NCBI RefSeq assembly: GCF_020405225.1
Contig: NZ_CP084472.1
Span: forward strand, 2,604,001 to 2,668,000
Origin: Natrinema sp. DC36
GTDB lineage: Archaea; Halobacteriota; Halobacteria; Halobacteriales; Natrialbaceae
Direction of reading: 5' to 3'
Length of the DNA stretch: 64,000 bases
The position numbers were made by a program, and so were the translations under genes. Shown here piece after piece: positions 1-64,000 of this stretch. Numbering within the stretch: the first letter of the stretch is position 1; each line of letters starts with the position of its first letter. Under the pieces are notes generated by a model. It saw nothing but the letters and a program-made list of their open reading frames with translations. It was not told the DNA's origin and searched no databases.

Positions 1-1
1 C

Positions 2-601
2 GTCGGTGATCACGACGAAATCGTCCGCCCCGACGGAGCCCGCCCCGGTGATCGACTCCTCCTGACGAACGGCCCCGCCGTCGAGTCGGTCGGTCTCTTG
101 AGCACGCTCTTCGGCGATCAGCTAACCCTCCCGAACGACGTGATCGCGGACGCACAGGACCGACTCGAGGAGGTCTTCGCCGTCCGCGACGCTCTCACCG
201 CGGCCGCCGCGGGACCGGTGCGGGCGATGCACGACGTGACCGAAGGCGGCCTCGCCGGTGCGCTCAACGAGATGGCGGACGGCGCGGGCGTCCGGTTCGC
301 GGTCGACCGCGCAGCAGTCCCGATGCGCCCCGGCGTCCGCGAAGTGTGCGATGCCCTCGCGATCGACCCCTGGGCCGCGACCAGTTGCGGCTCGCTCCTG
401 CTCGCGGTCGACCCCGGTGGCGTCGACGACGTACGTGGGGCGCTCGAGTCTCGGGACACTTTTATCACCGAAATCGGCCGCGTCGAAGCCGTGGCGGGCG
501 AGGGCGGAGAGGTCGTCGTGGACGGAGATCGGCTCGAGCATCCCACCGTCGATCCGTCGTGGGACGCGTACGCCGCGCTCGCCGAGGAGGCGACCGAGTA
601 G
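2..601 (+). CDS. AIR synthase-related (PurM/HypE-like) protein, 5' truncated
   Basis: The reading frame is open at the left edge, so only the C-terminal 199 residues are seen. The stretch HDVTEGGLAGAL near visible residue 77 is the glycine-rich signature of the C-terminal ATP-binding half of the PurM/HypE/SelD/ThiL superfamily, and the region after it keeps the small-residue pattern of that domain. Haloarchaea carry stand-alone AIR-synthase-related genes of this kind that are neither true PurM nor hydrogenase HypE. No hydrogenase or purine gene lies next to it here, so the substrate is unknown. An in-frame TTG at 98 is not the start, because the homologous frame continues upstream to the window edge. 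Confidence 0.8.
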   Translation, partial: VGDHDEIVRPDGARPGDRLLLTNGPAVESVGLLSTLFGDQLTLPNDVIADAQDRLEEVFAVRDALTAAAAGPVRAMHDVTEGGLAGALNEMADGAGVRFAVDRAAVPMRPGVREVCDALAIDPWAATSCGSLLLAVDPGGVDDVRGALESRDTFITEIGRVEAVAGEGGEVVVDGDRLEHPTVDPSWDAYAALAEEATE

Positions 602-748
602 CGCGATTCGAAGCCCAGGTCGGCGGTTCGCGCTCGACCGGCGGGAGCGTCGGCGACCGCCGGATCGTTAGTGACCGCCGGATCGTCAGTGAGAGACGAC
701 GGTCGGGCAAGAGCTACCCGTGTCGGGGGACTAACGATACCGAGACCG

Positions 749-946
749 ATGCGTGATTTCGAACGCCTGAAGGCGGCGATCATCGACGAACTCGAGCGGG
801 AGCCACACACCCACAAATCGCTCAGGCAGACGATTTCGGACGAACACGATTGCAGCGAGAACGATGTCAGTCAGGCGATTTCTGCGCTTCACGACGCTGG
901 AGTGATCGAACACGAACAGGGGTTCTTCGTACACGCGACCGACTAA
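749..946 (+). CDS. Small winged-helix DNA-binding-like protein
   Basis: This 65-residue acidic protein starts at the ATG at 749. A longer in-frame version from 671 would add an Arg/Gly-rich leader that looks like non-coding sequence. The order is a helix (FERLKAAIIDELER), a second helix (HKSLRQTIS), a recognition-like helix (SENDVSQAISALHDAG) and a short wing (VIEHEQGFFVHATD). That is the layout of a compact winged helix-turn-helix, so DNA binding or a protein contact role is plausible. No effector domain fits in this length. It stands alone between two unrelated genes, and I cannot name a family. Confidence 0.7.
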   Translation: MRDFERLKAAIIDELEREPHTHKSLRQTISDEHDCSENDVSQAISALHDAGVIEHEQGFFVHATD

Positions 947-1026
947 CTCCCGCCGCTCCAGCTCGAGGACGATTCTCAGCTTCGCTGACCATCATCGCTT
1001 AGTATAACCCGGGAATACGATTCCGT

Positions 1027-2388
1027 ATGCGAACACCAGCACCCGAGAGCCGGCCGGTCGCGCTGACGATCGCGGGCAGCGACTCCGGCGGCGGCGCGGG
1101 GATTCAGGCAGACCTCGCGACGATGGCCGCCCACGGCGTCTTTGGCACGTCGGCGATCACCGCCGTCACCGCCCAGAACACCCGCGGCGTCGACTCCTCC
1201 CACGTTCTCCCGATCGGGGAGATCGAGGCCCAGCTCGCGGCCGTCACCGACGACTTCGCCGTCGGCGCGGCGAAGACCGGGATGCTCGCGACCGCGGAAA
1301 TCGTCCGAACCGTCGCCGAGCGCGCGAGCGAGTTCGATTTCCCGCTCGTGGTCGATCCCGTGATGGTCGCAACCGCCGGCGACCGCCTGCTCGAGCCCGA
1401 GGCCGAACGCGCCTACGAGGAGTTGCTCGGCGAGGCGACGCTGGCGACGCCCAACGCCGACGAGGCCGAGGTGCTGACGGATATCGCCGTGGTCGACGAG
1501 GAAACGGCTCGCGAGGCCGGTGACGCGATCCTCGAGACCGGCGTCGACGCCGCCCTCATCAAGGGCGGCCACGTCCCCGGCGAGCGCGTGCGGGACGTGC
1601 TCGTCACGGCGGACGGCGCTCGAGCGTTCGAACACCCGCGCGTCGGCACGGAGGCGACTCACGGCTCGGGCTGTACGCTCGCCGCCGCGATCGCGGCCCG
1701 CCTCGCAAACGGAGAGGCCCTCGAGCGCGCAGTAGCGGGCGCGACCGACTTCCTCGCGCGTGCCGTCCGATACTACTACGATGTCGGTGAGGGCCACGGC
1801 GCGGTCAACCACATGGTTCCGCTGCGCAACGAGGCCGCGCGGGAACCGACCGCCGAGGAGGTCCAGGCGATCGTCGACCGATTCGTCGACGCCGACGTCT
1901 CTGCGCTGGTTCCCGAAGTCGGGATGAACGTCGTCGGCGCGACCCCCTACGCCGAATCCGTCGCCGAAACCGCGGCTATCGAGGGCCGTATCACGCGAAC
2001 GCTCTCGGGCGTCCAGCCCAATCGCGGCGTTCGGTTCGGGGCCTCGAGCCACGTCGCCCGCTTCCTCCTCTCGGCGCGGGAGTTCGTCCCCGACCTGCGA
2101 TTCGCGGTCAACTGCCGGTTCGACGCGGACGTAGAGGACGGGCTCGAGTCCCTCGAGTGGCCCGTCGCGGAGTACGACCGCGGTGAAGAGCCGACGGCCG
2201 TCAAGGAGGCCGAGGGGAACACGATGGGGTGGGGGGCTCGGCAGGCCTTCGCGGATCGCGACGAGCCACCGATCGCGGTCATCGACCGCGGCGATGTCGG
2301 GAAAGAGGCGCTCGTCAAACTCGTCGCCGCCGATCCCGAGACGCTCGCCGATCGGACGCTAGCGCTCGATCGGGAGGTGACGGAATGA
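1027..2388 (+). CDS. thiDN: ThiD-ThiN fusion: HMP/HMP-P kinase with thiamine-phosphate synthase domain
   Basis: This 453-residue cytoplasmic enzyme acts in thiamine biosynthesis. Residues ~10-260 are a ribokinase-fold ThiD domain, with AGSDSGGGAGIQADL at 16-30 and the HGSGCTLAAAI anion-hole/catalytic segment near 215-226. ThiD phosphorylates hydroxymethylpyrimidine and then its monophosphate. Residues ~275-450 match ThiN (VGMNVVGATPYA, GVRFGASSHVARFLL), the archaeal replacement for ThiE that joins the pyrimidine and thiazole phosphates. The fusion is common in haloarchaea. Its stop overlaps the next start as ATGA, so the LLM oxidoreductase is probably translationally coupled. A TATA-like TTAGTATAAC lies about 30 nt upstream of the ATG. 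Confidence 0.95.
   Translation: MRTPAPESRPVALTIAGSDSGGGAGIQADLATMAAHGVFGTSAITAVTAQNTRGVDSSHVLPIGEIEAQLAAVTDDFAVGAAKTGMLATAEIVRTVAERASEFDFPLVVDPVMVATAGDRLLEPEAERAYEELLGEATLATPNADEAEVLTDIAVVDEETAREAGDAILETGVDAALIKGGHVPGERVRDVLVTADGARAFEHPRVGTEATHGSGCTLAAAIAARLANGEALERAVAGATDFLARAVRYYYDVGEGHGAVNHMVPLRNEAAREPTAEEVQAIVDRFVDADVSALVPEVGMNVVGATPYAESVAETAAIEGRITRTLSGVQPNRGVRFGASSHVARFLLSAREFVPDLRFAVNCRFDADVEDGLESLEWPVAEYDRGEEPTAVKEAEGNTMGWGARQAFADRDEPPIAVIDRGDVGKEALVKLVAADPETLADRTLALDREVTE
2371..2380 (+). promoter_or_regulatory. Strong Shine-Dalgarno site inside the 3' end of thiDN
   Basis: The sequence CGGGAGGTGA ends 4 nt before the ATG of the LLM oxidoreductase. GGAGGTGA is a near-perfect match to the archaeal 16S anti-Shine-Dalgarno. 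It fixes the start at 2385 and supports reinitiation from the overlapping ATGA. Confidence 0.7.
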
Positions 2389-3374
2389 GCGCGACCGATT
2401 TCGACGCGGACGACCTCGATGTCGGGGTCATCCTCCCCCAGTACGGCACCGATATCGGCACGGTTCGGGACACCGCGCTCGAGGCCGAATCGCTGGGCTA
2501 CGACGCGGTCTGGCTCGAAGACCACTTCCAGTCGTGGATCGGCGACCCGCGCCGATCGACCCACGAGTGCTGGACGACGCTGAGCGCGGTCGCCGAGGCG
2601 ACCGATGAGGTGCGACTCGGGACGCTCGTGACCAGCCAGTCCTACCGCCATCCGGCCCTGCTCGCGAAGATGGCGGCGACGGTCGATCGGGTGAGCGAGG
2701 GGCGACTCGAGTTGGGTCTGGGCGGCGGCTGGTACGAAGCCGAGTACGACCACTTCGGCTACGAGTTTCGGGAGCCGCCGGCGGAACGGCTCCGCCGGCT
2801 CGCCGAGACAGTCGAGATCCTGCAGGGACTCTGGACGAACGAGACGTACAGCCACGAGGGCAAGCACCACGAGATCGACCTCGAGGACGCGTTCTGCGAA
2901 CCCCAGCCCGTTCAGGACCCCCACCCGCCGATCTGGATCGGCGGCGGGGGCGAGGCGTTTACGCTGCGTTACACCGCCGAGCTGGCCGACGGCTGGAACT
3001 ACGGCACCCTCGAGCCCGAGGGCTTCGCCGAAAAGCTCGACGTGTTGCGCGAGCACTGCGAGAGCGAGGATCGGTACGAGGAGATCCGGAAATCCGCCGA
3101 GCTATTCGTCTTCGTCGGCGAGACGACCGAGACAGCGACGGAAAAGCGCGAGGCGTTCGCCGACGAGATGCTCCCCGACGAGCCGAGCGAGCCCCGCGAG
3201 TTCTTTCTGTCGGCGTACCTCGAGACGGCTCCGACGGGGACGCCGGCGGAAGTCCGCGAGCGGCTTGCAGCGTACGCCGACGTCGGGATCGAGGAAGTCA
3301 TGCTCGCGATTCCGGACGCGGCCGGCGAGGACGACGAGAGCCTGCGGTTGCTGGCCGACGGACTCGTCGATTGA
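2385..3374 (+). CDS. LLM-class (luciferase-like) flavin/F420-dependent oxidoreductase
   Basis: This 329-residue protein has the bacterial-luciferase TIM-barrel pattern: GVILPQYG at the first strand, AWLEDHF-like VWLEDHFQ near residue 45, [35 protein letters not shown] in separate segments near 78-110, and PIWIGGGGE near 180. Members of this superfamily use FMN or F420. In haloarchaea, which make F420, F420-dependent oxidoreductase is the likelier reading, but the substrate cannot be told. The ATG overlaps the thiDN stop by 4 nt and has a strong Shine-Dalgarno, so the two genes are probably co-expressed. A link with thiamine metabolism is only suggested by this coupling. Confidence 0.9.
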
Positions 3375-3449
3375 TCGCGGAACCGGCTGCCGCCGGGCGT
3401 CGGCGGCTGGAGGACCGAAACGTCGATCTGGACCCTCGTTCAGCAGCAG

Positions 3450-3457
3450 AAATATAC
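3450..3457 (+). promoter_or_regulatory. TATA-like element for the APC permease gene
   Basis: AAATATAC is centred about 27 nt before the ATG at 3481. This is the spacing of a haloarchaeal TATA box driving a leaderless transcript. It supports 3481 as the start rather than the longer in-frame extension. Confidence 0.5.
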
Positions 3458-3480
3458 GGCCGGCGAGACTCTCTCTCGCT

Positions 3481-4902
3481 ATGGGTGACACGTCGCCGAC
3501 CGGTGGAACCAACGTCGAGGGCGAGTCGCCACAGCTCGAGGCGACGATCGAGACCGACGAGGCGACGATCACGGACGACGCCGAACTCGAGCGGACGCTC
3601 GGGCTCTCCGGTGGCCTCGCCATCGGGATCGGGACGATGATCGGTGCCGGGATTTTCGTCTTTCCGGGGCTAGCGGCCGGAGAGGCCGGTCCCGCGGCAG
3701 CGGCGTCGTTCGCCATCGGCGCACTCGTCGCGTTGCTGGTCGCACTGCCGGCCTCCGAACTCGCGACGGCGATGCCGAAAAGCGGGGGCGGCTACTACTA
3801 TATTTCCCGTGCGCTGGGCACGCTCGCCGGGACCGTCGTCGGACTCTCGCTGTGGTTCGGACTGGTGTTCGCGACGGCGTTTTACCTCGTCGGCTTCGGC
3901 TACTACGCCGTCGATACGCTCGCCGAAGTCGGTGTTGCGGTCGGCGATGGGCTCGTTATCCCGCTGGCGCTGTTGTTCGGCGCGGGCTTTACCGTATTGA
4001 ACGTCACGGGGACGGAAAACGCGGCGAAGCTGCAGAACGGTATCGTCGCGCTGTTGCTGTCGATTCTGGTATTTTTCCTCGGGTACGGCGGGCTCGACGC
4101 GGTGGGACTCATCGGCGAGCCGACCGCACCCGAACGGTTCGCACCGTTCGGAACGGTCCCCGTACTGACGACGGCGGCGCTCGTATTCACCTCGTATCTC
4201 GGCTTCGCGCAGGTGGCGACCGTCGCCGGGGAGATGAAGAATCCCGGTCGGAACCTGCCGCTGGCGATGGTCGGCTCCGTCCTCGTCGTCGGCGTACTCT
4301 ACGTGGCGACGATCTTCGTCGCGACGAGCGCGTTCGGGAGCGAGCAACTCGCGGGGTTCGGCGAGACGGCGATGGTGGAAGTCGGCCGCCACTATCTGGG
4401 CGCGGCTGGCGCGTTCGCGATCGTCTTCGGCGGACTGCTCGCGACGATGTCGAGCGCCAACGCGTCGGTTCTCAGCACCTCTCGAGCCATCTACGCCGTC
4501 TCGAAGGATGCGCTGTTACCGCGACGGGCGAGCCGCATCAACCTGCGGTACGGCACGCCACACGTCGCGCTGGGAATGGCCGGCGGGCCGATCCTCGTGC
4601 TGGTCGCGACCGGCCGTGTGGAACTGCTCGCGGAGGTCGCCTCGTTTCTGCACCTCGTCATGTACGGACTGATCTGCGTGGCGTTGCTCGCGTTGCGCCG
4701 AAACGAACCGGAGTGGTACGACCCTGACTTTCGGGTCCCCGGCTACCCCGTCGTCCCGATACTCGGCGCGCTCGCCAGTTTCGCCCTGATCGGCTTCATG
4801 CAACGCACATCACAGCTCATCGGCCTCGCGATCATGATCGCAACCGCAGGGTGGTACGCCTACTACGCCCGCGACGTGACCCTGAAGGGGGTGCTCCAGT
4901 GA
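3481..4902 (+). CDS. APC-superfamily amino acid/cation permease
   Basis: This 473-residue integral membrane protein has about 12 hydrophobic segments. It starts with an acidic N-terminal tail (~35 residues) and then [19 protein letters not shown], the TM1 unwound-helix signature (GAGIF) of APC-family transporters. [15 protein letters not shown] near 100 is the conserved TM3 entry, and a [20 protein letters not shown] segment near 325-345 is the usual TM8-loop. The C-terminus [25 protein letters not shown] is typical of the YfnA/amino acid transporter group. The stop overlaps the ATG of a UspA gene (TGATG). APC permease plus UspA is a recurrent haloarchaeal arrangement in which the Usp protein is thought to regulate transport. 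The substrate is not evident. Confidence 0.93.
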
Positions 4903-5615
4903 TGCGAGTCCTCGTCCCGCTGGCGATACTCGAGGGCGAATCGGTCTCTGCCGGACTGCCGACGCTGCTCGGACCGATGGACGTGACCGTGCTGGGGTAT
5001 CACGTCCTGCCCGAGCAGACGCCGCCTGACCAGGCGCGACTCCAGTACGAGGACCGTGCGACAGCCGCTCTCGACGACCTCGTGGCCGAGTTTGAGGCGG
5101 CCGGCGGGAGCGCCGACCGTCGTCTCGTGTTCACCCACGATCGGGAGCAAACGGTCGATCGGGTCGCCGCGGAGACGGCGGCGGACGCCTACGCCATCAC
5201 GGGCGTGACCGGGCCGGTCGATCGCCTCCTCGTGACGCTGACGGGTGACGTCGCGGTCGACCGGATCTGCTCGTTCGTCGCCGAACTGGTCGACGATCGC
5301 GAAATCGGCGTCACGCTCTTTCTCGCGACTGACGACGAAGCGAGCGGCCGGGAATCGCTCGAGGCGGCCGGCAAAACCCTCTCCGAACGCGGCATCGACG
5401 TCGAGACCGAACTCGCGGTCGACGAGCCGCCGTCCGAGGCGCTCATCGATGCCGCGGTCAACTACGATGCTATCGTCATGGGCGAACGGGCACCGTCGCT
5501 CCGGTCGTTCATCTTCGGCGAAGAAGCCGAACGCGTCGCTTCCGGATCGGTCGGGCCGGTACTCGTCGTTCGGGGTGTCGAAGAACGCGACGATGCGGCC
5601 GAACGTCGTGACTGA
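4902..5615 (+). CDS. Universal stress protein (UspA) paired with APC permease
   Basis: This cytoplasmic protein of 237 residues starts at the ATG that shares one base with the permease stop, so translation is coupled. The N-terminal half begins [23 protein letters not shown], and the C-terminal half ends YDAIVMGERAPSLRSFIFGEEAERVASGSVGPVLVV. The last segment keeps the Usp nucleotide-loop pattern (G-x2-G-like followed by a Ser and a VLVV strand), but the canonical GSxGS is changed, so ATP binding is uncertain. It is about 40% alike by eye to the convergent gene at 5631-6401. A role as regulatory subunit of the permease is inferred from coupling. Confidence 0.88.
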   Translation: MRVLVPLAILEGESVSAGLPTLLGPMDVTVLGYHVLPEQTPPDQARLQYEDRATAALDDLVAEFEAAGGSADRRLVFTHDREQTVDRVAAETAADAYAITGVTGPVDRLLVTLTGDVAVDRICSFVAELVDDREIGVTLFLATDDEASGRESLEAAGKTLSERGIDVETELAVDEPPSEALIDAAVNYDAIVMGERAPSLRSFIFGEEAERVASGSVGPVLVVRGVEERDDAAERRD

Positions 5616-5630
5616 CCGTCCGGCCGTTCG

Positions 5631-6401
5631 CTACTCGTCGCCCTCGCCGTCTACTATTTCCTCGTCGACGTCGTCCGACTCGAGGTACTCCCCCCGAATG
5701 ACGAGGACCGGATCGACCGTCCGCCGAGCGAGCCGTTCGGCACGGTCCCGAAAGACGAAGCGACGGACCGACGGCCGGCTCTCACCCGCGACGAGGAGGT
5801 CGTGATCGGCTGCGGCCTCGAGGATGGCCGCCGTCGGCGAGTCCCCGACGACGACCGTGCTATCGATCCGGTCTTCGTCGATCCCCGCAGCCAGCAGTTC
5901 CGACCGCGCCGTCTCGAGCAGTTCCACGCCCTCGTCTCGCCGCGATTCGTCCGTGACGACGTGAAAGAGCGTCAGTTCGAGGTCCGTTCCCGCGAGAATC
6001 GTCTCGAGCAGTCGGGCGATGTGTTCGACGTTGACGTCGCTTCGAATCGCGACGAGTATCGTCTCGAGGACCGGTGCCGGGTTGAGAACCAACACGGCGT
6101 CACACGACTCGTCGACGGCGACGCGTTCGAACGTTTTCAGTCGATCGTGGGTGAACGCCGACCGCGTCGTGACGTCACAGCCGGCGTCCTCGAACACCGT
6201 CCCGAGCTCCGCGAGTTCGGCTCGCATGCGGTCACCGTACTGGTCGCGCGCCTGATCCGGTCCCGTCTGGTCGGGTATTTCGCGATAGCCGAGCAGAACG
6301 ACCGGAATCGAGGCGAACGCGTCGATGACCGTCGCCGGAACGGTCTGTCCCTCGAGGACATCAACTGGAATCAGCACGCGATGATCGCGAGGATCTGGCA
6401 T
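5631..6401 (-). CDS. Universal stress protein (UspA) paralogue, convergent
   Basis: This 256-residue Usp-like protein is a paralogue of the product at 4902-5615. The shared landmarks are a start strand of the form VLIPVDVLEGQTV, YREIPDQTGPDQARDQYGDR versus YHVLPEQTPPDQARLQYEDR, FTHDRLKTFERVA versus FTHDREQTVDRVA, and a final RSFIFGEEAERVA versus RRFVFRDRAERLA. The two genes end 15 bp apart tail to tail. The N-terminus carries an extra MPDPRDHR and the C-terminus an acidic tail. It probably comes from a duplication with inversion. Function is likely small-molecule or nucleotide sensing, perhaps on a different permease; no transporter adjoins its start. Confidence 0.85.
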   Translation of the reverse strand: MPDPRDHRVLIPVDVLEGQTVPATVIDAFASIPVVLLGYREIPDQTGPDQARDQYGDRMRAELAELGTVFEDAGCDVTTRSAFTHDRLKTFERVAVDESCDAVLVLNPAPVLETILVAIRSDVNVEHIARLLETILAGTDLELTLFHVVTDESRRDEGVELLETARSELLAAGIDEDRIDSTVVVGDSPTAAILEAAADHDLLVAGESRPSVRRFVFRDRAERLARRTVDPVLVIRGEYLESDDVDEEIVDGEGDE

Positions 6402-6506
6402 TGCTGGGGTTCAGTCAGTCCTCCCACGGGATGCGTGATATATCCCCGCCGGACGCGTCGGTTCGCGAACCAATAGCTACGTTTTGGTGCAGCAATATCA
6501 CGACAC

Positions 6507-6830
6507 ATGGTCGAGAGTCCATTCGACGTCGATATCGTAGTCGGCGAGGTGATCGAGGCCGAACCGTTCCCCGAAGCCGAGAAGCCGAAAATGACCAAGC
6601 TCTGGATCGACCTCGGCGAAAGGGAGATCCAGTCCGCCGGCCAACTGGACCACCACTACGACGCCGCGGACCTCGTCGGTCGACGAGTACTCTGTGCCAC
6701 GAACCTCGGCTCGGTACGGATCGCGGGCTTCAAATCCGAGGCGCTGACCGTCGGCGTCCCCAGCGAGGAGGGGTATCCCGTGTTGGTGTCGCCGGACGAC
6801 GACGTTCCCCTGGGCGGGACGTTGTACTGA
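6507..6830 (+). CDS. CsaA/MetRS-C type tRNA-binding domain protein
   Basis: This stand-alone OB-fold protein of 107 residues belongs to the EMAP-II/Trbp111/CsaA group. The pattern is VGEVIEAEPFPEAEKPKMTKLWIDLGE for strands 1-2, GRRVLCATNLGSVRIAGFKSEAL near 60-82 (the conserved N-L-G/K-S-E-A-L that contacts tRNA), and VLVSPDDDVPLGG at the end. Such proteins bind the tRNA elbow non-specifically and form homodimers. CsaA is also called a secretion chaperone, which is less likely here. The start ATG at 6507 lies just after a TATA-like, AT-rich stretch. It is monocistronic. Confidence 0.9.
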   Translation: MVESPFDVDIVVGEVIEAEPFPEAEKPKMTKLWIDLGEREIQSAGQLDHHYDAADLVGRRVLCATNLGSVRIAGFKSEALTVGVPSEEGYPVLVSPDDDVPLGGTLY

Positions 6831-7371
6831 CCCGTCTCATCGCCGAACGGTAACCGTCGTCGGACCGGCCGAGCGTGTAGGCCGGACCCTCGAGCGTCCC
6901 GGGTGCCGTCCGCGGATCGATCGTCGCTGCACGCGGGCGAGTGGCCCGGACTGACGCACTCGTTGTACCCGCCGGTATCGCTTTAACTGCTCAATAAGTA
7001 TACACAACAGCCCCGAAGAGCCTGTGTGGCGAGGCGGAGCGGGTTCAGTCGTTGCCAGCCGAACCGTCCGAACTTCCCGAGACATCACCGCCCCCTCGCC
7101 ACTGGTCGGATATCGCTCCACCGTGGCAGAATCCACCCGGCGATTCCGATCACCCACCTACCACGTCCACCACACCGGATGGATTCGGCGTCGGCCTCCG
7201 GCCGACGCTTCCGAAACGAACATCCAACATATTTTGGGTAGGCGCTCGTTCTCGAGGTGACTGCAGGCGGTACGTCGGACTCGCGATCATCGAGACGACC
7301 AGACTCGCTACGGAGCGGTGTGATCGATCGCGCCCGACCACTTTCACCGCGGATCCCGCAGGGTTTTTGCG
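6831..7371. other. 541 bp intergenic region with no convincing gene
   Basis: Short open frames occur on both strands, but their composition (Arg/Pro/His-rich) is that of out-of-frame high-GC sequence. A TATA-like stretch CTTTAACTGC followed by AATAAGTATACAC near 6980-7005, on the + strand, could drive an unrecognised RNA. I found no tRNA, RNase P or SRP RNA signature here. Confidence 0.5.
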
Positions 7372-10149
7372 ATGGAAGGACAGTCTCCGGATATGACCGA
7401 GGCGACGGGGATCGTCGGAGAGTTCTTCTCGTTGAAAGAGGAGACCGACGCCGAAATACTGACGATGCAGTGTGGCGATTTCTACGAGTTCTTCGGCGAG
7501 GACGCCGAGATCGTCAGCGATGAGCTCGACCTCAAAATCTCCCAGAAGTCCTCCCACGGCTCGTCGTACCCCATGGCCGGCGTGCCGATCGACGATCTGA
7601 CGCCCTACCTCAAGGCCCTCGTCGAACGCGGCTACCGCGTCGCCGTCGCCGATCAGTACGAGACCGACTCCGGCCACGCGCGGGAAATCGTCCGCGTCGT
7701 GACCCCCGGCACCCTGCTCGAGACCAGCGACGCCGACGCCCAGTATCTCGCGGCGGTCGTCGACGACAGCGAGAGCGCCGGCGACTCGAGCGGCAGTTCG
7801 ACGACCGATTCGGGCTACGGCCTCGCCTTCGCCGACGTGACGACCGGCCGATTCCTCGTCGCGGACGCCGCCGACGTCGACGACGCGCTAACGGAACTGT
7901 ACCGCTTCGATCCGGTCGAGGTGCTGCCGGGACCCGACGCGCGAGCCGACGACGACCTGTTGAACACCGTCCGCGACCGGACCGACGCGACGCTGACCCT
8001 CCACGAAACCGAGGCGTTCGCGCCGAAGCGGGCGAGCCACACGGTTCGCGAACAGTTCGGCACCGAAACCGTCGACCGGCTGTCGGTCGCGGATCCGACC
8101 GTCGCGGCGGCCGGCGCGATCCTCTCCTACGTCGAGGAGACCGGCGCGGGCGTGCTCGCCTCGATGACCCGCATTCAGGCCCACCACGGCGACGACCACG
8201 TCACGCTGGACGCGACCACCCAGCGCAACCTCGAGCTCACCGAAACGATGCAGGGCGAGCGAGACGGGTCGCTGTTCGCGACGATCGATCACACTCAGAC
8301 CAGCGCCGGCGGTCGCCTGTTGAAGGAGTGGCTCCAGCGACCCCGGCGCTCGCTCGAGAGCCTCGAGCGACGCCAGGAGAGCGTGGCTGCGCTCTCGACG
8401 GCGGCGCTGGCCCGCGACGAGGTTCAGGAGACGCTCGGCGAGGCCTACGATCTGGCGCGGCTCGCCTCGAAGGCCACTCACGGCAGTGCGGACGCGCGGG
8501 ACCTGCTCGCGGTTCAGGAGACGCTGGCGGTTCTCCCGGCGCTGGCCGACGGCATCGCATCGAACCCGGACCTCGCCGACTCTCCCCTCTCGGGGATCGT
8601 CGATCGGCCGGACCGGGACGCTGCGCGGGAACTTCGGGAGACGCTCGAGGAAGCCATCGCCGACGAGCCGCCGTCGACGGTGACGCAGGGGGAACTCCTC
8701 CAATATGGGTACGACGACGAGCTCGACGAGGTGATCGATCGCCACGAGGAGATCAAGGAGTGGCTCGAGACGCTCGCCGACCGCGAGAAGGGGCAGTACG
8801 ACCTGAGCCACGTGACCGTCGACCGGAACAAGACCGACGGGTACTACATTCAGGTGGGCAAGTCCGCCGCCGACGGCGTCCCGGATCACTACGAGGAGAT
8901 CAAGACGCTGAAGAACTCGAAGCGCTTTACGACCGACGAACTCGAGGAGAAGGAACGCGAGATCCTTCGGCTCGAGGAGCGACGCGGCGACCTCGAGTAC
9001 GAACTCTTCGAGGAACTCCGCGAGCAGGTGGCCGCGCGGGCCGAACTGCTGCAGGACGTCGGGCGGGCGCTGGCGACGGTCGACGCGCTCGCGAGTCTGG
9101 CGACCCACGCGGCCGAGAATCGCTGGATTCAGCCGGAGTTGCATCAGGGTGACCGCCTCGAGGTCGAGCAGGGCCGACACCCGGTCGTCGAGCAGACGAC
9201 GGAGTTCGTTCCCAATGATGTACACCTGGACGAGGAGCGGGGGTTCCTCGTGGTGACCGGGCCCAACATGTCGGGGAAGTCGACGTACATGCGCCAGGTC
9301 GCCTGTATCGTCCTGCTGGCTCAGATCGGCAGCTTCGTTCCGGCGAAGGAGGCCGAGATCGGGCTGGTCGACGGCATCTTCACCCGGGTCGGCGCGCTGG
9401 ACGAACTCGCACAGGGACGCTCGACGTTCATGGTCGAAATGAGCGAGCTCTCGAACATCCTCCACACGGCGACCGAGGAGTCGCTGGTCATTTTAGACGA
9501 GGTCGGACGGGGCACCGCGACCTACGACGGCATCTCGATCGCGTGGGCCGCGACGGAGTACCTCCACAACGAGGTACAGGCGAAGACCCTCTTTGCGACC
9601 CACTACCACGAACTGACCGGGCTCGCCGAGAACCTCCCCCGCGTCGCCAACGTCCACGTCGCGGCGGACGAACGTGACGGCGAGGTAACCTTCCTTCGCA
9701 CCGTGAGAGACGGTCCCACCGATCGCTCGTACGGCATCCACGTCGCCGACCTCGCCGGTGTTCCCGGTCCCGTCGTCGACCGCTCGAGGGACGTCCTCGA
9801 GCGACTGCGCGAGGAGAAGGCCATCGAGGCGAAAGGCGGCGGCTCGAGCGACCCCGTCCAGGCGGTCTTCGATCTGGGGAGCGGAACGATGCAGACGCAG
9901 GGTGAGCAGGACCGGGCGCAGGCACGGGCGGCATCGACCGACGGCGGTCCGATGGATCCCGATTCCGACACCGGATCGTCGGATGACGACTCCGACACCG
10001 AATCGTTGGCGGGCGACTCCGACAGCCAACCGATCGATCCCGACACCGAAGCCGTTCTCGAGGACCTCGAGTCGATCGACGTGAACACGACGCCGCCGAT
10101 CGAACTCGTCTCGAAAGTCCAGGAGTTACAGGAGCGACTCGAGGAGTGA
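7372..10149 (+). CDS. mutS: DNA mismatch repair protein MutS (MutS1 type)
   Basis: This 925-residue protein recognises mismatches and recruits MutL. GDFYEFFGEDA at 35-45 holds the Phe-x-Glu mismatch-reading motif (F37, E39), so this is a MutS1 rather than MutS2/5. Domains II-IV follow, with the coiled lever rich in RLEERRGDLEYELFEELREQ near 545-565. The ATPase has Walker A TGPNMSGKST (~629-638) and Walker B with signature LVILDEVGRGTATYDG (~705-720). A low-complexity acidic insert of D, S and T with a DSDT-like period lies at ~860-890, before the C-terminal helix QELQERLEE. The start may instead be the ATG at 7393, eight codons in. mutL lies 2.4 kb downstream. Confidence 0.97.
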   Translation: MEGQSPDMTEATGIVGEFFSLKEETDAEILTMQCGDFYEFFGEDAEIVSDELDLKISQKSSHGSSYPMAGVPIDDLTPYLKALVERGYRVAVADQYETDSGHAREIVRVVTPGTLLETSDADAQYLAAVVDDSESAGDSSGSSTTDSGYGLAFADVTTGRFLVADAADVDDALTELYRFDPVEVLPGPDARADDDLLNTVRDRTDATLTLHETEAFAPKRASHTVREQFGTETVDRLSVADPTVAAAGAILSYVEETGAGVLASMTRIQAHHGDDHVTLDATTQRNLELTETMQGERDGSLFATIDHTQTSAGGRLLKEWLQRPRRSLESLERRQESVAALSTAALARDEVQETLGEAYDLARLASKATHGSADARDLLAVQETLAVLPALADGIASNPDLADSPLSGIVDRPDRDAARELRETLEEAIADEPPSTVTQGELLQYGYDDELDEVIDRHEEIKEWLETLADREKGQYDLSHVTVDRNKTDGYYIQVGKSAADGVPDHYEEIKTLKNSKRFTTDELEEKEREILRLEERRGDLEYELFEELREQVAARAELLQDVGRALATVDALASLATHAAENRWIQPELHQGDRLEVEQGRHPVVEQTTEFVPNDVHLDEERGFLVVTGPNMSGKSTYMRQVACIVLLAQIGSFVPAKEAEIGLVDGIFTRVGALDELAQGRSTFMVEMSELSNILHTATEESLVILDEVGRGTATYDGISIAWAATEYLHNEVQAKTLFATHYHELTGLAENLPRVANVHVAADERDGEVTFLRTVRDGPTDRSYGIHVADLAGVPGPVVDRSRDVLERLREEKAIEAKGGGSSDPVQAVFDLGSGTMQTQGEQDRAQARAASTDGGPMDPDSDTGSSDDDSDTESLAGDSDSQPIDPDTEAVLEDLESIDVNTTPPIELVSKVQELQERLEE

Positions 10150-10225
10150 GCGGGAGAGTCGGTTCGTTCCGGTAGTTTCTCGCTCGAGTCGCTTCTGGAA
10201 TGACCGCCGAATCTCTCTTATCGGG

Positions 10226-10549
10226 TCAGTGACCGCCGGAGACGAGGTGAAGGCCGACGATCCCGACGACGATGACGCCGATGAACGCGATCCGGGCGAG
10301 GGTGGCCGGTTCGTCGAACAGGACGATTCCGAGCGAGGCCGTTCCGACGGCCCCGATACCGGTCCAGACCGCGTAGGCCGTGCCAACGGGGAGGTCTTCG
10401 ACGGCCCGAGCCAGTAGTACCATACTGATACCGAGGGCGACGACGGTGCCGAACGCTGGCACCGGTTTCGAGAGTCCGTCGGAGTACTGGAGACCGATCG
10501 CCCAGCAGATTTCGAACAGGCCCGCGACGAGCAAGAGATACCACGACAT
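10226..10549 (-). CDS. sugE: SMR-family exporter, Gdx/SugE (guanidinium) type
   Basis: This 107-residue protein has four TM helices and dimerises in the membrane as a proton-coupled exporter. MSWYLLLVAGLFEICWAIGLQYSDG contains the essential Glu13 in TM1, in the E-x2-WA-GL context of the Gdx (SugE) branch rather than the EmrE branch. LPVGTAYAVWTGIGAVGTASLGIVLFDEPA (read as two pieces) is the TM3 signature of the same group. Characterised Gdx proteins export guanidinium. I see no guanidine riboswitch upstream. It sits alone between mutS and a convergent-side membrane gene. Confidence 0.92.
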   Translation of the reverse strand: MSWYLLLVAGLFEICWAIGLQYSDGLSKPVPAFGTVVALGISMVLLARAVEDLPVGTAYAVWTGIGAVGTASLGIVLFDEPATLARIAFIGVIVVGIVGLHLVSGGH

Positions 10550-10673
10550 TTTCGCTACGAAGTCTCGGCGCAGGATGGCTATAGATTCCGTTATCCATCG
10601 GGTCGTCGCAGATCCGGTCTCCGATCGAAAGACGTGCGAAGTGCAGCGGAGCTATCACCGCTCTCGTCGTCGG

Positions 10674-11504
10674 TTACCCGCGGACGGAACCGGCCGCGTC
10701 CCGTCCGTCGCTGGGACTGGCGCTCTCGTCCGGGTGGTACTCCCCGATCACGACGTTCACCGATGCGCCGACCAGCAGGACGAACGCGGTGCCGTAGAGC
10801 CAGACGAGCAGGAGGATGACCGCGCCGAACGTGTCGTAGGTTCCGACGGTGTCGACGAGGTCCGCATAGATCCCGAAGATGATCTCGAGGACGACCCAGC
10901 CTGCGGCGGCGATGACGGTCCCGGGAAGGGCCTCACGCGCCGAGACGTCCAGATCCGGGAAGACGTAGTAGACGGGGAAGAACGAGACGACGAGTCCCCC
11001 GAATAACACGATCGGGGTCAGTCCTATCACGACGGGGTGGTCGACCGCCGCCAGCGTGGCCGTCGCGAGACTGGTACCGACCGTGGCGATCGTGATGGCG
11101 ACGGCGACGACGAGGCCGTCGACGAGTTGCTCGCGGAGCGAACTCTCCGTCCTCCCGTACAGTTCGTCGAACGCGATATCAAGTCCGCGAAAGATGCGCA
11201 CCATGCCCCACAGCAGCGATGCGACCCCGATAAGGGACGCGCCGGCACGCTCCGAGGCGTGGGTCAGCGCCTCGTAGACTAACCCCCGTCCGGCGGGACT
11301 GAGGTGATCGCGGGCCATCCTCACGACCTGGTCGGTCAGATACTCGTTGCCGACCGCACCCACGACGATCAACAGGAGGAGCAAGAGCGGGAGCAGGGAG
11401 AGGAACGCCGCGTGGGCGATACTGCCCGCCATGAACGCCACGTTTTGTTCGCGAACCACGACGACCACGTCTCGAGCGACGGAGCGGATCCGTCGCAGGT
11501 CCAT
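10674..11504 (-). CDS. YihY/BrkB-family inner-membrane protein
   Basis: This 276-residue protein has about six TM helices. The start is taken at the ATG at 11504 (MDLRRIRSVARDVVVVVREQ), where the family's typical amphipathic N-terminus begins. The 36 in-frame codons upstream do not resemble protein. Family hallmarks are NVAFMAGSIAHAAFLSLLPLLLLLL in TM1 (AxxaYYalfSlfPll equivalent), WGMVRIFRGLDIAFDELYG in the central loop, FPDLDVSAREALPG before TM5, and the C-terminal YDTFGAVILLLVWLYGTAFVLLVGA. YihY/BrkB proteins were once annotated as RNase BN, which is wrong. Their function is unknown, possibly transport. Confidence 0.88.
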   Translation of the reverse strand: MDLRRIRSVARDVVVVVREQNVAFMAGSIAHAAFLSLLPLLLLLLIVVGAVGNEYLTDQVVRMARDHLSPAGRGLVYEALTHASERAGASLIGVASLLWGMVRIFRGLDIAFDELYGRTESSLREQLVDGLVVAVAITIATVGTSLATATLAAVDHPVVIGLTPIVLFGGLVVSFFPVYYVFPDLDVSAREALPGTVIAAAGWVVLEIIFGIYADLVDTVGTYDTFGAVILLLVWLYGTAFVLLVGASVNVVIGEYHPDESASPSDGRDAAGSVRG

Positions 11505-11650
11505 AACGGACGGAGGACTGGGGTCACAAAAAGCGCGGCGCTGGCACTCGCCATCCGCCGGCGACCCGACGGGTGTCGATCGGTTGCGGAACCGCCGCTC
11601 CTCGAGCGCCATCGGAACCGTTTTGAGCCGATAGGACAGTCGTTACCACG

Positions 11651-12451
11651 ATGCACGAAGCAGACTTCGACGTAGCAGGGAAAACCGCCATCGTCACCGG
11701 CGCGAGCCAGGGAATCGGACAGTCGATCGCGGAGACGCTCGCGGCCGGCGGCGCGAACGTCTCGATCTGCTCGCGGTCGATGGACCGCGTCGGCCCGGTC
11801 GCAGATGGAATCAACGATACTGACGACGCGGGCGAGGCGCTGGCCGTCGAGTGTAACGTTCGCGAGCGCGATCAGGTCCAGAACCTCGTCGACGAGACGG
11901 TCGACGAGTTCGGCGACGTCGATATCCTCGTCAACAACGCCGGCGGAGAGTTCGTCGCGGCGTTCGAGGACATCTCGGCCAACGGCTGGCAGACCATCGT
12001 CGACCTCAACCTCAACAGCACGGTCCACTGTACGCAGCTCGCAGGCGAAGTCATGCGCGAGGGCGACGGCGGCGTCATCATCAACATGTCCAGCGTCAAC
12101 GGCCAGCACGCCGCGCCCGGCGAGAGCCACTACGGCGCGTCGAAGGCGGCGATCATCCGGCTGACCGAGACGCTCGCCGTCGAATGGGCCGAGGACGGCA
12201 TCCGCGTCAACTGTATCGCGCCCGGCCTGATCCAGACCCCCGGCGTCGCCGAGACGCTCGGCATCGACAGCGATGACATGCCGCCCCGCGAGGAGACCGA
12301 CCGCCGCATCGGCTACGGGGAGGACATCGCCGACGTCGCGCAGTTCCTCGCCAGTCCCGCCGCTTCCTTCATGAACGGCGAGACCGTGACGGTGAAGGGC
12401 GTTCCGCGAGCGGGGAATTCGACGGCGCAGGACCTGGGCCTCGAGGACTGA
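11651..12451 (+). CDS. SDR-family NAD(P)-dependent oxidoreductase
   Basis: This 266-residue classical short-chain dehydrogenase has the cofactor motif TGASQGIG at 18-25, a conserved NNAG near 98, and the catalytic Ser-Tyr-Lys arrangement in NMSSVNGQHAAPGESHYGASK near 138-160. The end of the fold, FMNGETVTVKGVPRAG, replaces the usual GxxxxVDGG. It resembles the FabG/2,4-dienoyl-CoA reductase-like SDRs that haloarchaea use in fatty-acid or isoprenoid oxidation. No acyl-CoA gene is adjacent, so the substrate is unknown. An Arg or Asp selecting NADP versus NAD is not clear from the second strand (SICSRSMDRV suggests NADP). Confidence 0.92.
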   Translation: MHEADFDVAGKTAIVTGASQGIGQSIAETLAAGGANVSICSRSMDRVGPVADGINDTDDAGEALAVECNVRERDQVQNLVDETVDEFGDVDILVNNAGGEFVAAFEDISANGWQTIVDLNLNSTVHCTQLAGEVMREGDGGVIINMSSVNGQHAAPGESHYGASKAAIIRLTETLAVEWAEDGIRVNCIAPGLIQTPGVAETLGIDSDDMPPREETDRRIGYGEDIADVAQFLASPAASFMNGETVTVKGVPRAGNSTAQDLGLED

Positions 12452-12586
12452 GGACTCGAACCCTGCCGACCCGCTCGAGTCACGGCGGTGTCACACGGGA
12501 CGGAAGACCTAACCAGCCGCCGCCTCTACCTGTATCCAGCACAGCGGACGCGTCGGAACCGATCGCCGCGCCGACGCCAAATCATC

Positions 12587-14821
12587 ATGAGTGACGAGAG
12601 TACCCACCCCCAGGACGACACCGACATCCTCCAGTTAGACGAGGACACCGTCGCCCGCATCGCCGCCGGCGAGGTCGTCGAACGCCCCGCCAGCGCCGTC
12701 AAGGAACTCGTGGAGAACAGCCTCGACGCCGACGCCTCGAGCGTCGACGTCACCGTCGAGGAGGGCGGCACGGAGCTAATCCGGGTCGCCGACGACGGAA
12801 CGGGGATGTCCGAGGCGGACGTCCGCGCGGCCGTTCGCGAGCACACGACGAGCAAGATCGCCGGGCTCGAGGACCTCGAGTCGGGCGTCGCCACGCTCGG
12901 CTTCCGGGGCGAGGCGCTGCACACGATCGGCTCGGTTTCGCGGATGACGATCCGGTCGCGGCCCCGCGAGACCGACGGCGCGGGGACGGAACTCGTCTAC
13001 GAGGGCGGGGACGTCGTCTCGATCGAGCCGACGGGCTGTCCGGCGGGAACGACGGTCGAAATCGAGGACCTCTTCTATAATACGCCCGCTCGCAGAAAGT
13101 TTCTCAAGACGACGGCGACGGAGTTCGCCCACGTCAACCGCGTCGTCACGCGCTACGCGCTCGCGAACCCGGACGTGGCGGTCACGCTAACCCACGACGG
13201 CCGCGAGGTGTTCTCGACGACGGGACAGGGCGACCTCCAGGCCGCCGTCCTCTCGGTCTACGGCCGCGAGGTCGCCTCGTCGATGATCCCCGTCGAGGCC
13301 GGCGGCGACGAGCTTCCGCCGGGGCCCCTGGAATCGGTCTCCGGCCTCGTCTCCCATCCCGAAACGAACCGCTCGAGTCGGGACTACCTCGCGACGTACG
13401 TCAACGGCCGGGCGGTGACCGCCGACGCCGTCCGCGAAGGGATCATGGGCGCCTACGGCACGCAACTGGGCGGCGACCGCTACCCCTTCGTCACGCTCTT
13501 CCTCGCGGTGCCCGGCGACGCAGTGGACGTGAACGTCCACCCCAGAAAGCGGGAGGTGCGCTTCGACGACGACGACGCGGTCCGCCGGCAGGTCGACGCC
13601 GCCGTGGAGTCGGCGCTGCTCGAGCACGGTCTGCTCCGATCCGGTGCGCCACGCGGTCGGTCGGCGCCGGGCGAGGCGCGGGTCGAACCCGGCAGCGGTC
13701 GCGGGACCGAACCCGACCCGGACAGTCACGAGACCGCCACGCTCGAGCGCACCAGCGAGGCTGCGAGGCAGTCCGACGGTTCGAGCGACGACGGGAACGA
13801 TCCCGTGGACTCGGCTACCGAACGGGCGGACGCTGTGACGGACGACGCGCCGTCAACCGACGCGTCCGCGACGCCGAGCGCGGATTCGGGGACCGATTCG
13901 CAGTCACCGACCGGGGACGGCTCGGCGGCGGCCAGTCGACCGACGGCAACGCCGCGGAACGAACCAGCGACGGACGCGACGGACGCCACAGATGCGACGG
14001 ATGCGACAGGTTCGACGGGCGTGGCGGAATCGAGCACGGATCCAAATCCCGACGCGGACGGCGATGAGTCGCCCGGCTCGACGGAGACGGAGAGCGCCTC
14101 GAGGACGGAACGAGGCCGCCGCGCCGAGTCCGACGCCGAACGCAAATTCGCCGCGGCGACCGAACAGCGGACGCTGGCCGGCGAGGCCGCGACGGGGGAG
14201 CGATCCGAGTTCGAGTCGCTGCCGTCGCTGCGACTCCTCGGCCAGCTCCGCGACACCTATCTGGTCTGCGAGGCGGCCGACGGACTCGTCCTGATCGACC
14301 AGCACGCCGCCGACGAGCGGGTCAACTACGAGCGCCTGCAGGCGGCCTTCGCCGACGATCCGACCGCGCAGGCGCTCGCGGAGCCCGTGGAACTCGAGCT
14401 GACGGCCGCCGAGGCCGAGGCGTTCGAACACTACCGAGAGGCCCTCTCGCGGCTGGGTTTTTACGCCGACCGAATCGACGATCGGACGGTCGCGGTGACG
14501 ACCGTGCCGGCGGTGCTCGAGGAGACGCTCGAGCCGGATCGGCTGCGGGACGTCCTCGCATCGTTCGTCGCGGGCGACCGCGAAGCGGGCGCCGAGACCG
14601 TCGACGCGCTGGCCGACGAGTTCCTCGGCGATCTGGCCTGTTATCCGTCGATCACGGGGAACACCTCGCTGACGGAGGGCTCGGTCGTCGACCTGCTGTC
14701 CGCGCTCGACGACTGCGAGAACCCCTACTCCTGTCCGCACGGTCGACCGGTGATCGTGCAGTTCGACGAGGCGGAAATCGAGGACCGGTTCGAGCGGGAC
14801 TATCCCGGCCACGGCGGATAG
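12587..14821 (+). CDS. mutL: DNA mismatch repair protein MutL with endonuclease motifs
   Basis: This 744-residue protein starts at the ATG at 12587. The longer in-frame ORF from 12488 adds a basic non-protein-like leader. The GHKL ATPase spans ~10-345: KELVENSLDADAS (~39-51), DDGTGM (~70) and TLGFRGEAL (~103). A long, disordered, acidic linker at ~360-520 includes an ATDATDATDATG repeat. The C-terminal dimer domain carries DQHAADERVNYE (~571-582), the DQHA-x2-E-x4-E metal site of nicking MutL proteins, and CPHGRP (~717-722). It is therefore likely a latent endonuclease like MutL-alpha, not the MutH-dependent enterobacterial form. Confidence 0.97.
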   Translation: MSDESTHPQDDTDILQLDEDTVARIAAGEVVERPASAVKELVENSLDADASSVDVTVEEGGTELIRVADDGTGMSEADVRAAVREHTTSKIAGLEDLESGVATLGFRGEALHTIGSVSRMTIRSRPRETDGAGTELVYEGGDVVSIEPTGCPAGTTVEIEDLFYNTPARRKFLKTTATEFAHVNRVVTRYALANPDVAVTLTHDGREVFSTTGQGDLQAAVLSVYGREVASSMIPVEAGGDELPPGPLESVSGLVSHPETNRSSRDYLATYVNGRAVTADAVREGIMGAYGTQLGGDRYPFVTLFLAVPGDAVDVNVHPRKREVRFDDDDAVRRQVDAAVESALLEHGLLRSGAPRGRSAPGEARVEPGSGRGTEPDPDSHETATLERTSEAARQSDGSSDDGNDPVDSATERADAVTDDAPSTDASATPSADSGTDSQSPTGDGSAAASRPTATPRNEPATDATDATDATDATGSTGVAESSTDPNPDADGDESPGSTETESASRTERGRRAESDAERKFAAATEQRTLAGEAATGERSEFESLPSLRLLGQLRDTYLVCEAADGLVLIDQHAADERVNYERLQAAFADDPTAQALAEPVELELTAAEAEAFEHYREALSRLGFYADRIDDRTVAVTTVPAVLEETLEPDRLRDVLASFVAGDREAGAETVDALADEFLGDLACYPSITGNTSLTEGSVVDLLSALDDCENPYSCPHGRPVIVQFDEAEIEDRFERDYPGHGG
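13966..14010 (+). repeat. 9-bp tandem repeat within mutL linker
   Basis: About five units of the form GACGGAYGC, some with CACAGATGC, encode ATDATDATDATDATG. It lies in the disordered linker of mutL, so unit number changes would stay in frame. Confidence 0.7.
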
Positions 14822-15011
14822 GTTTGAACTGGGAGTCCTCCGACCGAGACGGTTCCGTCGTCTGACAGCCGATCTCGAACCGTCGCTTCGGGGGACGCGT
14901 CTCCCCGTCGGGGAAGCGTAAGTATGTGCGGTATATACGTAAATTTAATATTCCGGCACGCCCCCTCATCACACGGACCAACGATTCATCTCGTGTGTTT
15001 GCGCCCCGACG
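14822..15011. other. AT-rich promoter region downstream of mutL
   Basis: A strongly AT-rich patch around 14925-14955 (GGTATATACGTAAATTTAATATTCC) contains TATA-like elements on both strands. It could drive the small genes at 15012 and 15218. No coding sequence is evident in it. Confidence 0.4.
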
Positions 15012-15218
15012 ATGTCGGAATCGCCCGAACCGGACGCCCGTTCTGCCGCGGAGCGTCCCTCGTTCTCTCCGTCGCGGCCGCGCGGAACGCACCGCAGTGG
15101 AACGTGTCCCCACCTGAGACAGATGACCGAAGATACCACATCCCCGACATACGGACCCGAGCCGTCGCACCGAGCGAAACGCGACCAGCAGGACGAATCA
15201 TCCGAGATCTGCGTATAA
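15012..15218 (+). CDS. Possible small hypothetical protein (weak)
   Basis: This 68-codon frame starts MSESPEPDARSAAERPSF and ends EICV. Its stop overlaps the ATG of the next small gene as TAATG, which is the kind of junction seen in coupled genes. The predicted protein is hydrophilic and disordered, with no recognisable motif except a single CPH. The reverse strand is also open over the same stretch, so it may be a chance frame. An ATG preceded by an AT-rich promoter-like patch favours it slightly. Confidence 0.3.
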   Translation: MSESPEPDARSAAERPSFSPSRPRGTHRSGTCPHLRQMTEDTTSPTYGPEPSHRAKRDQQDESSEICV

Positions 15219-15382
15219 TGGCTCCCGAGCAAAACGTACGGTCCGTTCGTATCGTGTGTGACGAGTGCAACTTTTCGAAGGAAGTAACGAAGAACGGGGA
15301 AAAATCCGCGGAAGTGATTCGGGAACACGGTCGAGAAACGGGCCACAAACTCTCCGTCGAGGATCCTGACGACGCCGCGTAG
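15218..15382 (+). CDS. 54-residue CxxC...HxxxxxxH zinc micro-protein
   Basis: The small protein MAPEQNVRSVRIVCDECNFSKEV... has one CDEC knuckle near residues 14-17 and EHGRETGH near 37-44. Two Cys and two His are spaced like a single C2H2-type zinc finger. Haloarchaeal genomes encode many such zinc micro-proteins, and several affect growth or biofilm formation, but I cannot assign this one. It starts at the ATG at 15218 directly after TATA-like GCGTATA, so a leaderless or coupled start is possible. No operon partner follows. Confidence 0.7.
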   Translation: MAPEQNVRSVRIVCDECNFSKEVTKNGEKSAEVIREHGRETGHKLSVEDPDDAA

Positions 15383-15509
15383 AGACGGGGAACGGATCGC
15401 TCTCCGTCGGAACGGTGACTCGCTCTCCGTCGAACGACCCGTACTATTCCGTCGAAACGCGTCGAGAAACGGAGAAACACCCTTACGCGTCGCGGTCAGT
15501 CACTCTGTT

Positions 15510-16346
15510 ATGATCCCGCCCATCGCGAACCGGTTCGTCGCGGGTGACTCTCCTGCGGAAGCACTCGAACACGTCCGCCAGCTAAACGACCAGAATGTGA
15601 AGGCCATCGTCAATCTGCTGGGAGAACACTACGACGATTACGACCCTGTTGCGGCCGACGCCGCCGAGTACCGCCAACTCGTCGCCGACATTGCTGGCTC
15701 GAGGCTCGAGGCCTGCATTTCAGTCAAGCCATCGCAACTCGGATTGGATATCGGCGAGGACGTCTTCCGCTCCGAGCTAACGGCGATCGTCGACGCGGCG
15801 GCCGATCACGGCGTCTTCGTCTGGATCGACATGGAGGACCATACGACGACCGATGCGACGCTGGACGCTTTCGAGACGGTCGCTCGCGAGCAGGGAGGGG
15901 GCGTCGGCGTCTGCGTCCAGGCGAATCTCAGGCGGACTCGAGCGGACGCACGCCGCCTCGCCGACGTTCCAGGGAAAGTCAGGTTCGTGAAGGGCGCGTA
16001 CGATCCGCCGGCCGACGTCGCGTACGCGGACGGAGCGCGGGTCGACCGGGAGTACAGGACCCTGCTCGAGTACGCGTTCGAACACTACGACGGCGGGATC
16101 GCGGTGGGGAGCCACGATCCGGCGATGCTCGAGTACGCGACGGCGCTCCACGAACGCCACGGTACCGCGTTCGAGGTACAGATGCTGATGGGCGTCCGCG
16201 AGGACACCCAGTACGAGTTGGCCGAGGCGTACGAGGTCTGGCAGTACGTCCCCTACGGCGAGCGCTGGAAGTCCTACTTCTACCGTCGGGTTATGGAACG
16301 GCGGGAGAACCTCCGGTTCGCGCTCCGGGCCGTCCTCACCGGATGA
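15510..16346 (+). CDS. Proline dehydrogenase-family protein
   Basis: This 278-residue beta/alpha barrel resembles PRODH of PutA. Landmarks are VNLLGEHYDDYD near 30, ISVKPSQLGLDIGED near 72, GVFVWIDMEDHTTTDATLDAFE near 105-125, VCVQANLRRTRADA near 138, KVRFVKGAYDPP near 158, AVGSHDPAMLEYA near 198, and the C-terminal EVQMLMGVREDTQYEL with YVPYGERWKSYFYRRVMERREN. The last segment holds the two Arg that bind the proline carboxylate. FAD-dependent oxidation of proline to pyrroline-5-carboxylate is the family reaction. No P5C dehydrogenase is adjacent. Confidence 0.92.
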   Translation: MIPPIANRFVAGDSPAEALEHVRQLNDQNVKAIVNLLGEHYDDYDPVAADAAEYRQLVADIAGSRLEACISVKPSQLGLDIGEDVFRSELTAIVDAAADHGVFVWIDMEDHTTTDATLDAFETVAREQGGGVGVCVQANLRRTRADARRLADVPGKVRFVKGAYDPPADVAYADGARVDREYRTLLEYAFEHYDGGIAVGSHDPAMLEYATALHERHGTAFEVQMLMGVREDTQYELAEAYEVWQYVPYGERWKSYFYRRVMERRENLRFALRAVLTG

Positions 16347-16403
16347 TCGACGCTCGAGATCAAAGGATAGTCTAAAGGCGAACGGATCCATCGTGAGGAA
16401 CGT

Positions 16404-17363
16404 ATGACGACGACGCTCGGAACGGCGAGCGCGGGGCCCGGCGAGATGGATACGGGCCGTCTCGAGGTCGGCGAGACGCGAGACGGGAGCCCGTTCGGGC
16501 TCCCGGTCGCCGTACTCAACGGCGCGACTTCTGGAGACACGCTCTACGTACAGGCGGTCAGTGACGGCGACGAACTCAACGGCGTCGGCGTGATCCAGCG
16601 CCTCGTGCCAAGGCTCGATCCCGCCGAACTCTCGGGCACGATCTTGATCGTCGGGATCGTCAACTACCACGCGTTTCAGGTGGCCGAACACCGCAACCCG
16701 ATCGACGATACGAAGATGAACCGGGCCTATCCCGGCAACGAGAACGGGACCTCGAGCGAGCGGATCGCGGCCGCGACGTTCGATGTCGCGACCCGAGCGG
16801 ACATGATCCTCGATCTCCACCAGGGGTCGACCAGCCGGATGCTGGACGAGGTCCGGGTCCGATGCGGAACGCGCCACCGCCTCTACGACGAGTGTCTCGA
16901 ACTCGCGAGAGTCTTCGGTTGCGGGCACATTCTCGACCAGAAGGGACCGGACGGACAGTTGGCCCGCGCCGCGCCGAACGAAGGGATCCCGACCGTCGAC
17001 CCCGAACTCGGCGGTGCCGTCGGCTGGGATGAAGAGAGCATTCGAAAGGGGGTCGACGGCGTCTTCAACGTCCTTCGGTACTACGGCTACCTCGAGGAGG
17101 ACGCGGACGTGGAGCGACAGGTACGGGCCAGCGGCTTCGAGCAGTACGGCGCTCCCAGCGGCGGGCTCGTCGACCTCCGGAAGGAGCTGGGCGATCGAGT
17201 CGCGAGCGGCGAGACGCTGTTCGAGGTGACGACGCCGTTCGGCGAGCCGAAGTCGACCGTCACCGCCAACAGCAACGGCATCCTCTGGCGGATCCGTCGA
17301 CTCCCGCAGGTCGCGACCGGTGAATACGTCTGTTCGGTCGGAACCGACATCGACACCGTCTGA
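16404..17363 (+). CDS. AspA/AstE-type (M14-like) zinc deacylase, atypical metal motif
   Basis: This 319-residue protein belongs to the succinylglutamate desuccinylase/aspartoacylase family. It has LYVQAVSDGDELNG at 47-60, VNYHAFQVAEHRNPID near 89-104, MNRAYPG near 108, and LDLHQGS with the second metal His at about 139. In the family the first metal motif is normally HGDE. Here it is SDGDE (D54, E57), so Asp replaces His. The C-terminal lobe GGLVDLRKELGDRVASGETLFEV is a lipoyl-like half-barrel. The gene is 2 bp from the next one and probably co-transcribed with it, suggesting linked amino-acid chemistry. Confidence 0.85.
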   Translation: MTTTLGTASAGPGEMDTGRLEVGETRDGSPFGLPVAVLNGATSGDTLYVQAVSDGDELNGVGVIQRLVPRLDPAELSGTILIVGIVNYHAFQVAEHRNPIDDTKMNRAYPGNENGTSSERIAAATFDVATRADMILDLHQGSTSRMLDEVRVRCGTRHRLYDECLELARVFGCGHILDQKGPDGQLARAAPNEGIPTVDPELGGAVGWDEESIRKGVDGVFNVLRYYGYLEEDADVERQVRASGFEQYGAPSGGLVDLRKELGDRVASGETLFEVTTPFGEPKSTVTANSNGILWRIRRLPQVATGEYVCSVGTDIDTV

Positions 17364-17365
17364 CC

Positions 17366-18523
17366 ATGCCATCTGATCTCACGTGTCCCGACTGTGGCAC
17401 CCGCTACGACGCCGGACCCGACGAGCCGTGGCGCTGTGCGTGCGGCCGCGGCCTCGAGTTCACGGAACGACCCCACCCGGAGGGCGATCCGCTCCCGCTG
17501 CACAGTTTGGACACGAGTGAGGGGCTGTGGACCTTCTTCGAGTTCCTCCCGATCGAGCAGCACGTCACGTTCTACGAGGGGTTTACGCCGATGGTCGACG
17601 CCCCCGAGTGGGACGCGCAGTTCAAACTCGAGTACGTGTTTCCGACGGGATCGTTCAAGGACCGCGGCGCGACGACGACCCTCTCGCGGGCCGTCGAACT
17701 CGGCGTCGAGAAGGTCATCGAGGACTCATCCGGGAACGCGGGTGCATCGATCGCGACCTACGCGGCCCGCGCGGGGCTCGAGGCGGACATCTACGTGCCG
17801 GCGGACGTCAAACAGTCGAAGCTGATGGCGATCCAGCGGGCCGACGCGCGCCCCGTTCGCATCGAGGGGACTCGAGAAGACGTCACCGCGGCCTGCCTCA
17901 GGGCCGTCGAAGGCCGCTCGAACGATGATGCCGTCTCGGCCGGCGACAGCGACGCACCCCATCAGACGGGCGAGGGGTGGTACGCCAGCCACGCGTGGAA
18001 CCCCGCGTTCTACGCCGGGACCATGACGTTCGCGTTCGAAGTGGCCGCCCAGCAAGGATGGACCGTTCCCGACGCCGTCGTCCTTCCCGTCGGCCACGGG
18101 ACGCTCTTCCTCGGTGCGTACCGCGGCTTCAGCCTCCTGAACGAGGCCGGCATCGTCGACGGAATGCCTCGCCTACTCGGCGCGCAGGCAGCCGGTTACG
18201 CGCCCATCGTCGCGGCACTCGGCGGCGAGACGACCGACGAGGACGGCGACGGGACGACTATCGCCGACGGGATTCGGATCACCGAACCGGCCCGCGGCAC
18301 CGAGATCCTCGAGGCGATCGAGGAAACCGGCGGCGACGCGATCGCGATCGGCGGCGACCGGATCGAGACCGCGCTGGACCGACTCCACCGCAACGGATTC
18401 TACGTGGAGCCGACCTGTGCGGTCGCGCCGGCGGCCCTCGAGCGATATCGCGAGGACGGGGTCGTCGCCGATGACGACGACGTCGTCGTGCCGCTGACGG
18501 GAAGCGGATTCAAAACACTTTGA
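17366..18523 (+). CDS. PLP-dependent threonine synthase-like enzyme with zinc ribbon
   Basis: This 385-residue fold-type II PLP enzyme has an N-terminal zinc ribbon (C7, C10, C24, C26) typical of archaeal threonine synthases. The PLP lysine is K98 in TGSFKDRGAT. DSSGNAGASIA near 115 binds the cofactor phosphate/carboxyl, and the C-terminal PLTGSGFKTL is the expected end. It could be ThrC itself or one of the relatives of cysteate synthase/diaminopropionate lyase. The second subgroup fits the operon with an aminoacylase-like gene as well as ThrC does. A 20-residue insert with GRSNDDAVSAGDSDA near 185-200 is acidic and haloadaptive. Confidence 0.85.
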   Translation: MPSDLTCPDCGTRYDAGPDEPWRCACGRGLEFTERPHPEGDPLPLHSLDTSEGLWTFFEFLPIEQHVTFYEGFTPMVDAPEWDAQFKLEYVFPTGSFKDRGATTTLSRAVELGVEKVIEDSSGNAGASIATYAARAGLEADIYVPADVKQSKLMAIQRADARPVRIEGTREDVTAACLRAVEGRSNDDAVSAGDSDAPHQTGEGWYASHAWNPAFYAGTMTFAFEVAAQQGWTVPDAVVLPVGHGTLFLGAYRGFSLLNEAGIVDGMPRLLGAQAAGYAPIVAALGGETTDEDGDGTTIADGIRITEPARGTEILEAIEETGGDAIAIGGDRIETALDRLHRNGFYVEPTCAVAPAALERYREDGVVADDDDVVVPLTGSGFKTL

Positions 18524-18549
18524 ACGGTCCGGTCCGAGAAACCGGATAG

Positions 18550-19086
18550 ATGGTCAGTCGACCGCCGACGTTCTGCCCCGACTGTGGCACCCGACTCGAG
18601 TCGATCACGTTCGACGACCGCGAGCGCATGCGGTGTCCGAACTGCGCGGCGATCGTCTGGCACAACCCGGTTCCCTGTGCCGGCGTCGCGGTGGTCGACC
18701 GATCCGGTCCGGATTCCGCCGTCCTCTGCGTCGAGCGCGGCGTCCCTCCGGGCGTCGGCGAGTGGACGATCCCCGGCGGCCACGTGGAGATCGGTGAGGA
18801 GCCCGCGGCGGCGGCCGCCCGCGAACTCGAAGAGGAGACGAGCATCGTCGTCGATACCGACGACCTCGAGATCCTCGCCGCGTCGGCGATGCCGCCCCGG
18901 GAGGGCAAACACGTCGTGACGGTCCACTACGCGGCCGATCGGGTTGACGCCGAGGGGGTGCCGGCGGCCGGCAGCGACGCCACGGACGCCCGGTTCTGGA
19001 CGCCGAGCGAGTTCGGCGCCTCGAGCGAGACCTTTCGCCCGGTCCACGAGGAGCGGTTCCGCGAGGCCGCCGCCTCGTTCGAGTGA
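18550..19086 (+). CDS. Nudix hydrolase with N-terminal zinc ribbon (NudC-like)
   Basis: This 178-residue protein starts with a zinc ribbon (C9, C12, C29, C32), then RERMRCPNCAAIVWHNPVP, then a Nudix fold. The Nudix box GX5EX7REUXEEXGU lies at 77-99 (G77, E83, R91, E92, E95, E96) and is complete except that its last Gly is Ser98. The ribbon-plus-Nudix order resembles NADH pyrophosphatase NudC and YgdP-like proteins, so a nucleotide diphosphate or NAD(H) substrate is likely. It follows the threonine-synthase-like gene by 26 bp. Confidence 0.9.
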   Translation: MVSRPPTFCPDCGTRLESITFDDRERMRCPNCAAIVWHNPVPCAGVAVVDRSGPDSAVLCVERGVPPGVGEWTIPGGHVEIGEEPAAAAARELEEETSIVVDTDDLEILAASAMPPREGKHVVTVHYAADRVDAEGVPAAGSDATDARFWTPSEFGASSETFRPVHEERFREAAASFE

Positions 19087-19176
19087 GGGCTGGCACTCGA
19101 GAAGCGGACGGATTCCGTCGAATCGAGGCGACGCGGGATCAGGGGATTCATTAGCGGCCCGGCCCAGATTCGGACG

Positions 19177-19854
19177 ATGAGCACACCGTCGTTCGCCATG
19201 GGAATCGCCGGCGGCACGGGAGCCGGGAAAACGACGGTCGCACGCACGGTCGCGGAGACCGTCGGCGAGGCGGTCACGCGGATCCCGATCGACAACTACT
19301 ACGAAGACCTCTCGCACCTCGCGTTCGAGGAACGCCGGGAGGTCAACTACGATCACCCCTCCGCGTTCGAGTGGGAACTGCTCCGGGAGCAACTCGAGAC
19401 GCTGCTGTCGGGCGAGCCGATCGAGATGCCCCAGTACGACTTCGAGGTGCACAACCGCACCGACGAGCGCGTCACCGTCGAGCCCTCCGAGATCATCGTC
19501 CTCGAGGGAATTCTCGCGCTCCACGACGAGGAAATACGGGATCTCCTCGACCTGCGGGTGTACGTGATGACCGACGCGGACGTCCGCATTCTGCGCCGGA
19601 TCGAACGCGACGTCATCGAGCGCGGGCGCGACCTCGAGGGCGTCATCGATCAGTACCTCGAGACGGTCAAACCGATGCACGAACGATTCGTCGCGCCGAC
19701 GAAGAAGCAAGCCGACGTGATCATTCCCGAGGGCGCGAACCGGATGGCGATCGACCTCCTGATCGAGAAGGTGCAGGCCGAACTCCCGGAGGGCTCGAGA
19801 GGGCTCGACGTCTCCGACCGTGAGCTCGCGTTCAACGATCGAACGGTAGACTGA
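19177..19854 (+). CDS. udk: Uridine kinase
   Basis: This 225-residue P-loop kinase of the uridine/PRK family phosphorylates uridine (and usually cytidine) to the monophosphate in pyrimidine salvage. The P-loop GGTGAGKTT is at 12-20. IPIDNYYEDLSHL near 36-48 holds the catalytic/substrate Asp and Tyr, YDHPSAFEWELL near 58-69 is the substrate lid, and LRRIERDVIERGRD near 129-142 is the nucleotide-binding Arg segment. The last 30 residues are an acidic tail. It starts at ATG 19177 and stands upstream of argS with a 95 bp gap and its own promoter-like region. Confidence 0.95.
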   Translation: MSTPSFAMGIAGGTGAGKTTVARTVAETVGEAVTRIPIDNYYEDLSHLAFEERREVNYDHPSAFEWELLREQLETLLSGEPIEMPQYDFEVHNRTDERVTVEPSEIIVLEGILALHDEEIRDLLDLRVYVMTDADVRILRRIERDVIERGRDLEGVIDQYLETVKPMHERFVAPTKKQADVIIPEGANRMAIDLLIEKVQAELPEGSRGLDVSDRELAFNDRTVD

Positions 19855-19949
19855 CCGCGTTTCGGTTCCAGTTCCGGTTTGACTCTGCGAGACAACGCGC
19901 CGAGACGAAACCCGACATTCCTTTACTCGAGCCCTGAATACGGGCGGGT

Positions 19950-21737
19950 ATGTTCCTCTCCCTACGCGCGGAGGTCGAAGACGCCCTCGAGGGGGCGCTC
20001 TCGACGCTGGACTTTCCCACGGACGATCTGGGGATCGAAGAGCCGCCGGACGACGTCGAGAGCGTCCTCGCCTCGAGCGTGGCGTTTCGACTGGCCGGCG
20101 AGGCCGGCGCACCGCCGCCGCAGGTCGCCGGACAGGTCGCCGACGAGATCGACGCCGACGAGCTGACCTACGTTTCGGACGTACAGACGCAGGGTCCCTA
20201 CCTCAATTTCCTGCCGAGCGACGCCTACTTCGCCGAGACGCTCGAGACGGCGACCGGCGACACCTACGGCAGTCTGCCGGATCGGGAGGAGTCGATCGTC
20301 GTCGAGCACACCAGCGCGAACCCGACGGGACCGGTCCACGTCGGCCGCGCCCGGAACCCGATCATCGGCGACGCCGTCTGTAACCTGCTCGAGTACGCCG
20401 GCTACGACGTCGACCGGCACTACTACGTCAACGACGCCGGCCGGCAGATGGCCGTCTTCGCTTGGGCCTACGAGACGTTCGACGAGGCGGAGCTAGACGA
20501 GCCGCCCGAGCGCGATCGGATCGAGTACGACCTCGTGCGCTACTACCGCAAGGGGAACGCCTACCTCGAGAACGCGCCCGACGCCGAGGTCGAAGCGGCC
20601 GAAGCCGAGATCGAGTCGATCATGCAGGGCCTCGAGGCGGGCGACGACGAGGCCTACGAGCGGGTCAGCGAGGTCGTCGATCAGGTGCTCGGGGGTATGA
20701 CGGAGTGTCTCGCGCGCCTGCCCGCCGAGTTCGACGAGTTCGTCAAGGAGACGCGGTTCATGCGAAACGGCGCGACCGACGACCTCGTCGACCGCCTGAA
20801 GGAACTCGACGAATCGGTCTACGAGGAAGACGCCTGGCAGCTCGAGCTCGAGGACCACGGCATCGACAAAAACCTCGTCTTCCTGCGCTCGGACGGTACC
20901 TCGCTGTACGCCACCCGCGATCTGGCCCACCACGAGTGGAAGTTCGACGAGTACGACCGCGCGGTGACGGTGCTGGGCGAAGACCACAAGCTACAGGCGA
21001 AACAGGTCCGGACGACCCTCGAGTTGCTGGGCAACGAGACCGACCAGCTCCGACAGGTGCTCTACTCGTACGTCAACCTTCCCGAGGGGAAGATGAGCAC
21101 GCGACAGGGCACCGGCGTCGATCTGGACGATCTGCTCGATGAGGCGATCGATCGCGCTCGAGACGAGGTCGAGGACCGCCTCGACGACCGCATCCGCGAC
21201 GACGATCTGGAGGAGGCCGACATCGAGCGCATCGCCCATCAGGTCGGGATCGGCGCGGTCCGCTACGACATCGTCTCCAAGCAGCCCACGAAGGCGATCA
21301 CCTTCGAGTGGGACCGCGCGCTGGACTTCGAGGCACAGTCAGCACCCTACGTCCAGTACGTCCACGCGCGGTGCTGTGGGATTCTGGAAGAGGCCGGGCT
21401 CGATCCCGAGACGGCCCTCGCCGAGCAAGACGTCGAACTCGAGGCCCTCGACGCCGATCTGCTCGAGACCGAAGCCGAACGGGACCTCCTCGAGACGATC
21501 GCGCGGTTCCCGGCGGTCGTCGACGAGGCCGCCGACGACCTCGAGCCCCACCAGATCGCGACCTACACCCGCGAGTTCGCCGACCGGTTCAACGGCTTCT
21601 ACCGGGAGTGTCCGGTGCTCGCCGACGATGTCGACCCCGACGTACGGGAGGCGCGGCTCGCGCTGGTCGCCGCCTCGAAACACGCGGTTGCCAACGCGCT
21701 ATCGATTCTGGGCGTGGCCGCACCGCGCTCGATGTAG
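19950..21737 (+). CDS. argS: Arginyl-tRNA synthetase
   Basis: This 595-residue class I synthetase charges tRNA-Arg. The N-terminal additional domain (~1-100, with [14 protein letters not shown]) contacts the tRNA D-loop. [17 protein letters not shown] near 117-134 contains the HIGH motif as [13 protein letters not shown] near 381-389 is the KMSKS equivalent, as in archaeal Arg[18 protein letters not shown] near 470-485 begins the anticodon-binding domain, and the protein ends in the family's ...PRSM (cf. APxRM). A TATA-like CTTTACTC sits 28 nt before the ATG, so the transcript is probably leaderless. Confidence 0.97.
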
Positions 21738-21822
21738 GATCGCGGTTCGACGATACGCACAGCTACGCGGTCAGTCGGGTTCCAAAAGAACGGGATGTCA
21801 CCAGGCGGTCGCAACGGAACCG

Positions 21823-22356
21823 CTACTGCGTCTCGTCGACGGTATCGAGGACGCGATCGACGAACTCGTCTTCGTCCATCTCGTCGTTTATGAACGCGAG
21901 CGCCCACTGTACGTCGACGTAGAACGACATCACCTTGGCCCCGTCTTTCTCGAGCACCCAGGTGACGCTCTTGACCGCGGCCGCGAACGCCTCCGGGTCG
22001 GAGATCGCGCGAGTGATGTCGTCGGCGAGCGACTCGAGTTCGGCCATCAGTGCGTCCGGGTCGGTGGTCGTCGTCGTCGCGACGATATCGACTTTGTCAC
22101 CGTCTTTGTTGACGTCCTTGATCGAGACCTTCTCGCTGTCGATCTTCAGCTTGTCCGGATCGAGACCGGGGATGTCGGGTTCGTCGGAGCCGTCAGACCC
22201 GTCGGTTCCGTCGCTTCCATCGTCGCCGTCGTCTCCGAGCGACTCATCGTTGTCGTCGTTCGAGTCGGACTCGTCGCCGGTTTCGTCGCTCGAACAACCC
22301 GCGAGCATGGTTGCGAGTGCTGCGCCACTGCCGAGGAGGATTTTTCGTCGCTCCAT
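21823..22356 (-). CDS. Tat-exported lipoprotein of unknown function
   Basis: The 177-residue product begins MERRKILLGSGAALATMLAGC, a twin-arginine-type signal with an LAGC lipobox, so the mature protein starts at Cys21 and is lipid-anchored outside the cell. A disordered Asp/Ser/Gly linker (~22-65) leads to a small domain at ~70-177 with VSIKDVNKDGDKVDIVATTTTTD and VTWVLEKDGAKVMSFYVDVQWALAFINDEMDEDEFVDRV. The domain resembles haloarchaeal DUF-type lipoproteins with NTF2- or cystatin-like repeats, but I cannot name it. It has no operon partner. Confidence 0.85.
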   Translation of the reverse strand: MERRKILLGSGAALATMLAGCSSDETGDESDSNDDNDESLGDDGDDGSDGTDGSDGSDEPDIPGLDPDKLKIDSEKVSIKDVNKDGDKVDIVATTTTTDPDALMAELESLADDITRAISDPEAFAAAVKSVTWVLEKDGAKVMSFYVDVQWALAFINDEMDEDEFVDRVLDTVDETQ

Positions 22357-22673
22357 GGGCGAGGCATCGAGAACCGCCGTGATTAGTAATCAGTTCGTTA
22401 CTATCTCGGACGCTGAAACGCCGTCGTTTCGACTCGAGAACGGACGGAGAGCGGGTTGTAGCGGTTCTCTATATCGATAACGATGACGATACCGACCGGT
22501 CAGACGCCACGTAATCCGTTGCACGCTGTCGGAGTATCACCATTCCACCCCCCGCCGACGGAATCCCGTCCGATCGGCAAAACGGCGGGATAAACAGTGA
22601 GTTCGGGAAGGAATCGGCGGTTCAGGCGGTGCCTACCGCCGGAAATCGTGTGTTCGACGGGGACGATCGCTCG
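22357..22673. other. 317 bp intergenic region between two minus-strand genes
   Basis: It holds the promoter of the lipoprotein gene and the 3' end of the MinD-like gene. A short inverted repeat TAGTAA...TTACTA lies near 22384-22403, close to the lipoprotein start, and could be an operator. I see no coding sequence. Confidence 0.4.
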
Positions 22674-23621
22674 TCAGGGATCCGATTCGGCTTCCGTGAT
22701 CGCGCTCGAGACGTCGTCGTGTGCCGCCTCGCGCTCGTCGGTATCGCCCGCATCCTCACCGCCGTCCGTACCGTCATCGTCGTCCGCATCGCTACCGCCG
22801 CCCGCATCGACCTCGTTACCGCCATCCGCGTTCGGTTCGGCCGCCGGTCGTTCGGCGTCTGTGGACGCGGTATCCTCGGCACCGTCGCGGTCGGGCTCCG
22901 GGATGTCGATCTCGATCCCGGTCAGATCGGCCGCCAGGCGGCGGTAAGCGACGGCGGCGGGCCCGCCGGGCTCGAAGACGACCAGCGGCGTCCCGGCGTA
23001 GACGCTGTCACGAGCCGCGGGATCCTCGGGAATCGTCCCGAGGAGGGGAACCTGGAGCCGGTCGGCGAGTTCGTCGTGGGAGACGTCGCCGTCCGGTCGG
23101 GTGCGGGTGAGGACGAGGCCGGCGATCTCGCCGCCCGCGCGGTCGGTCAGCTCGATCGTCTTCTTCGTGTCGTGAACGGCGGCGGGTTCGGGCGTCGAGA
23201 CGAGGACGACGGCGTCGGCCAGTCCCAGGGGGAGGACGGTCTCGTGGCTGATACCGGCTCCGACGTCGAGGAAGACGTAGTCGAATCGTGATCGCAGTTC
23301 CTCGACGACGTCGCGCAGCCCCTCGGGAGAGGTTTCGGCGTACTCGTCGAGGCTGGTTCCGCTCGGGACGGCGACGATGTTGTCCGCGAGTCGGTAGGTA
23401 GCGTCGTCGATCGATGCATCTCCGGCTAACACGTCGTGAAGGGTGGTCGAGTCGGGGGTGAGGCTGACGAACCCGGCGAGATTCGCCATGCCGAGATCGA
23501 CGTCGACGATGGCGACGCGCTCGCCGGCCTCTGCGAGGGCCGTGCCGAGGTTGACCGTCGTCGTCGTCTTCCCGACGCCGCCTTTCCCGCTCGCGATGGC
23601 GTAGACCGTCTCATGAGACAT
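22674..23621 (-). CDS. MinD/ParA-family P-loop ATPase with acidic tail
   Basis: This 315-residue deviant-Walker ATPase has ASGKGGVGKTTTTVNLGTALA at 10-30, in which the first Lys is the signature lysine of ParA/MinD. IVDVDLGMANLAG near 39-51 is switch I, and FLDVGAGISHETV near 116-128 is Walker B (the usual DxPxG has become DVGAG). The fold ends around 240 and is followed by an acidic, glycine-rich tail of about 75 residues with no amphipathic targeting helix. Haloarchaea have several MinD paralogues, some controlling archaella and chemoreceptor placement. This one is a candidate positioning ATPase with no partner gene next to it. Confidence 0.88.
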   Translation of the reverse strand: MSHETVYAIASGKGGVGKTTTTVNLGTALAEAGERVAIVDVDLGMANLAGFVSLTPDSTTLHDVLAGDASIDDATYRLADNIVAVPSGTSLDEYAETSPEGLRDVVEELRSRFDYVFLDVGAGISHETVLPLGLADAVVLVSTPEPAAVHDTKKTIELTDRAGGEIAGLVLTRTRPDGDVSHDELADRLQVPLLGTIPEDPAARDSVYAGTPLVVFEPGGPAAVAYRRLAADLTGIEIDIPEPDRDGAEDTASTDAERPAAEPNADGGNEVDAGGGSDADDDDGTDGGEDAGDTDEREAAHDDVSSAITEAESDP

Positions 23622-23657
23622 ACTCGGATACTGTCCGGACCCTAGAACGGCACCACC

Positions 23658-23852
23658 TTAAATCGTGACCACACCTCCCGCGTCGTTACAGTGGGAGATC
23701 ACGTCGGCGACGGTGTCCCGCGCGTTCCGCTTCGACTCAGTTTCGACCCGCGTCGACGGGCCCGTGACGACCACTCGCCGGCAGTCAGTACTCTCGTCAT
23801 CGATCGGCACGCGGTCCCACGTCGGCCGGTGTGTCAAAGGATTCTTACCCAC
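23658..23852 (-). CDS. Small conserved-looking hypothetical protein
   Basis: This protein of up to 64 residues has a start that is uncertain. The first GTG is at 23852, a TTG at 23837 sits where a leaderless transcript from the TATA-like GTATAAAAC (minus strand, 23859-23867) would begin, and a GTG follows at 23810. The core CRRVVVTGPSTRVETESKRNARDTVADVISHCNDAGG looks like a compact alpha/beta unit and has normal codon use. Its promoter overlaps that of the divergent aRF1 gene. No family is recognised. Confidence 0.55.
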   Translation of the reverse strand: MGKNPLTHRPTWDRVPIDDESTDCRRVVVTGPSTRVETESKRNARDTVADVISHCNDAGGVVTI

Positions 23853-23872
23853 AGCCCCGTTTTATACGGCTA

Positions 23873-25132
23873 ATGAGCCAGGAGGGCGAGCAGGAGCACT
23901 CGGACCGGAAAAAGTACGAGTTCCGAAAGGTCATCGAGGACCTCAAGGACTACGACGGCTCCGGTACGCAGCTCGTGACGATCTACATTCCCGACGACAG
24001 ACAGATCAGTGACGTCGTCCAGCACGTCACACAGGAACACAGCGAAGCGGCCAACATCAAGTCCAAACAGACCCGAACGGCCGTCCAGGACGCGCTGACG
24101 AGCATCAAAGATCGACTCCGCTACTTCGACACCTTTCCGCCGGACAACGGCATCGTGCTCTTCTCCGGTGCCGTCGACTCCGGCGGCGGCCGCACCGAGA
24201 TGGTCACGAAAGTCCTCGAGAGCCCGCCCCAGCCCATCGAGTCCTTCCGCTATCACTGCGACTCGGACTTCCTGACCGAGCCGCTCGAGGAGATGCTCGC
24301 CGACAAGGGCCTCTACGGGCTGATCGTCCTCGACCGCCGCGAGGCCAACGTCGGCTGGCTGAAGGGCAAGCGCATCGAACCGGTCAAGTCCGCCTCGTCG
24401 CTGGTCCCCGGCAAGCAACGAAAGGGTGGCCAGTCCGCCCAGCGATTCGCCCGCCTGCGCCTCGAGGCGATCGATAACTTCTATCAGGAGGTCGCGGGGA
24501 TGGCGAACGACCTGTTCGTGGCGCGACGCCACGAACTCGACGGGATTCTCGTCGGCGGGCCCTCGCCGACCAAAGACGAGTTCCTCGACGGTGACTACCT
24601 CCACCACGAACTGCAGGACTCCGTCCTGGGCAAGTTCGACGTCGCCTACACCGACGAATCCGGCCTGTCGGACCTCGTCAACAACGCCGAAGACGCGCTC
24701 GCCGACGCCGAGGTGATGAAGGACAAGAAGGAGATGGAGAAGTTCTTCGAGGAACTCAACGCCGGCGATCTCGCGACCTACGGCTTCGAGCCGACCCGCC
24801 GGAACCTGATGATGGGGTCGGTCGACCGCCTCCTGATCAGCGAGGATCTCCGGAAGGACGTGATTACCTACGACTGTCCCGACTGCGGTACCACCGAGCG
24901 CGAGGTCGTCGAGCGCCGGAAATCGACGCCGACACACTCCTGTACCGAGTGTGGCACCGAGGTCGAGGCGACCGACGAGGATCGCGAGGACGCCATCGAC
25001 CACCTCATCAATATCGCCGAACAGCGCGGCACCGAGACCAAGTTCATCTCGACGGACTTCGAGAAGGGCGAACAGCTTCTCAACGCCTTCGGCGGTTTCG
25101 CCGGGATTCTGCGGTACTCGACCGGCGTGTAA
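23873..25132 (+). CDS. prf1: Peptide chain release factor aRF1
   Basis: This 419-residue archaeal class I release factor recognises all three stop codons and hydrolyses peptidyl-tRNA. NIKS at 61-64 is in the stop-codon-reading N domain, GGQ at ~185-187 (KGGQSAQRFARLR) is the catalytic loop, and the C domain includes two Cys pairs, CPDCG near 342-346 and CTECG near 363-367, for the zinc element kept in archaeal factors. The start is set at the ATG at 23873; an upstream in-frame extension of 14 codons lacks family similarity. The gene is divergent from the small ORF at 23658-23852. Confidence 0.97.
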   Translation: MSQEGEQEHSDRKKYEFRKVIEDLKDYDGSGTQLVTIYIPDDRQISDVVQHVTQEHSEAANIKSKQTRTAVQDALTSIKDRLRYFDTFPPDNGIVLFSGAVDSGGGRTEMVTKVLESPPQPIESFRYHCDSDFLTEPLEEMLADKGLYGLIVLDRREANVGWLKGKRIEPVKSASSLVPGKQRKGGQSAQRFARLRLEAIDNFYQEVAGMANDLFVARRHELDGILVGGPSPTKDEFLDGDYLHHELQDSVLGKFDVAYTDESGLSDLVNNAEDALADAEVMKDKKEMEKFFEELNAGDLATYGFEPTRRNLMMGSVDRLLISEDLRKDVITYDCPDCGTTEREVVERRKSTPTHSCTECGTEVEATDEDREDAIDHLINIAEQRGTETKFISTDFEKGEQLLNAFGGFAGILRYSTGV

Positions 25133-25142
25133 ACTGTCCCAT

Positions 25143-25595
25143 CTACTCGCTGCTGTGCTCTCGTCGCCCGATCATCCCGGTGACGGTGTAGGAGAGGACG
25201 ATCTCACCGGTTTGATTTACCACCTCGATATCGTTCTCTACGTATCCGCGGCGTGGCTCGCTCTCGGAGCGGCGTTTGCCCGCGACCGTTGCCCGAACGG
25301 ACAGTGTATCGCCCGGCCTGACCGGCCGTTGCCAACGGAGTTCATCAGCCCCGCGGCCACCCATTCCGGCGTTCTCTCGGAGATAATTATCGACCAGCAT
25401 TCGCATCGATATCGCGGCGGTGTGCCACCCCGATGCGACTAACTCACCGAACGCAGACTCCGTTGCAGCGTCCTCGTCGGTGTGAAACGGCTGTGGATCG
25501 TACTGTTCGGCAAACTCGATGATCTCCTCTTTCGCGACGTGGTACTCTCCAAATTCTCTGGTCGTTCCGACCTCGATATCCTCGAAGTAGCGCAT
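25143..25595 (-). CDS. MaoC-like (R)-hydratase family protein
   Basis: This 150-residue hot-dog fold protein starts at the ATG at 25595 (MRYFEDIEVGTTREFGEY). The hydratase motif is EFAEQYDPQPFHTDEDAA at ~28-45, with the catalytic Asp and His of MaoC/PhaJ in the form D-x3-F-H. ELVASGWHTAAISMRML and GGRGADELRWQRPVRPGDTLSV follow in the normal order. Such proteins hydrate enoyl-CoA or act as R-specific hydratases in haloarchaeal PHA or propionate metabolism. No CoA gene is adjacent. It converges on aRF1 with a 10 bp gap. Confidence 0.9.
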   Translation of the reverse strand: MRYFEDIEVGTTREFGEYHVAKEEIIEFAEQYDPQPFHTDEDAATESAFGELVASGWHTAAISMRMLVDNYLRENAGMGGRGADELRWQRPVRPGDTLSVRATVAGKRRSESEPRRGYVENDIEVVNQTGEIVLSYTVTGMIGRREHSSE

Positions 25596-25851
25596 CGCCA
25601 GTGAAAACGAAGGTCGCTGCAAAAAGAATAGCGACGGACGGGCACCGGTACCGACGGTCCCTTCGCTTCGATACCGGCCGATTATCCTCGCTGCCCTCGA
25701 GCCGCGTTCCCCGTCCGTCGAGCGCTGACTTCACCAGCACGAACGGAACGCTGGGCTCGCCCAGCGCAACGATCACTCCGACCGCTGCACACGAAGGCGG
25801 TACCTGGAGCGAAACACAACTACTTACCCCCCAGTCGGTGAATCACCGGTC

Positions 25852-26781
25852 ATGTCCATCTCGAGCCAAAACATACTCGTCACGGGCGGTGCCGGATTCA
25901 TCGGCTCGCACCTCACCGAGCGCCTGCTCGCGGACGGCACTGACGTAACCGTCGTCGACGACCTCTCGAACGGCGACCGCGACCGCGTCCCCGACGACGC
26001 CGAGTTCCTCGAGGCCGACCTCACCGATCCCGATGCTCTGGAAGGCCAGCTCGAGAACGTCGACCTCGTCTTCCACCTCGCGGCGTCGAAACACGTCGAT
26101 ACGGACCGCCCCCACGGCCAGTTCGACGACAACACGCGGATGACCCGCAACATCCTCGAGGCGATGGCCGACGCCGACGTGACCGAGATCGCCTACACCT
26201 CCTCCTCGACGGTCTACGGCGAGGCCCCGCGGCCGACGCCCGAGGACTACGCGCCCCTCGAGCCGATCAGCGCCTACGGGGCGAGCAAACTCGCGGATGA
26301 GGGCTTGCTTTCCGCGCGGGCGCACAGCCACGACCTCACCGTCTGGAACTTCAGATTCGCGAACGTCGTCGGTCCGCGCCTCCGCGGGGCGGTGATTCCG
26401 GATTTCATCGAGAAACTGCAGGACGATCCTGACCACCTGACGATCCTCGGCGACGGCCGCCAGGAGAAGTCGTATCTCCACCTCGAGGACTGTCTCGACG
26501 CGATCCTTCACACCGTCGAGCACGCCGACGACCCGATGAACACCTACAATCTGGGCACGCGCACGACGACCTCGGTCGACCGGATCGCAGCCATCGTCGC
26601 CGAGGAACTGGGGGTCGATCCCGACCACGAGTACACCGGGGGCGAGCGGGGCTGGACCGGCGACGTGCCGAAGATGCGCCTCTCGATCGAGAAGCTCTCG
26701 GCGCTGGGTTGGGAGCCCCGCCTCTCGAGCGACGAGGCGGTCCGTCGTTCGACGCGCGAGATCATCGAGGAGCTACGCTAA
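25852..26781 (+). CDS. NAD-dependent nucleotide-sugar epimerase/dehydratase
   Basis: This 309-residue extended-SDR enzyme has the Rossmann motif GGAGFIGS at 12-19, TSSSTVYGE near 117-125, and catalytic YGASK near 141-145. NFRFANVVGPRLRGAVIPDFIEKL near 165-188 and GDGRQEKSYLHLEDC near 198-212 are typical of GalE/RmlB-like enzymes acting on UDP- or dTDP-hexoses. The Thr/Ser-Tyr-Lys catalytic set appears complete. It is the first of several carbohydrate-active genes to about 34.6 kb. That fits supply of an activated sugar for surface glycans, though the precise epimer is unknown. Confidence 0.9.
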   Translation: MSISSQNILVTGGAGFIGSHLTERLLADGTDVTVVDDLSNGDRDRVPDDAEFLEADLTDPDALEGQLENVDLVFHLAASKHVDTDRPHGQFDDNTRMTRNILEAMADADVTEIAYTSSSTVYGEAPRPTPEDYAPLEPISAYGASKLADEGLLSARAHSHDLTVWNFRFANVVGPRLRGAVIPDFIEKLQDDPDHLTILGDGRQEKSYLHLEDCLDAILHTVEHADDPMNTYNLGTRTTTSVDRIAAIVAEELGVDPDHEYTGGERGWTGDVPKMRLSIEKLSALGWEPRLSSDEAVRRSTREIIEELR

Positions 26782-26853
26782 GCGGGGTGATCGCGCCGAA
26801 TCCGTTCGAGGAAAACGGACTCGAGAGCGACCGTCGACCCCGTTCGATCGGGT

Positions 26854-26869
26854 TTTAGGTGGGCTTAAA
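26854..26869. promoter_or_regulatory. Degenerate DtxR-like half-palindrome overlapping a TATA-like element
   Basis: TTTAGGTGGGCTTAAA differs from the TTTAGG-N4-CCTAAA pattern seen four times downstream at one position. Its right half is part of CTTAAATA, a TATA-like element 26 nt before the ATG at 26894. It may be a weak operator or only a promoter. Confidence 0.35.
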
Positions 26870-26893
26870 TATCTGGGTCTGAGAGTGGCTGGT

Positions 26894-28078
26894 ATGACCG
26901 ACGGTGGCGGGGACTCGGCGTCGCGGGATGCCGATCACGGATCGAACGCGGGGGATCCCGCCAACAGCGACCAGCCCGGGAGGATTACAGCGGCGCTGAC
27001 CCGCCGGCGGCTGACGATCGGGGGGACGATACTCGTTCTTCTCGGCCTGCTCGTCGCCCTTCGGGACGTCGATCTGGGGACCGTCGTCGCCGAGATGTCG
27101 ACGGCCGATCCGCGGTTGCTCGGGGCCGCGATCGTCGTGTACACCGCCTCGTGGCCGCTTCGCGGTCGCCGGTACAGCGACGTGGTGGACGCGATCGGCC
27201 ACCGAGGCGGCACCGCGTTCTGTACGGCGGCCGTCTTCGTCAGCCAGACGGCCAACCTCGCGATTCCGGCGCGGGCGGGGGACGCGGTACGCGCGTACGT
27301 AATGCGTACCCGTCGCGAAGTACCCTACACCGCGGGGTTCGCGTCGCTGGCCGTCGAACGGGTGTTCGATCTGGCGACGATCGCCGCGCTCGCTGGACTC
27401 GCGACGGCGTGGCTCGCACTGAGCGGCGCGGCCGGACCGCTCGAGATCGCCGCCGAGGCCGGCGGCGCGCGAACGGCCCTCGTGGCCGCGGTAGCCGTGA
27501 GCACGGCGACGGTCGGCGTCGGGTTCGTCGTCGTCACGTCCGCTCGTGCGGACCACGGACTGGCCGGGTGGCTCCGGGACCGGACCGTCGGTCGGCCGCG
27601 CCTCGAGGAGATGCTCGAGGCCGCGCTCGGATTCGCGGGCGACGTACAGGTCGTCGCTCGACACCCGAAAGCGCTGGCGACGATCGGAGCGGAAAGCCTG
27701 CTGATCTGGGTGCTCGACGTGCTCACGGCGGTCCTCGTCCTCGCGGCACTCGATAGCGGGCTCGCCGTCGGGCCGCTGCTGGCCGTGGGGACGCTGGCGG
27801 TCAGCGTCGGAAACCTCGCGAAAGTCCTCCCGCTGTCCCAGGGTGGCGTCGGGCTCTACGAGGCGGCCTTTACGGCGCTCGTGGTCGGGCTCACGCCCGT
27901 CGGTGCGAGCACGGCGCTGGCGGCGGCGATCGTCGATCACGCGCTGAAAAACGGCGTGACGCTGCTCGGCGGTGCCGGTTCGGTCGCCTCGCTGGGAATT
28001 TCGCTATCGGACGCGGCGGAGTCGGATGCGGAGGCGACGCGGGAGACCGGTAACTTTTTAGGCTCGCCTAAAAGATAG
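26894..28078 (+). CDS. Flippase-like membrane protein (LPG synthase TM-domain/UPF0104 family)
   Basis: This 394-residue protein has a disordered acidic N-terminus (~35 residues) and about eight TM helices. The family pattern PLRGRRYSDVVDAIGHRGG near 85, PARAGDAVRAYVM near 122 (the conserved R-x-G-D/E loop) and LAKVLPLSQGGVGLYEAAFTALVVGLT (in two pieces, ~313-340) place it with AglD-C-terminal-like and LPG synthetase-type transporters, which move lipid-linked molecules across membranes. The ATG at 26894 is preferred over a GTG 9 bp upstream because a TATA-like element sits 26 nt before it. The last codons (LGSPKR) contain the DtxR-type operator of the next gene. Confidence 0.88.
   Translation: MTDGGGDSASRDADHGSNAGDPANSDQPGRITAALTRRRLTIGGTILVLLGLLVALRDVDLGTVVAEMSTADPRLLGAAIVVYTASWPLRGRRYSDVVDAIGHRGGTAFCTAAVFVSQTANLAIPARAGDAVRAYVMRTRREVPYTAGFASLAVERVFDLATIAALAGLATAWLALSGAAGPLEIAAEAGGARTALVAAVAVSTATVGVGFVVVTSARADHGLAGWLRDRTVGRPRLEEMLEAALGFAGDVQVVARHPKALATIGAESLLIWVLDVLTAVLVLAALDSGLAVGPLLAVGTLAVSVGNLAKVLPLSQGGVGLYEAAFTALVVGLTPVGASTALAAAIVDHALKNGVTLLGGAGSVASLGISLSDAAESDAEATRETGNFLGSPKR
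28056..28073. promoter_or_regulatory. DtxR/IdeR-type operator 1
   Basis: TTTTAGGCTCGCCTAAAA is an 18 bp near-perfect palindrome. It lies inside the last codons of the flippase gene, 13 bp before the ATG of the RGP-like gene, and covers the expected TATA/start area. It matches the iron-box pattern TTAGGYTNRCCTAA. Confidence 0.75.
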
Positions 28079-28085
28079 GCGAGCA

Positions 28086-29252
28086 ATGAGTCAGGATATC
28101 TGCGTAATCGTCCCGACGATCCGGGAGTACGAGTGCATGCGGTCGTACTTCGGGAACGCGCGCAACCACGGCTTCGACCTCTCTCGACTGCACGTGGTCC
28201 TCGTCACGGAGGACTTCTGTGAAACCGATGCGATGGAAGCGATGCTCGAGGACGAAGGCGTCTCGGGCGAGGTTTTCGACGGGAGCCGACGCGAGGAGTG
28301 GTACGACGCACACGACGTTTCGGAGTACGGCCACGTCGTCCCGGCGGCGAGTCACGCCGAGACGAGCTTCGGCCTGCTTTACATGTGGGCTCACGACGAG
28401 TTCGACTACGGATTTTTCATCGACGACGACACCCTCCCCCACGAGGATCAGGACTTTTTCGGCGATCACATGGAGAACCTTGCCTTCGAAGGCGAGATAG
28501 AGGCCGTCTCCTCCGACGAACAGTGGGTCAACGTTCTCTACCAGAACGCAGACGTTCACGGGCTCTATCCGCGTGGCTACCCCTACTCGGCGATGGACGA
28601 GACGGTCGAGACCGGGACGGCCGAAATCGACGGTGGCGAGGTCGTCGCCTCGCAGGGACTCTGGACGAACGTCCCCGACCTCGACGCCGTCCGCATCCTC
28701 ATGGACGGCGACCTCGAGGGACAGGCGCAGACCCGAACCTCGAGCGACGACTTCGGTGACGACTTCGTCGCGGCTCGCGACAACTATCTCACCGTCTGCT
28801 CGATGAACCTCGCCTTTCGCCGCGAGGTGATCCCCGCGTTCTACCAGCTTCCCATGGACGACAACGAGTGGGAGGTCGGCCGCTTCGACGACATCTGGTC
28901 GGGCGTCTTCCTCAAGCGCGCCTGCGACGTGCTCGGCAAGCGGATCTACAACGGCGGGCCGCTCTGTGAGCACAACAAGGCCCCCCGCAGCACGTTCGAC
29001 GATCTCAACAACGAGGTCCCCGGGCTCGAGCTCAACGAACACCTCTGGCGCGTCGTCGACGAGGTCGGTTCGGACGCGGACGACTACGCCGACGTTTTCG
29101 AGGCGATGGCCGACGAACTCGCCGACGGCGACTGGTCCGAGTACAACAACGGCGCGTTCTTCAACCACGTGGGCGAACACATGCGCAACTGGCTCGAGTG
29201 TCTGTCAGCCCTCGAGCGGACTGCGCCCGTTGCGGGGAATCGACGCCTATAA
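28086..29252 (+). CDS. RGP-family (alpha-1,4-glucan-protein synthase/UDP-sugar mutase-like) protein
   Basis: This 388-residue protein resembles plant reversibly glycosylated polypeptides/UDP-arabinopyranose mutases (PF03214-like). It begins ICVIVPTIREYECMRSYF, and FFIDDDTLPHED at 110-121 holds the DDD nucleotide-sugar motif (D113-D115). VHGLYPRGYPYS near 158 contains the R-G-Y-P-Y segment bearing the reversibly glycosylated Arg in plant proteins. NGAFFNHVGEHMRNWLE lies near the end. Family members interconvert UDP-pyranose and UDP-furanose sugars or self-glycosylate. Control by a DtxR-type operator 13 bp upstream suggests induction in low iron, which I have not seen stated for this family. 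Confidence 0.82.
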   Translation: MSQDICVIVPTIREYECMRSYFGNARNHGFDLSRLHVVLVTEDFCETDAMEAMLEDEGVSGEVFDGSRREEWYDAHDVSEYGHVVPAASHAETSFGLLYMWAHDEFDYGFFIDDDTLPHEDQDFFGDHMENLAFEGEIEAVSSDEQWVNVLYQNADVHGLYPRGYPYSAMDETVETGTAEIDGGEVVASQGLWTNVPDLDAVRILMDGDLEGQAQTRTSSDDFGDDFVAARDNYLTVCSMNLAFRREVIPAFYQLPMDDNEWEVGRFDDIWSGVFLKRACDVLGKRIYNGGPLCEHNKAPRSTFDDLNNEVPGLELNEHLWRVVDEVGSDADDYADVFEAMADELADGDWSEYNNGAFFNHVGEHMRNWLECLSALERTAPVAGNRRL

Positions 29253-29257
29253 GTATA

Positions 29258-29273
29258 TTTAGGTTAGCCTAAA
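29258..29273. promoter_or_regulatory. DtxR/IdeR-type operator 2
   Basis: TTTAGGTTAGCCTAAA lies 4 bp before the ATG at 29278. The TATA-like CTATAAGTATA begins at 29248, inside the stop codon of the preceding gene. A repressor bound here would cover the start site. This copy is the closest of the four to the bacterial IdeR consensus (TTAGGTTAGSCTAA). Confidence 0.85.
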
Positions 29274-29277
29274 CTGC

Positions 29278-30408
29278 ATGACGAAGCAACACGATTTGAC
29301 GGGTCGGCGGGCGTTTCTCGTCGGATCGACTGCACTCGGCACGGCGGGCCTGGCCGGCTGTATGGGCCTGATTGGGAGCGATGACGACGACGAGGACGAC
29401 GAGAACGTCTTCAACCAGATCGGCTCCGGCCGTTCGGGGCGCGGTCAGCCCGGCGGCACGCCAATGTCGGAACTGCCGGACCTCGAGGGCGAACTCCACA
29501 TCTACTCCGGGCGAAACGAGTTCCTCGTCGGGACGCTCATCAGCAGCCTCGAGGACCAGTACGACGATTTCGTCGTCGAAGGGCCTCGATACGCCGACTC
29601 CTCCTATCTCGCGAATCAGATCGCCGAGGCGGGCGCGGGAACCAACGCGGACGTTTTCTTTACGGTCGACTCGGCTGCACTCGGGGAGGTCGCGAGCGAG
29701 GGGATGTCCCGATCCCTCTCGGACGACGTCCTGGAGATGGTCCCCGAGGAGTTCCGGACCGACGAGTGGGTCGGAACCTCGGGCCGCATCCGAACGATTC
29801 CCTACAATTCGTCGGCGTTCTCCGAGAGCGATATGCCCACGAGCATCAGTGACTACGCCGACTTCGAGGGCGACCTCGGCTGGGCCCCCTCGTACGGCTC
29901 CTGTCAGTCGTTCGTGACCGCGATGCGCATCCTCGAGGGCGAGGAGGCCACTCGCGAGTGGCTTCAGAGCGTCGTCGACAACGGAATCACCGGGTACAAC
30001 AACGAAATGGCCGTCTGTCAGGCCGTCGCGGACGGCGAGATCGACGCCGGGTTCACGAACCACTACTACATCCAGCGGGTCCTCGAGGGATCCCCGGACG
30101 CGCCGATCGAGACGGTGTTCACCGAGGGCGACGCGGGCGCGACGTTCGACGTCGCGGGCGCGACCGTCATCGAGAACACGGACAACGCCGAGCTGGCGGA
30201 GAACTTCGTTCGCCACCTCCTCTCGGCGGAAGTCCAGGAGTTCTTCGCGGTGGAAACGTTCGAGTATCCGCTGATCCCCGAGGCCGAACCGGTCGGCGAA
30301 CTCCCGTCGGTCGACGATCTGAACGTTCCGGATATCGACCCGTCGGAGCTGTCCGATCTGCAGCCGACGCTGGACCTGATGCGCAGTATCGACGGCATCA
30401 GCATCTAA
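29278..30408 (+). CDS. Tat-lipoprotein Fe(III)-type ABC substrate-binding protein
   Basis: The 376-residue precursor has GRRAFLVGSTALGTAGLAGC at its N-terminus, a twin-arginine signal ending in a lipobox (Cys28), then an acidic linker. The binding domain starts near ELHIYSGRNEFLVGTLISSLE. It contains NADVFFTVDSAALGEV near 122 and WVGTSGRIRTIPYNSS near 163, the Tyr/Arg pattern of FbpA/FutA Fe(III)-binding proteins. TNHYYIQRV near 261 supplies the tandem Tyr that ligate Fe(III) in this class. It probably delivers ferric iron to the permease at 37.5 kb. Its promoter carries operator 2; GT39-like 30422 follows 13 bp later. Confidence 0.9.
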   Translation: MTKQHDLTGRRAFLVGSTALGTAGLAGCMGLIGSDDDDEDDENVFNQIGSGRSGRGQPGGTPMSELPDLEGELHIYSGRNEFLVGTLISSLEDQYDDFVVEGPRYADSSYLANQIAEAGAGTNADVFFTVDSAALGEVASEGMSRSLSDDVLEMVPEEFRTDEWVGTSGRIRTIPYNSSAFSESDMPTSISDYADFEGDLGWAPSYGSCQSFVTAMRILEGEEATREWLQSVVDNGITGYNNEMAVCQAVADGEIDAGFTNHYYIQRVLEGSPDAPIETVFTEGDAGATFDVAGATVIENTDNAELAENFVRHLLSAEVQEFFAVETFEYPLIPEAEPVGELPSVDDLNVPDIDPSELSDLQPTLDLMRSIDGISI

Positions 30409-30421
30409 TCCGACTCTCCTC

Positions 30422-32641
30422 GTGATTCGGGATCCGATTCGTCGATTTCGGTCGGGGAACGCGTTCGGTGAGCGGCCACGCCCCGTCCAGTTGGCCGCAC
30501 TCGCCGTCGTCTGTCTCGCCGGCCTCGCCGTCGCGCTACTCGCGACCGAGCTCTTTCCCTATCACTCGAGCAACGACGACGAGGGGGTCTACCTCCTGCA
30601 GGCGGCCATGTTGCTCGAGGGACAGCTTACGCTCCGAGCCGGTGAGATCGCCGACGCGTTCCGGCCGTGGTTTTTCGTGCAGGACGGCGGTCGGCTCTAC
30701 TCGAAGTACTCGCCGGTCGTCCCCGCGATGTACGCCGTCTCGATGGCGCTGTTCGGTGAGCCGCGGGTGACGCTCGTCGCCGTCGCGGTGGGCAACGCCG
30801 CCCTCGTGTACCTCCTCGGATCGATGGTGTTCGACCGATGGGTCGGCGTCGTCGCCGCGGCCGTCTTCGCCGCCGCTCCCATGACGCTCCTGACGTCGTC
30901 GGTGTTCCTCCCGTACGCACCGACGACGCTGCTGAATCTCCTCTTCGCTGCGTGGTACCTCCGCGGCGTCCGGGGCGGCCGACTCCGCAACGCGGTCCTG
31001 GCCGGCGCGGCGACCGGACTCGCCTTCTTCGCGCGGCCGTACACCGCCGTCCTGTTCGCGCTCCCCTTCATCTGTCACGCGGGCTGGTCGGTGCTCCGAT
31101 CGGCTCGCGGACGCTGGTGGGAACGGGGACTCCGACCGCCGCCCGACCCCGTCCGACGAAACGGGCTCACCGCCGCGTTCGGGCTCGCCTTCGTCGGGCT
31201 GGCGCTCGCGTACAACGCCCGCGTGACGGGCTCTGCGCTCACGTTCCCGTACGCGGCGTTCGCGCCGCTCGACGGTCCCGGGTTCGGCCACCGCGAACTC
31301 CTCGATCACTCGCTGCAGTACACGCCGGCCGTCGCCTTCGAGGCGAACGCCGCCGCCCTCTGGTACTTCGCCACGCGCTGGTTCACTGCGGGACTGCTCG
31401 GAACGATCACCGCGTTGGCGGGACTCGCCGTGGCGCTGTGGCACTGGCTTCCCCTCCCCGGCACCGACGGCGAGCGCGGATGGCGGAGCGACCGGACCGC
31501 GGGCCTGCTGCTAGCCGGGCTCTTCCCCGCCGTCGTTCTCGGCAATTTCGCGTTCTGGGGCAACTACAACGTCCACGCCGGAATCGGCGATCCGACCACC
31601 GGCCTCCTCTCGAAGTTCGGGCCGTTCTATCACTTCGACCTGCTCGTGCCGCTCTCGATCTTCGCCGCGTTCGCCGTCGTTACGGGCTGGCGGCGGTGTC
31701 GCGATCTCGCGGTCCGAAACCGGATCGCGACGATCGCGTCGCCGCGGGCGGCTCGAGCCGTCGTCGTCGCCGCCTTCCTCGCGAGCGCCCTCGTCGCCGG
31801 CGGGGCGAACGCGGCCCTCCTCTCGGACCCGGTCGAGCGCAACGCCGTCCACACCGAGCGCTTCGAGTCCGCCTACGAGCCCGTCGAAGAGCGCGACCTC
31901 GAGAACGCGCTAGTCTTCCTGCCGACACCCTACGGCCAGTGGCAGAATCACCCCTTCCAGGCCCTCCGGAACGACGGCGGCCTCGACGGGGAGGTTGTCT
32001 ACGCGCTCGAGGGATCCCCGGAACGGGATTTCGCCGTCCTCGACGCCTATCCCGATCGGGACTACTACCGCTACAGCTATCAGGGCGAGTGGACGGCGAC
32101 GCCCGACGACGAGATCGTCGCCCAGCTCGAACCGCTCTCGGTCCGATCGGGCGAGCGACTCGAGGGTGAAACCACCGTCGGGATCGCAGATCGGGTCGAT
32201 CGAGTGGTGGTTCGCCTCGAGAACGACGGCGAGGTCGCCGAGTACGCCGTCACTGGCCCCGACGGCGAGCACTCCGTGGCGTGGTCCCTCGAGCGCGCCG
32301 GCGGGAACGCCAGCGACGCGACGCAGAGCGCTCCCGAAGACCGCGGACTGGTTCGGCTGAACGGATCCGGGGACGATCCCGTCCCGTTCGACGGAGCCGA
32401 CGAGATCGTGCTGACGGTCACGCAGGTCCAGCCGGAAGGCGCGACGTACACCTATCGGCAGGAGGTGACCGTCCGGACGACCGACGACGGCGTCGAAGCG
32501 ATCTGGCCGCCCGAGCGGCGGGGCTGTCGGCTCGTCACCGATTGCGGCACCGAGGGAACCTACCTCCCCGACCGGCCGGAGACCCACAGTCGGTGGGAGA
32601 CGTTCGAAACGCGACTCGAAAAGCGGGAGTCGGCGTCGTAG
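30422..32641 (+). CDS. GT39/ArnT-like membrane glycosyltransferase
   Basis: This 739-residue protein starts at GTG 30422, 13 bp after the binding-protein stop, and is likely co-transcribed with it. About a dozen TM helices span ~20-480. The first loop holds FPYHSSNDDEGVYLLQAAMLLEGQ, with the D-D-E acidic site typical of the GT-C superfamily. RLYSKYSPVVPAMYAVSMALFGE follows, also typical. A soluble C-terminal domain of ~250 residues contains WQNHPFQALRNDG and beta-rich segments. GT-C enzymes transfer sugars from polyprenyl/dolichyl phosphate donors outside the membrane. The acceptor (lipid, protein or polysaccharide) is unknown. Confidence 0.82.
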   Translation: MIRDPIRRFRSGNAFGERPRPVQLAALAVVCLAGLAVALLATELFPYHSSNDDEGVYLLQAAMLLEGQLTLRAGEIADAFRPWFFVQDGGRLYSKYSPVVPAMYAVSMALFGEPRVTLVAVAVGNAALVYLLGSMVFDRWVGVVAAAVFAAAPMTLLTSSVFLPYAPTTLLNLLFAAWYLRGVRGGRLRNAVLAGAATGLAFFARPYTAVLFALPFICHAGWSVLRSARGRWWERGLRPPPDPVRRNGLTAAFGLAFVGLALAYNARVTGSALTFPYAAFAPLDGPGFGHRELLDHSLQYTPAVAFEANAAALWYFATRWFTAGLLGTITALAGLAVALWHWLPLPGTDGERGWRSDRTAGLLLAGLFPAVVLGNFAFWGNYNVHAGIGDPTTGLLSKFGPFYHFDLLVPLSIFAAFAVVTGWRRCRDLAVRNRIATIASPRAARAVVVAAFLASALVAGGANAALLSDPVERNAVHTERFESAYEPVEERDLENALVFLPTPYGQWQNHPFQALRNDGGLDGEVVYALEGSPERDFAVLDAYPDRDYYRYSYQGEWTATPDDEIVAQLEPLSVRSGERLEGETTVGIADRVDRVVVRLENDGEVAEYAVTGPDGEHSVAWSLERAGGNASDATQSAPEDRGLVRLNGSGDDPVPFDGADEIVLTVTQVQPEGATYTYRQEVTVRTTDDGVEAIWPPERRGCRLVTDCGTEGTYLPDRPETHSRWETFETRLEKRESAS

Positions 32642-32728
32642 ACGCGTTCCGGCTGTCCGTGAGTCGGCGAGCGTCTGCCGGGTCAATCAGGCACCAACGT
32701 TAGGGACCGACTTCCCGCCAGAACCCGT

Positions 32729-33766
32729 ATGACCGAGAGGCGTTGCGGTTACGTCACGAGCAGTAGCGGAGTGAACGACGCCGGCGCGGTCTGTTGCTGG
32801 CGACCCACGTGGGAGGACGCCGATCGGTGCATCTGGCACACCGAGACCGTCGTTCCGACGGCGGCGTACGAACGGGAGCGGCCGGAGCCGAGCGAGCGGC
32901 TCGACGGAGCGGACTTTCGGGGAGCATCATTGAGCGGAGCGTCGTTTCTCGCCGGCCGGTCCCTCGTCGGCGCGGACTTCACGGACGCCGTCCTCGACGG
33001 CGCCGATCTCTCGGAGGCGGACCTCCGCCGAGCGACGTTTCGAGACGTCGATGCGCACGGAACGTCGTTCCGGGAGGCGAACCTTCACGACGCGGTGTTC
33101 GTCTTCGCCGACCTGCGCGGCGCGGACTTCCGGAATGCGAGGCTCTACCGTGCCGGCCTGACTGACCTTCGGATCAATCTCGAGACGGCGTTCGGCGAGC
33201 GGACGGTGTACGAGGACGAGATCGATCGAGTGTCGACCGAGGGCGCGGAGCGGGCCGACTCCGCACAGTGGGTCTACCGCGAACTACAGCGACTCTACGA
33301 CGAGAACGCGTTCCCCGAACGGGTTCACACCTACTACCTGCGCGAGATGGACCTCCGGCGGCGGCAGGCCTGGCGGGTCGGAAACTACCTACAGGCGTTC
33401 AAGCTCGCCGGCTCGCGCTGGGTCATGCTGTACGGGACGAGCCCGTGGCGAGTCGTAACGACGTCGCTGCTCTTGATCCTCGTCTGCGCGGGACTCTATC
33501 CGCTGACCGGCGGCATTCAAGAGGTCGGGACCGACAGTGCGGTCACGTATCAGATCGACGACCCCACCGATGCACCGAGGTGGCTCCTCGTTCAGGCGTT
33601 CCTCAAGAGCCTCTACTTCAGCGTCATCACCTTCGCGACGCTCGGCTACGGCGACATCCAGCCCGTCGGGGGCTGGGCCCGCGCCATCGCTGGTGTCGAA
33701 ACCCTGCTCGGATCGCTCCTGATGGCGCTGCTGGTGTTCGTCCTCACGCGAAGCGTCCACTACTAG
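32729..33766 (+). CDS. Pentapeptide-repeat protein fused to a two-TM potassium-type channel
   Basis: The 345-residue protein has an N-terminal Cys-rich head (C6, C22, C23, C34, H37), probably zinc-binding. Pentapeptide repeats follow at ~57-150 (LDGADFRGASLSGASF, LVGADFTDAVLDGADL, LRGADFRNARLYRAGL), and then an amphipathic linker with WVYRELQRLYDENAFPERVHTYYLREMDL. A pore module has TM1 at ~232-252, a pore helix with selectivity filter TLGYGD at ~304-309, and TM2 at ~320-342. GYG means K+ selectivity. The repeat coil may gate or anchor the channel. It lies outside any clear operon. Confidence 0.88.
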   Translation: MTERRCGYVTSSSGVNDAGAVCCWRPTWEDADRCIWHTETVVPTAAYERERPEPSERLDGADFRGASLSGASFLAGRSLVGADFTDAVLDGADLSEADLRRATFRDVDAHGTSFREANLHDAVFVFADLRGADFRNARLYRAGLTDLRINLETAFGERTVYEDEIDRVSTEGAERADSAQWVYRELQRLYDENAFPERVHTYYLREMDLRRRQAWRVGNYLQAFKLAGSRWVMLYGTSPWRVVTTSLLLILVCAGLYPLTGGIQEVGTDSAVTYQIDDPTDAPRWLLVQAFLKSLYFSVITFATLGYGDIQPVGGWARAIAGVETLLGSLLMALLVFVLTRSVHY

Positions 33767-33855
33767 GGCTACGGCGACCCGATCCGAATCGGCCCTCGAG
33801 GCCGTCGCTCGGGCATCGAATCGGGGCACGGTACGCCGTCGTCGCACGGAAATCG

Positions 33856-34605
33856 CTACTGCGTCGGCCGATGTGGCAGCTCTCGAAGTCGCTCCTCGAG
33901 CGAAACCTTGACGATCGAGCGTGCGATTTCGAGACCGCCTTTCAGCGGATCGAGTTTCGTCTGGCCGGCGCGCTCGCGGTACGCGATCGGGTGTTCGCGA
34001 ACGTCGTAGCCCCGAAGCAGCGGGCGAATCAAGAGTTCGGCCGAGAGACCGGTGTTCTCGGTCCACTCGATCGATTCGACGACGTCGCGGCGGTAGGCCC
34101 GCATGCCGGTCGTCGTGTCGTGGACGCGGGTACCCATCAGGAGGCTCGCGATCGCCGCGAACGCGTGATTCCCGAGACGGTTGAACGCCGGCATCGCGTC
34201 GGCCCCGTGGTAGAGCCGATCGCCGCTGACGACATCGTAGCCGTCGTTGATCAGCGCGAGGAACTCCGGTAGCTGCTCCATCGGATACGTGTCGTCGCAG
34301 TCCGTCGTGACGACGATCGGCCGATCTGGCTCCAAGATCGCCGCGCGCACGGCGACGCCGTACCCCTGTGGCTCCTGTTCGATGACCGTCGCGCCGTGTT
34401 CACGGGCGATCTCGGGGGTGCGGTCCGCGGAGCCGTCAACGCAGACGACCTCCGCCTTCCCGTTGGTAACGTCCTCGATATCCGAGAGCACTGTCCCGAT
34501 CGCTTCCTCCTCGTTGTACGTTCCCATGACGACGCTGAGATCGTCGAAGGTGTACTCGTCCTCGTTGCTGCCGTCCGTTCGTTCGGAGTCCGCTCCGCTA
34601 CTCAT
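33856..34605 (-). CDS. GT2-family dolichyl-phosphate sugar synthase-like glycosyltransferase
   Basis: This 249-residue cytoplasmic GT-A enzyme has a disordered N-tail and then LSVVMGTYNEEEAIGTVLSDIE at ~23-44. VVCVDGSADRTPEIAREHG matches the DPM1 VDDxSxDxT pattern near 53-71, and TTDCDDTYP at ~100-108 is the metal-binding DxD equivalent. LMGTRVHDTTTGMRAYRRDVV and SAELLIRPLLRGYDVREHPIAYRERAGQTKLDPLKGG are hallmarks of dolichol-phosphate mannose/glucose synthases. It lacks C-terminal TM helices. It probably makes the polyprenyl-phosphate sugar used by a GT-C enzyme. A DtxR-type operator lies in its promoter. Confidence 0.9.
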   Translation of the reverse strand: MSSGADSERTDGSNEDEYTFDDLSVVMGTYNEEEAIGTVLSDIEDVTNGKAEVVCVDGSADRTPEIAREHGATVIEQEPQGYGVAVRAAILEPDRPIVVTTDCDDTYPMEQLPEFLALINDGYDVVSGDRLYHGADAMPAFNRLGNHAFAAIASLLMGTRVHDTTTGMRAYRRDVVESIEWTENTGLSAELLIRPLLRGYDVREHPIAYRERAGQTKLDPLKGGLEIARSIVKVSLEERLRELPHRPTQ

Positions 34606-34637
34606 TGGTGGTACTCTCTGCTCGCTGTATTTATGAT

Positions 34638-34653
34638 TTTAGGTTCGCCTAAA
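34638..34653. promoter_or_regulatory. DtxR/IdeR-type operator 3
   Basis: TTTAGGTTCGCCTAAA lies between a minus-strand TATA-like element (34660-34669, GGTATATACGG in sense) and the start at 34605. It falls where transcription should start, so a bound repressor would block it. Confidence 0.8.
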
Positions 34654-34733
34654 GAAATCCGTATATACCAGCGATATTCTAAAGGGTATTTACTTGTAGA
34701 TGGAAAGCAACTGTTATAACCTTTAAATTCGAT

Positions 34734-34764
34734 TCAAACAAACAGTGTCAGATGCTTTGTTTGA
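34734..34764 (-). terminator. Hairpin terminator-like element after AT-rich gene
   Basis: TCAAACAAA and TTTGTTTGA form a perfect 9 bp stem with a 13 nt loop. It begins 3 nt after the stop codon of the minus-strand gene at 34768. The low GC and the immediate position fit a terminator or an mRNA 3' end protector. Confidence 0.5.
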
Positions 34765-34767
34765 GCC

Positions 34768-35016
34768 TCAATCGGAAGAATGAGACGGATAGTAGTGCGT
34801 ATATATTGCGGCAAACGTGACGAAAGCCGCAAGCGAACCAACTATTACACCTGTCCAATTTGGATACGGGATTCCTACCCAGGATAATACCATCATGGCT
34901 ACTTGAGCACCAAGAGACATACAGATAATAACTACCAATCCTAGTATGAATCGTGTCACTGGGTTTTTTTCAACCGAATTAGGGAGCATATATGAGTGTG
35001 CATTTTCAAGTGACAT
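34768..35016 (-). CDS. Small two-TM membrane protein in AT-rich islet
   Basis: The product has 82 residues from the ATG at 35016 (MSLENAHSYMLPNSVEKNP); an upstream ATG at 35040 would make 90. Two hydrophobic segments, TRFILGLVVIICMSLGAQVAMMVL and WTGVIVGSLAAFVTFAAIYT, are joined by a short loop WVGIPYPN. The segment from 34640 to about 35110 is markedly AT-richer than its surroundings, and the codons used (AAT, ATA, TTT) are unlike those of neighbouring genes, so the gene was probably acquired. No family is recognised. Confidence 0.6.
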   Translation of the reverse strand: MSLENAHSYMLPNSVEKNPVTRFILGLVVIICMSLGAQVAMMVLSWVGIPYPNWTGVIVGSLAAFVTFAAIYTHYYPSHSSD

Positions 35017-35096
35017 CAATCTTTTTGATCTAAGAAACACTGATTAGGCATTATTATTTCTACTCTTGATTTTATTTAGTTCTTCATCAAATGAAT

Positions 35097-36734
35097 TTAG
35101 GTTCTGTCAGCTATTTGATCTGCAGTCTTCAGCGCGAGCGCCGCGATCGTCAGCGTCGGGTTCATCGCCCCGGCGGTCGGGAAGACGCTGCTCGAGGCGA
35201 TCCAGCAGTTCTCGATGTCGTGCGTTCGGAGGGTCGGATCGACGACGCTCTCGTCGGGGTCGGTGCCCATCCGTGTCGTTCCCATGTGGTGGTTGGTCGG
35301 GACGGTGTTTCCGGGCCCCTCCTGCCAGGTGATCTCGGCACCCAGTTCGTCGAAGACGGTCTCCTGAATCTCGTTCGCTCGCTCGATCGTCCGCTCCGCT
35401 CGATCGCCGACGGTCCAGTGGACGTCCGGAACCGGATTTCCGCGGTCGTCGGTTCGGTCGGGGTCGAGTCCGATGTAACTGTCCTCGCGGGGGAGTTGCT
35501 CGATCAGCGCGCCCATGGCGATGTGGGTGCCGTAGTCGCCTCGGATCCGCTCGAGTAAGTCGTCGCCCCAGTCGTCGCCGGTCAGCGCCATGCCGACCGG
35601 CGAGGGGCCGGCGAAGTTGAAGAATTCGAGTTTGAAGGGCGCGTACTCCGCGTCGGCCTCGTCGTAGAACTGGTGGGACTCGCTGGTCAGGAAGCCGACG
35701 TGGTTCTGCCGGGTCGGCTCGTCGAGGACGCCGAACGTGCCCGCAAACGAGTGTTCCATGAAGTATCGGCCGACGAGCCCGCTCGAGTTGGCCAGCCCGT
35801 CGGGGTAGTGACTCGACTCTGAGAGGAGCAGGAGCCGAGGCGTTTCGACGCCGCCGCAGGCGACGACGAAGTCGTCGGCCTCCTGCCGATGCCGCTCGTC
35901 GTCGGGCGTGGCGTAAACTGCCGCCGAAATCGAATCGGCACCGTGCTCGAGGCGCTGGACCGGCGCGCGGTCGATGACGGTCGCGCCCTTGCGCTCGGCG
36001 CGCTCGACGTGGACCGTCGCGTCGTACTTCGCGCCGGAGGGACAGACCGGTCGACAGGTGCCGTAGCCGACGCAGGCGCCCCGGTCGTCGTAGCTCTCCG
36101 AATTGCGCGCGTTGGGCACGGAGTGCATCGCGATCTCGAGTTCGTCGCAGACCTCGGCGAACAGCGAGTCGCTGTAGGAGGGCGGAAACGCGGGCATCGG
36201 ATGAGGCTCCTCGCGGGGCGGTGCGAAGGGGTTGTCGGCGGCACCGGCGATCCCTAGTTCCCGCTCGGCGGCGGCGTAGTACGGACGGAGGTCCTCGTAG
36301 TCGATCGGCCAGTCCGTCCCGACTCCGCGGGCGCTCCGGGAGTTAAAATCGTCTTCGTGGAGCCGCATCACCATCCCCTGCCAGTGCAGCGTCGACCCGC
36401 CGACGCCCTTGACCCGGGCGCGGTTCAGCGGATAGTGTCGCTCACCGGAGGCCGAGTACGCGTCGCGCTCCGGGTCGCCGTCCCAGACGGTCGGGCGACC
36501 GTACGCCGGTCTGATCGCCCGCTCCTGTCTGGCGAGCCTGTCGGCCGGATCGAACCGCGGCCCGGCCTCGAGGATCACGACCTCGCGGCCGGCCTCGGCG
36601 AGTCGATCCGCGACGATCCCGCCGGCGGGACCCGCACCGATTACGCAGACGTCAGCGTCTTCGACGGGCGTGCGATCGGCATCGTCGTCGGTGATCGGCT
36701 CCGCCGACTCGGCGGGCGGTCGACTGCCGCTCAC
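35097..36734 (-). CDS. GMC oxidoreductase with [3Fe-4S] motif (FAD sugar/gluconate dehydrogenase catalytic subunit)
   Basis: The 545-residue product starts at a GTG that overlaps the previous stop as GTGA, so the two subunits are coupled. The FAD site is DVCVIGAGPAGGIVADRLAEAG at ~28-49. GGSTLHWQGMVMRL near 104-117 is GMC-specific. CVGYGTCRPVCPSGA at ~220-234 has the C-x5-C-x3-C spacing of the [3Fe-4S] cluster in bacterial FAD-glucose dehydrogenase and gluconate 2-dehydrogenase. The catalytic His lies in NHHMGTTRMG at ~481-490. It has no signal peptide and would be co-exported with the Tat-signalled small subunit. A cytochrome subunit is missing, so the electron acceptor may be a blue-copper or other carrier. 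Confidence 0.9.
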   Translation of the reverse strand: MSGSRPPAESAEPITDDDADRTPVEDADVCVIGAGPAGGIVADRLAEAGREVVILEAGPRFDPADRLARQERAIRPAYGRPTVWDGDPERDAYSASGERHYPLNRARVKGVGGSTLHWQGMVMRLHEDDFNSRSARGVGTDWPIDYEDLRPYYAAAERELGIAGAADNPFAPPREEPHPMPAFPPSYSDSLFAEVCDELEIAMHSVPNARNSESYDDRGACVGYGTCRPVCPSGAKYDATVHVERAERKGATVIDRAPVQRLEHGADSISAAVYATPDDERHRQEADDFVVACGGVETPRLLLLSESSHYPDGLANSSGLVGRYFMEHSFAGTFGVLDEPTRQNHVGFLTSESHQFYDEADAEYAPFKLEFFNFAGPSPVGMALTGDDWGDDLLERIRGDYGTHIAMGALIEQLPREDSYIGLDPDRTDDRGNPVPDVHWTVGDRAERTIERANEIQETVFDELGAEITWQEGPGNTVPTNHHMGTTRMGTDPDESVVDPTLRTHDIENCWIASSSVFPTAGAMNPTLTIAALALKTADQIADRT

Positions 36735-37288
36735 GTACCGGATCCCCGCTGGTAGCTCTCGAGCCCGCCCGGGTGGCCGATCGGGTTTTCGATACCGGCT
36801 AACTCGCCGCCCGTCGGCGAGGTGTACAGCGCCAACAGTAGCTCGTTGACGACGTAGTAGCGCATCCGTTCGGCGGGCCGTCCCGCGGGATCTTCGTCGG
36901 CGGTATCCGCACCCACCTCCCGCAGACACCGGTCCCGGTCGTCGTGGGACAGTGCCGGAAAGCGATCGCCGAACCACTGTTCGGCGCGCTCGTTCAGTTC
37001 CGCGACCGCGGCATCCACGTTCGTCGCGTGCGTCCGGTCTTCGAGCCGTCCCTCGAGGAAGGCCTCGACGAACGTCGTCGTACCGGTGACCGCGCTGGGA
37101 TAGACGACCTCGGCGACCGCGACCAGCGTCTCGCGAATCCGCTCGATGTCGATATCGGCCGACGGATCGCCGTCACTCCCGTCGGAGGCCGGTCCGGTCG
37201 GGGCCGCACAGCCCGATAGCGTCCCGCCGCCGACGCCCAGCGCGGCCAGCGCGGCGACCGCGTCTCGCCTGGTCAGCTCCATGCGCAT
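36731..37288 (-). CDS. Gluconate 2-dehydrogenase subunit 3-family Tat lipoprotein
   Basis: This 185-residue small subunit begins MRMELTRRDAVAALAALGVGGGTLSGC, a Tat signal with a lipobox-like end (Cys27). The body has the all-helical subunit-3 pattern: VAEVVYPSAVTGTTTFVEAFLEGRLE, AVAELNERAEQWFGDRFPAL, RMRYYVVNELLLALYTSPTGGELAGIENPIGHPGG in sequence. In bacterial enzymes this subunit carries the Tat signal that hitchhikes the catalytic subunit to the outside and stabilises it. The ATG at 37288 lies 4 bp from operator 4, so the two-subunit enzyme is predicted to be derepressed in low metal. Confidence 0.88.
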   Translation of the reverse strand: MRMELTRRDAVAALAALGVGGGTLSGCAAPTGPASDGSDGDPSADIDIERIRETLVAVAEVVYPSAVTGTTTFVEAFLEGRLEDRTHATNVDAAVAELNERAEQWFGDRFPALSHDDRDRCLREVGADTADEDPAGRPAERMRYYVVNELLLALYTSPTGGELAGIENPIGHPGGLESYQRGSGT

Positions 37289-37291
37289 CGA

Positions 37292-37305
37292 TTAGGCAAA
37301 CCTAA
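37292..37305. promoter_or_regulatory. DtxR/IdeR-type operator 4
   Basis: TTAGGCAAACCTAA lies between the minus-strand TATA-like element (37307-37313, TATAAGG in sense) and the ATG at 37288 of the dehydrogenase small subunit. It sits 208 bp upstream of the divergent permease start and could also affect that gene. Confidence 0.78.
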
Positions 37306-37512
37306 ACCTTATACTCGTTGGAACGAGACGCTCGAGTATCGACTGACCGGTCGCGCAGCCACGATTGCTGTCGACCGGAGCAGGCGAACGCGGTCGATCG
37401 CCGGTCACGAGAAACGATGGGCGGGCGGAAACCGCCACCTATTCCGCCGTGTCCGACTGACCGTCTTCGTACGCACGCACACCCTTCCAGTCACACTCCA
37501 GACGCCCCATCT

Positions 37513-39150
37513 ATGAGATCACTCCTCTCACGACGACGCGAGACGACCGACGGACCGCCGCTCGGACTGTTGCTCCTGTCCGGTGTCATCGCCGTGGGCG
37601 TACTGTTCCCGCTCACGTATCTCGTATTCGAAGCGATAACCGTCGATACGGGCCGGCTCTGGGAGATGCTCGCCCGTCCGCAAACCGCGACGATCATCAC
37701 GAACAGCCTCCTGCTCATGACCGGCGTCACCGTGCTTTCGGCGCTGATCGGCGTCCCACTGGCGTGGCTCACCGTCCAGACCGATCTTCCCTTCCGCCGG
37801 TTCTGGTCCGTCATCGTCGCCCTCCCACTGGTCGTCCCGAGCTATATCGGCGCGTTCGCCTTCGTCTCGGCATTCGGTCCGCAAGGCGAGTTTCAGTCGA
37901 TTCTCGAGCCCCTCGGCATCCAACAGTTACCGGAAATCTACGGGCTCCCGGGTGCGACGCTCGTCATCACGCTCTATACGTATCCGTACGTCTACCTGAC
38001 GGCTCGAGCCGCGCTCCTCTCGTTCGACACGACGCTTCTCGACGCCGCCCGGACGCTGAACCACGATACGTGGGCCGCCTTTCGCCGCGTGACACTCCCG
38101 CAGGTCCGTCCCGCCGTCGTCGCCGGCGGCCTGCTCGCGGCGCTGTACGCCGTCTCCGACTTCGGGACGCCGGCGATCATGCAACTCCCCGTCTTCACGC
38201 AACAAATTTTCCTCGAGTACCGATCGTTCGGCCGGGATTACGCGGCCTTCCTCTCGCTCCAGTTGCTCGTCATCGTCTTGGCCGTTATCGTCCTCGAGTG
38301 GTGGGCCCGGCCCGATCGGACGGTCCAGGGCGACGGCTCCGAGGGCTCGAGCGGTCCCGTCGTCGAACTCGGCCGGTGGCGCTGGCCGGCGACGCTGTTG
38401 CCAGCGGGCGTCACTGCCCTCGCGTTGCTGGTCCCGCTGTGGATCCTCGGGCTCTGGCTCGTGACCGCCGATCCCGACGCGCGGCCGTCGCTGGCCTTCG
38501 AGCTCGAGTACGCGGTCAACTCCGTGATGGTGGCCGGCGCGGCTGCGCTCGTGGCCGTGCTCGTCGCCCTGCCGATCGCGTACGTCGCGGCCAGATACGA
38601 CTCGCCGCTGTCGACGATCTTCGAGCGATCTACCTACGTGGGCTTCGCCGTCCCGGGGATCGTCCTCGGGCTCGCGCTCGTCTCCTTTGCGACGAGCTAC
38701 GAGGAGACGATCCGTCAGATGGACGGACTCACTGCACTGCCGGCGCTCTACCAGACGATTCCGCTGCTGGTGTTCGCCTACGTTATCCGATTCATGCCCC
38801 AGGCAGTCGGCTCGATCCGAACCACGACACTGCAGGTCGATACGAAACTGGTCGAGGCCGCACGGACGCTCGGCGAGACGCCGCTTCGCACGTTCCGAAA
38901 GGTGACCCTCCCCCTTATCGCACCGGGCGTGACTGCCGGCGCGGCCCTCGTCTTCCTGACGACGATGAAAGAGCTCCCGGCGACCCTGCTCTTGCGACCG
39001 ACCGGCTTCGAAACCCTCGTCACGATCATCTGGAAAGCACAGGGCGAGGCGTTCTTCCAGTACGCCGTGATCCCCTCGCTGTTGTTGCTCGTCGTCTCCG
39101 GACTCTCGCTGCTCGTGCTCCTCTCGCAGGGCGGGCGCGAAGGGCTCTGA
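37513..39150 (+). CDS. FbpB-type two-domain ABC permease (Fe(III)/thiamine class)
   Basis: This 545-residue protein has about 12 TM helices in two homologous halves (~10-270 and ~290-540). Each half carries the EAA loop facing the ATPase: LLDAARTLNHDTWAAFRRVTLP near 175-196 and LVEAARTLGETPLRTFRKVTLP near 445-466. The architecture is that of FbpB/SfuB and ThiP. With the binding protein at 29.3 kb it would import ferric iron. The start is set at ATG 37513, just before the first TM helix; an upstream TTG-started extension is basic and non-homologous. No cognate ATPase gene is in the window. Confidence 0.9.
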   Translation: MRSLLSRRRETTDGPPLGLLLLSGVIAVGVLFPLTYLVFEAITVDTGRLWEMLARPQTATIITNSLLLMTGVTVLSALIGVPLAWLTVQTDLPFRRFWSVIVALPLVVPSYIGAFAFVSAFGPQGEFQSILEPLGIQQLPEIYGLPGATLVITLYTYPYVYLTARAALLSFDTTLLDAARTLNHDTWAAFRRVTLPQVRPAVVAGGLLAALYAVSDFGTPAIMQLPVFTQQIFLEYRSFGRDYAAFLSLQLLVIVLAVIVLEWWARPDRTVQGDGSEGSSGPVVELGRWRWPATLLPAGVTALALLVPLWILGLWLVTADPDARPSLAFELEYAVNSVMVAGAAALVAVLVALPIAYVAARYDSPLSTIFERSTYVGFAVPGIVLGLALVSFATSYEETIRQMDGLTALPALYQTIPLLVFAYVIRFMPQAVGSIRTTTLQVDTKLVEAARTLGETPLRTFRKVTLPLIAPGVTAGAALVFLTTMKELPATLLLRPTGFETLVTIIWKAQGEAFFQYAVIPSLLLLVVSGLSLLVLLSQGGREGL

Positions 39151-39191
39151 GATCGCCCATTCTGACCCGTTCTCGAGGATTCGACGGCGAC

Positions 39192-39275
39192 TATAGTAGC
39201 CACTGCAAGTCAATGCACACCTGATCGCACGATAGCTGTGCGATCAGTGTGTAAATAGTTGCAGTTGTTACTATA
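39192..39275. repeat. Palindromic repeat, copy 1
   Basis: This 84 bp element has nested inverted arms: TATAGTA/TACTATA at the ends, CTGCAA/TTGCAG inside, and a central hairpin CACAC-C-TGATCGCAC / GTGCGATCA-GTGTG with a 7 nt loop. It lies between the convergent 3' ends of the permease and the HMCES gene. A related copy is at 57535-57614. There is no coding capacity, so it looks like a MITE- or REP-like element. Confidence 0.8.
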
Positions 39276-39283
39276 CCGACTCC

Positions 39284-39976
39284 TCAGAGCGGCTCGACCA
39301 GCGACGGCTCGTCCGTCGTCGGGTCGTTCACCGCCGTCGAGACCGGATGCGCGTCCATCCCGTCGGACGGGTGAGGCTCGAGTACCTCGCGACCGGCGTC
39401 ACCGGAGAGCCACCGCCGCTCGGCGTCCGGCTCGAGGATCACCGCCATCCGGTGGTGGAGATCCGCGACGAGGTCGTTCGGCTCGGTCGTGATAATCGCG
39501 AACGTCTCGAGCGGGCCGGAATCGGGTTCCTCGTCGACGCCGCCGCCGAACGCGCCGAGGCCCGTCTGGGTCGTTTCCGGTTCCCAGCGCTCCCAGAGGC
39601 CGGCCATCGCGAACACCCGGTCGTCCGCGAACGTAACTCGATGCGGCTGCTTCCCGTCGTCCGTCTCGACCCACTCGTAGAAGCCGTCTGCAGGAACCAG
39701 ACATCTCCGTTGCTCGTACGCCGCCTGGAAACTCGGTTTCTCGTCGACGGACTCCGCCCGCGCGTTGATCAGCCCGCCGCTGTCGTCGTCGGCCCACGAC
39801 GGCATCAGCCCCCACTCGAGGCGCTGGAACGTCTCCGGCTCCTCGTTCGTGATCACCGGCAGCTCCTGACCCGGAGCCATGTTGTATCGGGGGGCAAAAC
39901 TCGAGGGCTGGAACTCGGCGTCGAAGCGCGTCTCGAGGTCCTCCTGCTCGACGATGAGCGTGTAGCGACCGCACAT
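39284..39976 (-). CDS. HMCES/SRAP abasic-site DNA-crosslinking protein (YedK)
   Basis: This 230-residue protein forms a thiazolidine link between its N-terminal Cys and abasic sites in single-stranded DNA. Cys2 follows the initiator Met (MCGRYTL). NARAES at 71-76, GFYEW at 98-102 with the catalytic Glu101, and LHHRMAVIL near 173-181 with the catalytic His are all present. The C-terminal PVSTAVND is the conserved last segment. The family's Pro after the His-Arg-Met is Ala here. It protects replication forks and stands alone here, convergent with the permease across the palindromic repeat. Confidence 0.95.
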   Translation of the reverse strand: MCGRYTLIVEQEDLETRFDAEFQPSSFAPRYNMAPGQELPVITNEEPETFQRLEWGLMPSWADDDSGGLINARAESVDEKPSFQAAYEQRRCLVPADGFYEWVETDDGKQPHRVTFADDRVFAMAGLWERWEPETTQTGLGAFGGGVDEEPDSGPLETFAIITTEPNDLVADLHHRMAVILEPDAERRWLSGDAGREVLEPHPSDGMDAHPVSTAVNDPTTDEPSLVEPL

Positions 39977-40195
39977 ACTCGATCATCGAGTCGCCAGGCC
40001 AAAGAGTTGTCCAGTCGCTGTCTCCGAGACATTTCAGTAGCGATCGGACTCGCGGTTCGCTGCTGCGTGACGCCGCGAAATATCAGTCCGGTACAGGCCC
40101 GTTCACAGTAGTATGAAGCGCTTACCCCGATTCGGGCGGCCGGTACGGGCCCCGTTACGATATCCGATCCCGGTGGAGTCACTAACGGGGTCATC

Positions 40196-40309
40196 ATGAA
40201 CGACCAGTACGAAATGGTGGTGTGTCAGAGCGGCAATCTGGAACTGAGAGATCCGGATGACCCCGACTGCTGGATCGCGACCGATTCGCCGATCGAAATC
40301 GAGCAGTAA
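40196..40309 (+). CDS. 37-residue conserved-looking micro-protein
   Basis: The ATG at 40196 opens 37 codons reading MNDQYEMVVCQSGNLELRDP followed by DDPDCWIATDSPIEIEQ. It has one Cys in each half, a sharp acidic bias, and codon use like neighbouring genes. The Trp-Ile-Ala-Thr-Asp piece is structured-looking, and the protein may be a zinc or redox micro-protein, as are common in haloarchaea. The frame is short, so chance cannot be excluded. A TATA-like element is not clear. Confidence 0.6.
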   Translation: MNDQYEMVVCQSGNLELRDPDDPDCWIATDSPIEIEQ

Positions 40310-40405
40310 CGCGCTCTCCTCGTACCCCTCCCCTTCCGACCGCACTCAGTCGATCGGTAGCGACGTTGATAGCCACCGCTACCTGGTGTGAGAATCGTGA
40401 AAATA

Positions 40406-40424
40406 CCAGGACAGGGATTTGAAC
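40406..40424. repeat. 19-nt copy of the tRNA-Ser 3' end
   Basis: The 19 nt CCAGGACAGGGATTTGAAC are identical to 40557-40575, the acceptor and T-arm part of the tRNA-Ser gene 150 bp away and in the same orientation. Such duplications mark one end of an integrative element that used the tRNA 3' end as attachment site. The interval is too short to hold an element now. Confidence 0.6.
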
Positions 40425-40484
40425 AGATGCGAGACGATCGGCCTCACCTCGTTCGGCCGCGTGCGACTCGCGTGTTCAAATCCC
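40414..40484. repeat. 12-bp inverted repeat hairpin of T-arm sequence
   Basis: GGGATTTGAACA (40414-40425) and TGTTCAAATCCC (40473-40484) are perfect reverse complements. Inner segments TGCGAG/CTCGCG and GGCC/GGCC can extend the stem. A second inverted pair (40494-40508 with 40540-40555) abuts the tRNA gene. Confidence 0.6.
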
Positions 40485-40554
40485 GACGTTTGCGTTTCGT
40501 CGAAATCGCGACTCGCTCAGCTACGCATCGCTCGTCGGTCGATTTCGACAGAAA

Positions 40555-40635
40555 CGCCAGGACAGGGATTTGAACCCTGAATCCCAAAGGGAACACGCTT
40601 TCCAGGCGTGCGCCTTACCATTCGGCCATCCTGGC
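40555..40635 (-). tRNA. tRNA-Ser (anticodon GGA)
   Basis: The acceptor stem is GCCAGGA/TCCTGGC, with discriminator G at 40555. A long variable arm (TTCCCTTTGGGATTC) marks a class II tRNA, and the T arm is CAGGG-TTCAAAT-CCCTG. The anticodon loop CTGGAAA is closed by CACGC/GCGTG, so the anticodon is GGA and it reads UCC/UCU serine codons. CCA is not encoded, as expected in archaea. There is no intron. Confidence 0.95.
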
Positions 40636-40682
40636 TCAGGTCATCCTAACCGCGTCCGTTGTTTAACTGTTACGAGATGTGC

Positions 40683-40904
40683 TCACTCCTTCGCGCGATT
40701 CGCCGCCCGCGCGGCGAGCCGCGGCTCGAGCAGGGACGCACCGACCCCCGATCCGAGACCGACCAGCAGTCCGAGCACAAGCGCCTGCGCGATCGTGACG
40801 ATCGGTTCGGCGAGCAGTGCGTAGCCCTGAACGAGCACCAGGAACGAGAGGAATCCGACGAGCCCCCACAGGAACGCGGATTTCGCCCGCGGGTCGATTC
40901 CCAT
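40683..40904 (-). CDS. Small two-TM membrane protein
   Basis: The protein has 73 residues from the ATG at 40904 (MGIDPRAKSAFLWGLVG). The frame extends upstream into the RidA gene, but that part is basic and not protein-like. Two hydrophobic helices, FLWGLVGFLSFLVLVQGYAL and IVTIAQALVLGLLVGLGSGVG, are followed by a short charged tail. The glycine-rich second helix suggests packing with a partner. It lies between tRNA-Ser and ridA, on the same strand as both. No function can be given. Confidence 0.75.
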   Translation of the reverse strand: MGIDPRAKSAFLWGLVGFLSFLVLVQGYALLAEPIVTIAQALVLGLLVGLGSGVGASLLEPRLAARAANRAKE

Positions 40905-40935
40905 CGCACCGGACGGATAGCCACTCACGCCGGAT

Positions 40936-41325
40936 TCACTCGGCTTCCTCGACGGATGCGATGGCTTCGATTTCGACGCCGACGCCTTTCGGAAGCGCGG
41001 CAACCTCGACGGCGCTGCGGGCCGGCGGCTCGTCGTCGAAGTAGTCGGCGTAGGCCTCGTTCATCGCCTCGAAGTCGTCGATATCCTCGAGGAAGACGGT
41101 TACTTTGAGGATGTCCTCGGAAGCCGCCCCCGCTTCGTCGAGGACGGCGTCGAGGTTGTAGAGGGCCTGATCGGTCTGGTTCTCGATGGACTCGTCGTCG
41201 AGCAGGTTACCATCTGCCGTCATGGGAATCTGACCGGCGGTGAACACCAGCGAGCCGTCGCTGGTCGCCTGGCTGTAGGCACCGACCGCGGCCGGCGCGT
41301 CGTCGGTTTCGATAATGCGTTTCAT
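40936..41325 (-). CDS. ridA: RidA-family enamine/imine deaminase
   Basis: This 129-residue protein starts at the ATG at 41325 (MKRIIETDDAPAAVGAYSQA). The family pattern is VFTAGQIPMTADG near 28-40, NLDAVLDEAGAASEDILKVTVFLED near 58-82 and PPARSAVEVAALPKGVGVEIEAIA at ~100-123, where the Arg-Ser of PARS corresponds to the substrate-binding Arg105 of Salmonella RidA. It hydrolyses reactive 2-aminoacrylate/2-aminocrotonate released by PLP enzymes. The next gene upstream is threonine ammonia-lyase, whose product is the classic RidA substrate, a good functional match. Confidence 0.95.
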   Translation of the reverse strand: MKRIIETDDAPAAVGAYSQATSDGSLVFTAGQIPMTADGNLLDDESIENQTDQALYNLDAVLDEAGAASEDILKVTVFLEDIDDFEAMNEAYADYFDDEPPARSAVEVAALPKGVGVEIEAIASVEEAE

Positions 41326-41466
41326 GCTCACAGTCTCGCACCGAACTGGCTTAAAAGCGGGCGAAGTCCCCGTCCCCGTTGCTGTCTCCGAGACGACGAT
41401 ACGCGACACGGGAAAGTGTTCAGTAGGCGGTTGTAGAAACAAGGCGATCCAGCCGAGATCTCCCCG

Positions 41467-42678
41467 TTAGGCGAGCACGTCGACCTCGTAGCCCGCATCC
41501 CGGAGCGCCGTCAGGAACTCGTCGACGTGGTCGGGACCGCGCATCTCGAGTTCGAGTTCGACTTCGGTGTCGCTCATCTCGACGTCGCGGGAGGTGTGAT
41601 CGTGGTGGATGGCGTAGATGTTCGCGCGGTGGGCGGTGAAGATGTCCAGGAGGTCGTCGAGCGCGCCGGGACGGTCCTTCAGGACGGTCCTGATCTTCAG
41701 ATAGCGGCCGGTCTCGACCAGTCCGCGGACGATGACGTTGGCGAGCGTGTTGAGATCGATGTTCCCGCCGCAGAGCGCGGGGACGATGACCTCGTCCTCG
41801 ACGTAGTCGAACTTCTCGAACAGGACGGCGGCGAGGGGCACTGCGCCAGCGCCCTCGACGAGAGTCTTCGAGCGCTCGAGCAGGTAGACCAGCGCGACGG
41901 CGATCTCGGGATCGGAGACGGTGACGACCTCGTCGACGTACTCCCGAATGTAGGGGAACGTCCGCTCGCCGATACTGCGGGTCGCGATCCCGTCCGCGAT
42001 CGTATCGACCTCGTCGATCGAGACGCGCTCGCCCTTCGCGAGGGACGCGGCGGCGCTCGAGGCACCGTCGGCCTGCACCCCGATCACTCGCGTGTCGGGT
42101 TTTTGCTCCTTGATCGCGACCGCGATGCCGCTGATGAGCCCGCCGCCGCCGATCGGGACGACGACCGTTTCGACCTCCGGGCAGTCCTCGAGGATTTCGA
42201 GGCCGATCGTCCCCTGGCCGGCCATGATGTACTCGTCGTCGAAGGCGTGGACGTAGGTCCGGTCCTCCTCGCGCTCGAGTTCGTGGGCGCGCTCGGCGGC
42301 CTCGTTGTAGTCCCGCCCGGAGAGGACCACCTCCGCGCCGTAGCTCTTGGTCGCCTTGACCTTCGAGATCGGCGCGTGTTCGGGCATGACGATCTTCGAG
42401 TCGACGCCCGATCGCGTGGCCGCGAGCGCGACTCCCTGCGCGTGGTTGCCCGCGCTGGCCGTCACGACGCCCGCCTCCTTCTGGGCCGCCGAGAGCGTCG
42501 CGATTCGGTTCGTCGCGCCGCGGATCTTGAACGCGCCCGTCCGCTGGAAGTTCTCCAGTTTCAGGCGGATATCGGCCCCGGTCATCGACGAATAGGTGTG
42601 CGAGTGCTCGAGGGGCGTGTGTCGAGATGTCTCTCGTACTCGCTCGCGCGCCTCGAGAATATCCGAGTGTTCGAGCAT
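41467..42678 (-). CDS. ilvA: Threonine ammonia-lyase with C-terminal ACT domain
   Basis: This 403-residue PLP enzyme starts at the ATG at 42678 (MLEHSDILEARERV). The PLP lysine lies in ENFQRTGAFKIRGA near 46-59. ASAGNHAQGVA near 78-88 is the substrate loop, and VVPIGGGGLISG near 183-194 is the tetraglycine phosphate cup. An ACT domain at ~320-403 begins LKIRTVLKDRPGALDDLL. It converts threonine to 2-oxobutyrate for isoleucine synthesis or catabolism. The single short ACT is typical of the TdcB/archaeal form rather than the two-ACT IlvA. RidA is the next gene downstream. Confidence 0.93.
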   Translation of the reverse strand: MLEHSDILEARERVRETSRHTPLEHSHTYSSMTGADIRLKLENFQRTGAFKIRGATNRIATLSAAQKEAGVVTASAGNHAQGVALAATRSGVDSKIVMPEHAPISKVKATKSYGAEVVLSGRDYNEAAERAHELEREEDRTYVHAFDDEYIMAGQGTIGLEILEDCPEVETVVVPIGGGGLISGIAVAIKEQKPDTRVIGVQADGASSAAASLAKGERVSIDEVDTIADGIATRSIGERTFPYIREYVDEVVTVSDPEIAVALVYLLERSKTLVEGAGAVPLAAVLFEKFDYVEDEVIVPALCGGNIDLNTLANVIVRGLVETGRYLKIRTVLKDRPGALDDLLDIFTAHRANIYAIHHDHTSRDVEMSDTEVELELEMRGPDHVDEFLTALRDAGYEVDVLA

Positions 42679-42767
42679 ACGCTCGTCTACTCGGGACGAG
42701 GTGTAAGGATTACTGTCGGGGATCGGGGGAGCCGTGTCGGGCCCGCCACCGTCCCCCCAACAGCGAT

Positions 42768-42787
42768 GTGCTGCAACATGGCAGCAC
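42768..42787. promoter_or_regulatory. 7-bp hairpin in the ilvA upstream region
   Basis: GTGCTGC and GCAGCAC flank a 6 nt loop about 90 nt upstream of the ilvA start. A minus-strand TATA-like TTTATATAC (42848-42856) could give a leader of about 150 nt that contains this hairpin. The leader may be regulatory, but I know of no described riboswitch like it. Confidence 0.4.
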
Positions 42788-42933
42788 GACAGGGAATACA
42801 GGGAATGCACGGCGTGTGACGTGCGACTGGAAAAGGGGACCCGGAGTATATAAATCTCATGCACCCGCGGCGAAAGTGAAACCGCCAGACGAGAGCGGGA
42901 TAGACGGGTCGTCAGACGGAGGACAGACGGGCG

Positions 42934-43347
42934 TCATTCGTGATCTCGTACCACAACATCGCTCCGTGAAACGAGCGTTCGAACGCGCTCGCGGAGCGGC
43001 CCGTCCCCCGGCCACGTCGCGCCGACACCGAGCCGCTCCGGATCGCCGACGTACACCCAGCACCGCTCGCCGTCGGTGCCGGCCGCGCCGGTCACCGGCA
43101 CCGCGACGCGGACGTACAGCCCGGTCTCGACGCCCTCGTACCGGTCGAGTCGCTCGAGGCCCGTATCGTCGACCGCAAGTAGCCGCCCGTCGACGCTGCC
43201 GCCGGGCACGAGCGTCGGATACCGACCGTCGACCCGGTGGAGCCCCTCGAGCGTCGCGCGGCCGGCAAACTCGTAGTGGGCGTCGTCCCCGAGGACGGTC
43301 GCGACTCGCTCCCGTTCGGTCAGCGTTCCGTAAACGAAAACGGCCAT
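42934..43347 (-). CDS. Gamma-glutamylcyclotransferase-like (AIG2/YtfP) protein
   Basis: This 137-residue protein starts at the ATG at 43347. MAVFVYGTLTERERVATVL is the family's YGTL substrate-binding loop, LEGLHRVDGRYPTLVPGGSVDGRL is the next conserved part, and LDRYEGVETGLYVRVAVPV contains the catalytic Glu (E-G of YEGVE). It cyclises gamma-glutamyl amines or amino acids to 5-oxoproline. Haloarchaea make gamma-glutamylcysteine instead of glutathione, so turnover of that thiol is a plausible role. A truncated relative occurs at 45072-45158. Confidence 0.9.
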   Translation of the reverse strand: MAVFVYGTLTERERVATVLGDDAHYEFAGRATLEGLHRVDGRYPTLVPGGSVDGRLLAVDDTGLERLDRYEGVETGLYVRVAVPVTGAAGTDGERCWVYVGDPERLGVGATWPGDGPLRERVRTLVSRSDVVVRDHE

Positions 43348-43428
43348 ATCGGTTGTCGTAGCTCGAGCGACTTGCACGTACCGACGTTCGATCGATCCCG
43401 ACACGACTGTCGGACAGAAGATCGAGCG

Positions 43429-44535
43429 CTATCTATTCTGCATCCAGTTTCCCCTCGGCAGGGAAAACCCACCGACGCGAATGCGCCTCAGTTTCGAAAC
43501 GGTGATATAGAGTAGCAAGGCCCCAAAGAAGGTTGCAGGCGTCAACACGAGATGCCAGAGGATCGTATGTCGTATCTCGTACCCGCTCGCACTGAGCGCC
43601 TCGGCTCCTTTCTCGAGAACGTATAACACGGGCGGATGTGCAACGTAAATACCGACGGCATAATTCCGTCCCCACGACGGGACCGCGGTGGACGCTCCGA
43701 GATCCGGTCGAGAGAGGAGGAAGACGAACAGCGAGACGGCAACCAGCGCAGTTCCGACCGTATAACTCGCCCAATAGACGCCCTGCGAAACGGTACTTTC
43801 CGTGATGACGTAGCCCAGGACGTATCGTTCACCGATATGGAGCCCGCCGAAGAGGACGGTCACTCCGAGGTAGAGCGTGCTTCGATCGGTATCCGGCTGC
43901 CATTCGCGCGAGTAGATGGCGTAGCCGAGGCTCGTGTAGAAGAACCCGAAGAACAGTCCGTCTCTGATCGCGAACGGGATATCCACGAACATCGTATAGC
44001 TCGAGCCGAGCAGTCCGACGAGATGGAATCCGAGCGAAATCGGCAACAGATACGCACTCAGACCGAGATTCGTACAGAGATAGATGAACAGGTACGAAAA
44101 GAGTAGCGCCGGGAAGAACCACAGTATCTCGGAGACGGACGTCCCGTAGTAAATCAGTTCGATCGGGGACACGAACGCAGCCAGCTTGTGGATGACGCTG
44201 GTTACGATATCGCGATTTTCGACGCTGGCCTGGACGGCCGTTCCCGCGAGGAAAATCGGAAACGTGAGCAGTAGCCCGAACAGATAGAGCGAAGAGATAC
44301 TGGATACTCGATCGAGAAACTGGGGAGTCGGATCGCTGCGAGCGATTGTGAGGGCGAAAAAATACCCGGACGCCATGAAGAAGAACGGGACTGCGAACCG
44401 CGCGGTAGATTCGATCAGGAAGTTAGCGAGATTGCCGGACAGCCCGAGCCCCTCGAACGGATTCGTGTGTATGACGACGACGCCGACCATCGCAACGATT
44501 CGCATCGCGTCGATACTGGAGATGCGCTCAGACAT
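43429..44535 (-). CDS. Acyltransferase 3-family membrane protein (OafA/YrhL-like)
   Basis: This 368-residue protein has about ten TM helices. The N-terminus MSERISSIDAMRIVAMVGVVVIHTNPF has the catalytic His of the family (IHTN, cf. xHH). ARFAVPFFFMASGYFFAL near 46-63 is the conserved [RF]-x3-PxFF-x-SG-Y/F segment. The C-terminal AVGIYVAHPPVLYVLEKG is typical. Such enzymes O-acylate or succinylate surface sugars. The gene is AT-richer and uses more ATA, AGA and TAT codons than neighbours, suggesting transfer. It may modify the glycans made elsewhere in the window. Confidence 0.88.
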   Translation of the reverse strand: MSERISSIDAMRIVAMVGVVVIHTNPFEGLGLSGNLANFLIESTARFAVPFFFMASGYFFALTIARSDPTPQFLDRVSSISSLYLFGLLLTFPIFLAGTAVQASVENRDIVTSVIHKLAAFVSPIELIYYGTSVSEILWFFPALLFSYLFIYLCTNLGLSAYLLPISLGFHLVGLLGSSYTMFVDIPFAIRDGLFFGFFYTSLGYAIYSREWQPDTDRSTLYLGVTVLFGGLHIGERYVLGYVITESTVSQGVYWASYTVGTALVAVSLFVFLLSRPDLGASTAVPSWGRNYAVGIYVAHPPVLYVLEKGAEALSASGYEIRHTILWHLVLTPATFFGALLLYITVSKLRRIRVGGFSLPRGNWMQNR

Positions 44536-45071
44536 TATTCGGGCTCGAATCCGTTTCGTTCGTGATTTCTCGATTCGGGTGAACGGTCCGCTGACCCACG
44601 AAGCGTTCAGTAGGATCGTAATCCGGTTTGCCGCAGTTTCGCGTCTGCGTGCCCGAATATAGCGAGTACGCTGCTCCGTCGGACGTGATCCGGGGGAGAG
44701 ACGACCTCACAGTCTCAGTTCGTCCTCTCATACGGCTCGTCAGACCGTGTACAAGCTGAATAAGGACAGTCACCGTTTACACGCTACCCACGGATTTGCT
44801 CGAATTACATCCAGTTAGACAGTGTTTAGCGTCTGACTATCATCCCAATCGATCGAAACGAATACTGTTTCGAGATAGCGTTCCCACGGGTAGCGATAGC
44901 TGACGGAGAAAACTACCGAGTCGTTTGTCGCGATCGAGACACAGCTGCGCGTCGAGTAACCACCCTCGGAATCGAGCGGATCGGGACGACTTCCGCAACG
45001 CACCACTGACCGGTGCTTCGCTCCCGCGGGGTCGTCGCGCCTCACGACGACCGCAAGCGATTTCGACGGAA
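44536..45071. other. Decayed gene-poor region upstream of the acyltransferase
   Basis: Composition here is less GC-biased, and no intact gene can be supported. A 76-codon minus-strand frame (44815-45045) ending YPWERYLETVFVSIDWDDSQTLNTV looks protein-like at its end and could be a gene fragment. A real start or homologue is not recognisable. Confidence 0.4.
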
Positions 45072-45158
45072 TCGCCTCCGCGGGTATAATCGAAGCCGGT
45101 CCTCGAGGACGGTCGTGACCCGCTTCGGCTCGGTCAGCGTTCCGTGGACGACGAGCAT
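45072..45158 (-). pseudogene. Truncated gamma-glutamylcyclotransferase-like fragment
   Basis: The minus-strand frame from the ATG at 45158 reads MLVVHGTLTEPKRVTTVLED, against MAVFVYGTLTERERVATVLGD in the intact gene at 42934-43347. One codon is missing near the start, and similarity ends after about 21 codons. The catalytic region is absent. It looks like the stump of a duplicated copy left when the acyltransferase segment was inserted or rearranged between the two. Confidence 0.6.
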
Positions 45159-45239
45159 CTGGACCGTTTCGGTTTCGGGACCTTGCTTAGCCGTTCCGAT
45201 CATAATTCTTGAAATTCATTTTCAAAGACCACACAAGAC

Positions 45240-45247
45240 ACTTATAC
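45240..45247 (+). promoter_or_regulatory. TATA-like element for the PGF-CTERM protein gene
   Basis: ACTTATAC is centred 25 nt upstream of the ATG at 45269. This spacing favours 45269 over the in-frame ATG at 45257 and a leaderless mRNA. Confidence 0.5.
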
Positions 45248-45268
45248 AACTGGTTGATGGGGTCTGAC

Positions 45269-46321
45269 ATGAACCGCGAGTCCCTCCTGGCCGTTGCGAC
45301 GCTCGTGGTCGTGATCGGGGCGTTCACGACCCTCGCGCTCGCCGGCGCGGTGTCCGATCCCGGCGCGTCCGAGACGGCCGGCAACGTCGAGGACGGCGGT
45401 CGCGTCTCGCTGACGGAAATCACGATCAGTGCCGACGAAGTCACCGGCGGGACGGCCACGCTCGCCGTCGACACCTACCTCGAACACCGCGGCAATCCCG
45501 TCAGGAACGTCACCGTCGTCCATCGGGCGACCGATACGAAGACCGGTCTCGTCGAGGACACGACCGAACGTGACGTCGAGACGCTGACCGACGAATCCGA
45601 AGTCGTCGTCTCGGGGACGGTCGACGTCCCTCGAGAGAGTAGCTACGAGATCGAAACGTTCGTCTACCGGGACGGAACGCGAACCGAGTCCGCCAGCCAC
45701 ACCGTCGAGGGTGTCGACGCGCTGACGCCCGCCTACGCCGACACCGACGTCGAGTTCCACCGCTTCGGCGGCGACTCCGGCGGGAGTCTCGCGGACGTCC
45801 CCGCGGTCGGCTACTCCATCGAGTCGACGACTGCCGACGCGGCGACGCTGGCCGTCGACAGTTACCTCACCAATACGGGCGACGACGCCGAAGCGGACCT
45901 CGAACTCGAGGTGAGCGCTCGCCAGTCGGATTCGAGCGTCGTCGCCGACTCCGCGACTGCCGAGCTAACGACGATCGAACCAGGAACGACCGCGTCGCCG
46001 ACCGTCGATCTCGAGGTTCCCCAGGAGTACGACTACTACCTCGATGCGGTCCTCTGGCGGGACGGTACCATCGTCGGTACTTACCGCTCAGTCGCCAACC
46101 TCGGGCCGGGCTCGCTGTCCGTCGACAAAACGGGCAGTGAAGGCGGTCTCGAAGTGAGCGATTTCACCGGTAACTCGGACAGCGCCGCAGACGACGGAGG
46201 CGCCGAGTCCGACGGCAACGCGAGCGAGGACTCGAGTGCGGACGGGACACCCGGCTTCGGAGTCGCCGTCACCGCCGCTGCTCTGCTCGCGGCGATCGCG
46301 TTCGCACGGAGGTTCCAATGA
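45269..46321 (+). CDS. Secreted/surface protein with PGF-CTERM anchor (DUF7490-like)
   Basis: The 350-residue precursor has a Sec-type signal (MNRESLLAVATLVVVIGAFTTLALAGA). Two similar beta-sandwich domains follow: VSLTEITISADEVTGGTATLAVDTYLEHRGN at ~50-80 and VGYSIESTTADAATLAVDSYLTNTGDD at ~180-206, each followed by EYDYYLDAVLWRDG-like or SSYEIETFVYRDG-like segments. The C-terminus is a disordered acidic linker, PGFGVAVTAAALLAAIAF and RRFQ, which is a PGF-CTERM sorting signal processed by archaeosortase A. The ATG of the next gene overlaps its stop (ATGA). The pair probably forms a membrane-bound complex. Confidence 0.9.
   Translation: MNRESLLAVATLVVVIGAFTTLALAGAVSDPGASETAGNVEDGGRVSLTEITISADEVTGGTATLAVDTYLEHRGNPVRNVTVVHRATDTKTGLVEDTTERDVETLTDESEVVVSGTVDVPRESSYEIETFVYRDGTRTESASHTVEGVDALTPAYADTDVEFHRFGGDSGGSLADVPAVGYSIESTTADAATLAVDSYLTNTGDDAEADLELEVSARQSDSSVVADSATAELTTIEPGTTASPTVDLEVPQEYDYYLDAVLWRDGTIVGTYRSVANLGPGSLSVDKTGSEGGLEVSDFTGNSDSAADDGGAESDGNASEDSSADGTPGFGVAVTAAALLAAIAFARRFQ
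46308..46313 (+). promoter_or_regulatory. Shine-Dalgarno for the coupled membrane gene
   Basis: GGAGGT lies 4 nt before the ATG at 46318, inside the end of the PGF-CTERM gene. It fixes the downstream start at the ATGA overlap. Confidence 0.6.
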
Positions 46322-46677
46322 CTGACACACCGACACCGACACAGACCGAGACGTCGATCGAGGCAGATGGAACGATCGACCAGCAGGACCGGCAGACGGA
46401 CGCGTCTCCGACGGCTGGAGCGGCTACCACCACCGGGCTCGATCCCGGCTCCGACAGGATCATACGCTATCTCGCCTGGGGCGCGCTCGGTATCTGTTCA
46501 CTGCTGGCCGTCTTCGCTCTGATCCAGTTCTACGGCAGCGTTACCGAAACGATCGAGCTCTGGGTCGACCCGAAATACCAGCCACTGATCCGCGCCGCGT
46601 TCAATCTCGCCGTGCTGCTGCTGTCGCTGATCGGCGTGTCGTTGCTGGCTCGCGAGTTGCATTACGGGAGCGAGTAA
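46318..46677 (+). CDS. Small two-TM membrane protein coupled to the PGF-CTERM gene
   Basis: The 119-residue product has a disordered N-tail rich in T, D and Q (~1-45) and two TM helices: IRYLAWGALGICSLLAVFALIQFYG at ~49-73 and PLIRAAFNLAVLLLSLIGVSLLARE at ~87-111. A short loop ETIELWVDPKYQ lies between them. The start overlaps the upstream stop by 4 nt and has a Shine-Dalgarno, so equal production with the surface protein is expected. It could be an assembly or anchoring partner for that protein. The function is not known. Confidence 0.8.
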   Translation: MTDTPTPTQTETSIEADGTIDQQDRQTDASPTAGAATTTGLDPGSDRIIRYLAWGALGICSLLAVFALIQFYGSVTETIELWVDPKYQPLIRAAFNLAVLLLSLIGVSLLARELHYGSE

Positions 46678-46903
46678 ACGGCGACACGCGTTCGACCGTC
46701 CGACGGAAATTCGATCGGTGGTGGATCGCTTCGTGAACGATGAGAGCAGTCCCGACAGCAGACTGCGACCGGACCCGGTACCCGACCGGCCGGCTCGGTC
46801 TCGAGCGGTCGAGACTCACGCGGCGCGAAGCGACGACGTTCGGACCCCTTGCTATCGAACGGCGTGACGGGTGCGGAACGAAAACCGACGGGCTCGAGTG
46901 CAG

Positions 46904-48052
46904 TTATCGCTCTTCGAGCGGGACGAACTCCTGATCCTGCGGCCCGGTGTAGCGGGCGCGCGGGCGGATGAGTCGGTTGTTCTCCTGGTACTCGAGGACG
47001 TGGGCGATCCAGCCGCCGGCGCGGCTCATGGCGAAGATGGGGGTGTACATGTCGATCGGGATGCCGAGCTGGTAGTAGACGGAGCCGGAGTAGAAGTCGA
47101 CGTTCGGGGCGATCCCCTTCTCGCCGAGCCCCTTCTCGTCGGTGAGGTACTGCTCGATGGTGGTGGTGTAGTTGTACCACTTGTCCTCGCCGTTTTCGGC
47201 GAGTTCCTTGCTTCGTTCTTGGAGGATCTTCGCGCGGGGATCCTTGACGTTGTAGACGCGGTGGCCGAACCCGGGGATGCGCCGGCCCTGCTCGGTCGCC
47301 TGTTCGACCCACTCGCGGTGGTCGAGGTCGCTCTCGTCGATCTCGATGAGGACTTCCATGACGTCCTGGTTCGCGCCGCCGTGGAGCGGCCCGGAGAGAG
47401 CGCTAATACCGCCGGTGACGGCGCTGTAGATGTCGGCCATCGTCGAGCCGATAACCATCGAGGTGAACGTCGAGGCGTTCAGGCCGTGGTCCGCGTGGAG
47501 GATGAGCGCCTGATCGAAGGTTTCGGCCGCGATGTCGTCCGGCTCCTCGCCGGTCAGCATGTAGAGGAAGTTCGCCGCGAGACCCAGATCCGGGCTGGGA
47601 TCGACGGGGTCCTCGCCGAGGCGGTAGCGCTCGAACGCTGCGAGCGCGGTCGGGATCTTGGCGGTGATCCGACGCCCCTTCCGAAGCGTCGCCTCGAGGT
47701 CTTCGGGGTCGGCGTCGTCTTCGGGTTCGTAGGCCGAGAACATCGAAACCGCAGTCCGCAGTGCAGCCATGGGCTGCTCGTCGGCCGCGGCGAGCTTCTC
47801 CATCGTCGCGAGGACGTCGTCGTCGACCTCGCGTTCGTCCATGAGCGCGGCCGTAAACGGCTCGAGCTCGTCCTCGGACGGCAGGTGACCGTTCCAGAGC
47901 AGGTAGAGCACCTCCTCGTAGCTCGCGCCGCGAGCGAGGTCTTCGATCGTGTAGCCGCGGTAGATCAGTCGACCGGCATCGCCGTCGATCGAACTGAGTC
48001 CCGATTCGGCGACCAGCACACCCTCGAGCCCTTTCTTGAGGTCGTCAGACAT
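46904..48052 (-). CDS. gltA: Citrate synthase
   Basis: This 382-residue type I citrate synthase condenses oxaloacetate and acetyl-CoA. Motifs are the N-terminal LEGVLVAESGLSSIDGDAGRLIYRGY, HADHGLNASTFT near 192-203 (binding His), GPLHGGANQDVM near 224-235 (catalytic His), GFGHRVYNVKDPRA near 265-278, and NVDFYSGSVYYQLG near 318-331 (catalytic Asp). SRAGGWIAHVLEYQ carries the carboxylate Arg region. The length and the missing N-terminal regulatory domain are those of the archaeal/Gram-positive dimeric form, which is not NADH-regulated. It is monocistronic. Confidence 0.97.
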   Translation of the reverse strand: MSDDLKKGLEGVLVAESGLSSIDGDAGRLIYRGYTIEDLARGASYEEVLYLLWNGHLPSEDELEPFTAALMDEREVDDDVLATMEKLAAADEQPMAALRTAVSMFSAYEPEDDADPEDLEATLRKGRRITAKIPTALAAFERYRLGEDPVDPSPDLGLAANFLYMLTGEEPDDIAAETFDQALILHADHGLNASTFTSMVIGSTMADIYSAVTGGISALSGPLHGGANQDVMEVLIEIDESDLDHREWVEQATEQGRRIPGFGHRVYNVKDPRAKILQERSKELAENGEDKWYNYTTTIEQYLTDEKGLGEKGIAPNVDFYSGSVYYQLGIPIDMYTPIFAMSRAGGWIAHVLEYQENNRLIRPRARYTGPQDQEFVPLEER

Positions 48053-48453
48053 ACTCAGGGATTTCGGACCCCAATGGAAAAGTATTATCGTTTATCGGGT
48101 GACGGCGGTCGGCACGTCGAATGTTCATATTTTGCCGGTTTTACGACTACAGACGAAGGCTTGTTTCGTGATCAAACGAACGGACAGTCAGTCGATACCC
48201 GGGCGAATTACTATAATTGTCTTTCGTGATAGGGCGGTCACGAGTCCAAATCGGTTACGACAGCGAGTATTCATCGAAGGTCGTCCGTATTCTCACCCTG
48301 AAAACTAGTCCGTTTTAGAAACAATGGAGAGGAGCTCGAGGGCGATGTCGTCGTGAGGGTGTGACTCGAGCCGATCACCGGGACTCGAGCCGATCGAAAC
48401 CGGAGTCCCGCGTCGTCACCCTTTTTGAAGCGCTTTTCGAAGAACGACCGGTA
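48053..48453. other. 401 bp intergenic region between divergent genes
   Basis: It contains the promoters of citrate synthase (minus) and the MFS transporter (plus). AT-rich patches near 48075-48090, 48125-48150 and 48200-48225 may hold TATA elements. The open frame 48036-48308 has no protein-like features. Confidence 0.5.
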
Positions 48454-49662
48454 ATGGATCGGTCGTACTGGCGAACCGTGTCGCTCGTGACGCTGTGGCA
48501 GGTTTCGGCGAGCATCTGCTACTACACGGTCTTCGCCGCGACGCCGTTGTTCCGGGACGAGTTCGGACTGTCCCGGTTCGCGGTCGGACTCGTGGTGACG
48601 ACGCTCACTCTCGGCTACGCCGTCTTCCTGTTGCCACTGGGTGCGCTGACCGACCGGTTCGGCGAACGGCTGACGCTGACGCTCGGCCTCGTCGGTCTCG
48701 CGACGGGCAGTCTCCTGGTCGCGGGCGCACCGACGTACGCCCTGTTGCTCACGGCGGTGTTCATCCTCGGATCGCTGTACGGGACCGCGATCCCCGGGAC
48801 GAACAAGGCGGTCTTCGACCGGATCGAGCCGGGCCGCCAGAACCTCGCGATGGGGATCAAGCAGGTCGGCGTCACCGGGGGGAGCGGTATCAGCGCGCTC
48901 CTGGTCACCGGTCTCGCGGGAGCGCTCTTTCCCCGAGCCGGTTTTCTCGTCGCCGCGGGAGTCGGCGCGGTCGTCGCCGTCGTGTTTTACGTCGGCTACT
49001 CGAGCGGCGGCGGTAGCGGCGTGGCCGACTATCCCGACTTCGGCGCGTTGCTCTCGAACCGGCCGTACGTCGTGTTGACGACCGCCGGCCTCTTTCTCGG
49101 GGCGGCCCTCTTCACGACCACCGGCTACACGGTCCTCTACGTCGAGGAGTCCATCGGCGCGTCCGTCGCGTTCGGCGGCGTCGTCCTCGCGCTCGTCCAG
49201 CTGTTCGGGAGCGTCGGCCGCGTGCTGACCGGCTGGCTGAGCGATGTCTTGCCGGGAGAGCCCCGCGTCAGAATCGGATCCCTGCTCGTCGCCCAGTCGC
49301 TGGGCAGCGCCGTTATGTTCGTCGTCGTCGCGTCGACGACCACCGAGCGCGGCGCGGCGATCGCGTTCGGCCTCCTCGGGTTTTTCGTGCTCGGCTACAC
49401 CGGCGTCTACTACTCCGTCATGGCGACGCTGGTCAGCGCGGACGAGATGGGCGGCGCGACCGCGGGCGGCCAGCTCGCGCTCACCAGCGGTGCGCTCGTC
49501 GCACCGCCTGCCTTCGGCTATCTCGCCGATACGGTCGGCTACCGGGCATCGTGGCTCTTTCTGGCCGCTCTCGTCACCGTCGCGGCAGGCCTCCTCGTAC
49601 AGGTCGTCCGCACTCAGCCATCGGTCACGGATCCCGCCGCAGCCGACGTCGCCGAGAAGTAG
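48454..49662 (+). CDS. Major facilitator superfamily transporter
   Basis: The 402-residue protein has 12 TM helices. The start is ATG 48454 (MDRSYWRTVSLVTLWQVSASI); an in-frame extension upstream lacks membrane features. The loop 2-3 signature is GALTDRFGERLTLTLGL near 71-87 (G-x3-D-R-x-G-x-R), repeated between TM8 and TM9 as GWLSDVLPGEPRVRIGSLL near 264-282. NKAVFDRIEPGRQNLAMGIKQVGVTGG near 118-144 resembles NarK/OFA and cyanate-type transporters, where this loop binds an anion. The substrate is not known. No operon partner follows. Confidence 0.9.
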   Translation: MDRSYWRTVSLVTLWQVSASICYYTVFAATPLFRDEFGLSRFAVGLVVTTLTLGYAVFLLPLGALTDRFGERLTLTLGLVGLATGSLLVAGAPTYALLLTAVFILGSLYGTAIPGTNKAVFDRIEPGRQNLAMGIKQVGVTGGSGISALLVTGLAGALFPRAGFLVAAGVGAVVAVVFYVGYSSGGGSGVADYPDFGALLSNRPYVVLTTAGLFLGAALFTTTGYTVLYVEESIGASVAFGGVVLALVQLFGSVGRVLTGWLSDVLPGEPRVRIGSLLVAQSLGSAVMFVVVASTTTERGAAIAFGLLGFFVLGYTGVYYSVMATLVSADEMGGATAGGQLALTSGALVAPPAFGYLADTVGYRASWLFLAALVTVAAGLLVQVVRTQPSVTDPAAADVAEK

Positions 49663-49699
49663 TCGCTCGGGTGGAACGCGACCAGTGCGGCACGCCAGC

Positions 49700-50074
49700 C
49701 TAGTCGAGTTCTTCGACGAGTTCGACGACGTAGCCGTCGGGATCCTCGATAAACGCGACGCGGACGCCGATCTCGTCCATCGTCGTCGGCTCCGTCTGGA
49801 CCGGCGGATCCGCCCGCTCGAGCACTCGCTCGAACGTCTCGTCGGTGCTATCGACGCCGACCGCGACGTGGGCCATCGTCCCCGAGTCGATCTCCGGCCC
49901 GCCCGCGAGATCGTACTTGAACTGGAACTCCCCGTTCTCGCCGCCGATGTAGACGTTTTCGACGCCGTCACCGCCGGTGAACGACCAGTTCTCCTCGAGT
50001 CCGAGCCCGTCGATGTAGAACTCGCGCGTCCGCTCGATGTCCGATACCCACAGCGCGGTGTGAATGACGTCCAT
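49700..50074 (-). CDS. VOC-family (glyoxalase/bleomycin resistance-like) protein
   Basis: The 124-residue protein starts at the ATG at 50074. It has two beta-alpha-beta3 modules: MDVIHTALWVSDIERTREFYIDGLGLEE and DSGTMAHVAVGVDSTDETFERVLERAD. Potential metal ligands are H5, E59-like in ENGEFQFKYDL, H in MAHVAV near 78, and E in VVELVEELD near 120, a full H-E-H-E set as in lactoylglutathione lyase. Haloarchaea lack glutathione, so another thiol adduct or a fosfomycin/ring-cleavage type substrate is possible. It is located 38 bp from the convergent MFS gene. Confidence 0.85.
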   Translation of the reverse strand: MDVIHTALWVSDIERTREFYIDGLGLEENWSFTGGDGVENVYIGGENGEFQFKYDLAGGPEIDSGTMAHVAVGVDSTDETFERVLERADPPVQTEPTTMDEIGVRVAFIEDPDGYVVELVEELD

Positions 50075-50158
50075 ACCCGGGAGCACACGGCCGATGATCA
50101 AAGAGATACTGGGACCGAGGCGACGAGAGCGGAGACCGTCGACTGGGTCGGCCGACGC

Positions 50159-50821
50159 TCACTGCCGGTCGCGGTCCGCCTCGAGGATCGCGTCCATCAA
50201 CTTCGTCTGAGCGGCCGCAAGGTGCTCGGTGAAGGTCGATCGGGCGACGCCGAGTTCCTCGGCCACGTCGGTCGCGTTGGCGCCCTTCGGATAGTCGAAG
50301 TAGCCCATCTCGTGGGCCGTATCCAGAATCTCCCGCTGGCGAGCCGTGAGTTCGTCTCGGTTGACGACGACCGGATCGGCGGAACCCTCCTCGTGGTCCT
50401 GTGAGAGTTCCTCGACGACGACGCCGTCGAAATACGCCCGCAACTCGTCGACGATCTCGGCGACCTCGGTGAGTTCGAACGTGCGAAACGAGAGCAGCAG
50501 TGCGCCGTCCTGGGCGCGGACCGACGAGACCGGCGTTCCCGTCGTCTCGACGATTTCGCAGGCGCAGTCGGCGGACTCGTCGCGTTCGAACCGGTAGATC
50601 GCCTCTCGATCGTTGGACTGGATCGGCGTCACCTCGACGTCGGAATCCCCGTCGACCGAGGCCTCCGGCGAGACGCCGAACTCTTCGACGATCGTTCCCT
50701 CGGCCGTCGGCTGCGACGACCGGGAGACGGAATCGACCGGCTCGTCGGTACCCCCAGAGACGTCGGCGACCGGACAGTCCGCCGGATCGTGGACGACGAC
50801 CGTCGCTCGAAAACCCGTCAT
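50159..50821 (-). CDS. Bat-type helix-turn-helix transcription regulator
   Basis: The 220-residue haloarchaeal regulator has an N-terminal sensor-like domain (~1-145) containing a double-strand repeat and a Cys pair CACEI near 87, which may sense redox or metal. The C-terminal HTH-10 (bat-type) domain is LTARQREILDTAHEMGYFDYPKGANATDVAEELGVARSTFTEHLAAAQTKLMDAIL (two segments, ~158-213). The family's members activate bacteriorhodopsin and many other genes. It could control the VOC gene next to it, on the same strand 84 bp downstream, but the target is unknown. Confidence 0.9.
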   Translation of the reverse strand: MTGFRATVVVHDPADCPVADVSGGTDEPVDSVSRSSQPTAEGTIVEEFGVSPEASVDGDSDVEVTPIQSNDREAIYRFERDESADCACEIVETTGTPVSSVRAQDGALLLSFRTFELTEVAEIVDELRAYFDGVVVEELSQDHEEGSADPVVVNRDELTARQREILDTAHEMGYFDYPKGANATDVAEELGVARSTFTEHLAAAQTKLMDAILEADRDRQ

Positions 50822-51024
50822 ACTCCGTGGTACGTCCGCACGCGTGATAACCGGGACCGGGAATTCCCATCGGGTGGCAATTCCTCGAGCGCCGCCCAGG
50901 TCTCTCTCGAGCCCCTCGCGGGCGATTATAGTCGAACGGAAACGGTCCGTTCGGCCGCTTCAACGGTCGTGGTACCACGACCCTCGGAAGTGTTATCCCC
51001 GGGCCGGCCTTACGTTTGTTTGTA

Positions 51025-51219
51025 ATGGCAGAAGGTAAGGTTGATTTCTTCAACGACACAGGCGGCTACGGTTTCATTGAGACGGACGACGAGGACGACG
51101 ACGTTTTCTTCCACATGGAAGATGTTGGCGGTCCGGATCTCGAAGAAGGCACGGAGATCGAATTCGATATCGAACAGGCCCCCAAGGGCCCGCGCGCGAC
51201 GAACGTCACGCGCAAGTAA
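51025..51219 (+). CDS. cspA: Cold-shock domain protein
   Basis: This 64-residue single-stranded nucleic-acid-binding OB protein has RNP1 GGYGFIETDD at ~13-22 and RNP2 DVFFHM at ~26-31, with the Phe and His stacking residues conserved. The start is ATG 51025 (MAEGKVDFFND); an in-frame ATG 9 bp upstream would break the canonical N-terminus. The protein is unusually acidic (DDEDDD in the loop), as in haloarchaea. A hairpin followed by a T-rich stretch lies right after the stop. It acts as an RNA chaperone in the cytoplasm. Confidence 0.95.
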   Translation: MAEGKVDFFNDTGGYGFIETDDEDDDVFFHMEDVGGPDLEEGTEIEFDIEQAPKGPRATNVTRK

Positions 51220-51223
51220 ACGA

Positions 51224-51256
51224 CGTCGCCTCGAGCGACGCTGAACGAACATTTTT
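51224..51256 (+). terminator. Terminator-like hairpin with T-run after cspA
   Basis: CGTCGC-CTCGA-GCGACG forms a 6 bp stem and is followed 11 nt later by ATTTTTAT. It begins 5 nt after the cspA stop. The T-run (51252-51256) is the usual archaeal termination signal. Confidence 0.6.
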
Positions 51257-51426
51257 ATCGACGAGCCAAACCAGTAGTGCGATCGCCGTCCTCACAACTG
51301 CTCACGAGAGACGACCAACGAGGCAACTGAGCGACGGTAACCGCGGAGAACGCGAACGAACGGCTTCGACTCGAGAGTAGTCGCAGTGTCGAAGACAGGA
51401 CGAGACTCGTTGTCCAGTGAGCGACT

Positions 51427-51789
51427 CTAGAGCTTCTGGCCCAGTTTTTCGCGGCTGATGTGGACGCCCGTCGGCGTGATGATCATCTGATCCTCTCCCT
51501 TCCGGACGATGTCGCCGTCGACCTCCTGGGCGACCTGGCGCAGTTCGTCCACGATGTGTTCGACGGTGCTGTCCTCGGTCCGCAGGCGCGTGATATCCGC
51601 GATGACGATATCGCCGTCGTAGACGGCGTCTTTGATATCGATCGCGTCGGCCTTCGTGCCGACCTCCGCGATGTGTACCTGCATCGTCGCCTCGGCCGAC
51701 CCCATGGAGGCGTCCTCGAGGTCCAATTCGGCGTAGTCCTCGACGGTTCGGGACTGGTTCCCGCCGAGAATTTTGCTCATCAATCCCAT
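51427..51789 (-). CDS. sepF: Cell division protein SepF
   Basis: The 120-residue protein starts with a membrane-binding amphipathic helix (MGLMSKILGG), then a short linker, then the SepF domain: MQVHIAEVGTKADAIDIKDAVYDGDIVIADITRL at ~36-69, RTEDSTVEHIVDELRQVAQEVDGDIVRKGEDQMIITPTGVHISRE at ~70-115. Archaeal SepF anchors FtsZ1/FtsZ2 rings to the membrane and is essential in haloarchaea. The length and the GDIVRKGEDQMIITP segment are diagnostic. FtsZ genes are not in the window. It lies alone, convergent with cspA. Confidence 0.95.
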   Translation of the reverse strand: MGLMSKILGGNQSRTVEDYAELDLEDASMGSAEATMQVHIAEVGTKADAIDIKDAVYDGDIVIADITRLRTEDSTVEHIVDELRQVAQEVDGDIVRKGEDQMIITPTGVHISREKLGQKL

Positions 51790-51918
51790 ACCGGAGAGAG
51801 TCCGTCGCCGTCTGTATAGTTCTTACGTCAGACGTGAGCGTTCGCTCGCCGGAACCGCGCTGCGATGTCGTCTCGCTCACAGTTGCTTTTTTATTTCTTG
51901 GCGAAGCGCGTGTAATCG

Positions 51919-52683
51919 ATGACGTTCAGCATCTGCGTCTCCGAAGCCTACGAAACCGACGACGGGGAACGCCACCGCCGGTTCGGCGTCGCGGTCACGA
52001 CGCGACTCCCGGGCGTGGGAACGCTCTGTCCGTTCGTGAGCGAACGCGCCGCCGTCGCGACCCAGAGCCTGGTCAACGTCGAGCTCGGCGAACGCGGGAT
52101 CGACTACGCCGACGACGGCCTCGCCGTCGACGACGCGCTCGAGGCCCTGCTCAACGCCGATGATGGCGCACCCCAACGGCAGGTACACGGCGTCGACAGC
52201 GAGACGACGTTCGCCTTTTCGGGCGAGGAGTGCGTCGAGTGGTACGGCCACCGCGAGGGCGACCACTACACCGTCGCTGGGAACATGCTGACCGGAGAAG
52301 ACGTCCTCGAGGCGGCCGCCGACGCCTACGAGGCGACCGCGGTCCACGACACCGTTGACCCGTCGACCGGCCCGACGGCCGTCACCGAAGACGTCGACGC
52401 CGATCCCCTCGCGAAGCGGTTGATCGACGTGCTGGCGGCCGGCGACCGCGAAGGCGGGGACAAGCGCGAGGAACTGCCGATCCAGAGCGCGGCGGTCGTC
52501 GTCGAGACGACCGAAGACCACGACCTCGAGCCGCCGTACAACGACCTGCGGATCGACGCGACCGAGACGCCGATCGCCGATCTCCGCGAGACGTACGAAC
52601 TCGCAGAACGGGGCTACCGGGACACCCTCGCGCAGTACGAGGGGGCGTTCGAAGCGGATTCGCTGGAGGAGGCCGCGGAGTGA
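51919..52683 (+). CDS. DUF1028 protein (Ntn-hydrolase superfamily-like)
   Basis: The 254-residue protein begins MTFSICVSEA and continues RRFGVAVTTRLPGVGTLCPFVSERAAVATQSLVN, the DUF1028 N-terminus that resembles Ntn-hydrolases. The rest includes QVHGVDSETTFAFSGEECVEWYGHREGDHYTVAGNMLTGEDVLEAAADAYEA, with the GNML-like motif conserved in the family. The C-terminal part LPIQSAAVVVETTEDHDLEPPYNDLRID is the expected DLRVD end strand. Many DUF1028 proteins are thought to be peptidases or amidases, but activity is not established. The second residue is Thr, which would be the nucleophile if the Met is removed. Confidence 0.88.
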   Translation: MTFSICVSEAYETDDGERHRRFGVAVTTRLPGVGTLCPFVSERAAVATQSLVNVELGERGIDYADDGLAVDDALEALLNADDGAPQRQVHGVDSETTFAFSGEECVEWYGHREGDHYTVAGNMLTGEDVLEAAADAYEATAVHDTVDPSTGPTAVTEDVDADPLAKRLIDVLAAGDREGGDKREELPIQSAAVVVETTEDHDLEPPYNDLRIDATETPIADLRETYELAERGYRDTLAQYEGAFEADSLEEAAE

Positions 52684-52781
52684 TGGGGTCGAGCGATTCG
52701 CTCAGTTCGCTCCTTCCCAGTACGGAGAACTGAGCGTGCGCGGTCGGTTCAGAATCGAGTGACCTGCCGTCGTTGAGCGGA

Positions 52782-53261
52782 CTACCCGGTGAACTCGTAG
52801 AGTTCGTCGCCGACGTGGTGAAGCGAGTCCACCACTTTTCCGTCGTCGCCGACCATGTCCGCGCCGTCGACGCGGGCGCGGCCGACCGCGAGCACCTTCC
52901 CGTGGGACTCCTCGGCGATGACGACCAGATCGTCCGGCGAGATGTCGTCGGTCGCGTCCGTGATCCCGGGTCGCATCACGTCCGCGCCGTCGCTGACGAA
53001 CGAGACGGCACCCGCGTCGACGGTCACCAGTCGCTTTTCGGGCTCGTAGGCGTTGGCCCCCCTGACCGTCAGGAACGGTTCCTCGTCGAAGTACGCGACC
53101 CGCGGCTCGCCGTCGATGAGGACGACCTCCCAGTCGGTTTCCTCGAACTCGACGCGCTCGTATGCGTCGCCCTCGGACGAGACGCCGAGTTGGTCCTCGA
53201 GCGTCTCCTCGAGATCGGACACCGCGTCGCTGCGGAGGTGGTGTCGAGACTTGACCTGCAT
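52782..53261 (-). CDS. PUA-domain RNA-binding protein (Tma20/MCT-1 family)
   Basis: The 159-residue protein starts at the ATG at 53261 (MQVKSRHHLRSDAVSDLE). The N-terminal part (~1-75) is the pre-PUA module, containing YERVEFEETDWEVVLIDGEPRVAYFD. The PUA domain (~78-159) has KRLVTVDAGAVSFVSDGADVMRPGITDATDDISPDDLVVIAEESHGKVLAVGRARV. In eukaryotes MCT-1/Tma20 with DENR recycles 40S subunits and releases deacylated tRNA; an archaeal role in translation is probable. The C-terminal KVVDSLHHVGDELYEFTG is the usual last strand and helix. The gene is monocistronic. Confidence 0.92.
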   Translation of the reverse strand: MQVKSRHHLRSDAVSDLEETLEDQLGVSSEGDAYERVEFEETDWEVVLIDGEPRVAYFDEEPFLTVRGANAYEPEKRLVTVDAGAVSFVSDGADVMRPGITDATDDISPDDLVVIAEESHGKVLAVGRARVDGADMVGDDGKVVDSLHHVGDELYEFTG

Positions 53262-53428
53262 ACCCGTGCTACCGCCCGTACGCATTTAATAGATAAGATT
53301 CGAAGTCGCGGATCGGTCGACGAGGTGAGAGAGGGCCGTGGACGCCGGACCGGCGCTCGAGCGGGCCGGGCGTCGGGAACGGGGAAACCACTATCCCGAT
53401 CCGTCTGGTAGTACGCCGGACTCGTCCG

Positions 53429-54871
53429 ATGGCCAGCGAGTACGTCTTCATCAGCGACCTCCACATGGGCGGTGACGAACAGCTAACGGCGCTCGACTTC
53501 GAGGCGGAGCTCCTCTCGTTTCTCGCGGACCTCGAGGAGCGCGGCGGCGACGTCGAACTCATCATCAACGGCGACGCGTTCGGCCTGTGGGAGTACGCCG
53601 AGGTGACGGGACCGGCGAAACTCGAGCGGGTCATCGACGATCACCCGCGCGTGTTCGAGCAGCTCCGCGCGACCGGTGCAGAGATCGATATCACGCTCAT
53701 CCCGGGCAACCACGATTACGATCTCGCCTGCCACGACTCCCACGTCGATCGCCTCGCGGAGTTCAACGTCACCCTCGAGCAGGAGATTTCGATCACTCGC
53801 GAGGTCGGCGACGGGCGAATCTGGATCGAACACGGCCAGCAACGCGACCCGAACAACCGGATGCCGGACTGGGGGAATCCCGACGCGCTCCCGGTCGGCT
53901 ACTTCGTCGTCCAGCGAATCGTCGCCGCCGCCGGCCGCTACTCCGGATGGGCGAGAGGTGACTGGCTGCGCGATATTCAGTCGGTCGCCCCGATGGAAGA
54001 GATCCCGCGCTGGCTCCTCTCGAACTACTTCTACAGGGAAATGAGTCCGTTCCTGCGAGCGATCGTCGTCCCGCTACTGATATTTTTCAACCTCACGCTG
54101 CTCTACCTGTTCGGCACCGTCCTCGAGACGGTCGGCCTTCTTCCGGCGCAGTTTTTCACTGACAATCCCGTCGTCCAGGCGCTCGGCGTCGCCGCGATCG
54201 TCCTGGAACTCATCGTCGCCGTCAACCTCGTGATCATCGCCGTGCTGGCGCTGGTCGCGGTCCCCCTGTGGCTGTTCAGACGCGATCTCAGGCACACCCT
54301 CGAGCGCTTCGGCGTCGTCCTGTCGGGCGTTCACGTCGGGCAGGGCGACGAGCCCTTCCTGAACGCGGCCAGGGAGGTCTTCGAATCGAACCCCGACGTC
54401 GCCGTCTTCGTCTACGGACACACTCACCGCGCGTCGGTCACCGAGTGGGGCGATCGGGTCGTCGTCAACACGGGAACCTGGCTGAAGAAGCTCCAGCACG
54501 TCGAGACCCGGTTCTCGCGGTTGCCGGGGGTGTACTACCCCTCGTTCCGATTGAATTACGTCCGCATCTTCGCCGAGGGGGACCGCGTCGTCGTCGAGTA
54601 CGAGGAGATCGAGACGGCGCAGTCGGTCGATCTCACCCGCATTCAGCGGCTGGTCGCGCGCCGTCCGCCGCGGCCGGTGCCGATCCCGGCGCGAACGGTG
54701 ATCGATCCCGACGGACGGCTCGAGCTCCCCGAGGTGGAGTCGGATTCCGAACCCGACCTCGATCTCGACGTCAGCTCCGATGCCGGGTCGCGGTCCACAT
54801 CCGTCGGCGAAGGTGTCAAACGTGCGGACGAGGGCGATCGCGTTGACGAGGAGCGCGAGCGATCCCGGTAG
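53429..54871 (+). CDS. Membrane-associated metallophosphoesterase
   Basis: The 480-residue calcineurin-like phosphoesterase has D-x-H in ISDLHMGG at 8-15, NGDAFGLWE at 47-55, GNHD at 93-96 and GHTHR near 330. That gives the complete di-metal site, although the GDxxD is modified to NGDAF. Two or three TM helices at ~212-290 are inserted between the metal motifs, so the catalytic halves flank a membrane hairpin. The C-terminus is disordered and acidic. Related proteins cleave UDP-diacylglucosamine or cyclic nucleotides. An activity on a lipid-linked phosphate is suggested by the membrane insert. Confidence 0.88.
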   Translation: MASEYVFISDLHMGGDEQLTALDFEAELLSFLADLEERGGDVELIINGDAFGLWEYAEVTGPAKLERVIDDHPRVFEQLRATGAEIDITLIPGNHDYDLACHDSHVDRLAEFNVTLEQEISITREVGDGRIWIEHGQQRDPNNRMPDWGNPDALPVGYFVVQRIVAAAGRYSGWARGDWLRDIQSVAPMEEIPRWLLSNYFYREMSPFLRAIVVPLLIFFNLTLLYLFGTVLETVGLLPAQFFTDNPVVQALGVAAIVLELIVAVNLVIIAVLALVAVPLWLFRRDLRHTLERFGVVLSGVHVGQGDEPFLNAAREVFESNPDVAVFVYGHTHRASVTEWGDRVVVNTGTWLKKLQHVETRFSRLPGVYYPSFRLNYVRIFAEGDRVVVEYEEIETAQSVDLTRIQRLVARRPPRPVPIPARTVIDPDGRLELPEVESDSEPDLDLDVSSDAGSRSTSVGEGVKRADEGDRVDEERERSR

Positions 54872-54946
54872 ATCGGTTGCCCTGACCGTCAGGACGGGGA
54901 GACCAGTGTGCCAATCGCTAAGTGATCCCGCGCCGTCAGGCCGACC

Positions 54947-55240
54947 ATGTGGCCCTCTCGGACCCGCACGGAGACGGTAACCTGTCTCGCCTGTGGCACC
55001 GAGCGCCCGCGCGACGAGGCCCGCGAGTACGACAAACACGGCGACCGCTGGGACCGCGACGACAAGACGTTCGAACACCTCTGTAAGTCCTGTCACCGCG
55101 ACCTCTGTCACCACCCGCGCGACGAACTCGAGGGGCTGTTAGTCGATCTCGAGGCCGGAGCAACCGACCGGGAGCGCTTCCTCTCGCGGTATCTGCAGAC
55201 CGTCGAGGAGCGATACGGCGCGCTCGAGGAAGAGTCGTAA
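54947..55240 (+). CDS. Small zinc-binding protein (DUF7562-like)
   Basis: The 97-residue product has CLACG (C13, C16) and HLCKSCHRDLCHH near 44-56 (C46, C49, with C54, H55, H56 as extra ligands), a treble-clef/zinc-ribbon layout with an intervening acidic, Arg-rich loop. The C-terminal part LEGLLVDLEAGATDRERFLSRYLQTVEERYG forms two helices. The region EARE/DKHGDRWDRDDKTF is like Kelch-independent RNA-binding zinc proteins, but the family is unknown. It is widely present in haloarchaea by my recollection; function has not been described. Confidence 0.8.
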   Translation: MWPSRTRTETVTCLACGTERPRDEAREYDKHGDRWDRDDKTFEHLCKSCHRDLCHHPRDELEGLLVDLEAGATDRERFLSRYLQTVEERYGALEEES

Positions 55241-55321
55241 GGCCGCGATCGGTGTGCCGCCGATATCGATTCGGTCCGCGCTGCGCTCGCGACCGATCAC
55301 GCGCCTCACTGTCGGCGTTCC

Positions 55322-57456
55322 TCACCGGCCCTCGAGTTCCTCGTCGACCACGTCTCGGTCCGTCGTGGCCGACCAAGACGCGCCGTCGAGATCGAACTCG
55401 AACCGAGCACCGCCGTCGGCGCTCTCGGTAATCCGAATCGCCCAGCCGTGGCCGTCGGCGATCTGCGAAACGATCGCGAGACCGAAGCCGGATCCCGACG
55501 GGGACGTGGTGTGGCCGTACTCGAGGACGGACTCTCGCTCGTCGATGGGGATCCCCGGCCCGTCGTCTTCGACGAAAAATCCGTCGGGGTCGTGCCGACC
55601 CGAACGTTGACGCCGCTGCCGCCGTGTTCCACGGCATCCTGCTGAGTGGGCGAAGCAGGGTTCGTAGAACCGTGTTCTACGGCATTCCGGAACAGGTTTT
55701 CGAACAGGTGGAGCACCCGGTCGCCGTCGGCGACGATCACGCGATCGCCAGTGACGGTAAGCGTCGCCGCCGCGGTATCGACGTTCACCCATGCACGGTC
55801 GACGAGACGCTCGAGGTGGAGTCGCTCGGTGTCACCGATCGATTGCCCCGCACGGGCCAGCACCAACACCTCTTCGATGATCGTCTCCATGCGTTCGTGG
55901 GCGGTCGCGATCTCGTCGTGAGACGCGCAGTCGACGGACTCTCTGGCGACCTCGAGATACCCCTGCGCGACGTTCAGCGGATTTCGGAGGTCGTGACTGA
56001 CGACGCTCGCAAACTGCTCCAGTTGCTCGTTCGCTCGGCGGATCTCGCGTTCGCGTTTCTTGCGTTCGGTAATGTCGCGAGTGTTCAGGACGATGCCGTC
56101 GACGAACGGGTCGTCGAGCAGGTTACTGCCGACCGTCTCGACGTCTCGCCACTCGCCGTCGGCGGTCCGAAGCCGATACTCCGCCCGATCGACGGTGAGC
56201 GAAGCATCGATTCCGGTCTGAAACTGCTCGACGAGTGATTCTCGATCGTCGGGATGGACGAACTCGAACGCCGACCGGCCCATCATTTCCGACGGCTCGA
56301 ATCCCAGAACGCTTCGACTCGAGGGACTCTGGTAGCGAATTATCCCGCGGTCGTCGACCATCGTGATGAGATCGGACGCGTTTTCGATGAAGGACTGGTA
56401 GCGCTGTTCGACGGCGTGTTGCTGGGTAACGTCTCGAAGAAGGAGTAACCGAATCCCGTCGGCGTTCGAGAGCCGTTGTACCTGCACGTCGAAGAACCGG
56501 CGGCCGTCGTCGGCGTCGATGACGATCTCGGTCCGTCCCGTCGACGCCTCGGTACCGACGATGTGAGCGATCTCGGGGAAGACGTCGATCACATCCCGAC
56601 CGACGAGGGAGGTGGCCCCGTCGCACGAGAGGCAGCGCCGAGCGGCCGCGTTGCCGTCTCGGATGCGGTTGGTTTCGTCGATCACGAGGAAGCCGTCGCG
56701 CATATCCTCGACGACTGCGGTGCGGGCGACGGGAGCGATATCCAGCAGGTGATGGCGATAGATCGCGACGGCGAACGCGAGCCCGGAGACGGTAAACGCG
56801 ATGGGCGTCAGATCGAGGTCACCGATCGGTCCCAGACCGAGGAACCACACGATATTGGCGACCAGCGGAACGAGAATGGCGAACAGTACCGCGAGGGCCT
56901 GCTCCCGGTAGACGTGCTGTGATTCGTACACCGTCTTGAGCAAGAATCCGGCGCCGACGACGAGGAGACCGTACATGAACAGGACGTGAACGATCGCCAT
57001 CGGTCCGAACGTTCGTTCCAGAACGACGAGGTCGCCGGCAACGGCGGTATCGAGGGGTTGCTCGTACAGGTGGCGGTACTGCGTCGCGTACAGGACGAAC
57101 GCGACGGCGGGCTCGATCACGAGAACGAGAAGCGTCCGCCGAGAGAGCCACTTCTCGTTGCCCGAGTACGCGACGGCAAAGAAAAAACAGGAGAGCGAGA
57201 CCAGCACGGCGCCGACGAATGCGATGCCCAACCAGACGCGTTTCGTCGGGACGTCGAGGCTCAGCAACTGCAACGCGTACGCGCCAGACCAGAGTGAACA
57301 CCCGACGTTCAGGCCGACGAACGCACGGACGCTTGGCTCGTCCAGCACATCCGTCCGTTCGACCACGGTATAGAGGGCTAGTGCGGCCGAAATAATCATC
57401 GCCGAAAAGAGAATTCCAATGAACGGAAGGAGTTGCGAGGTGTACTGCCAGGCCAT
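55322..57456 (-). pseudogene. Frameshifted 7TM-PAS-PAS sensor histidine kinase
   Basis: The protein starts at the ATG at 57456 with seven TM helices (~8-225, the histidine-kinase 7TM N-domain), then PAS1 (~232-340), PAS2 (~350-468, QYRSFIENASDLITMVDDRG-like start) and a HisKA domain with H488 in VVSHDLRNPLN. The ATPase begins [13 protein letters not shown] (N-box). At about codon 621 (55594-55596) the frame changes. The G1/G2 part [21 protein letters not shown] and [18 protein letters not shown] lies in the -1-shifted frame, ending at 55322. A one-base deletion explains it. If read without a shift, an unrelated 716-residue tail results (to 55306). It may be a pseudogene, phase-variable or a sequencing error. 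Confidence 0.8.
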
Positions 57457-57534
57457 AGCGTCGAACTATCTGTCTATTTCACTCGACCATTATACCGGTT
57501 CTGGCTGGCTCGCACAGCGGCCCCGCTGCGGTTA

Positions 57535-57614
57535 TAGTAGCCGCTGAACGTCACTGCATACCTGATCGCATGATTGCGTTGCGATCAGTATGTAACTCGT
57601 TTCGGTGGCTACTA
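57535..57614. repeat. Palindromic repeat, copy 2
   Basis: This 80 bp element has arms TAGTAGCC/GGCTACTA and a central hairpin CATAC-C-TGATCGCA / TGCGATCA-GTATG with a 9 nt loop. It is clearly related to 39192-39275, but the hairpin bases change on both sides (CACAC/GTGTG there, CATAC/GTATG here). It lies between the divergent starts of the kinase and the ribonuclease. Confidence 0.8.
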
Positions 57615-57745
57615 CAGGTCGCGACCGACGGGTTTCGGGATCGCACTCCGGACCGTCGTCGAGAGTTCCCTGCGATCGAACGAACGTCCACTGTCACCGT
57701 TCCGATCCCGACACGACTTTCACCCTCACGTCCGTAGTCCACGTC

Positions 57746-59044
57746 ATGAGTGACGACGCACAGGCCGCGGCCGGAACGGTGGAAGGCCAGGGCCCTGTCG
57801 AAGTTTCGGAGGAGCTCGCGCGCCATCTCGAGAACAAGCGCGAGGAGTTGTTCGAGAAGTTCGAACTCCGCGACGAGTTCCCGTCCGAGGTCCTCGAGGA
57901 GGCCGAGGCTCGAACGGAGGGCGTGACGGCGGAGATCCAGGACGAGATCGACGAGCGGCAGGATCTGCGCGATCTGACGACCTGGACGACGGACCCGATC
58001 GACGCTCAGGACTTCGACGACGCCATTTCGGTCGAAGAACGAGACGACGAGTACGTCCTCTGGGTGCATATCGCCGACGTGACCCACTACGTCAACCCCG
58101 AGACCGCCATGTGGGACGAGGCCGTCGAACGCAGCAACACGGTCTATCTTCCCGGCTACACGGTCCACATGCTGCCGCCAGTGCTGGCCGAGACGGTCTG
58201 CTCGCTGGTTCCGAACGAGGATCGGCTGGCCCACACCGTCGAGATGCACCTCGACAAGGAGAATCTGACCTACGAGAACATCGAGATCTACAAGTCGGTC
58301 ATCGAGTCAGACGAGCGGCTCACCTACGCGGAGGCCGAGAGTCGGCTCGAGGACCCCGACGCGCCGCTGCACGACGAAAACGCGCTAGTCTACGACCTCG
58401 CCGAGCAGATGCACGAACAGCGCAAGGAGGACGGCTCGCTCGTCTTGAACCCGAGCCGCGACCGCGCCCACACCATCATCGAGGAGTGCATGCTGAAGGC
58501 CAACAAGGCCGTCACGCACGTGCTCATGTGGGATCGCGGCGTGTCGGCCATGTACCGAGTTCATCCACAGCCCAGCCCCGACGAGTGGTCCGAGGCCCTC
58601 CGGGAGATTCAGGATCTCGACGGCGTTTCGATCCCCGGAAGCACCTGGGACGACCCGCGAAAGGCCGTTAACGCGACGCTCGAGGACGCCCCCGACCGCC
58701 AGCTGGACAAGATCCAGTGGGCGGTGATGAAGGTGATGCCTCGAGCGCGGTACATGAACGACCCCTTCGGCGGCCACCACGCGCTGAACTTCGAGATCTA
58801 CGGCCACTTCACGAGCCCCATTCGGCGACTCAGCGACCTGATCAACCACTGGATCGTCTACCAGAACGACGTCCCGGTGAACCTCGTGGAACTCTGCGAC
58901 CGCGCCAGCGACAAGCAAAAAGACGCCGAGCAGTGCGAGCGCGAGTACAAGACCTTCCTCCAGGAGGTCGGCCTCGATCCGACGGCGGTCAACAACCGCG
59001 GGATCGAGATCGTGGATGAAGAGGAAGCGGAAAAGACGCTATAG
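57746..59044 (+). CDS. RNB-domain ribonuclease (RNase R/II-like)
   Basis: The 432-residue enzyme starts at the ATG at 57746 (MSDDAQAAAGTVEGQ). The catalytic RNB motif TTDPIDAQDFDDAISVEE at ~81-98 holds the Asp cluster (D83, D89, D91, D92). YTVHMLPPVLAETVCSLVPNEDRLAHTVEM near 142-171, LMLKANKAV-like CMLKANKAVTHVL near 250-262, and FTSPIRRLSDLINHWIVYQ near 354-372 follow in family order. It lacks the cold-shock and S1 domains of bacterial RNase R, so it is a minimal halophile form. It would degrade RNA 3'-to-5', processively. Haloarchaea keep it in addition to the exosome. Confidence 0.93.
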   Translation: MSDDAQAAAGTVEGQGPVEVSEELARHLENKREELFEKFELRDEFPSEVLEEAEARTEGVTAEIQDEIDERQDLRDLTTWTTDPIDAQDFDDAISVEERDDEYVLWVHIADVTHYVNPETAMWDEAVERSNTVYLPGYTVHMLPPVLAETVCSLVPNEDRLAHTVEMHLDKENLTYENIEIYKSVIESDERLTYAEAESRLEDPDAPLHDENALVYDLAEQMHEQRKEDGSLVLNPSRDRAHTIIEECMLKANKAVTHVLMWDRGVSAMYRVHPQPSPDEWSEALREIQDLDGVSIPGSTWDDPRKAVNATLEDAPDRQLDKIQWAVMKVMPRARYMNDPFGGHHALNFEIYGHFTSPIRRLSDLINHWIVYQNDVPVNLVELCDRASDKQKDAEQCEREYKTFLQEVGLDPTAVNNRGIEIVDEEEAEKTL

Positions 59045-59104
59045 CGGCCGTTAGTCGGCCTATTTTCCTGCCGATCGATCGAACGACGTGCAGTGGCGCG
59101 CGCT

Positions 59105-59137
59105 GGATCACGGTGACCGTGGAGGGAACCGTGATCC
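59105..59137. terminator. 10-bp stem hairpin downstream of the RNB gene
   Basis: GGATCACGGT pairs perfectly with ACCGTGATCC across a 13 nt loop. It begins 60 nt after the ribonuclease stop. No T-run follows closely, so it could be a processing or protective hairpin instead. Confidence 0.35.
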
Positions 59138-59226
59138 AAAGTCGTGCGAGGTCTTCGTGAGAAGCGAACGAATGGCTCGGAAGGCGCGTCGCGCCTTCCG
59201 GTGGATGAGTGAGTGACCAACGGGAA

Positions 59227-59282
59227 CGAACGAATCGGTTGGGGAGGGCGTGGCGATTCCCCGTTGCCACGGTAGCAGGACG
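59227..59282 (+). repeat. 56-bp repeat, copy A
   Basis: This segment is identical in 55 of 56 positions to the reverse complement of 61427-61482. The sequence upstream (GGATGAGTGAG, 59203-59213) is also shared after a variable spacer. The two copies face each other across the rtcA segment. Confidence 0.85.
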
Positions 59283-59428
59283 CTTCGTCTCCCACGATCC
59301 CATCGGAACCCACTGTTCCATTCACTCGTCTATCGAACGGGACGCTCGTCACATCTCGGCCGAAATCGAGTTGAGCGGGACGAACCCGTGTCGGCACTGG
59401 TAGGTAACTCGAGGTCGTCCCGCCGATC

Positions 59429-60508
59429 ATGAGCGCGCCTCTAACACTCGACGGCTCGAGCGCCGGCGGCCAGTTTCTCCGAACGGCGCTCGCGCTGTCG
59501 GTCCTCGAAAACGAGCCGGTCCGCCTCGAGGGCGTTCGCGGCGATCGACCCACGCCCGGATTGGGCCACCAGCATCTGGCGGTGCTCGAGACGATGGCCG
59601 AACTGTGCGACGCCGACGTCTCGGGTGCGGAACTGGGATCGGAGACGATCGAGTTCGAGCCGGGGATCGAGGGCGGCGACGCGAATACGGCGGCCGGGAC
59701 GGGACTCGAGGGCGGCAGCTACGCCGTCGACATCGGGACCGCCGGCAGCGTGACGCTGCTGTTCGACGCCCTGTTGCCGCTGGCGACGGACCTCGAGTCG
59801 CCGCTGTCGGTGACGGTCACCGGCGGGACGGACGTGGCGTGGTCGCCGCCGCTGGACTACCTTCGATACGTGAAACTGCCGCTGTATCGCCAATTCGGCC
59901 TCGAGTCCGCCTTCGAAGTCGACCGCCGGGGGTTCTATCCCGACGGCGGCGGCGCGGTAACGCTCCGGCTCGCACCGTCGAGCCTCGAGCGGATCGCACT
60001 CCTCGAGCGGGGGTCGCTTCGGGGACTCCGTCTTTACTCGACCGAGTCGGCGTCGCTGGCGGATCGCGACGTGGCGTTTCGGCAGGCCGAAGGAGCACTC
60101 GATCGACTGGATCTGGGGGCCGGCCTCGAGGTGCTCGAGCGCTGTGAGACCACCGCAGCGAGTCCCTCGCCCGGCTCTGCACTGGTTCTCCGGGTCGATC
60201 ACGGGACCGGCGTCGCCGGTTTTACAGCGCTCGGCGAGCGCGGCAAGCCAGCCGAACGGGTCGGCGAAGACGCCGCCGACGCCGCGAACCGGTTTTTCGA
60301 GGGCTCCGCACCGGTCGATCGACACATGGCCGATCAGTTGCTCGTCTTGCTCGCGGTTACCGGCGGGCGAGTTCGGGTGCCGGCCGTGACCGATCACCTC
60401 GAGGCGGGGTGTGAACTGCTCGAGGCGTTCGGAGTCGACGTGGGGCTCGAGCGGGCGGCTGAGACGGCGGTGGTGTCGGTCGCGTCGTCGCTGGACGTGG
60501 GTCAGTAG
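59429..60508 (+). CDS. rtcA: RNA 3'-terminal phosphate cyclase
   Basis: This 359-residue enzyme converts RNA 3'-phosphate ends to 2',3'-cyclic phosphate with ATP. DGSSAGGQFLRTALALSVLENEPVRLEGVRGDRPTPGLGHQHL (in two pieces, ~8-50) is the N-terminal RtcA signature, with G-E/G-G-Q-x2-R. FYPDGGGAVTLRL near 169-181 is the Rossmann-like core. VDRHMADQLLVLLAV near 296-310 contains the catalytic His that is adenylylated (H298 approx.). RVPAVTDHLEAGCELLEAFGVDV is the expected C-terminal helix region. No RtcB or RtcR partner is in the window. It sits between the two copies of a 56 bp inverted repeat. Confidence 0.95.
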   Translation: MSAPLTLDGSSAGGQFLRTALALSVLENEPVRLEGVRGDRPTPGLGHQHLAVLETMAELCDADVSGAELGSETIEFEPGIEGGDANTAAGTGLEGGSYAVDIGTAGSVTLLFDALLPLATDLESPLSVTVTGGTDVAWSPPLDYLRYVKLPLYRQFGLESAFEVDRRGFYPDGGGAVTLRLAPSSLERIALLERGSLRGLRLYSTESASLADRDVAFRQAEGALDRLDLGAGLEVLERCETTAASPSPGSALVLRVDHGTGVAGFTALGERGKPAERVGEDAADAANRFFEGSAPVDRHMADQLLVLLAVTGGRVRVPAVTDHLEAGCELLEAFGVDVGLERAAETAVVSVASSLDVGQ

Positions 60509-60524
60509 GTCGTCGCTTCTGGGA

Positions 60525-60773
60525 TTATTGCCGTTCTCGGTTCAACAGTCCCGCCAGCACGACCAGCAGCAAAAGCACGAGGAGACCGCCTCCCGTGACC
60601 GCGAGCGCGAACGTCGGATCTGCGGGGTCGACGCCCAGGTCCGCGAGCGGAAGCGACCCCAGATACGTCACGAGGCGGCTCCACGCGCCGATGACGACGA
60701 CGAACGCGATAACGATCCCCCCGAAGAGGAGTTGGTAGTCGAACCACGTTTTGAGTCCGTCCGATGACACCAT
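60525..60773 (-). CDS. Small two-TM membrane protein
   Basis: The 82-residue product starts at the ATG at 60773 (MVSSDGLKTWFDYQLLFGG). The frame is open further upstream to 61001, but that part passes through the RNA-like region and is not protein-like. TM segments are FGGIVIAFVVVIGAWSRLVTYLG at ~17-39 and PTFALAVTGGGLLVLLLLVVLAGLL at ~53-77, with an acidic loop containing LADLGVDPAD. The gene converges on rtcA with a 16 bp gap. The function is not known. Confidence 0.8.
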   Translation of the reverse strand: MVSSDGLKTWFDYQLLFGGIVIAFVVVIGAWSRLVTYLGSLPLADLGVDPADPTFALAVTGGGLLVLLLLVVLAGLLNRERQ

Positions 60774-60879
60774 CTGGGAACGTGTTAGTACAGCGACGAT
60801 ATAGCTGTTCGGTCGGCTCGGCACCCGTCTGCGCGAGCCGCCGGCTCGAGCGAACCTAAATAACGCAAACCTTGCAGTA

Positions 60880-60889
60880 GATATAAATA
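60880..60889 (+). promoter_or_regulatory. TATA-like element for candidate ncRNA
   Basis: GATATAAATA lies about 27 nt before the start of the GGAAGCC stem. This predicts transcription start near 60911. A second AT-rich piece (CCTAAATAAC, 60855-60864) precedes it. Confidence 0.5.
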
Positions 60890-60910
60890 ACAACGAGTCA
60901 ACAATCCAAT

Positions 60911-61020
60911 CGGAAGCCGACTCTCCAAACGCGCGAGCGGAGGGGGCTGTATCGAAATGCCCCGGGTGAGACCAGCACCCGAGACGTGGCTTCCAACCCA
61001 TGGAGGGTTACAAGCCATGT
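60911..61020 (+). ncRNA. Candidate structured non-coding RNA
   Basis: A 7 bp closing stem GGAAGCC (60912-60918) / GGCTTCC (60988-60994) encloses two internal hairpins: CTCTCC/GGAGGG and GGGTG/CACCC with a 7 nt loop. A third hairpin, AACCC-ATGGA-GGGTT (60995-61009), abuts the closing stem, followed by ACA. A TATA-like element lies at the right distance upstream. I found no RNase P or SRP landmark and cannot assign a family; a guide RNA is one option. The opposite strand has an open frame with weak coding character. Confidence 0.5.
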
Positions 61021-61129
61021 TTGCGTTGATTCTACCGGGATATAAACGTCCCGCACGACCGCGGAATCGCCCGACACGAGTAGCCTCGAGTTTGACTTCA
61101 GCCTCGAGACGGATCGGAGGTCGCGGGGG

Positions 61130-61330
61130 ATGAGTCACGATCGCGAGGCGAATGACGATGCGAAAAGCGGCGATCGGGAGCGGGACGGCGAGGAGTCGTC
61201 GTTTCCCGACTGCCCGCGCTGTGGGAAGCCGGTGTTGATCTCGGTCGCGCTCGGCCCGCATACCGGCTCGGTCGGTCCCTGCGGCTGTTCCGTGCCGCCG
61301 GACCTGTTCGCGGATCTGCGATCTGAGTAG
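61130..61330 (+). CDS. Small zinc-ribbon-like protein
   Basis: The 66-residue product has an acidic Asp/Glu/Ser-rich N-tail (~1-25) and then FPDCPRCGKPVLISVALGPHTGSVGPCGCSVPPDLFADL. Two Cys pairs, CPRC (C28, C31) and CGC (C51, C53), are about 20 residues apart, as in a zinc ribbon with a compact second knuckle, and a His lies between them. Such haloarchaeal micro-proteins are numerous; this one cannot be assigned. It follows the candidate RNA on the same strand by 110 bp. Confidence 0.7.
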   Translation: MSHDREANDDAKSGDRERDGEESSFPDCPRCGKPVLISVALGPHTGSVGPCGCSVPPDLFADLRSE

Positions 61331-61665
61331 GTTGGGGTTCGGGCTCGAGCCCCGGCAGTCAGCCGGTCGGCTCGGAAACGGCGGCCTCGATTGTCTCTTC
61401 CCCTTACTCGAGGTCACAGTAGCACACGTCTTGCTACCGTGGCAACGGGGAATCGCCACGCCCTCCCCAACCGATTCGTTCGCGCCTCGCGGCGCTCACT
61501 CATCCCTCGCGCGTAGTCAAGCAGACGGTTCGCCGTCGGCGAACCGTCGCCCAGCGCACGCCACCGCTACCGGCTGGCCGATGTGAACCGAACGTGCCCA
61601 CTCGAGCGCAATTTTGCGTTAGCAGACCGCCATAACTTATAGCAACGCCGTCCCTTGACTGGGGT
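61331..61665. other. 335 bp intergenic region containing repeat copy B
   Basis: Besides repeat copy B (61427-61482) it contains TACGGTTCGCC/GGCGAACCG-type inverted bases near 61525-61550 (ACGGTTCGCC and GGCGAACCGT). A TATA-like element for the leader ORF lies at 61634-61641. No gene is supported. Confidence 0.5.
61427..61482 (-). repeat. 56-bp repeat, copy B (inverted)
   Basis: This is the reverse complement of copy A at 59227-59282 with one mismatch. The distance between copies is about 2.1 kb, so recombination between them would invert the segment carrying rtcA, the membrane gene, the candidate RNA and the zinc protein. Confidence 0.85.
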
Positions 61666-61722
61666 ATGACCGAGGGACACACCGCAGTTCGCACCCGAAC
61701 GATCTGGGGGGCCGATCGGTGA
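61666..61722 (+). CDS. 18-codon leader ORF overlapping the KDG kinase start
   Basis: The ATG at 61666 opens MTEGHTAVRTRTIWGADR and stops at a TGA that overlaps the GTG start of the kinase as GTGA. A TATA-like AACTTATA (61634-61641) predicts a transcript starting just before this ATG. The ORF is therefore likely the first thing translated, with the kinase made by reinitiation. It may be a regulatory leader peptide or simply an expression device. Confidence 0.5.
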   Translation: MTEGHTAVRTRTIWGADR

Positions 61723-62672
61723 GCGACATCGTCACCTTCGGAGAGACGATGCTTCGGCTGTCGCCGCCGGGGAACGAACGCCTCGAGAACGCCGACGAGT
61801 TCGAGGTTCGCGCCGCCGGCGCCGAGAGCAACGTGGCCATCGCGGCCAACCGGCTGGGAGCCGACGCGACCTGGCTCTCCAAGGTCCCCGAGACGGCGCT
61901 CGGCCGGCGCGTCGTCAACGAACTCCGGGGCCACGGGATCCAAACGAACGTCGTCTGGAGCCACCGCGGTCGCCAGGGGACCTACTACCTCGAGCAGGCG
62001 GGCAAACCGCGCGGGACGAACGTGGTCTACGACCGGGAGAACACCGCGGTTGCGACCGCTGAGGCTCGCGAACTCGACATCGACCGGATTCAGGACGCCC
62101 GGGTCTTCTTCACCACCGGGATCACCCCCGCACTCTCCTCGACGCTCCGGGACACGACGTTGAAGCTGCTCAAAGCGGCCCGCAAAGGCGGGACGACGAC
62201 CGCCTTCGACTTCAACTACCGGCGCAAGCTCTGGTCGCCCGACGAGGCCAGGGAGACGCTGACGCGGCTGTTTCCGGGGATCGACGTCCTCGTGATCGCC
62301 GCCCGCGACGCGCGGACCGTCCTCGGGTTCGAGGGCGATCCGCGCCAGCTCGCGCACAAGCTCGGCTCGCAGTACGAGTTTACGACCGTCGTCGTCACTC
62401 GCGGCGCTGAGGGCGCGGTCGGCTGGCACGACAGCGTCGTCCACGACCACGACGCCTACGAGACCGACACCGTCGACCCGATCGGCACCGGCGACGCCTT
62501 CACGGGGGCGTTCATCGCCCGCCGGCTCGAGGGTGACGACGTTTCGGACGCCCTCGAGTACGCCGCGGCGACGGCGGCGCTCAAGCGGACGATCCCCGGC
62601 GACGTCGCGCTCGTCACGGCCGAGGAAGTCGAGGCCGTCGTCAACCAGCGGGGCGAAGATATCTCGCGGTAG
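61719..62672 (+). CDS. kdgK: 2-keto-3-deoxygluconate kinase (PfkB family)
   Basis: The 317-residue ribokinase-fold enzyme starts at GTG 61719 (MSDIVTFGETMLRLSPPGNERL). FGETMLRL is the first-strand signature of KDG kinases, and VRAAGAESNVAIAANRLGADATWLSKVPETALGRRV at ~28-64 is PfkB signature 1-like. FDFNYRRKLW near 161-170 is specific to KDG/KDGal kinases. The catalytic GTGDAFTGAFI is at ~256-266 (Asp259). Phosphorylation of KDG is a step of the semiphosphorylative Entner-Doudoroff route that haloarchaea use for glucose. Translation is probably coupled to an 18-codon leader ORF. No other ED gene is in the window. Confidence 0.92.
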   Translation: MSDIVTFGETMLRLSPPGNERLENADEFEVRAAGAESNVAIAANRLGADATWLSKVPETALGRRVVNELRGHGIQTNVVWSHRGRQGTYYLEQAGKPRGTNVVYDRENTAVATAEARELDIDRIQDARVFFTTGITPALSSTLRDTTLKLLKAARKGGTTTAFDFNYRRKLWSPDEARETLTRLFPGIDVLVIAARDARTVLGFEGDPRQLAHKLGSQYEFTTVVVTRGAEGAVGWHDSVVHDHDAYETDTVDPIGTGDAFTGAFIARRLEGDDVSDALEYAAATAALKRTIPGDVALVTAEEVEAVVNQRGEDISR

Positions 62673-62835
62673 CGCAACAGCGGCAGTGACGGGCGATCTT
62701 CCGTCGCTTTTTGCCGTTCGACGCTCGCGAGTTCGGGTCCGATCGTCCGGTTCGAATCGCTCGAGGAACCGAACGCGGTTCGGGGCTCGAGCCGAGCGAT
62801 GATCACGGATAGTTGGACGGTTCTGCCAGAAGCGC

Positions 62836-62843
62836 CTTTATAC
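62836..62843 (+). promoter_or_regulatory. TATA-like element for the secreted protein at the right edge
   Basis: CTTTATAC is centred 26 nt before the ATG at 62866. It fits a leaderless transcript and supports that start. Confidence 0.55.
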
Positions 62844-62865
62844 ACCGCTCCGATCCGTCGAGTGC

Positions 62866-64000
62866 ATGAATCGAATCACAGCTGTCGTACTCGCCATTCT
62901 CGTCACGACGGCGGCCCTCCCGCTTGCCGTCGCTGGCGTGGGTGCGAGCGCAGCATCGTCCTCCCAACAGAACGACGCGACCGACGCGAGCGCCTACGCC
63001 GGCACGCACGTCGCGTTCGACACCTCGAGCAACGCCATCCTCGACTACCGCGTCGACGGCGAGCGGGTGTTCGAGAACGTGAGCGTCGCGTCCCAGAGCG
63101 ACCACCAGAGTCGAACCGGGTTCGGCTCGAACGCCGAGCTCGACGCCGTGGTGAACCTCTCCGGGATCGGCCTCGAGATCGCCGCCCAGTCCGAGACGCG
63201 CGCCGATATCGCGACCGACGGCTCCGCGTCACTGTCGGCCCACGACAGCAATCGCGGGATCCTGACCGTCGATGCCGGCGACGAGGCCCAGTACGTCAAA
63301 GCGGACCTCGCGGCCGACGCGACGGCCGAGACCGAGAGCGACGACCGCGTCGTCGTCGATAGCGGCGAACGCACCGGCGCGTTCGTCGTCGTCGGCGACG
63401 GCGACGTGACCGTCAACGAGGACGGCGACGTCGTCGCCGACCTCGAGAGCGACTCGACGCTCGTCTTCCGCTCGTACGCCGAGGGCGAGCGCGACGAGGC
63501 CGCGAAGGAACAGGAATCGCTGATCGCCGACGGCACGGCGACGGCCGAGGTCTACGCCGAGGAACGCGACGGCGAGCGCGTTGCGGACGTCGCGACCTAC
63601 GGCCAGGACATCACCGTCGAGACCGCCGCCGAGAGCCAGGACCGCCTCGAGATGACCGTCGAACGCGCGCAGAGCGACGGGACGGTCGTCATCACGAGCG
63701 TCTCCGAGGCCGCCGTCGCGGGGGCCGAGAGCGCCGACGACCTCGCGGTGACCGTCGACGGCGAGGCCGCCGCAGAGGCGTCGTCGTACAGCGAACTCGC
63801 GGGCGGCATCGGGAGCGACGAGTCCCGCTACACGGTGACCCAGTCCAGCGACGCCTCGGCGACGGCCGACGTGCTCGTGGCGGTCAACCACTTCTCGGAG
63901 CGAGACGTCGCGATCCAGAGCGCCGACGGTGACAATTCGGACGGTGACGGTTCCGACGGTAACGATTCGGACGGTGACGACGGCGGCAGCGACGACGGCG
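62866..64000 (+). CDS. Secreted acidic surface protein, 3' truncated by window edge
   Basis: The frame is open to the right edge (378 codons seen). It begins with a Sec signal, MNRITAVVLAILVTTAALPL followed by AVAGVGASAA, and then an extended beta-rich, very acidic body: AYAGTHVAFDTSSNAILDYRVDGERVF near 43-69, SGERTGAFVVVGDGDVTVNEDGD near 166-188, and an internal similarity between DGTATAEVYAEERDGERVAD and DSTLVFRSYAEGERDEAAKE. The last visible residues are an Asp/Gly/Ser repeat (DGDNSDGDGSDGNDSD), the type of linker that precedes a PGF-CTERM anchor. It is probably cell-surface attached. The function is unknown. Confidence 0.8.
   Translation, partial: MNRITAVVLAILVTTAALPLAVAGVGASAASSSQQNDATDASAYAGTHVAFDTSSNAILDYRVDGERVFENVSVASQSDHQSRTGFGSNAELDAVVNLSGIGLEIAAQSETRADIATDGSASLSAHDSNRGILTVDAGDEAQYVKADLAADATAETESDDRVVVDSGERTGAFVVVGDGDVTVNEDGDVVADLESDSTLVFRSYAEGERDEAAKEQESLIADGTATAEVYAEERDGERVADVATYGQDITVETAAESQDRLEMTVERAQSDGTVVITSVSEAAVAGAESADDLAVTVDGEAAAEASSYSELAGGIGSDESRYTVTQSSDASATADVLVAVNHFSERDVAIQSADGDNSDGDGSDGNDSDGDDGGSDDG

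What the first reader, a model, noticed from the sequence alone, without database searches (positions are those of the whole stretch)
35097..37288. Iron-controlled Tat-exported FAD dehydrogenase lacking a cytochrome subunit
The GMC subunit keeps the C-x5-C-x3-C [3Fe-4S] motif of bacterial FAD-glucose/gluconate dehydrogenases and is coupled (GTGA) to a Tat-lipoprotein subunit 3. The multihaem cytochrome subunit that normally takes the electrons is absent. An iron-sulfur enzyme made under iron starvation is unexpected, and suggests the reaction itself serves iron acquisition.
Basis: partly seen in the sequence, partly recalled or inferred. Interest (0 to 1): 0.65.

Follow-up and report, generated by a model that had tools for sequence, protein, structure and literature searches.

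The report
Iron-controlled sugar dehydrogenase of a glycan pathway
Salt-loving archaea appear to switch on an exported sugar-oxidising enzyme when iron is scarce, and in every genome tested it comes with the same machinery for building a cell-surface sugar next to an iron importer, which points to an undescribed link between surface sugars and iron uptake.

Summary
A two-gene unit encodes a Tat-signal subunit 3 (37282..36734) and a GMC flavoprotein (36734..35097) with the C-x5-C-x3-C motif. They overlap at GTGA and sit behind an exact DtxR/SirR-type operator; no cytochrome gene lies nearby. The operator marks a real iron regulon (four exact sites in the window, 20 in the genome). In a 69-genome sample, subunit 3 and the three glycan enzymes have identical distributions: 52 genomes have all four, 17 have none, even where the dehydrogenase lies hundreds of kilobases away. 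FbpA directly follows GT75 in all 52. In some genomes subunit 3 stays between two glycosyltransferase genes while GMC, with its own operator, has moved elsewhere. Best explanation: the enzyme oxidises a lipid- or surface-linked sugar made by this pathway, in service of iron acquisition. Substrate, electron acceptor and any iron binding are inferred.

The parts
36734..37282 (-). Subunit 3 (PF13618), Tat signal MELTRRDAVAALAAL with lipobox LSGC; 182 aa plus stop; partner/export subunit (ATG at 37288 is an alternative start)
35097..36734 (-). GMC FAD dehydrogenase, 545 aa, GTG start in GTGA overlap; C221-x5-C227-x3-C231 iron-sulfur motif, catalytic pair H482/N525; no signal of its own
37292..37305 (-). 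DtxR/SirR-type operator TTAGGTTTGCCTAA between TATA element (AGTATAAGG) and start codon of subunit 3
34639..34652 (-). Operator TTAGGCGAACCTAA upstream of the dolichyl-phosphate sugar transferase gene
33856..34605 (-). Dolichyl-phosphate hexose transferase (NF041391 equivalog, 407.7 bits over cut-off 375)
30422..32641 (+). ArnT/PMT-like GT-C membrane glycosyltransferase (PMT_2 just below cut-off) with C-terminal DUF7846
29278..30408 (+). FbpA-type ferric-iron binding Tat lipoprotein with the Tyr-Tyr motif (NHYYIQR)
29259..29272 (+). Operator TTAGGTTAGCCTAA between TATA element and ATG of the FbpA gene
28086..29252 (+). GT75 / RGP (PF03214) NDP-pyranose mutase-type protein; DDD, Arg and His of MtdL conserved
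28058..28071 (+). Operator TTAGGCTCGCCTAA just upstream of the GT75 gene
26885..28078 (+). UPF0104 / LPG_synthase_TM flippase-like membrane protein, often but not always in the locus
26855..26868 (+). Operator-like site with one mismatch (TTAGGTGGGCTTAA) upstream of the UPF0104 gene
37513..39150 (+). Two-domain permease (BPD_transp_1 twice), FbpB-type, divergent from subunit 3
25852..26781 (+). NAD-dependent sugar epimerase/dehydratase family, near the locus in 38 relatives

Best explanation
The pair is the extracytoplasmic oxidation step of an iron-starvation glycan pathway. Iron scarcity lifts DtxR/SirR-type repression. In the cytoplasm a GT75 protein converts an NDP-sugar to its furanose form, and a GT2 enzyme loads a sugar onto dolichyl phosphate. 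On the outer face an ArnT-like GT-C enzyme transfers that sugar to an acceptor. Subunit 3, exported folded by Tat, carries the GMC subunit along as a hitch-hiker, and the enzyme oxidises a hydroxyl of the lipid- or surface-linked sugar. Electrons go from FAD through the iron-sulfur cluster to an acceptor other than a dedicated cytochrome subunit, perhaps a halocyanin or the membrane chain. The oxidised glycan is proposed to hold or hand over Fe(III) for the co-encoded FbpA-type importer. Shown: gene content, operators, motifs, co-inheritance and linkage. Inferred: export of the GMC subunit, the enzymes' sugar, the substrate, the acceptor, and any contact with iron.
For: Subunit 3, GT75, DolP transferase and GT-C have identical profiles in 69 genomes, 52 with all and 17 with none, with the state changing within genera g35 and g39. 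FbpA lies 28-431 bp downstream of GT75 in 52/52. GMC is unlinked yet still operator-preceded in G003, G014, G041, G055, G058. Subunit 3 sits between GT-C and DolP transferase in G016, G041, G055, G058. Operator 3-11 nt before the subunit-3 start in 111 of 125 loci. The same operator precedes diaminobutyrate transaminase/IucA, FecCD and siderophore-type binding-protein genes. RR invariant in subunit 3, iron-sulfur cysteines invariant in GMC. Closest solved enzymes are sugar dehydrogenases.
Against: No sequence feature identifies the substrate. FbpA-like proteins also occur in 15 of the 17 genomes without the module, so the importer does not need it. Identical profiles show a shared pathway, not the order of steps or the chemistry. 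The acceptor of the GT-C enzyme is unknown. In the 69-genome set subunit 3 stood as proxy for GMC; GMC itself was checked in the 30 genomes and in the fetched loci. Iron response was not measured in this organism.
Confidence: 0.45

Rival explanations
1. Envelope remodelling: the module changes the cell-surface glycan under iron starvation for a reason other than iron binding (barrier, adhesion, iron sparing), and the dehydrogenase is one step in making it.
For: Same co-inheritance and regulon data. A Haloarcula DolP-glucuronosyltransferase makes acidic exopolysaccharide needed for dispersal in high salt (PMC9943897). The importer occurs without the module.
Against: FbpA is directly downstream of GT75 in all 52 module genomes, which suggests a tighter tie to iron transport than general remodelling.
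Confidence: 0.25
2. Ferric reductase: the enzyme oxidises a sugar and passes electrons through its iron-sulfur cluster to Fe(III) at the cell surface, mobilising iron. This is closest to the first reader's idea.
For: No cytochrome partner found, invariant C-x5-C-x3-C, iron-regulon operator.
Against: The co-encoded importer is of the FbpA type, whose solved members bind Fe(III), not Fe(II). This reading does not explain the perfect co-inheritance with glycan enzymes.
Confidence: 0.12
3. Free-sugar oxidation: the enzyme makes aldonic or keto acids outside the cell that chelate and solubilise iron, in the manner of bacterial glucose or gluconate dehydrogenases.
For: Nearest solved relatives are glucose and fructose dehydrogenases; subunit 3 is of the gluconate dehydrogenase type.
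Against: It does not explain why the gene occurs only with GT75, DolP transferase and GT-C in the sample, nor why subunit 3 stays in the glycan locus when GMC has moved.
Confidence: 0.12

Closest known systems
FAD-dependent glucose dehydrogenase (Burkholderia cepacia, 6a2u/8hdd) and fructose dehydrogenase (Gluconobacter, 7w2j)
   Same: GMC fold, C-x5-C-x3-C cluster motif, His/Asn catalytic pair, small partner subunit
   Different: About 35% identity or less; no multihaem cytochrome subunit found; DtxR-type iron control; linked to glycan genes; subunit 3 not detectably similar to a solved gamma subunit
Gluconate 2-dehydrogenase (PF13618 subunit 3)
   Same: Subunit 3 family and coupling with a GMC subunit
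   Different: Cytochrome c subunit not found; substrate unknown; genomic and regulatory context different
GT75 mutases MtdL and plant UDP-arabinopyranose mutase / RGP
   Same: The linked GT75 protein keeps DDD, the catalytic Arg and the metal His of MtdL
   Different: Archaeal, behind an iron-regulon operator, followed directly by an FbpA gene; sugar unknown
AepG / HVO_1613-type DolP glycosyltransferases of haloarchaea
   Same: Dolichyl-phosphate sugar synthesis outside N-glycosylation; the window protein passes the NF041391 equivalog cut-off
   Different: AepG lies in the cluster with aglB and makes DolP-GlcA; iron is not mentioned as a regulator in the paper read
DprE1 (mycobacterial decaprenyl-phosphoryl ribose oxidase; from general knowledge)
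   Same: Proposed to work alike: flavoenzyme acting on a polyprenyl-phosphate-linked sugar
   Different: Different flavoprotein family (not GMC); no subunit 3 and no iron-sulfur cluster motif
FbpABC ferric-iron importers
   Same: The window SBP matches FbpA (7w3w, E = 1e-52) with the Tyr-Tyr motif
   Different: Embedded in a glycan locus; a candidate ATPase gene lies far away behind its own operator

Membership tests
Bacterial three-subunit FAD sugar/gluconate dehydrogenase | GMC catalytic subunit with C-x5-C-x3-C and His/Asn pair | tested here: met
Bacterial three-subunit FAD sugar/gluconate dehydrogenase | Small subunit with Tat signal, coupled to the GMC gene | tested here: met
   PF13618, invariant R5 R6, GTGA overlap; split from GMC in G016, G041, G055, G058
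Bacterial three-subunit FAD sugar/gluconate dehydrogenase | c-type cytochrome subunit | tested here: not met
   No PF00034 in the genome, none recurrent near homologues, no CxxCH in regulon ORFs; other cytochrome families not searched genome-wide
Bacterial three-subunit FAD sugar/gluconate dehydrogenase | Small subunit shares the fold of a solved gamma subunit | tested here: inconclusive
   No sequence or fold match found
Bacterial three-subunit FAD sugar/gluconate dehydrogenase | Sugar oxidation with dye or quinone acceptor | not testable with these tools
   needs an enzyme assay
DtxR/SirR iron regulon of haloarchaea | TTAGG-N4-CCTAA operator in the promoter | tested here: met
DtxR/SirR iron regulon of haloarchaea | Same operator before known iron genes in the genome | tested here: met
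   Dat/decarboxylase/IucA_IucC, FecCD, siderophore-type binding proteins
DtxR/SirR iron regulon of haloarchaea | Induction at low iron | not testable with these tools
   no expression data for this organism
GT75 NDP-pyranose mutase (linked gene) | DDD motif, Arg159 and His287 of MtdL | tested here: met
   alignment read with PMC9937993
FbpA ferric-iron binding protein (linked gene) | Sequence similarity to solved FbpA and Tyr-Tyr motif | tested here: met
DprE1-type lipid-linked sugar oxidase | DprE1 flavoprotein family | tested here: not met
   Pfam places the protein in GMC_oxred_N/C

The most novel reading that the evidence does not exclude
A previously undescribed, widespread haloarchaeal iron-acquisition system in which a dolichol-dependent, furanose-containing surface glycan is oxidised outside the cell by a cytochrome-free FAD/[3Fe-4S] dehydrogenase to become an Fe(III) ligand that feeds an FbpABC importer: a cell-bound, sugar-based counterpart of a siderophore.
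Probability: 0.25. Interest if true: 0.88.

Novelty: new variant of a known kind. Interest (0 to 1): 0.7.

Why it matters
About three quarters of sampled haloarchaeal genomes carry this module, yet I found no description of it in the papers I could search. If the dehydrogenase oxidises a dolichol-linked or surface sugar for iron uptake, it would be a new way for cells to gather iron and a defined role for archaeal DolP sugars outside N-glycosylation. The gene set is compact and has a clean on/off distribution, so the question can be tested directly by gene deletion in laboratory haloarchaea.

Tried and rejected
Two key regulon papers (Leyn and Rodionov 2015; the paper tried) are not held, so prior mention there cannot be excluded. 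A fold match for subunit 3 was sought by sequence, profile and structure without a trustworthy result. A halocyanin partner under the same operator was sought: one of seven cupredoxin loci has a 1-mismatch, asymmetric site, judged chance. HVO_1859 (UPF0104) and HVO_0655 (GalE family) are among the most iron-starvation-induced Haloferax proteins (PMC11349517) and both families occur in this locus, but orthology could not be tested, so this is not used as evidence. The small ORF at 34768-35040 has no Pfam or NCBIfam match and was dropped from the model. A second GMC/subunit-3 pair at about 55% identity (L196) has no operator and was kept apart.

Full report
What is there. On the minus strand a Tat-signal subunit 3 (37282..36734, PF13618) overlaps at GTGA with a GMC flavoprotein (36734..35097). 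The long frame up to 36977 is not used. Relatives show that subunit 3 starts at the second ATG, 9 nt after the operator. The motif C221-x5-C227-x3-C231 and the pair H482/N525 are invariant in 101 homologues. The nearest solved structures are Burkholderia FAD-glucose dehydrogenase and Gluconobacter fructose dehydrogenase by sequence and by fold (model mean pLDDT 69.8). Subunit 3 has an invariant RR, but its lipobox is present in only 40 of 120 relatives.

Iron control. The operator TTAGGTTTGCCTAA lies between a TATA element and the start codon. The pattern TTAGG-N4-CCTAA occurs exactly at 20 places in the genome, four of them in this window. Elsewhere it precedes a diaminobutyrate transaminase / decarboxylase / IucA_IucC operon, FecCD permeases, siderophore-type binding proteins and an FbpC-like ATPase, and lies near Dps/ferritin genes. 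The Haloferax equivalent of the siderophore operon is induced at low iron (PMC7407949). In 112 of 125 homologous loci an exact operator lies within 200 nt upstream of subunit 3, in 111 of them at 3-11 nt; several of the rest are mis-set starts or carry one mismatch. Iron response in this organism itself was not measured.

No cytochrome. The genome has no PF00034 match, and no cytochrome family recurs beside the homologues. No CxxCH protein appears among the regulon ORFs examined. Seven cupredoxin matches exist, none with an exact operator nearby. Other cytochrome families were not searched genome-wide.

The larger locus. Around the pair lie a GT75 protein with the catalytic residues of MtdL, an FbpA-type ferric-binding protein with the Tyr-Tyr motif, an ArnT/PMT-like GT-C protein with DUF7846, a permease and a dolichyl-phosphate hexose transferase. 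GT75, FbpA and the DolP transferase each have their own copy of the operator. This arrangement recurs across dozens of haloarchaeal loci.

Co-inheritance. In a sample of 69 Halobacteria genomes, subunit 3, GT75, DolP transferase and GT-C each occur in the same 52 genomes and are absent from the same 17 (for subunit 3 against GT75; the other two lists were read off their tables). As an unordered chance event a perfect match of two such sets has a probability near 1e-16, but shared ancestry makes the effective number smaller; the state changes within genera g35 and g39. FbpA-like proteins occur in 67 of 69, and in all 52 module genomes the FbpA gene directly follows GT75. In G003, G014, G041, G055 and G058 the GMC gene is about 190 kb to 3.3 Mb away, still behind an operator. 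In G016, G041, G055 and G058 subunit 3 stays between the GT-C and DolP transferase genes. These cases argue that the dehydrogenase works in the glycan pathway and is not merely a neighbour.

Mechanism. The reading that best fits is extracytoplasmic oxidation of a sugar that this pathway attaches to dolichyl phosphate or to a surface acceptor, in the service of FbpA-type iron uptake. Gene content, operator sites, motifs, linkage and co-inheritance are shown. Export of GMC with subunit 3, the substrate, the electron acceptor and any binding of iron are inferred. Rivals are envelope remodelling, direct Fe(III) reduction, and free-sugar oxidation to chelating acids.

Novelty. Each enzyme belongs to a known family. 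The iron-controlled combination was not found in the papers that could be searched, with the caveat that two key regulon papers are not held. I file it as a new variant of a known kind and give the sugar-siderophore reading as the novel case.

Noticed in passing
window:29278-30408 and 37513-39150; L048, L049: Two different FbpA/permease types occupy the same locus in close relatives (about 83% versus 46% identity to the window FbpA) while the GT75, DolP transferase and GMC genes stay alike, as if the importer had been swapped.
   Followed up: partly
L169:7563-8726: An FbpC-like ABC ATPase behind an exact operator lies about 2.2 Mb from the window locus, while no ATPase gene was found in the locus itself; other genomes have one in the cluster (L178:5481-6584).
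   Followed up: partly
L168:11359 and 11395, 14877 and 14912; L172:9654 and 9690: Several siderophore-type genes have two operators spaced 35-36 bp apart, unlike the single sites in the glycan locus.
   Followed up: no
window:32729-33766: Pentapeptide-repeat protein fused to an ion-channel domain inside the locus in the window genome, L048 and L053 but absent from most relatives.
   Followed up: no
L196: A second GMC/subunit-3 pair at about 55% identity in G306 without any operator, a possible differently regulated paralogue.
   Followed up: partly
window:34768-35040: Small ORF between the DolP transferase and GMC genes with no family match, not seen in relatives.
   Followed up: partly
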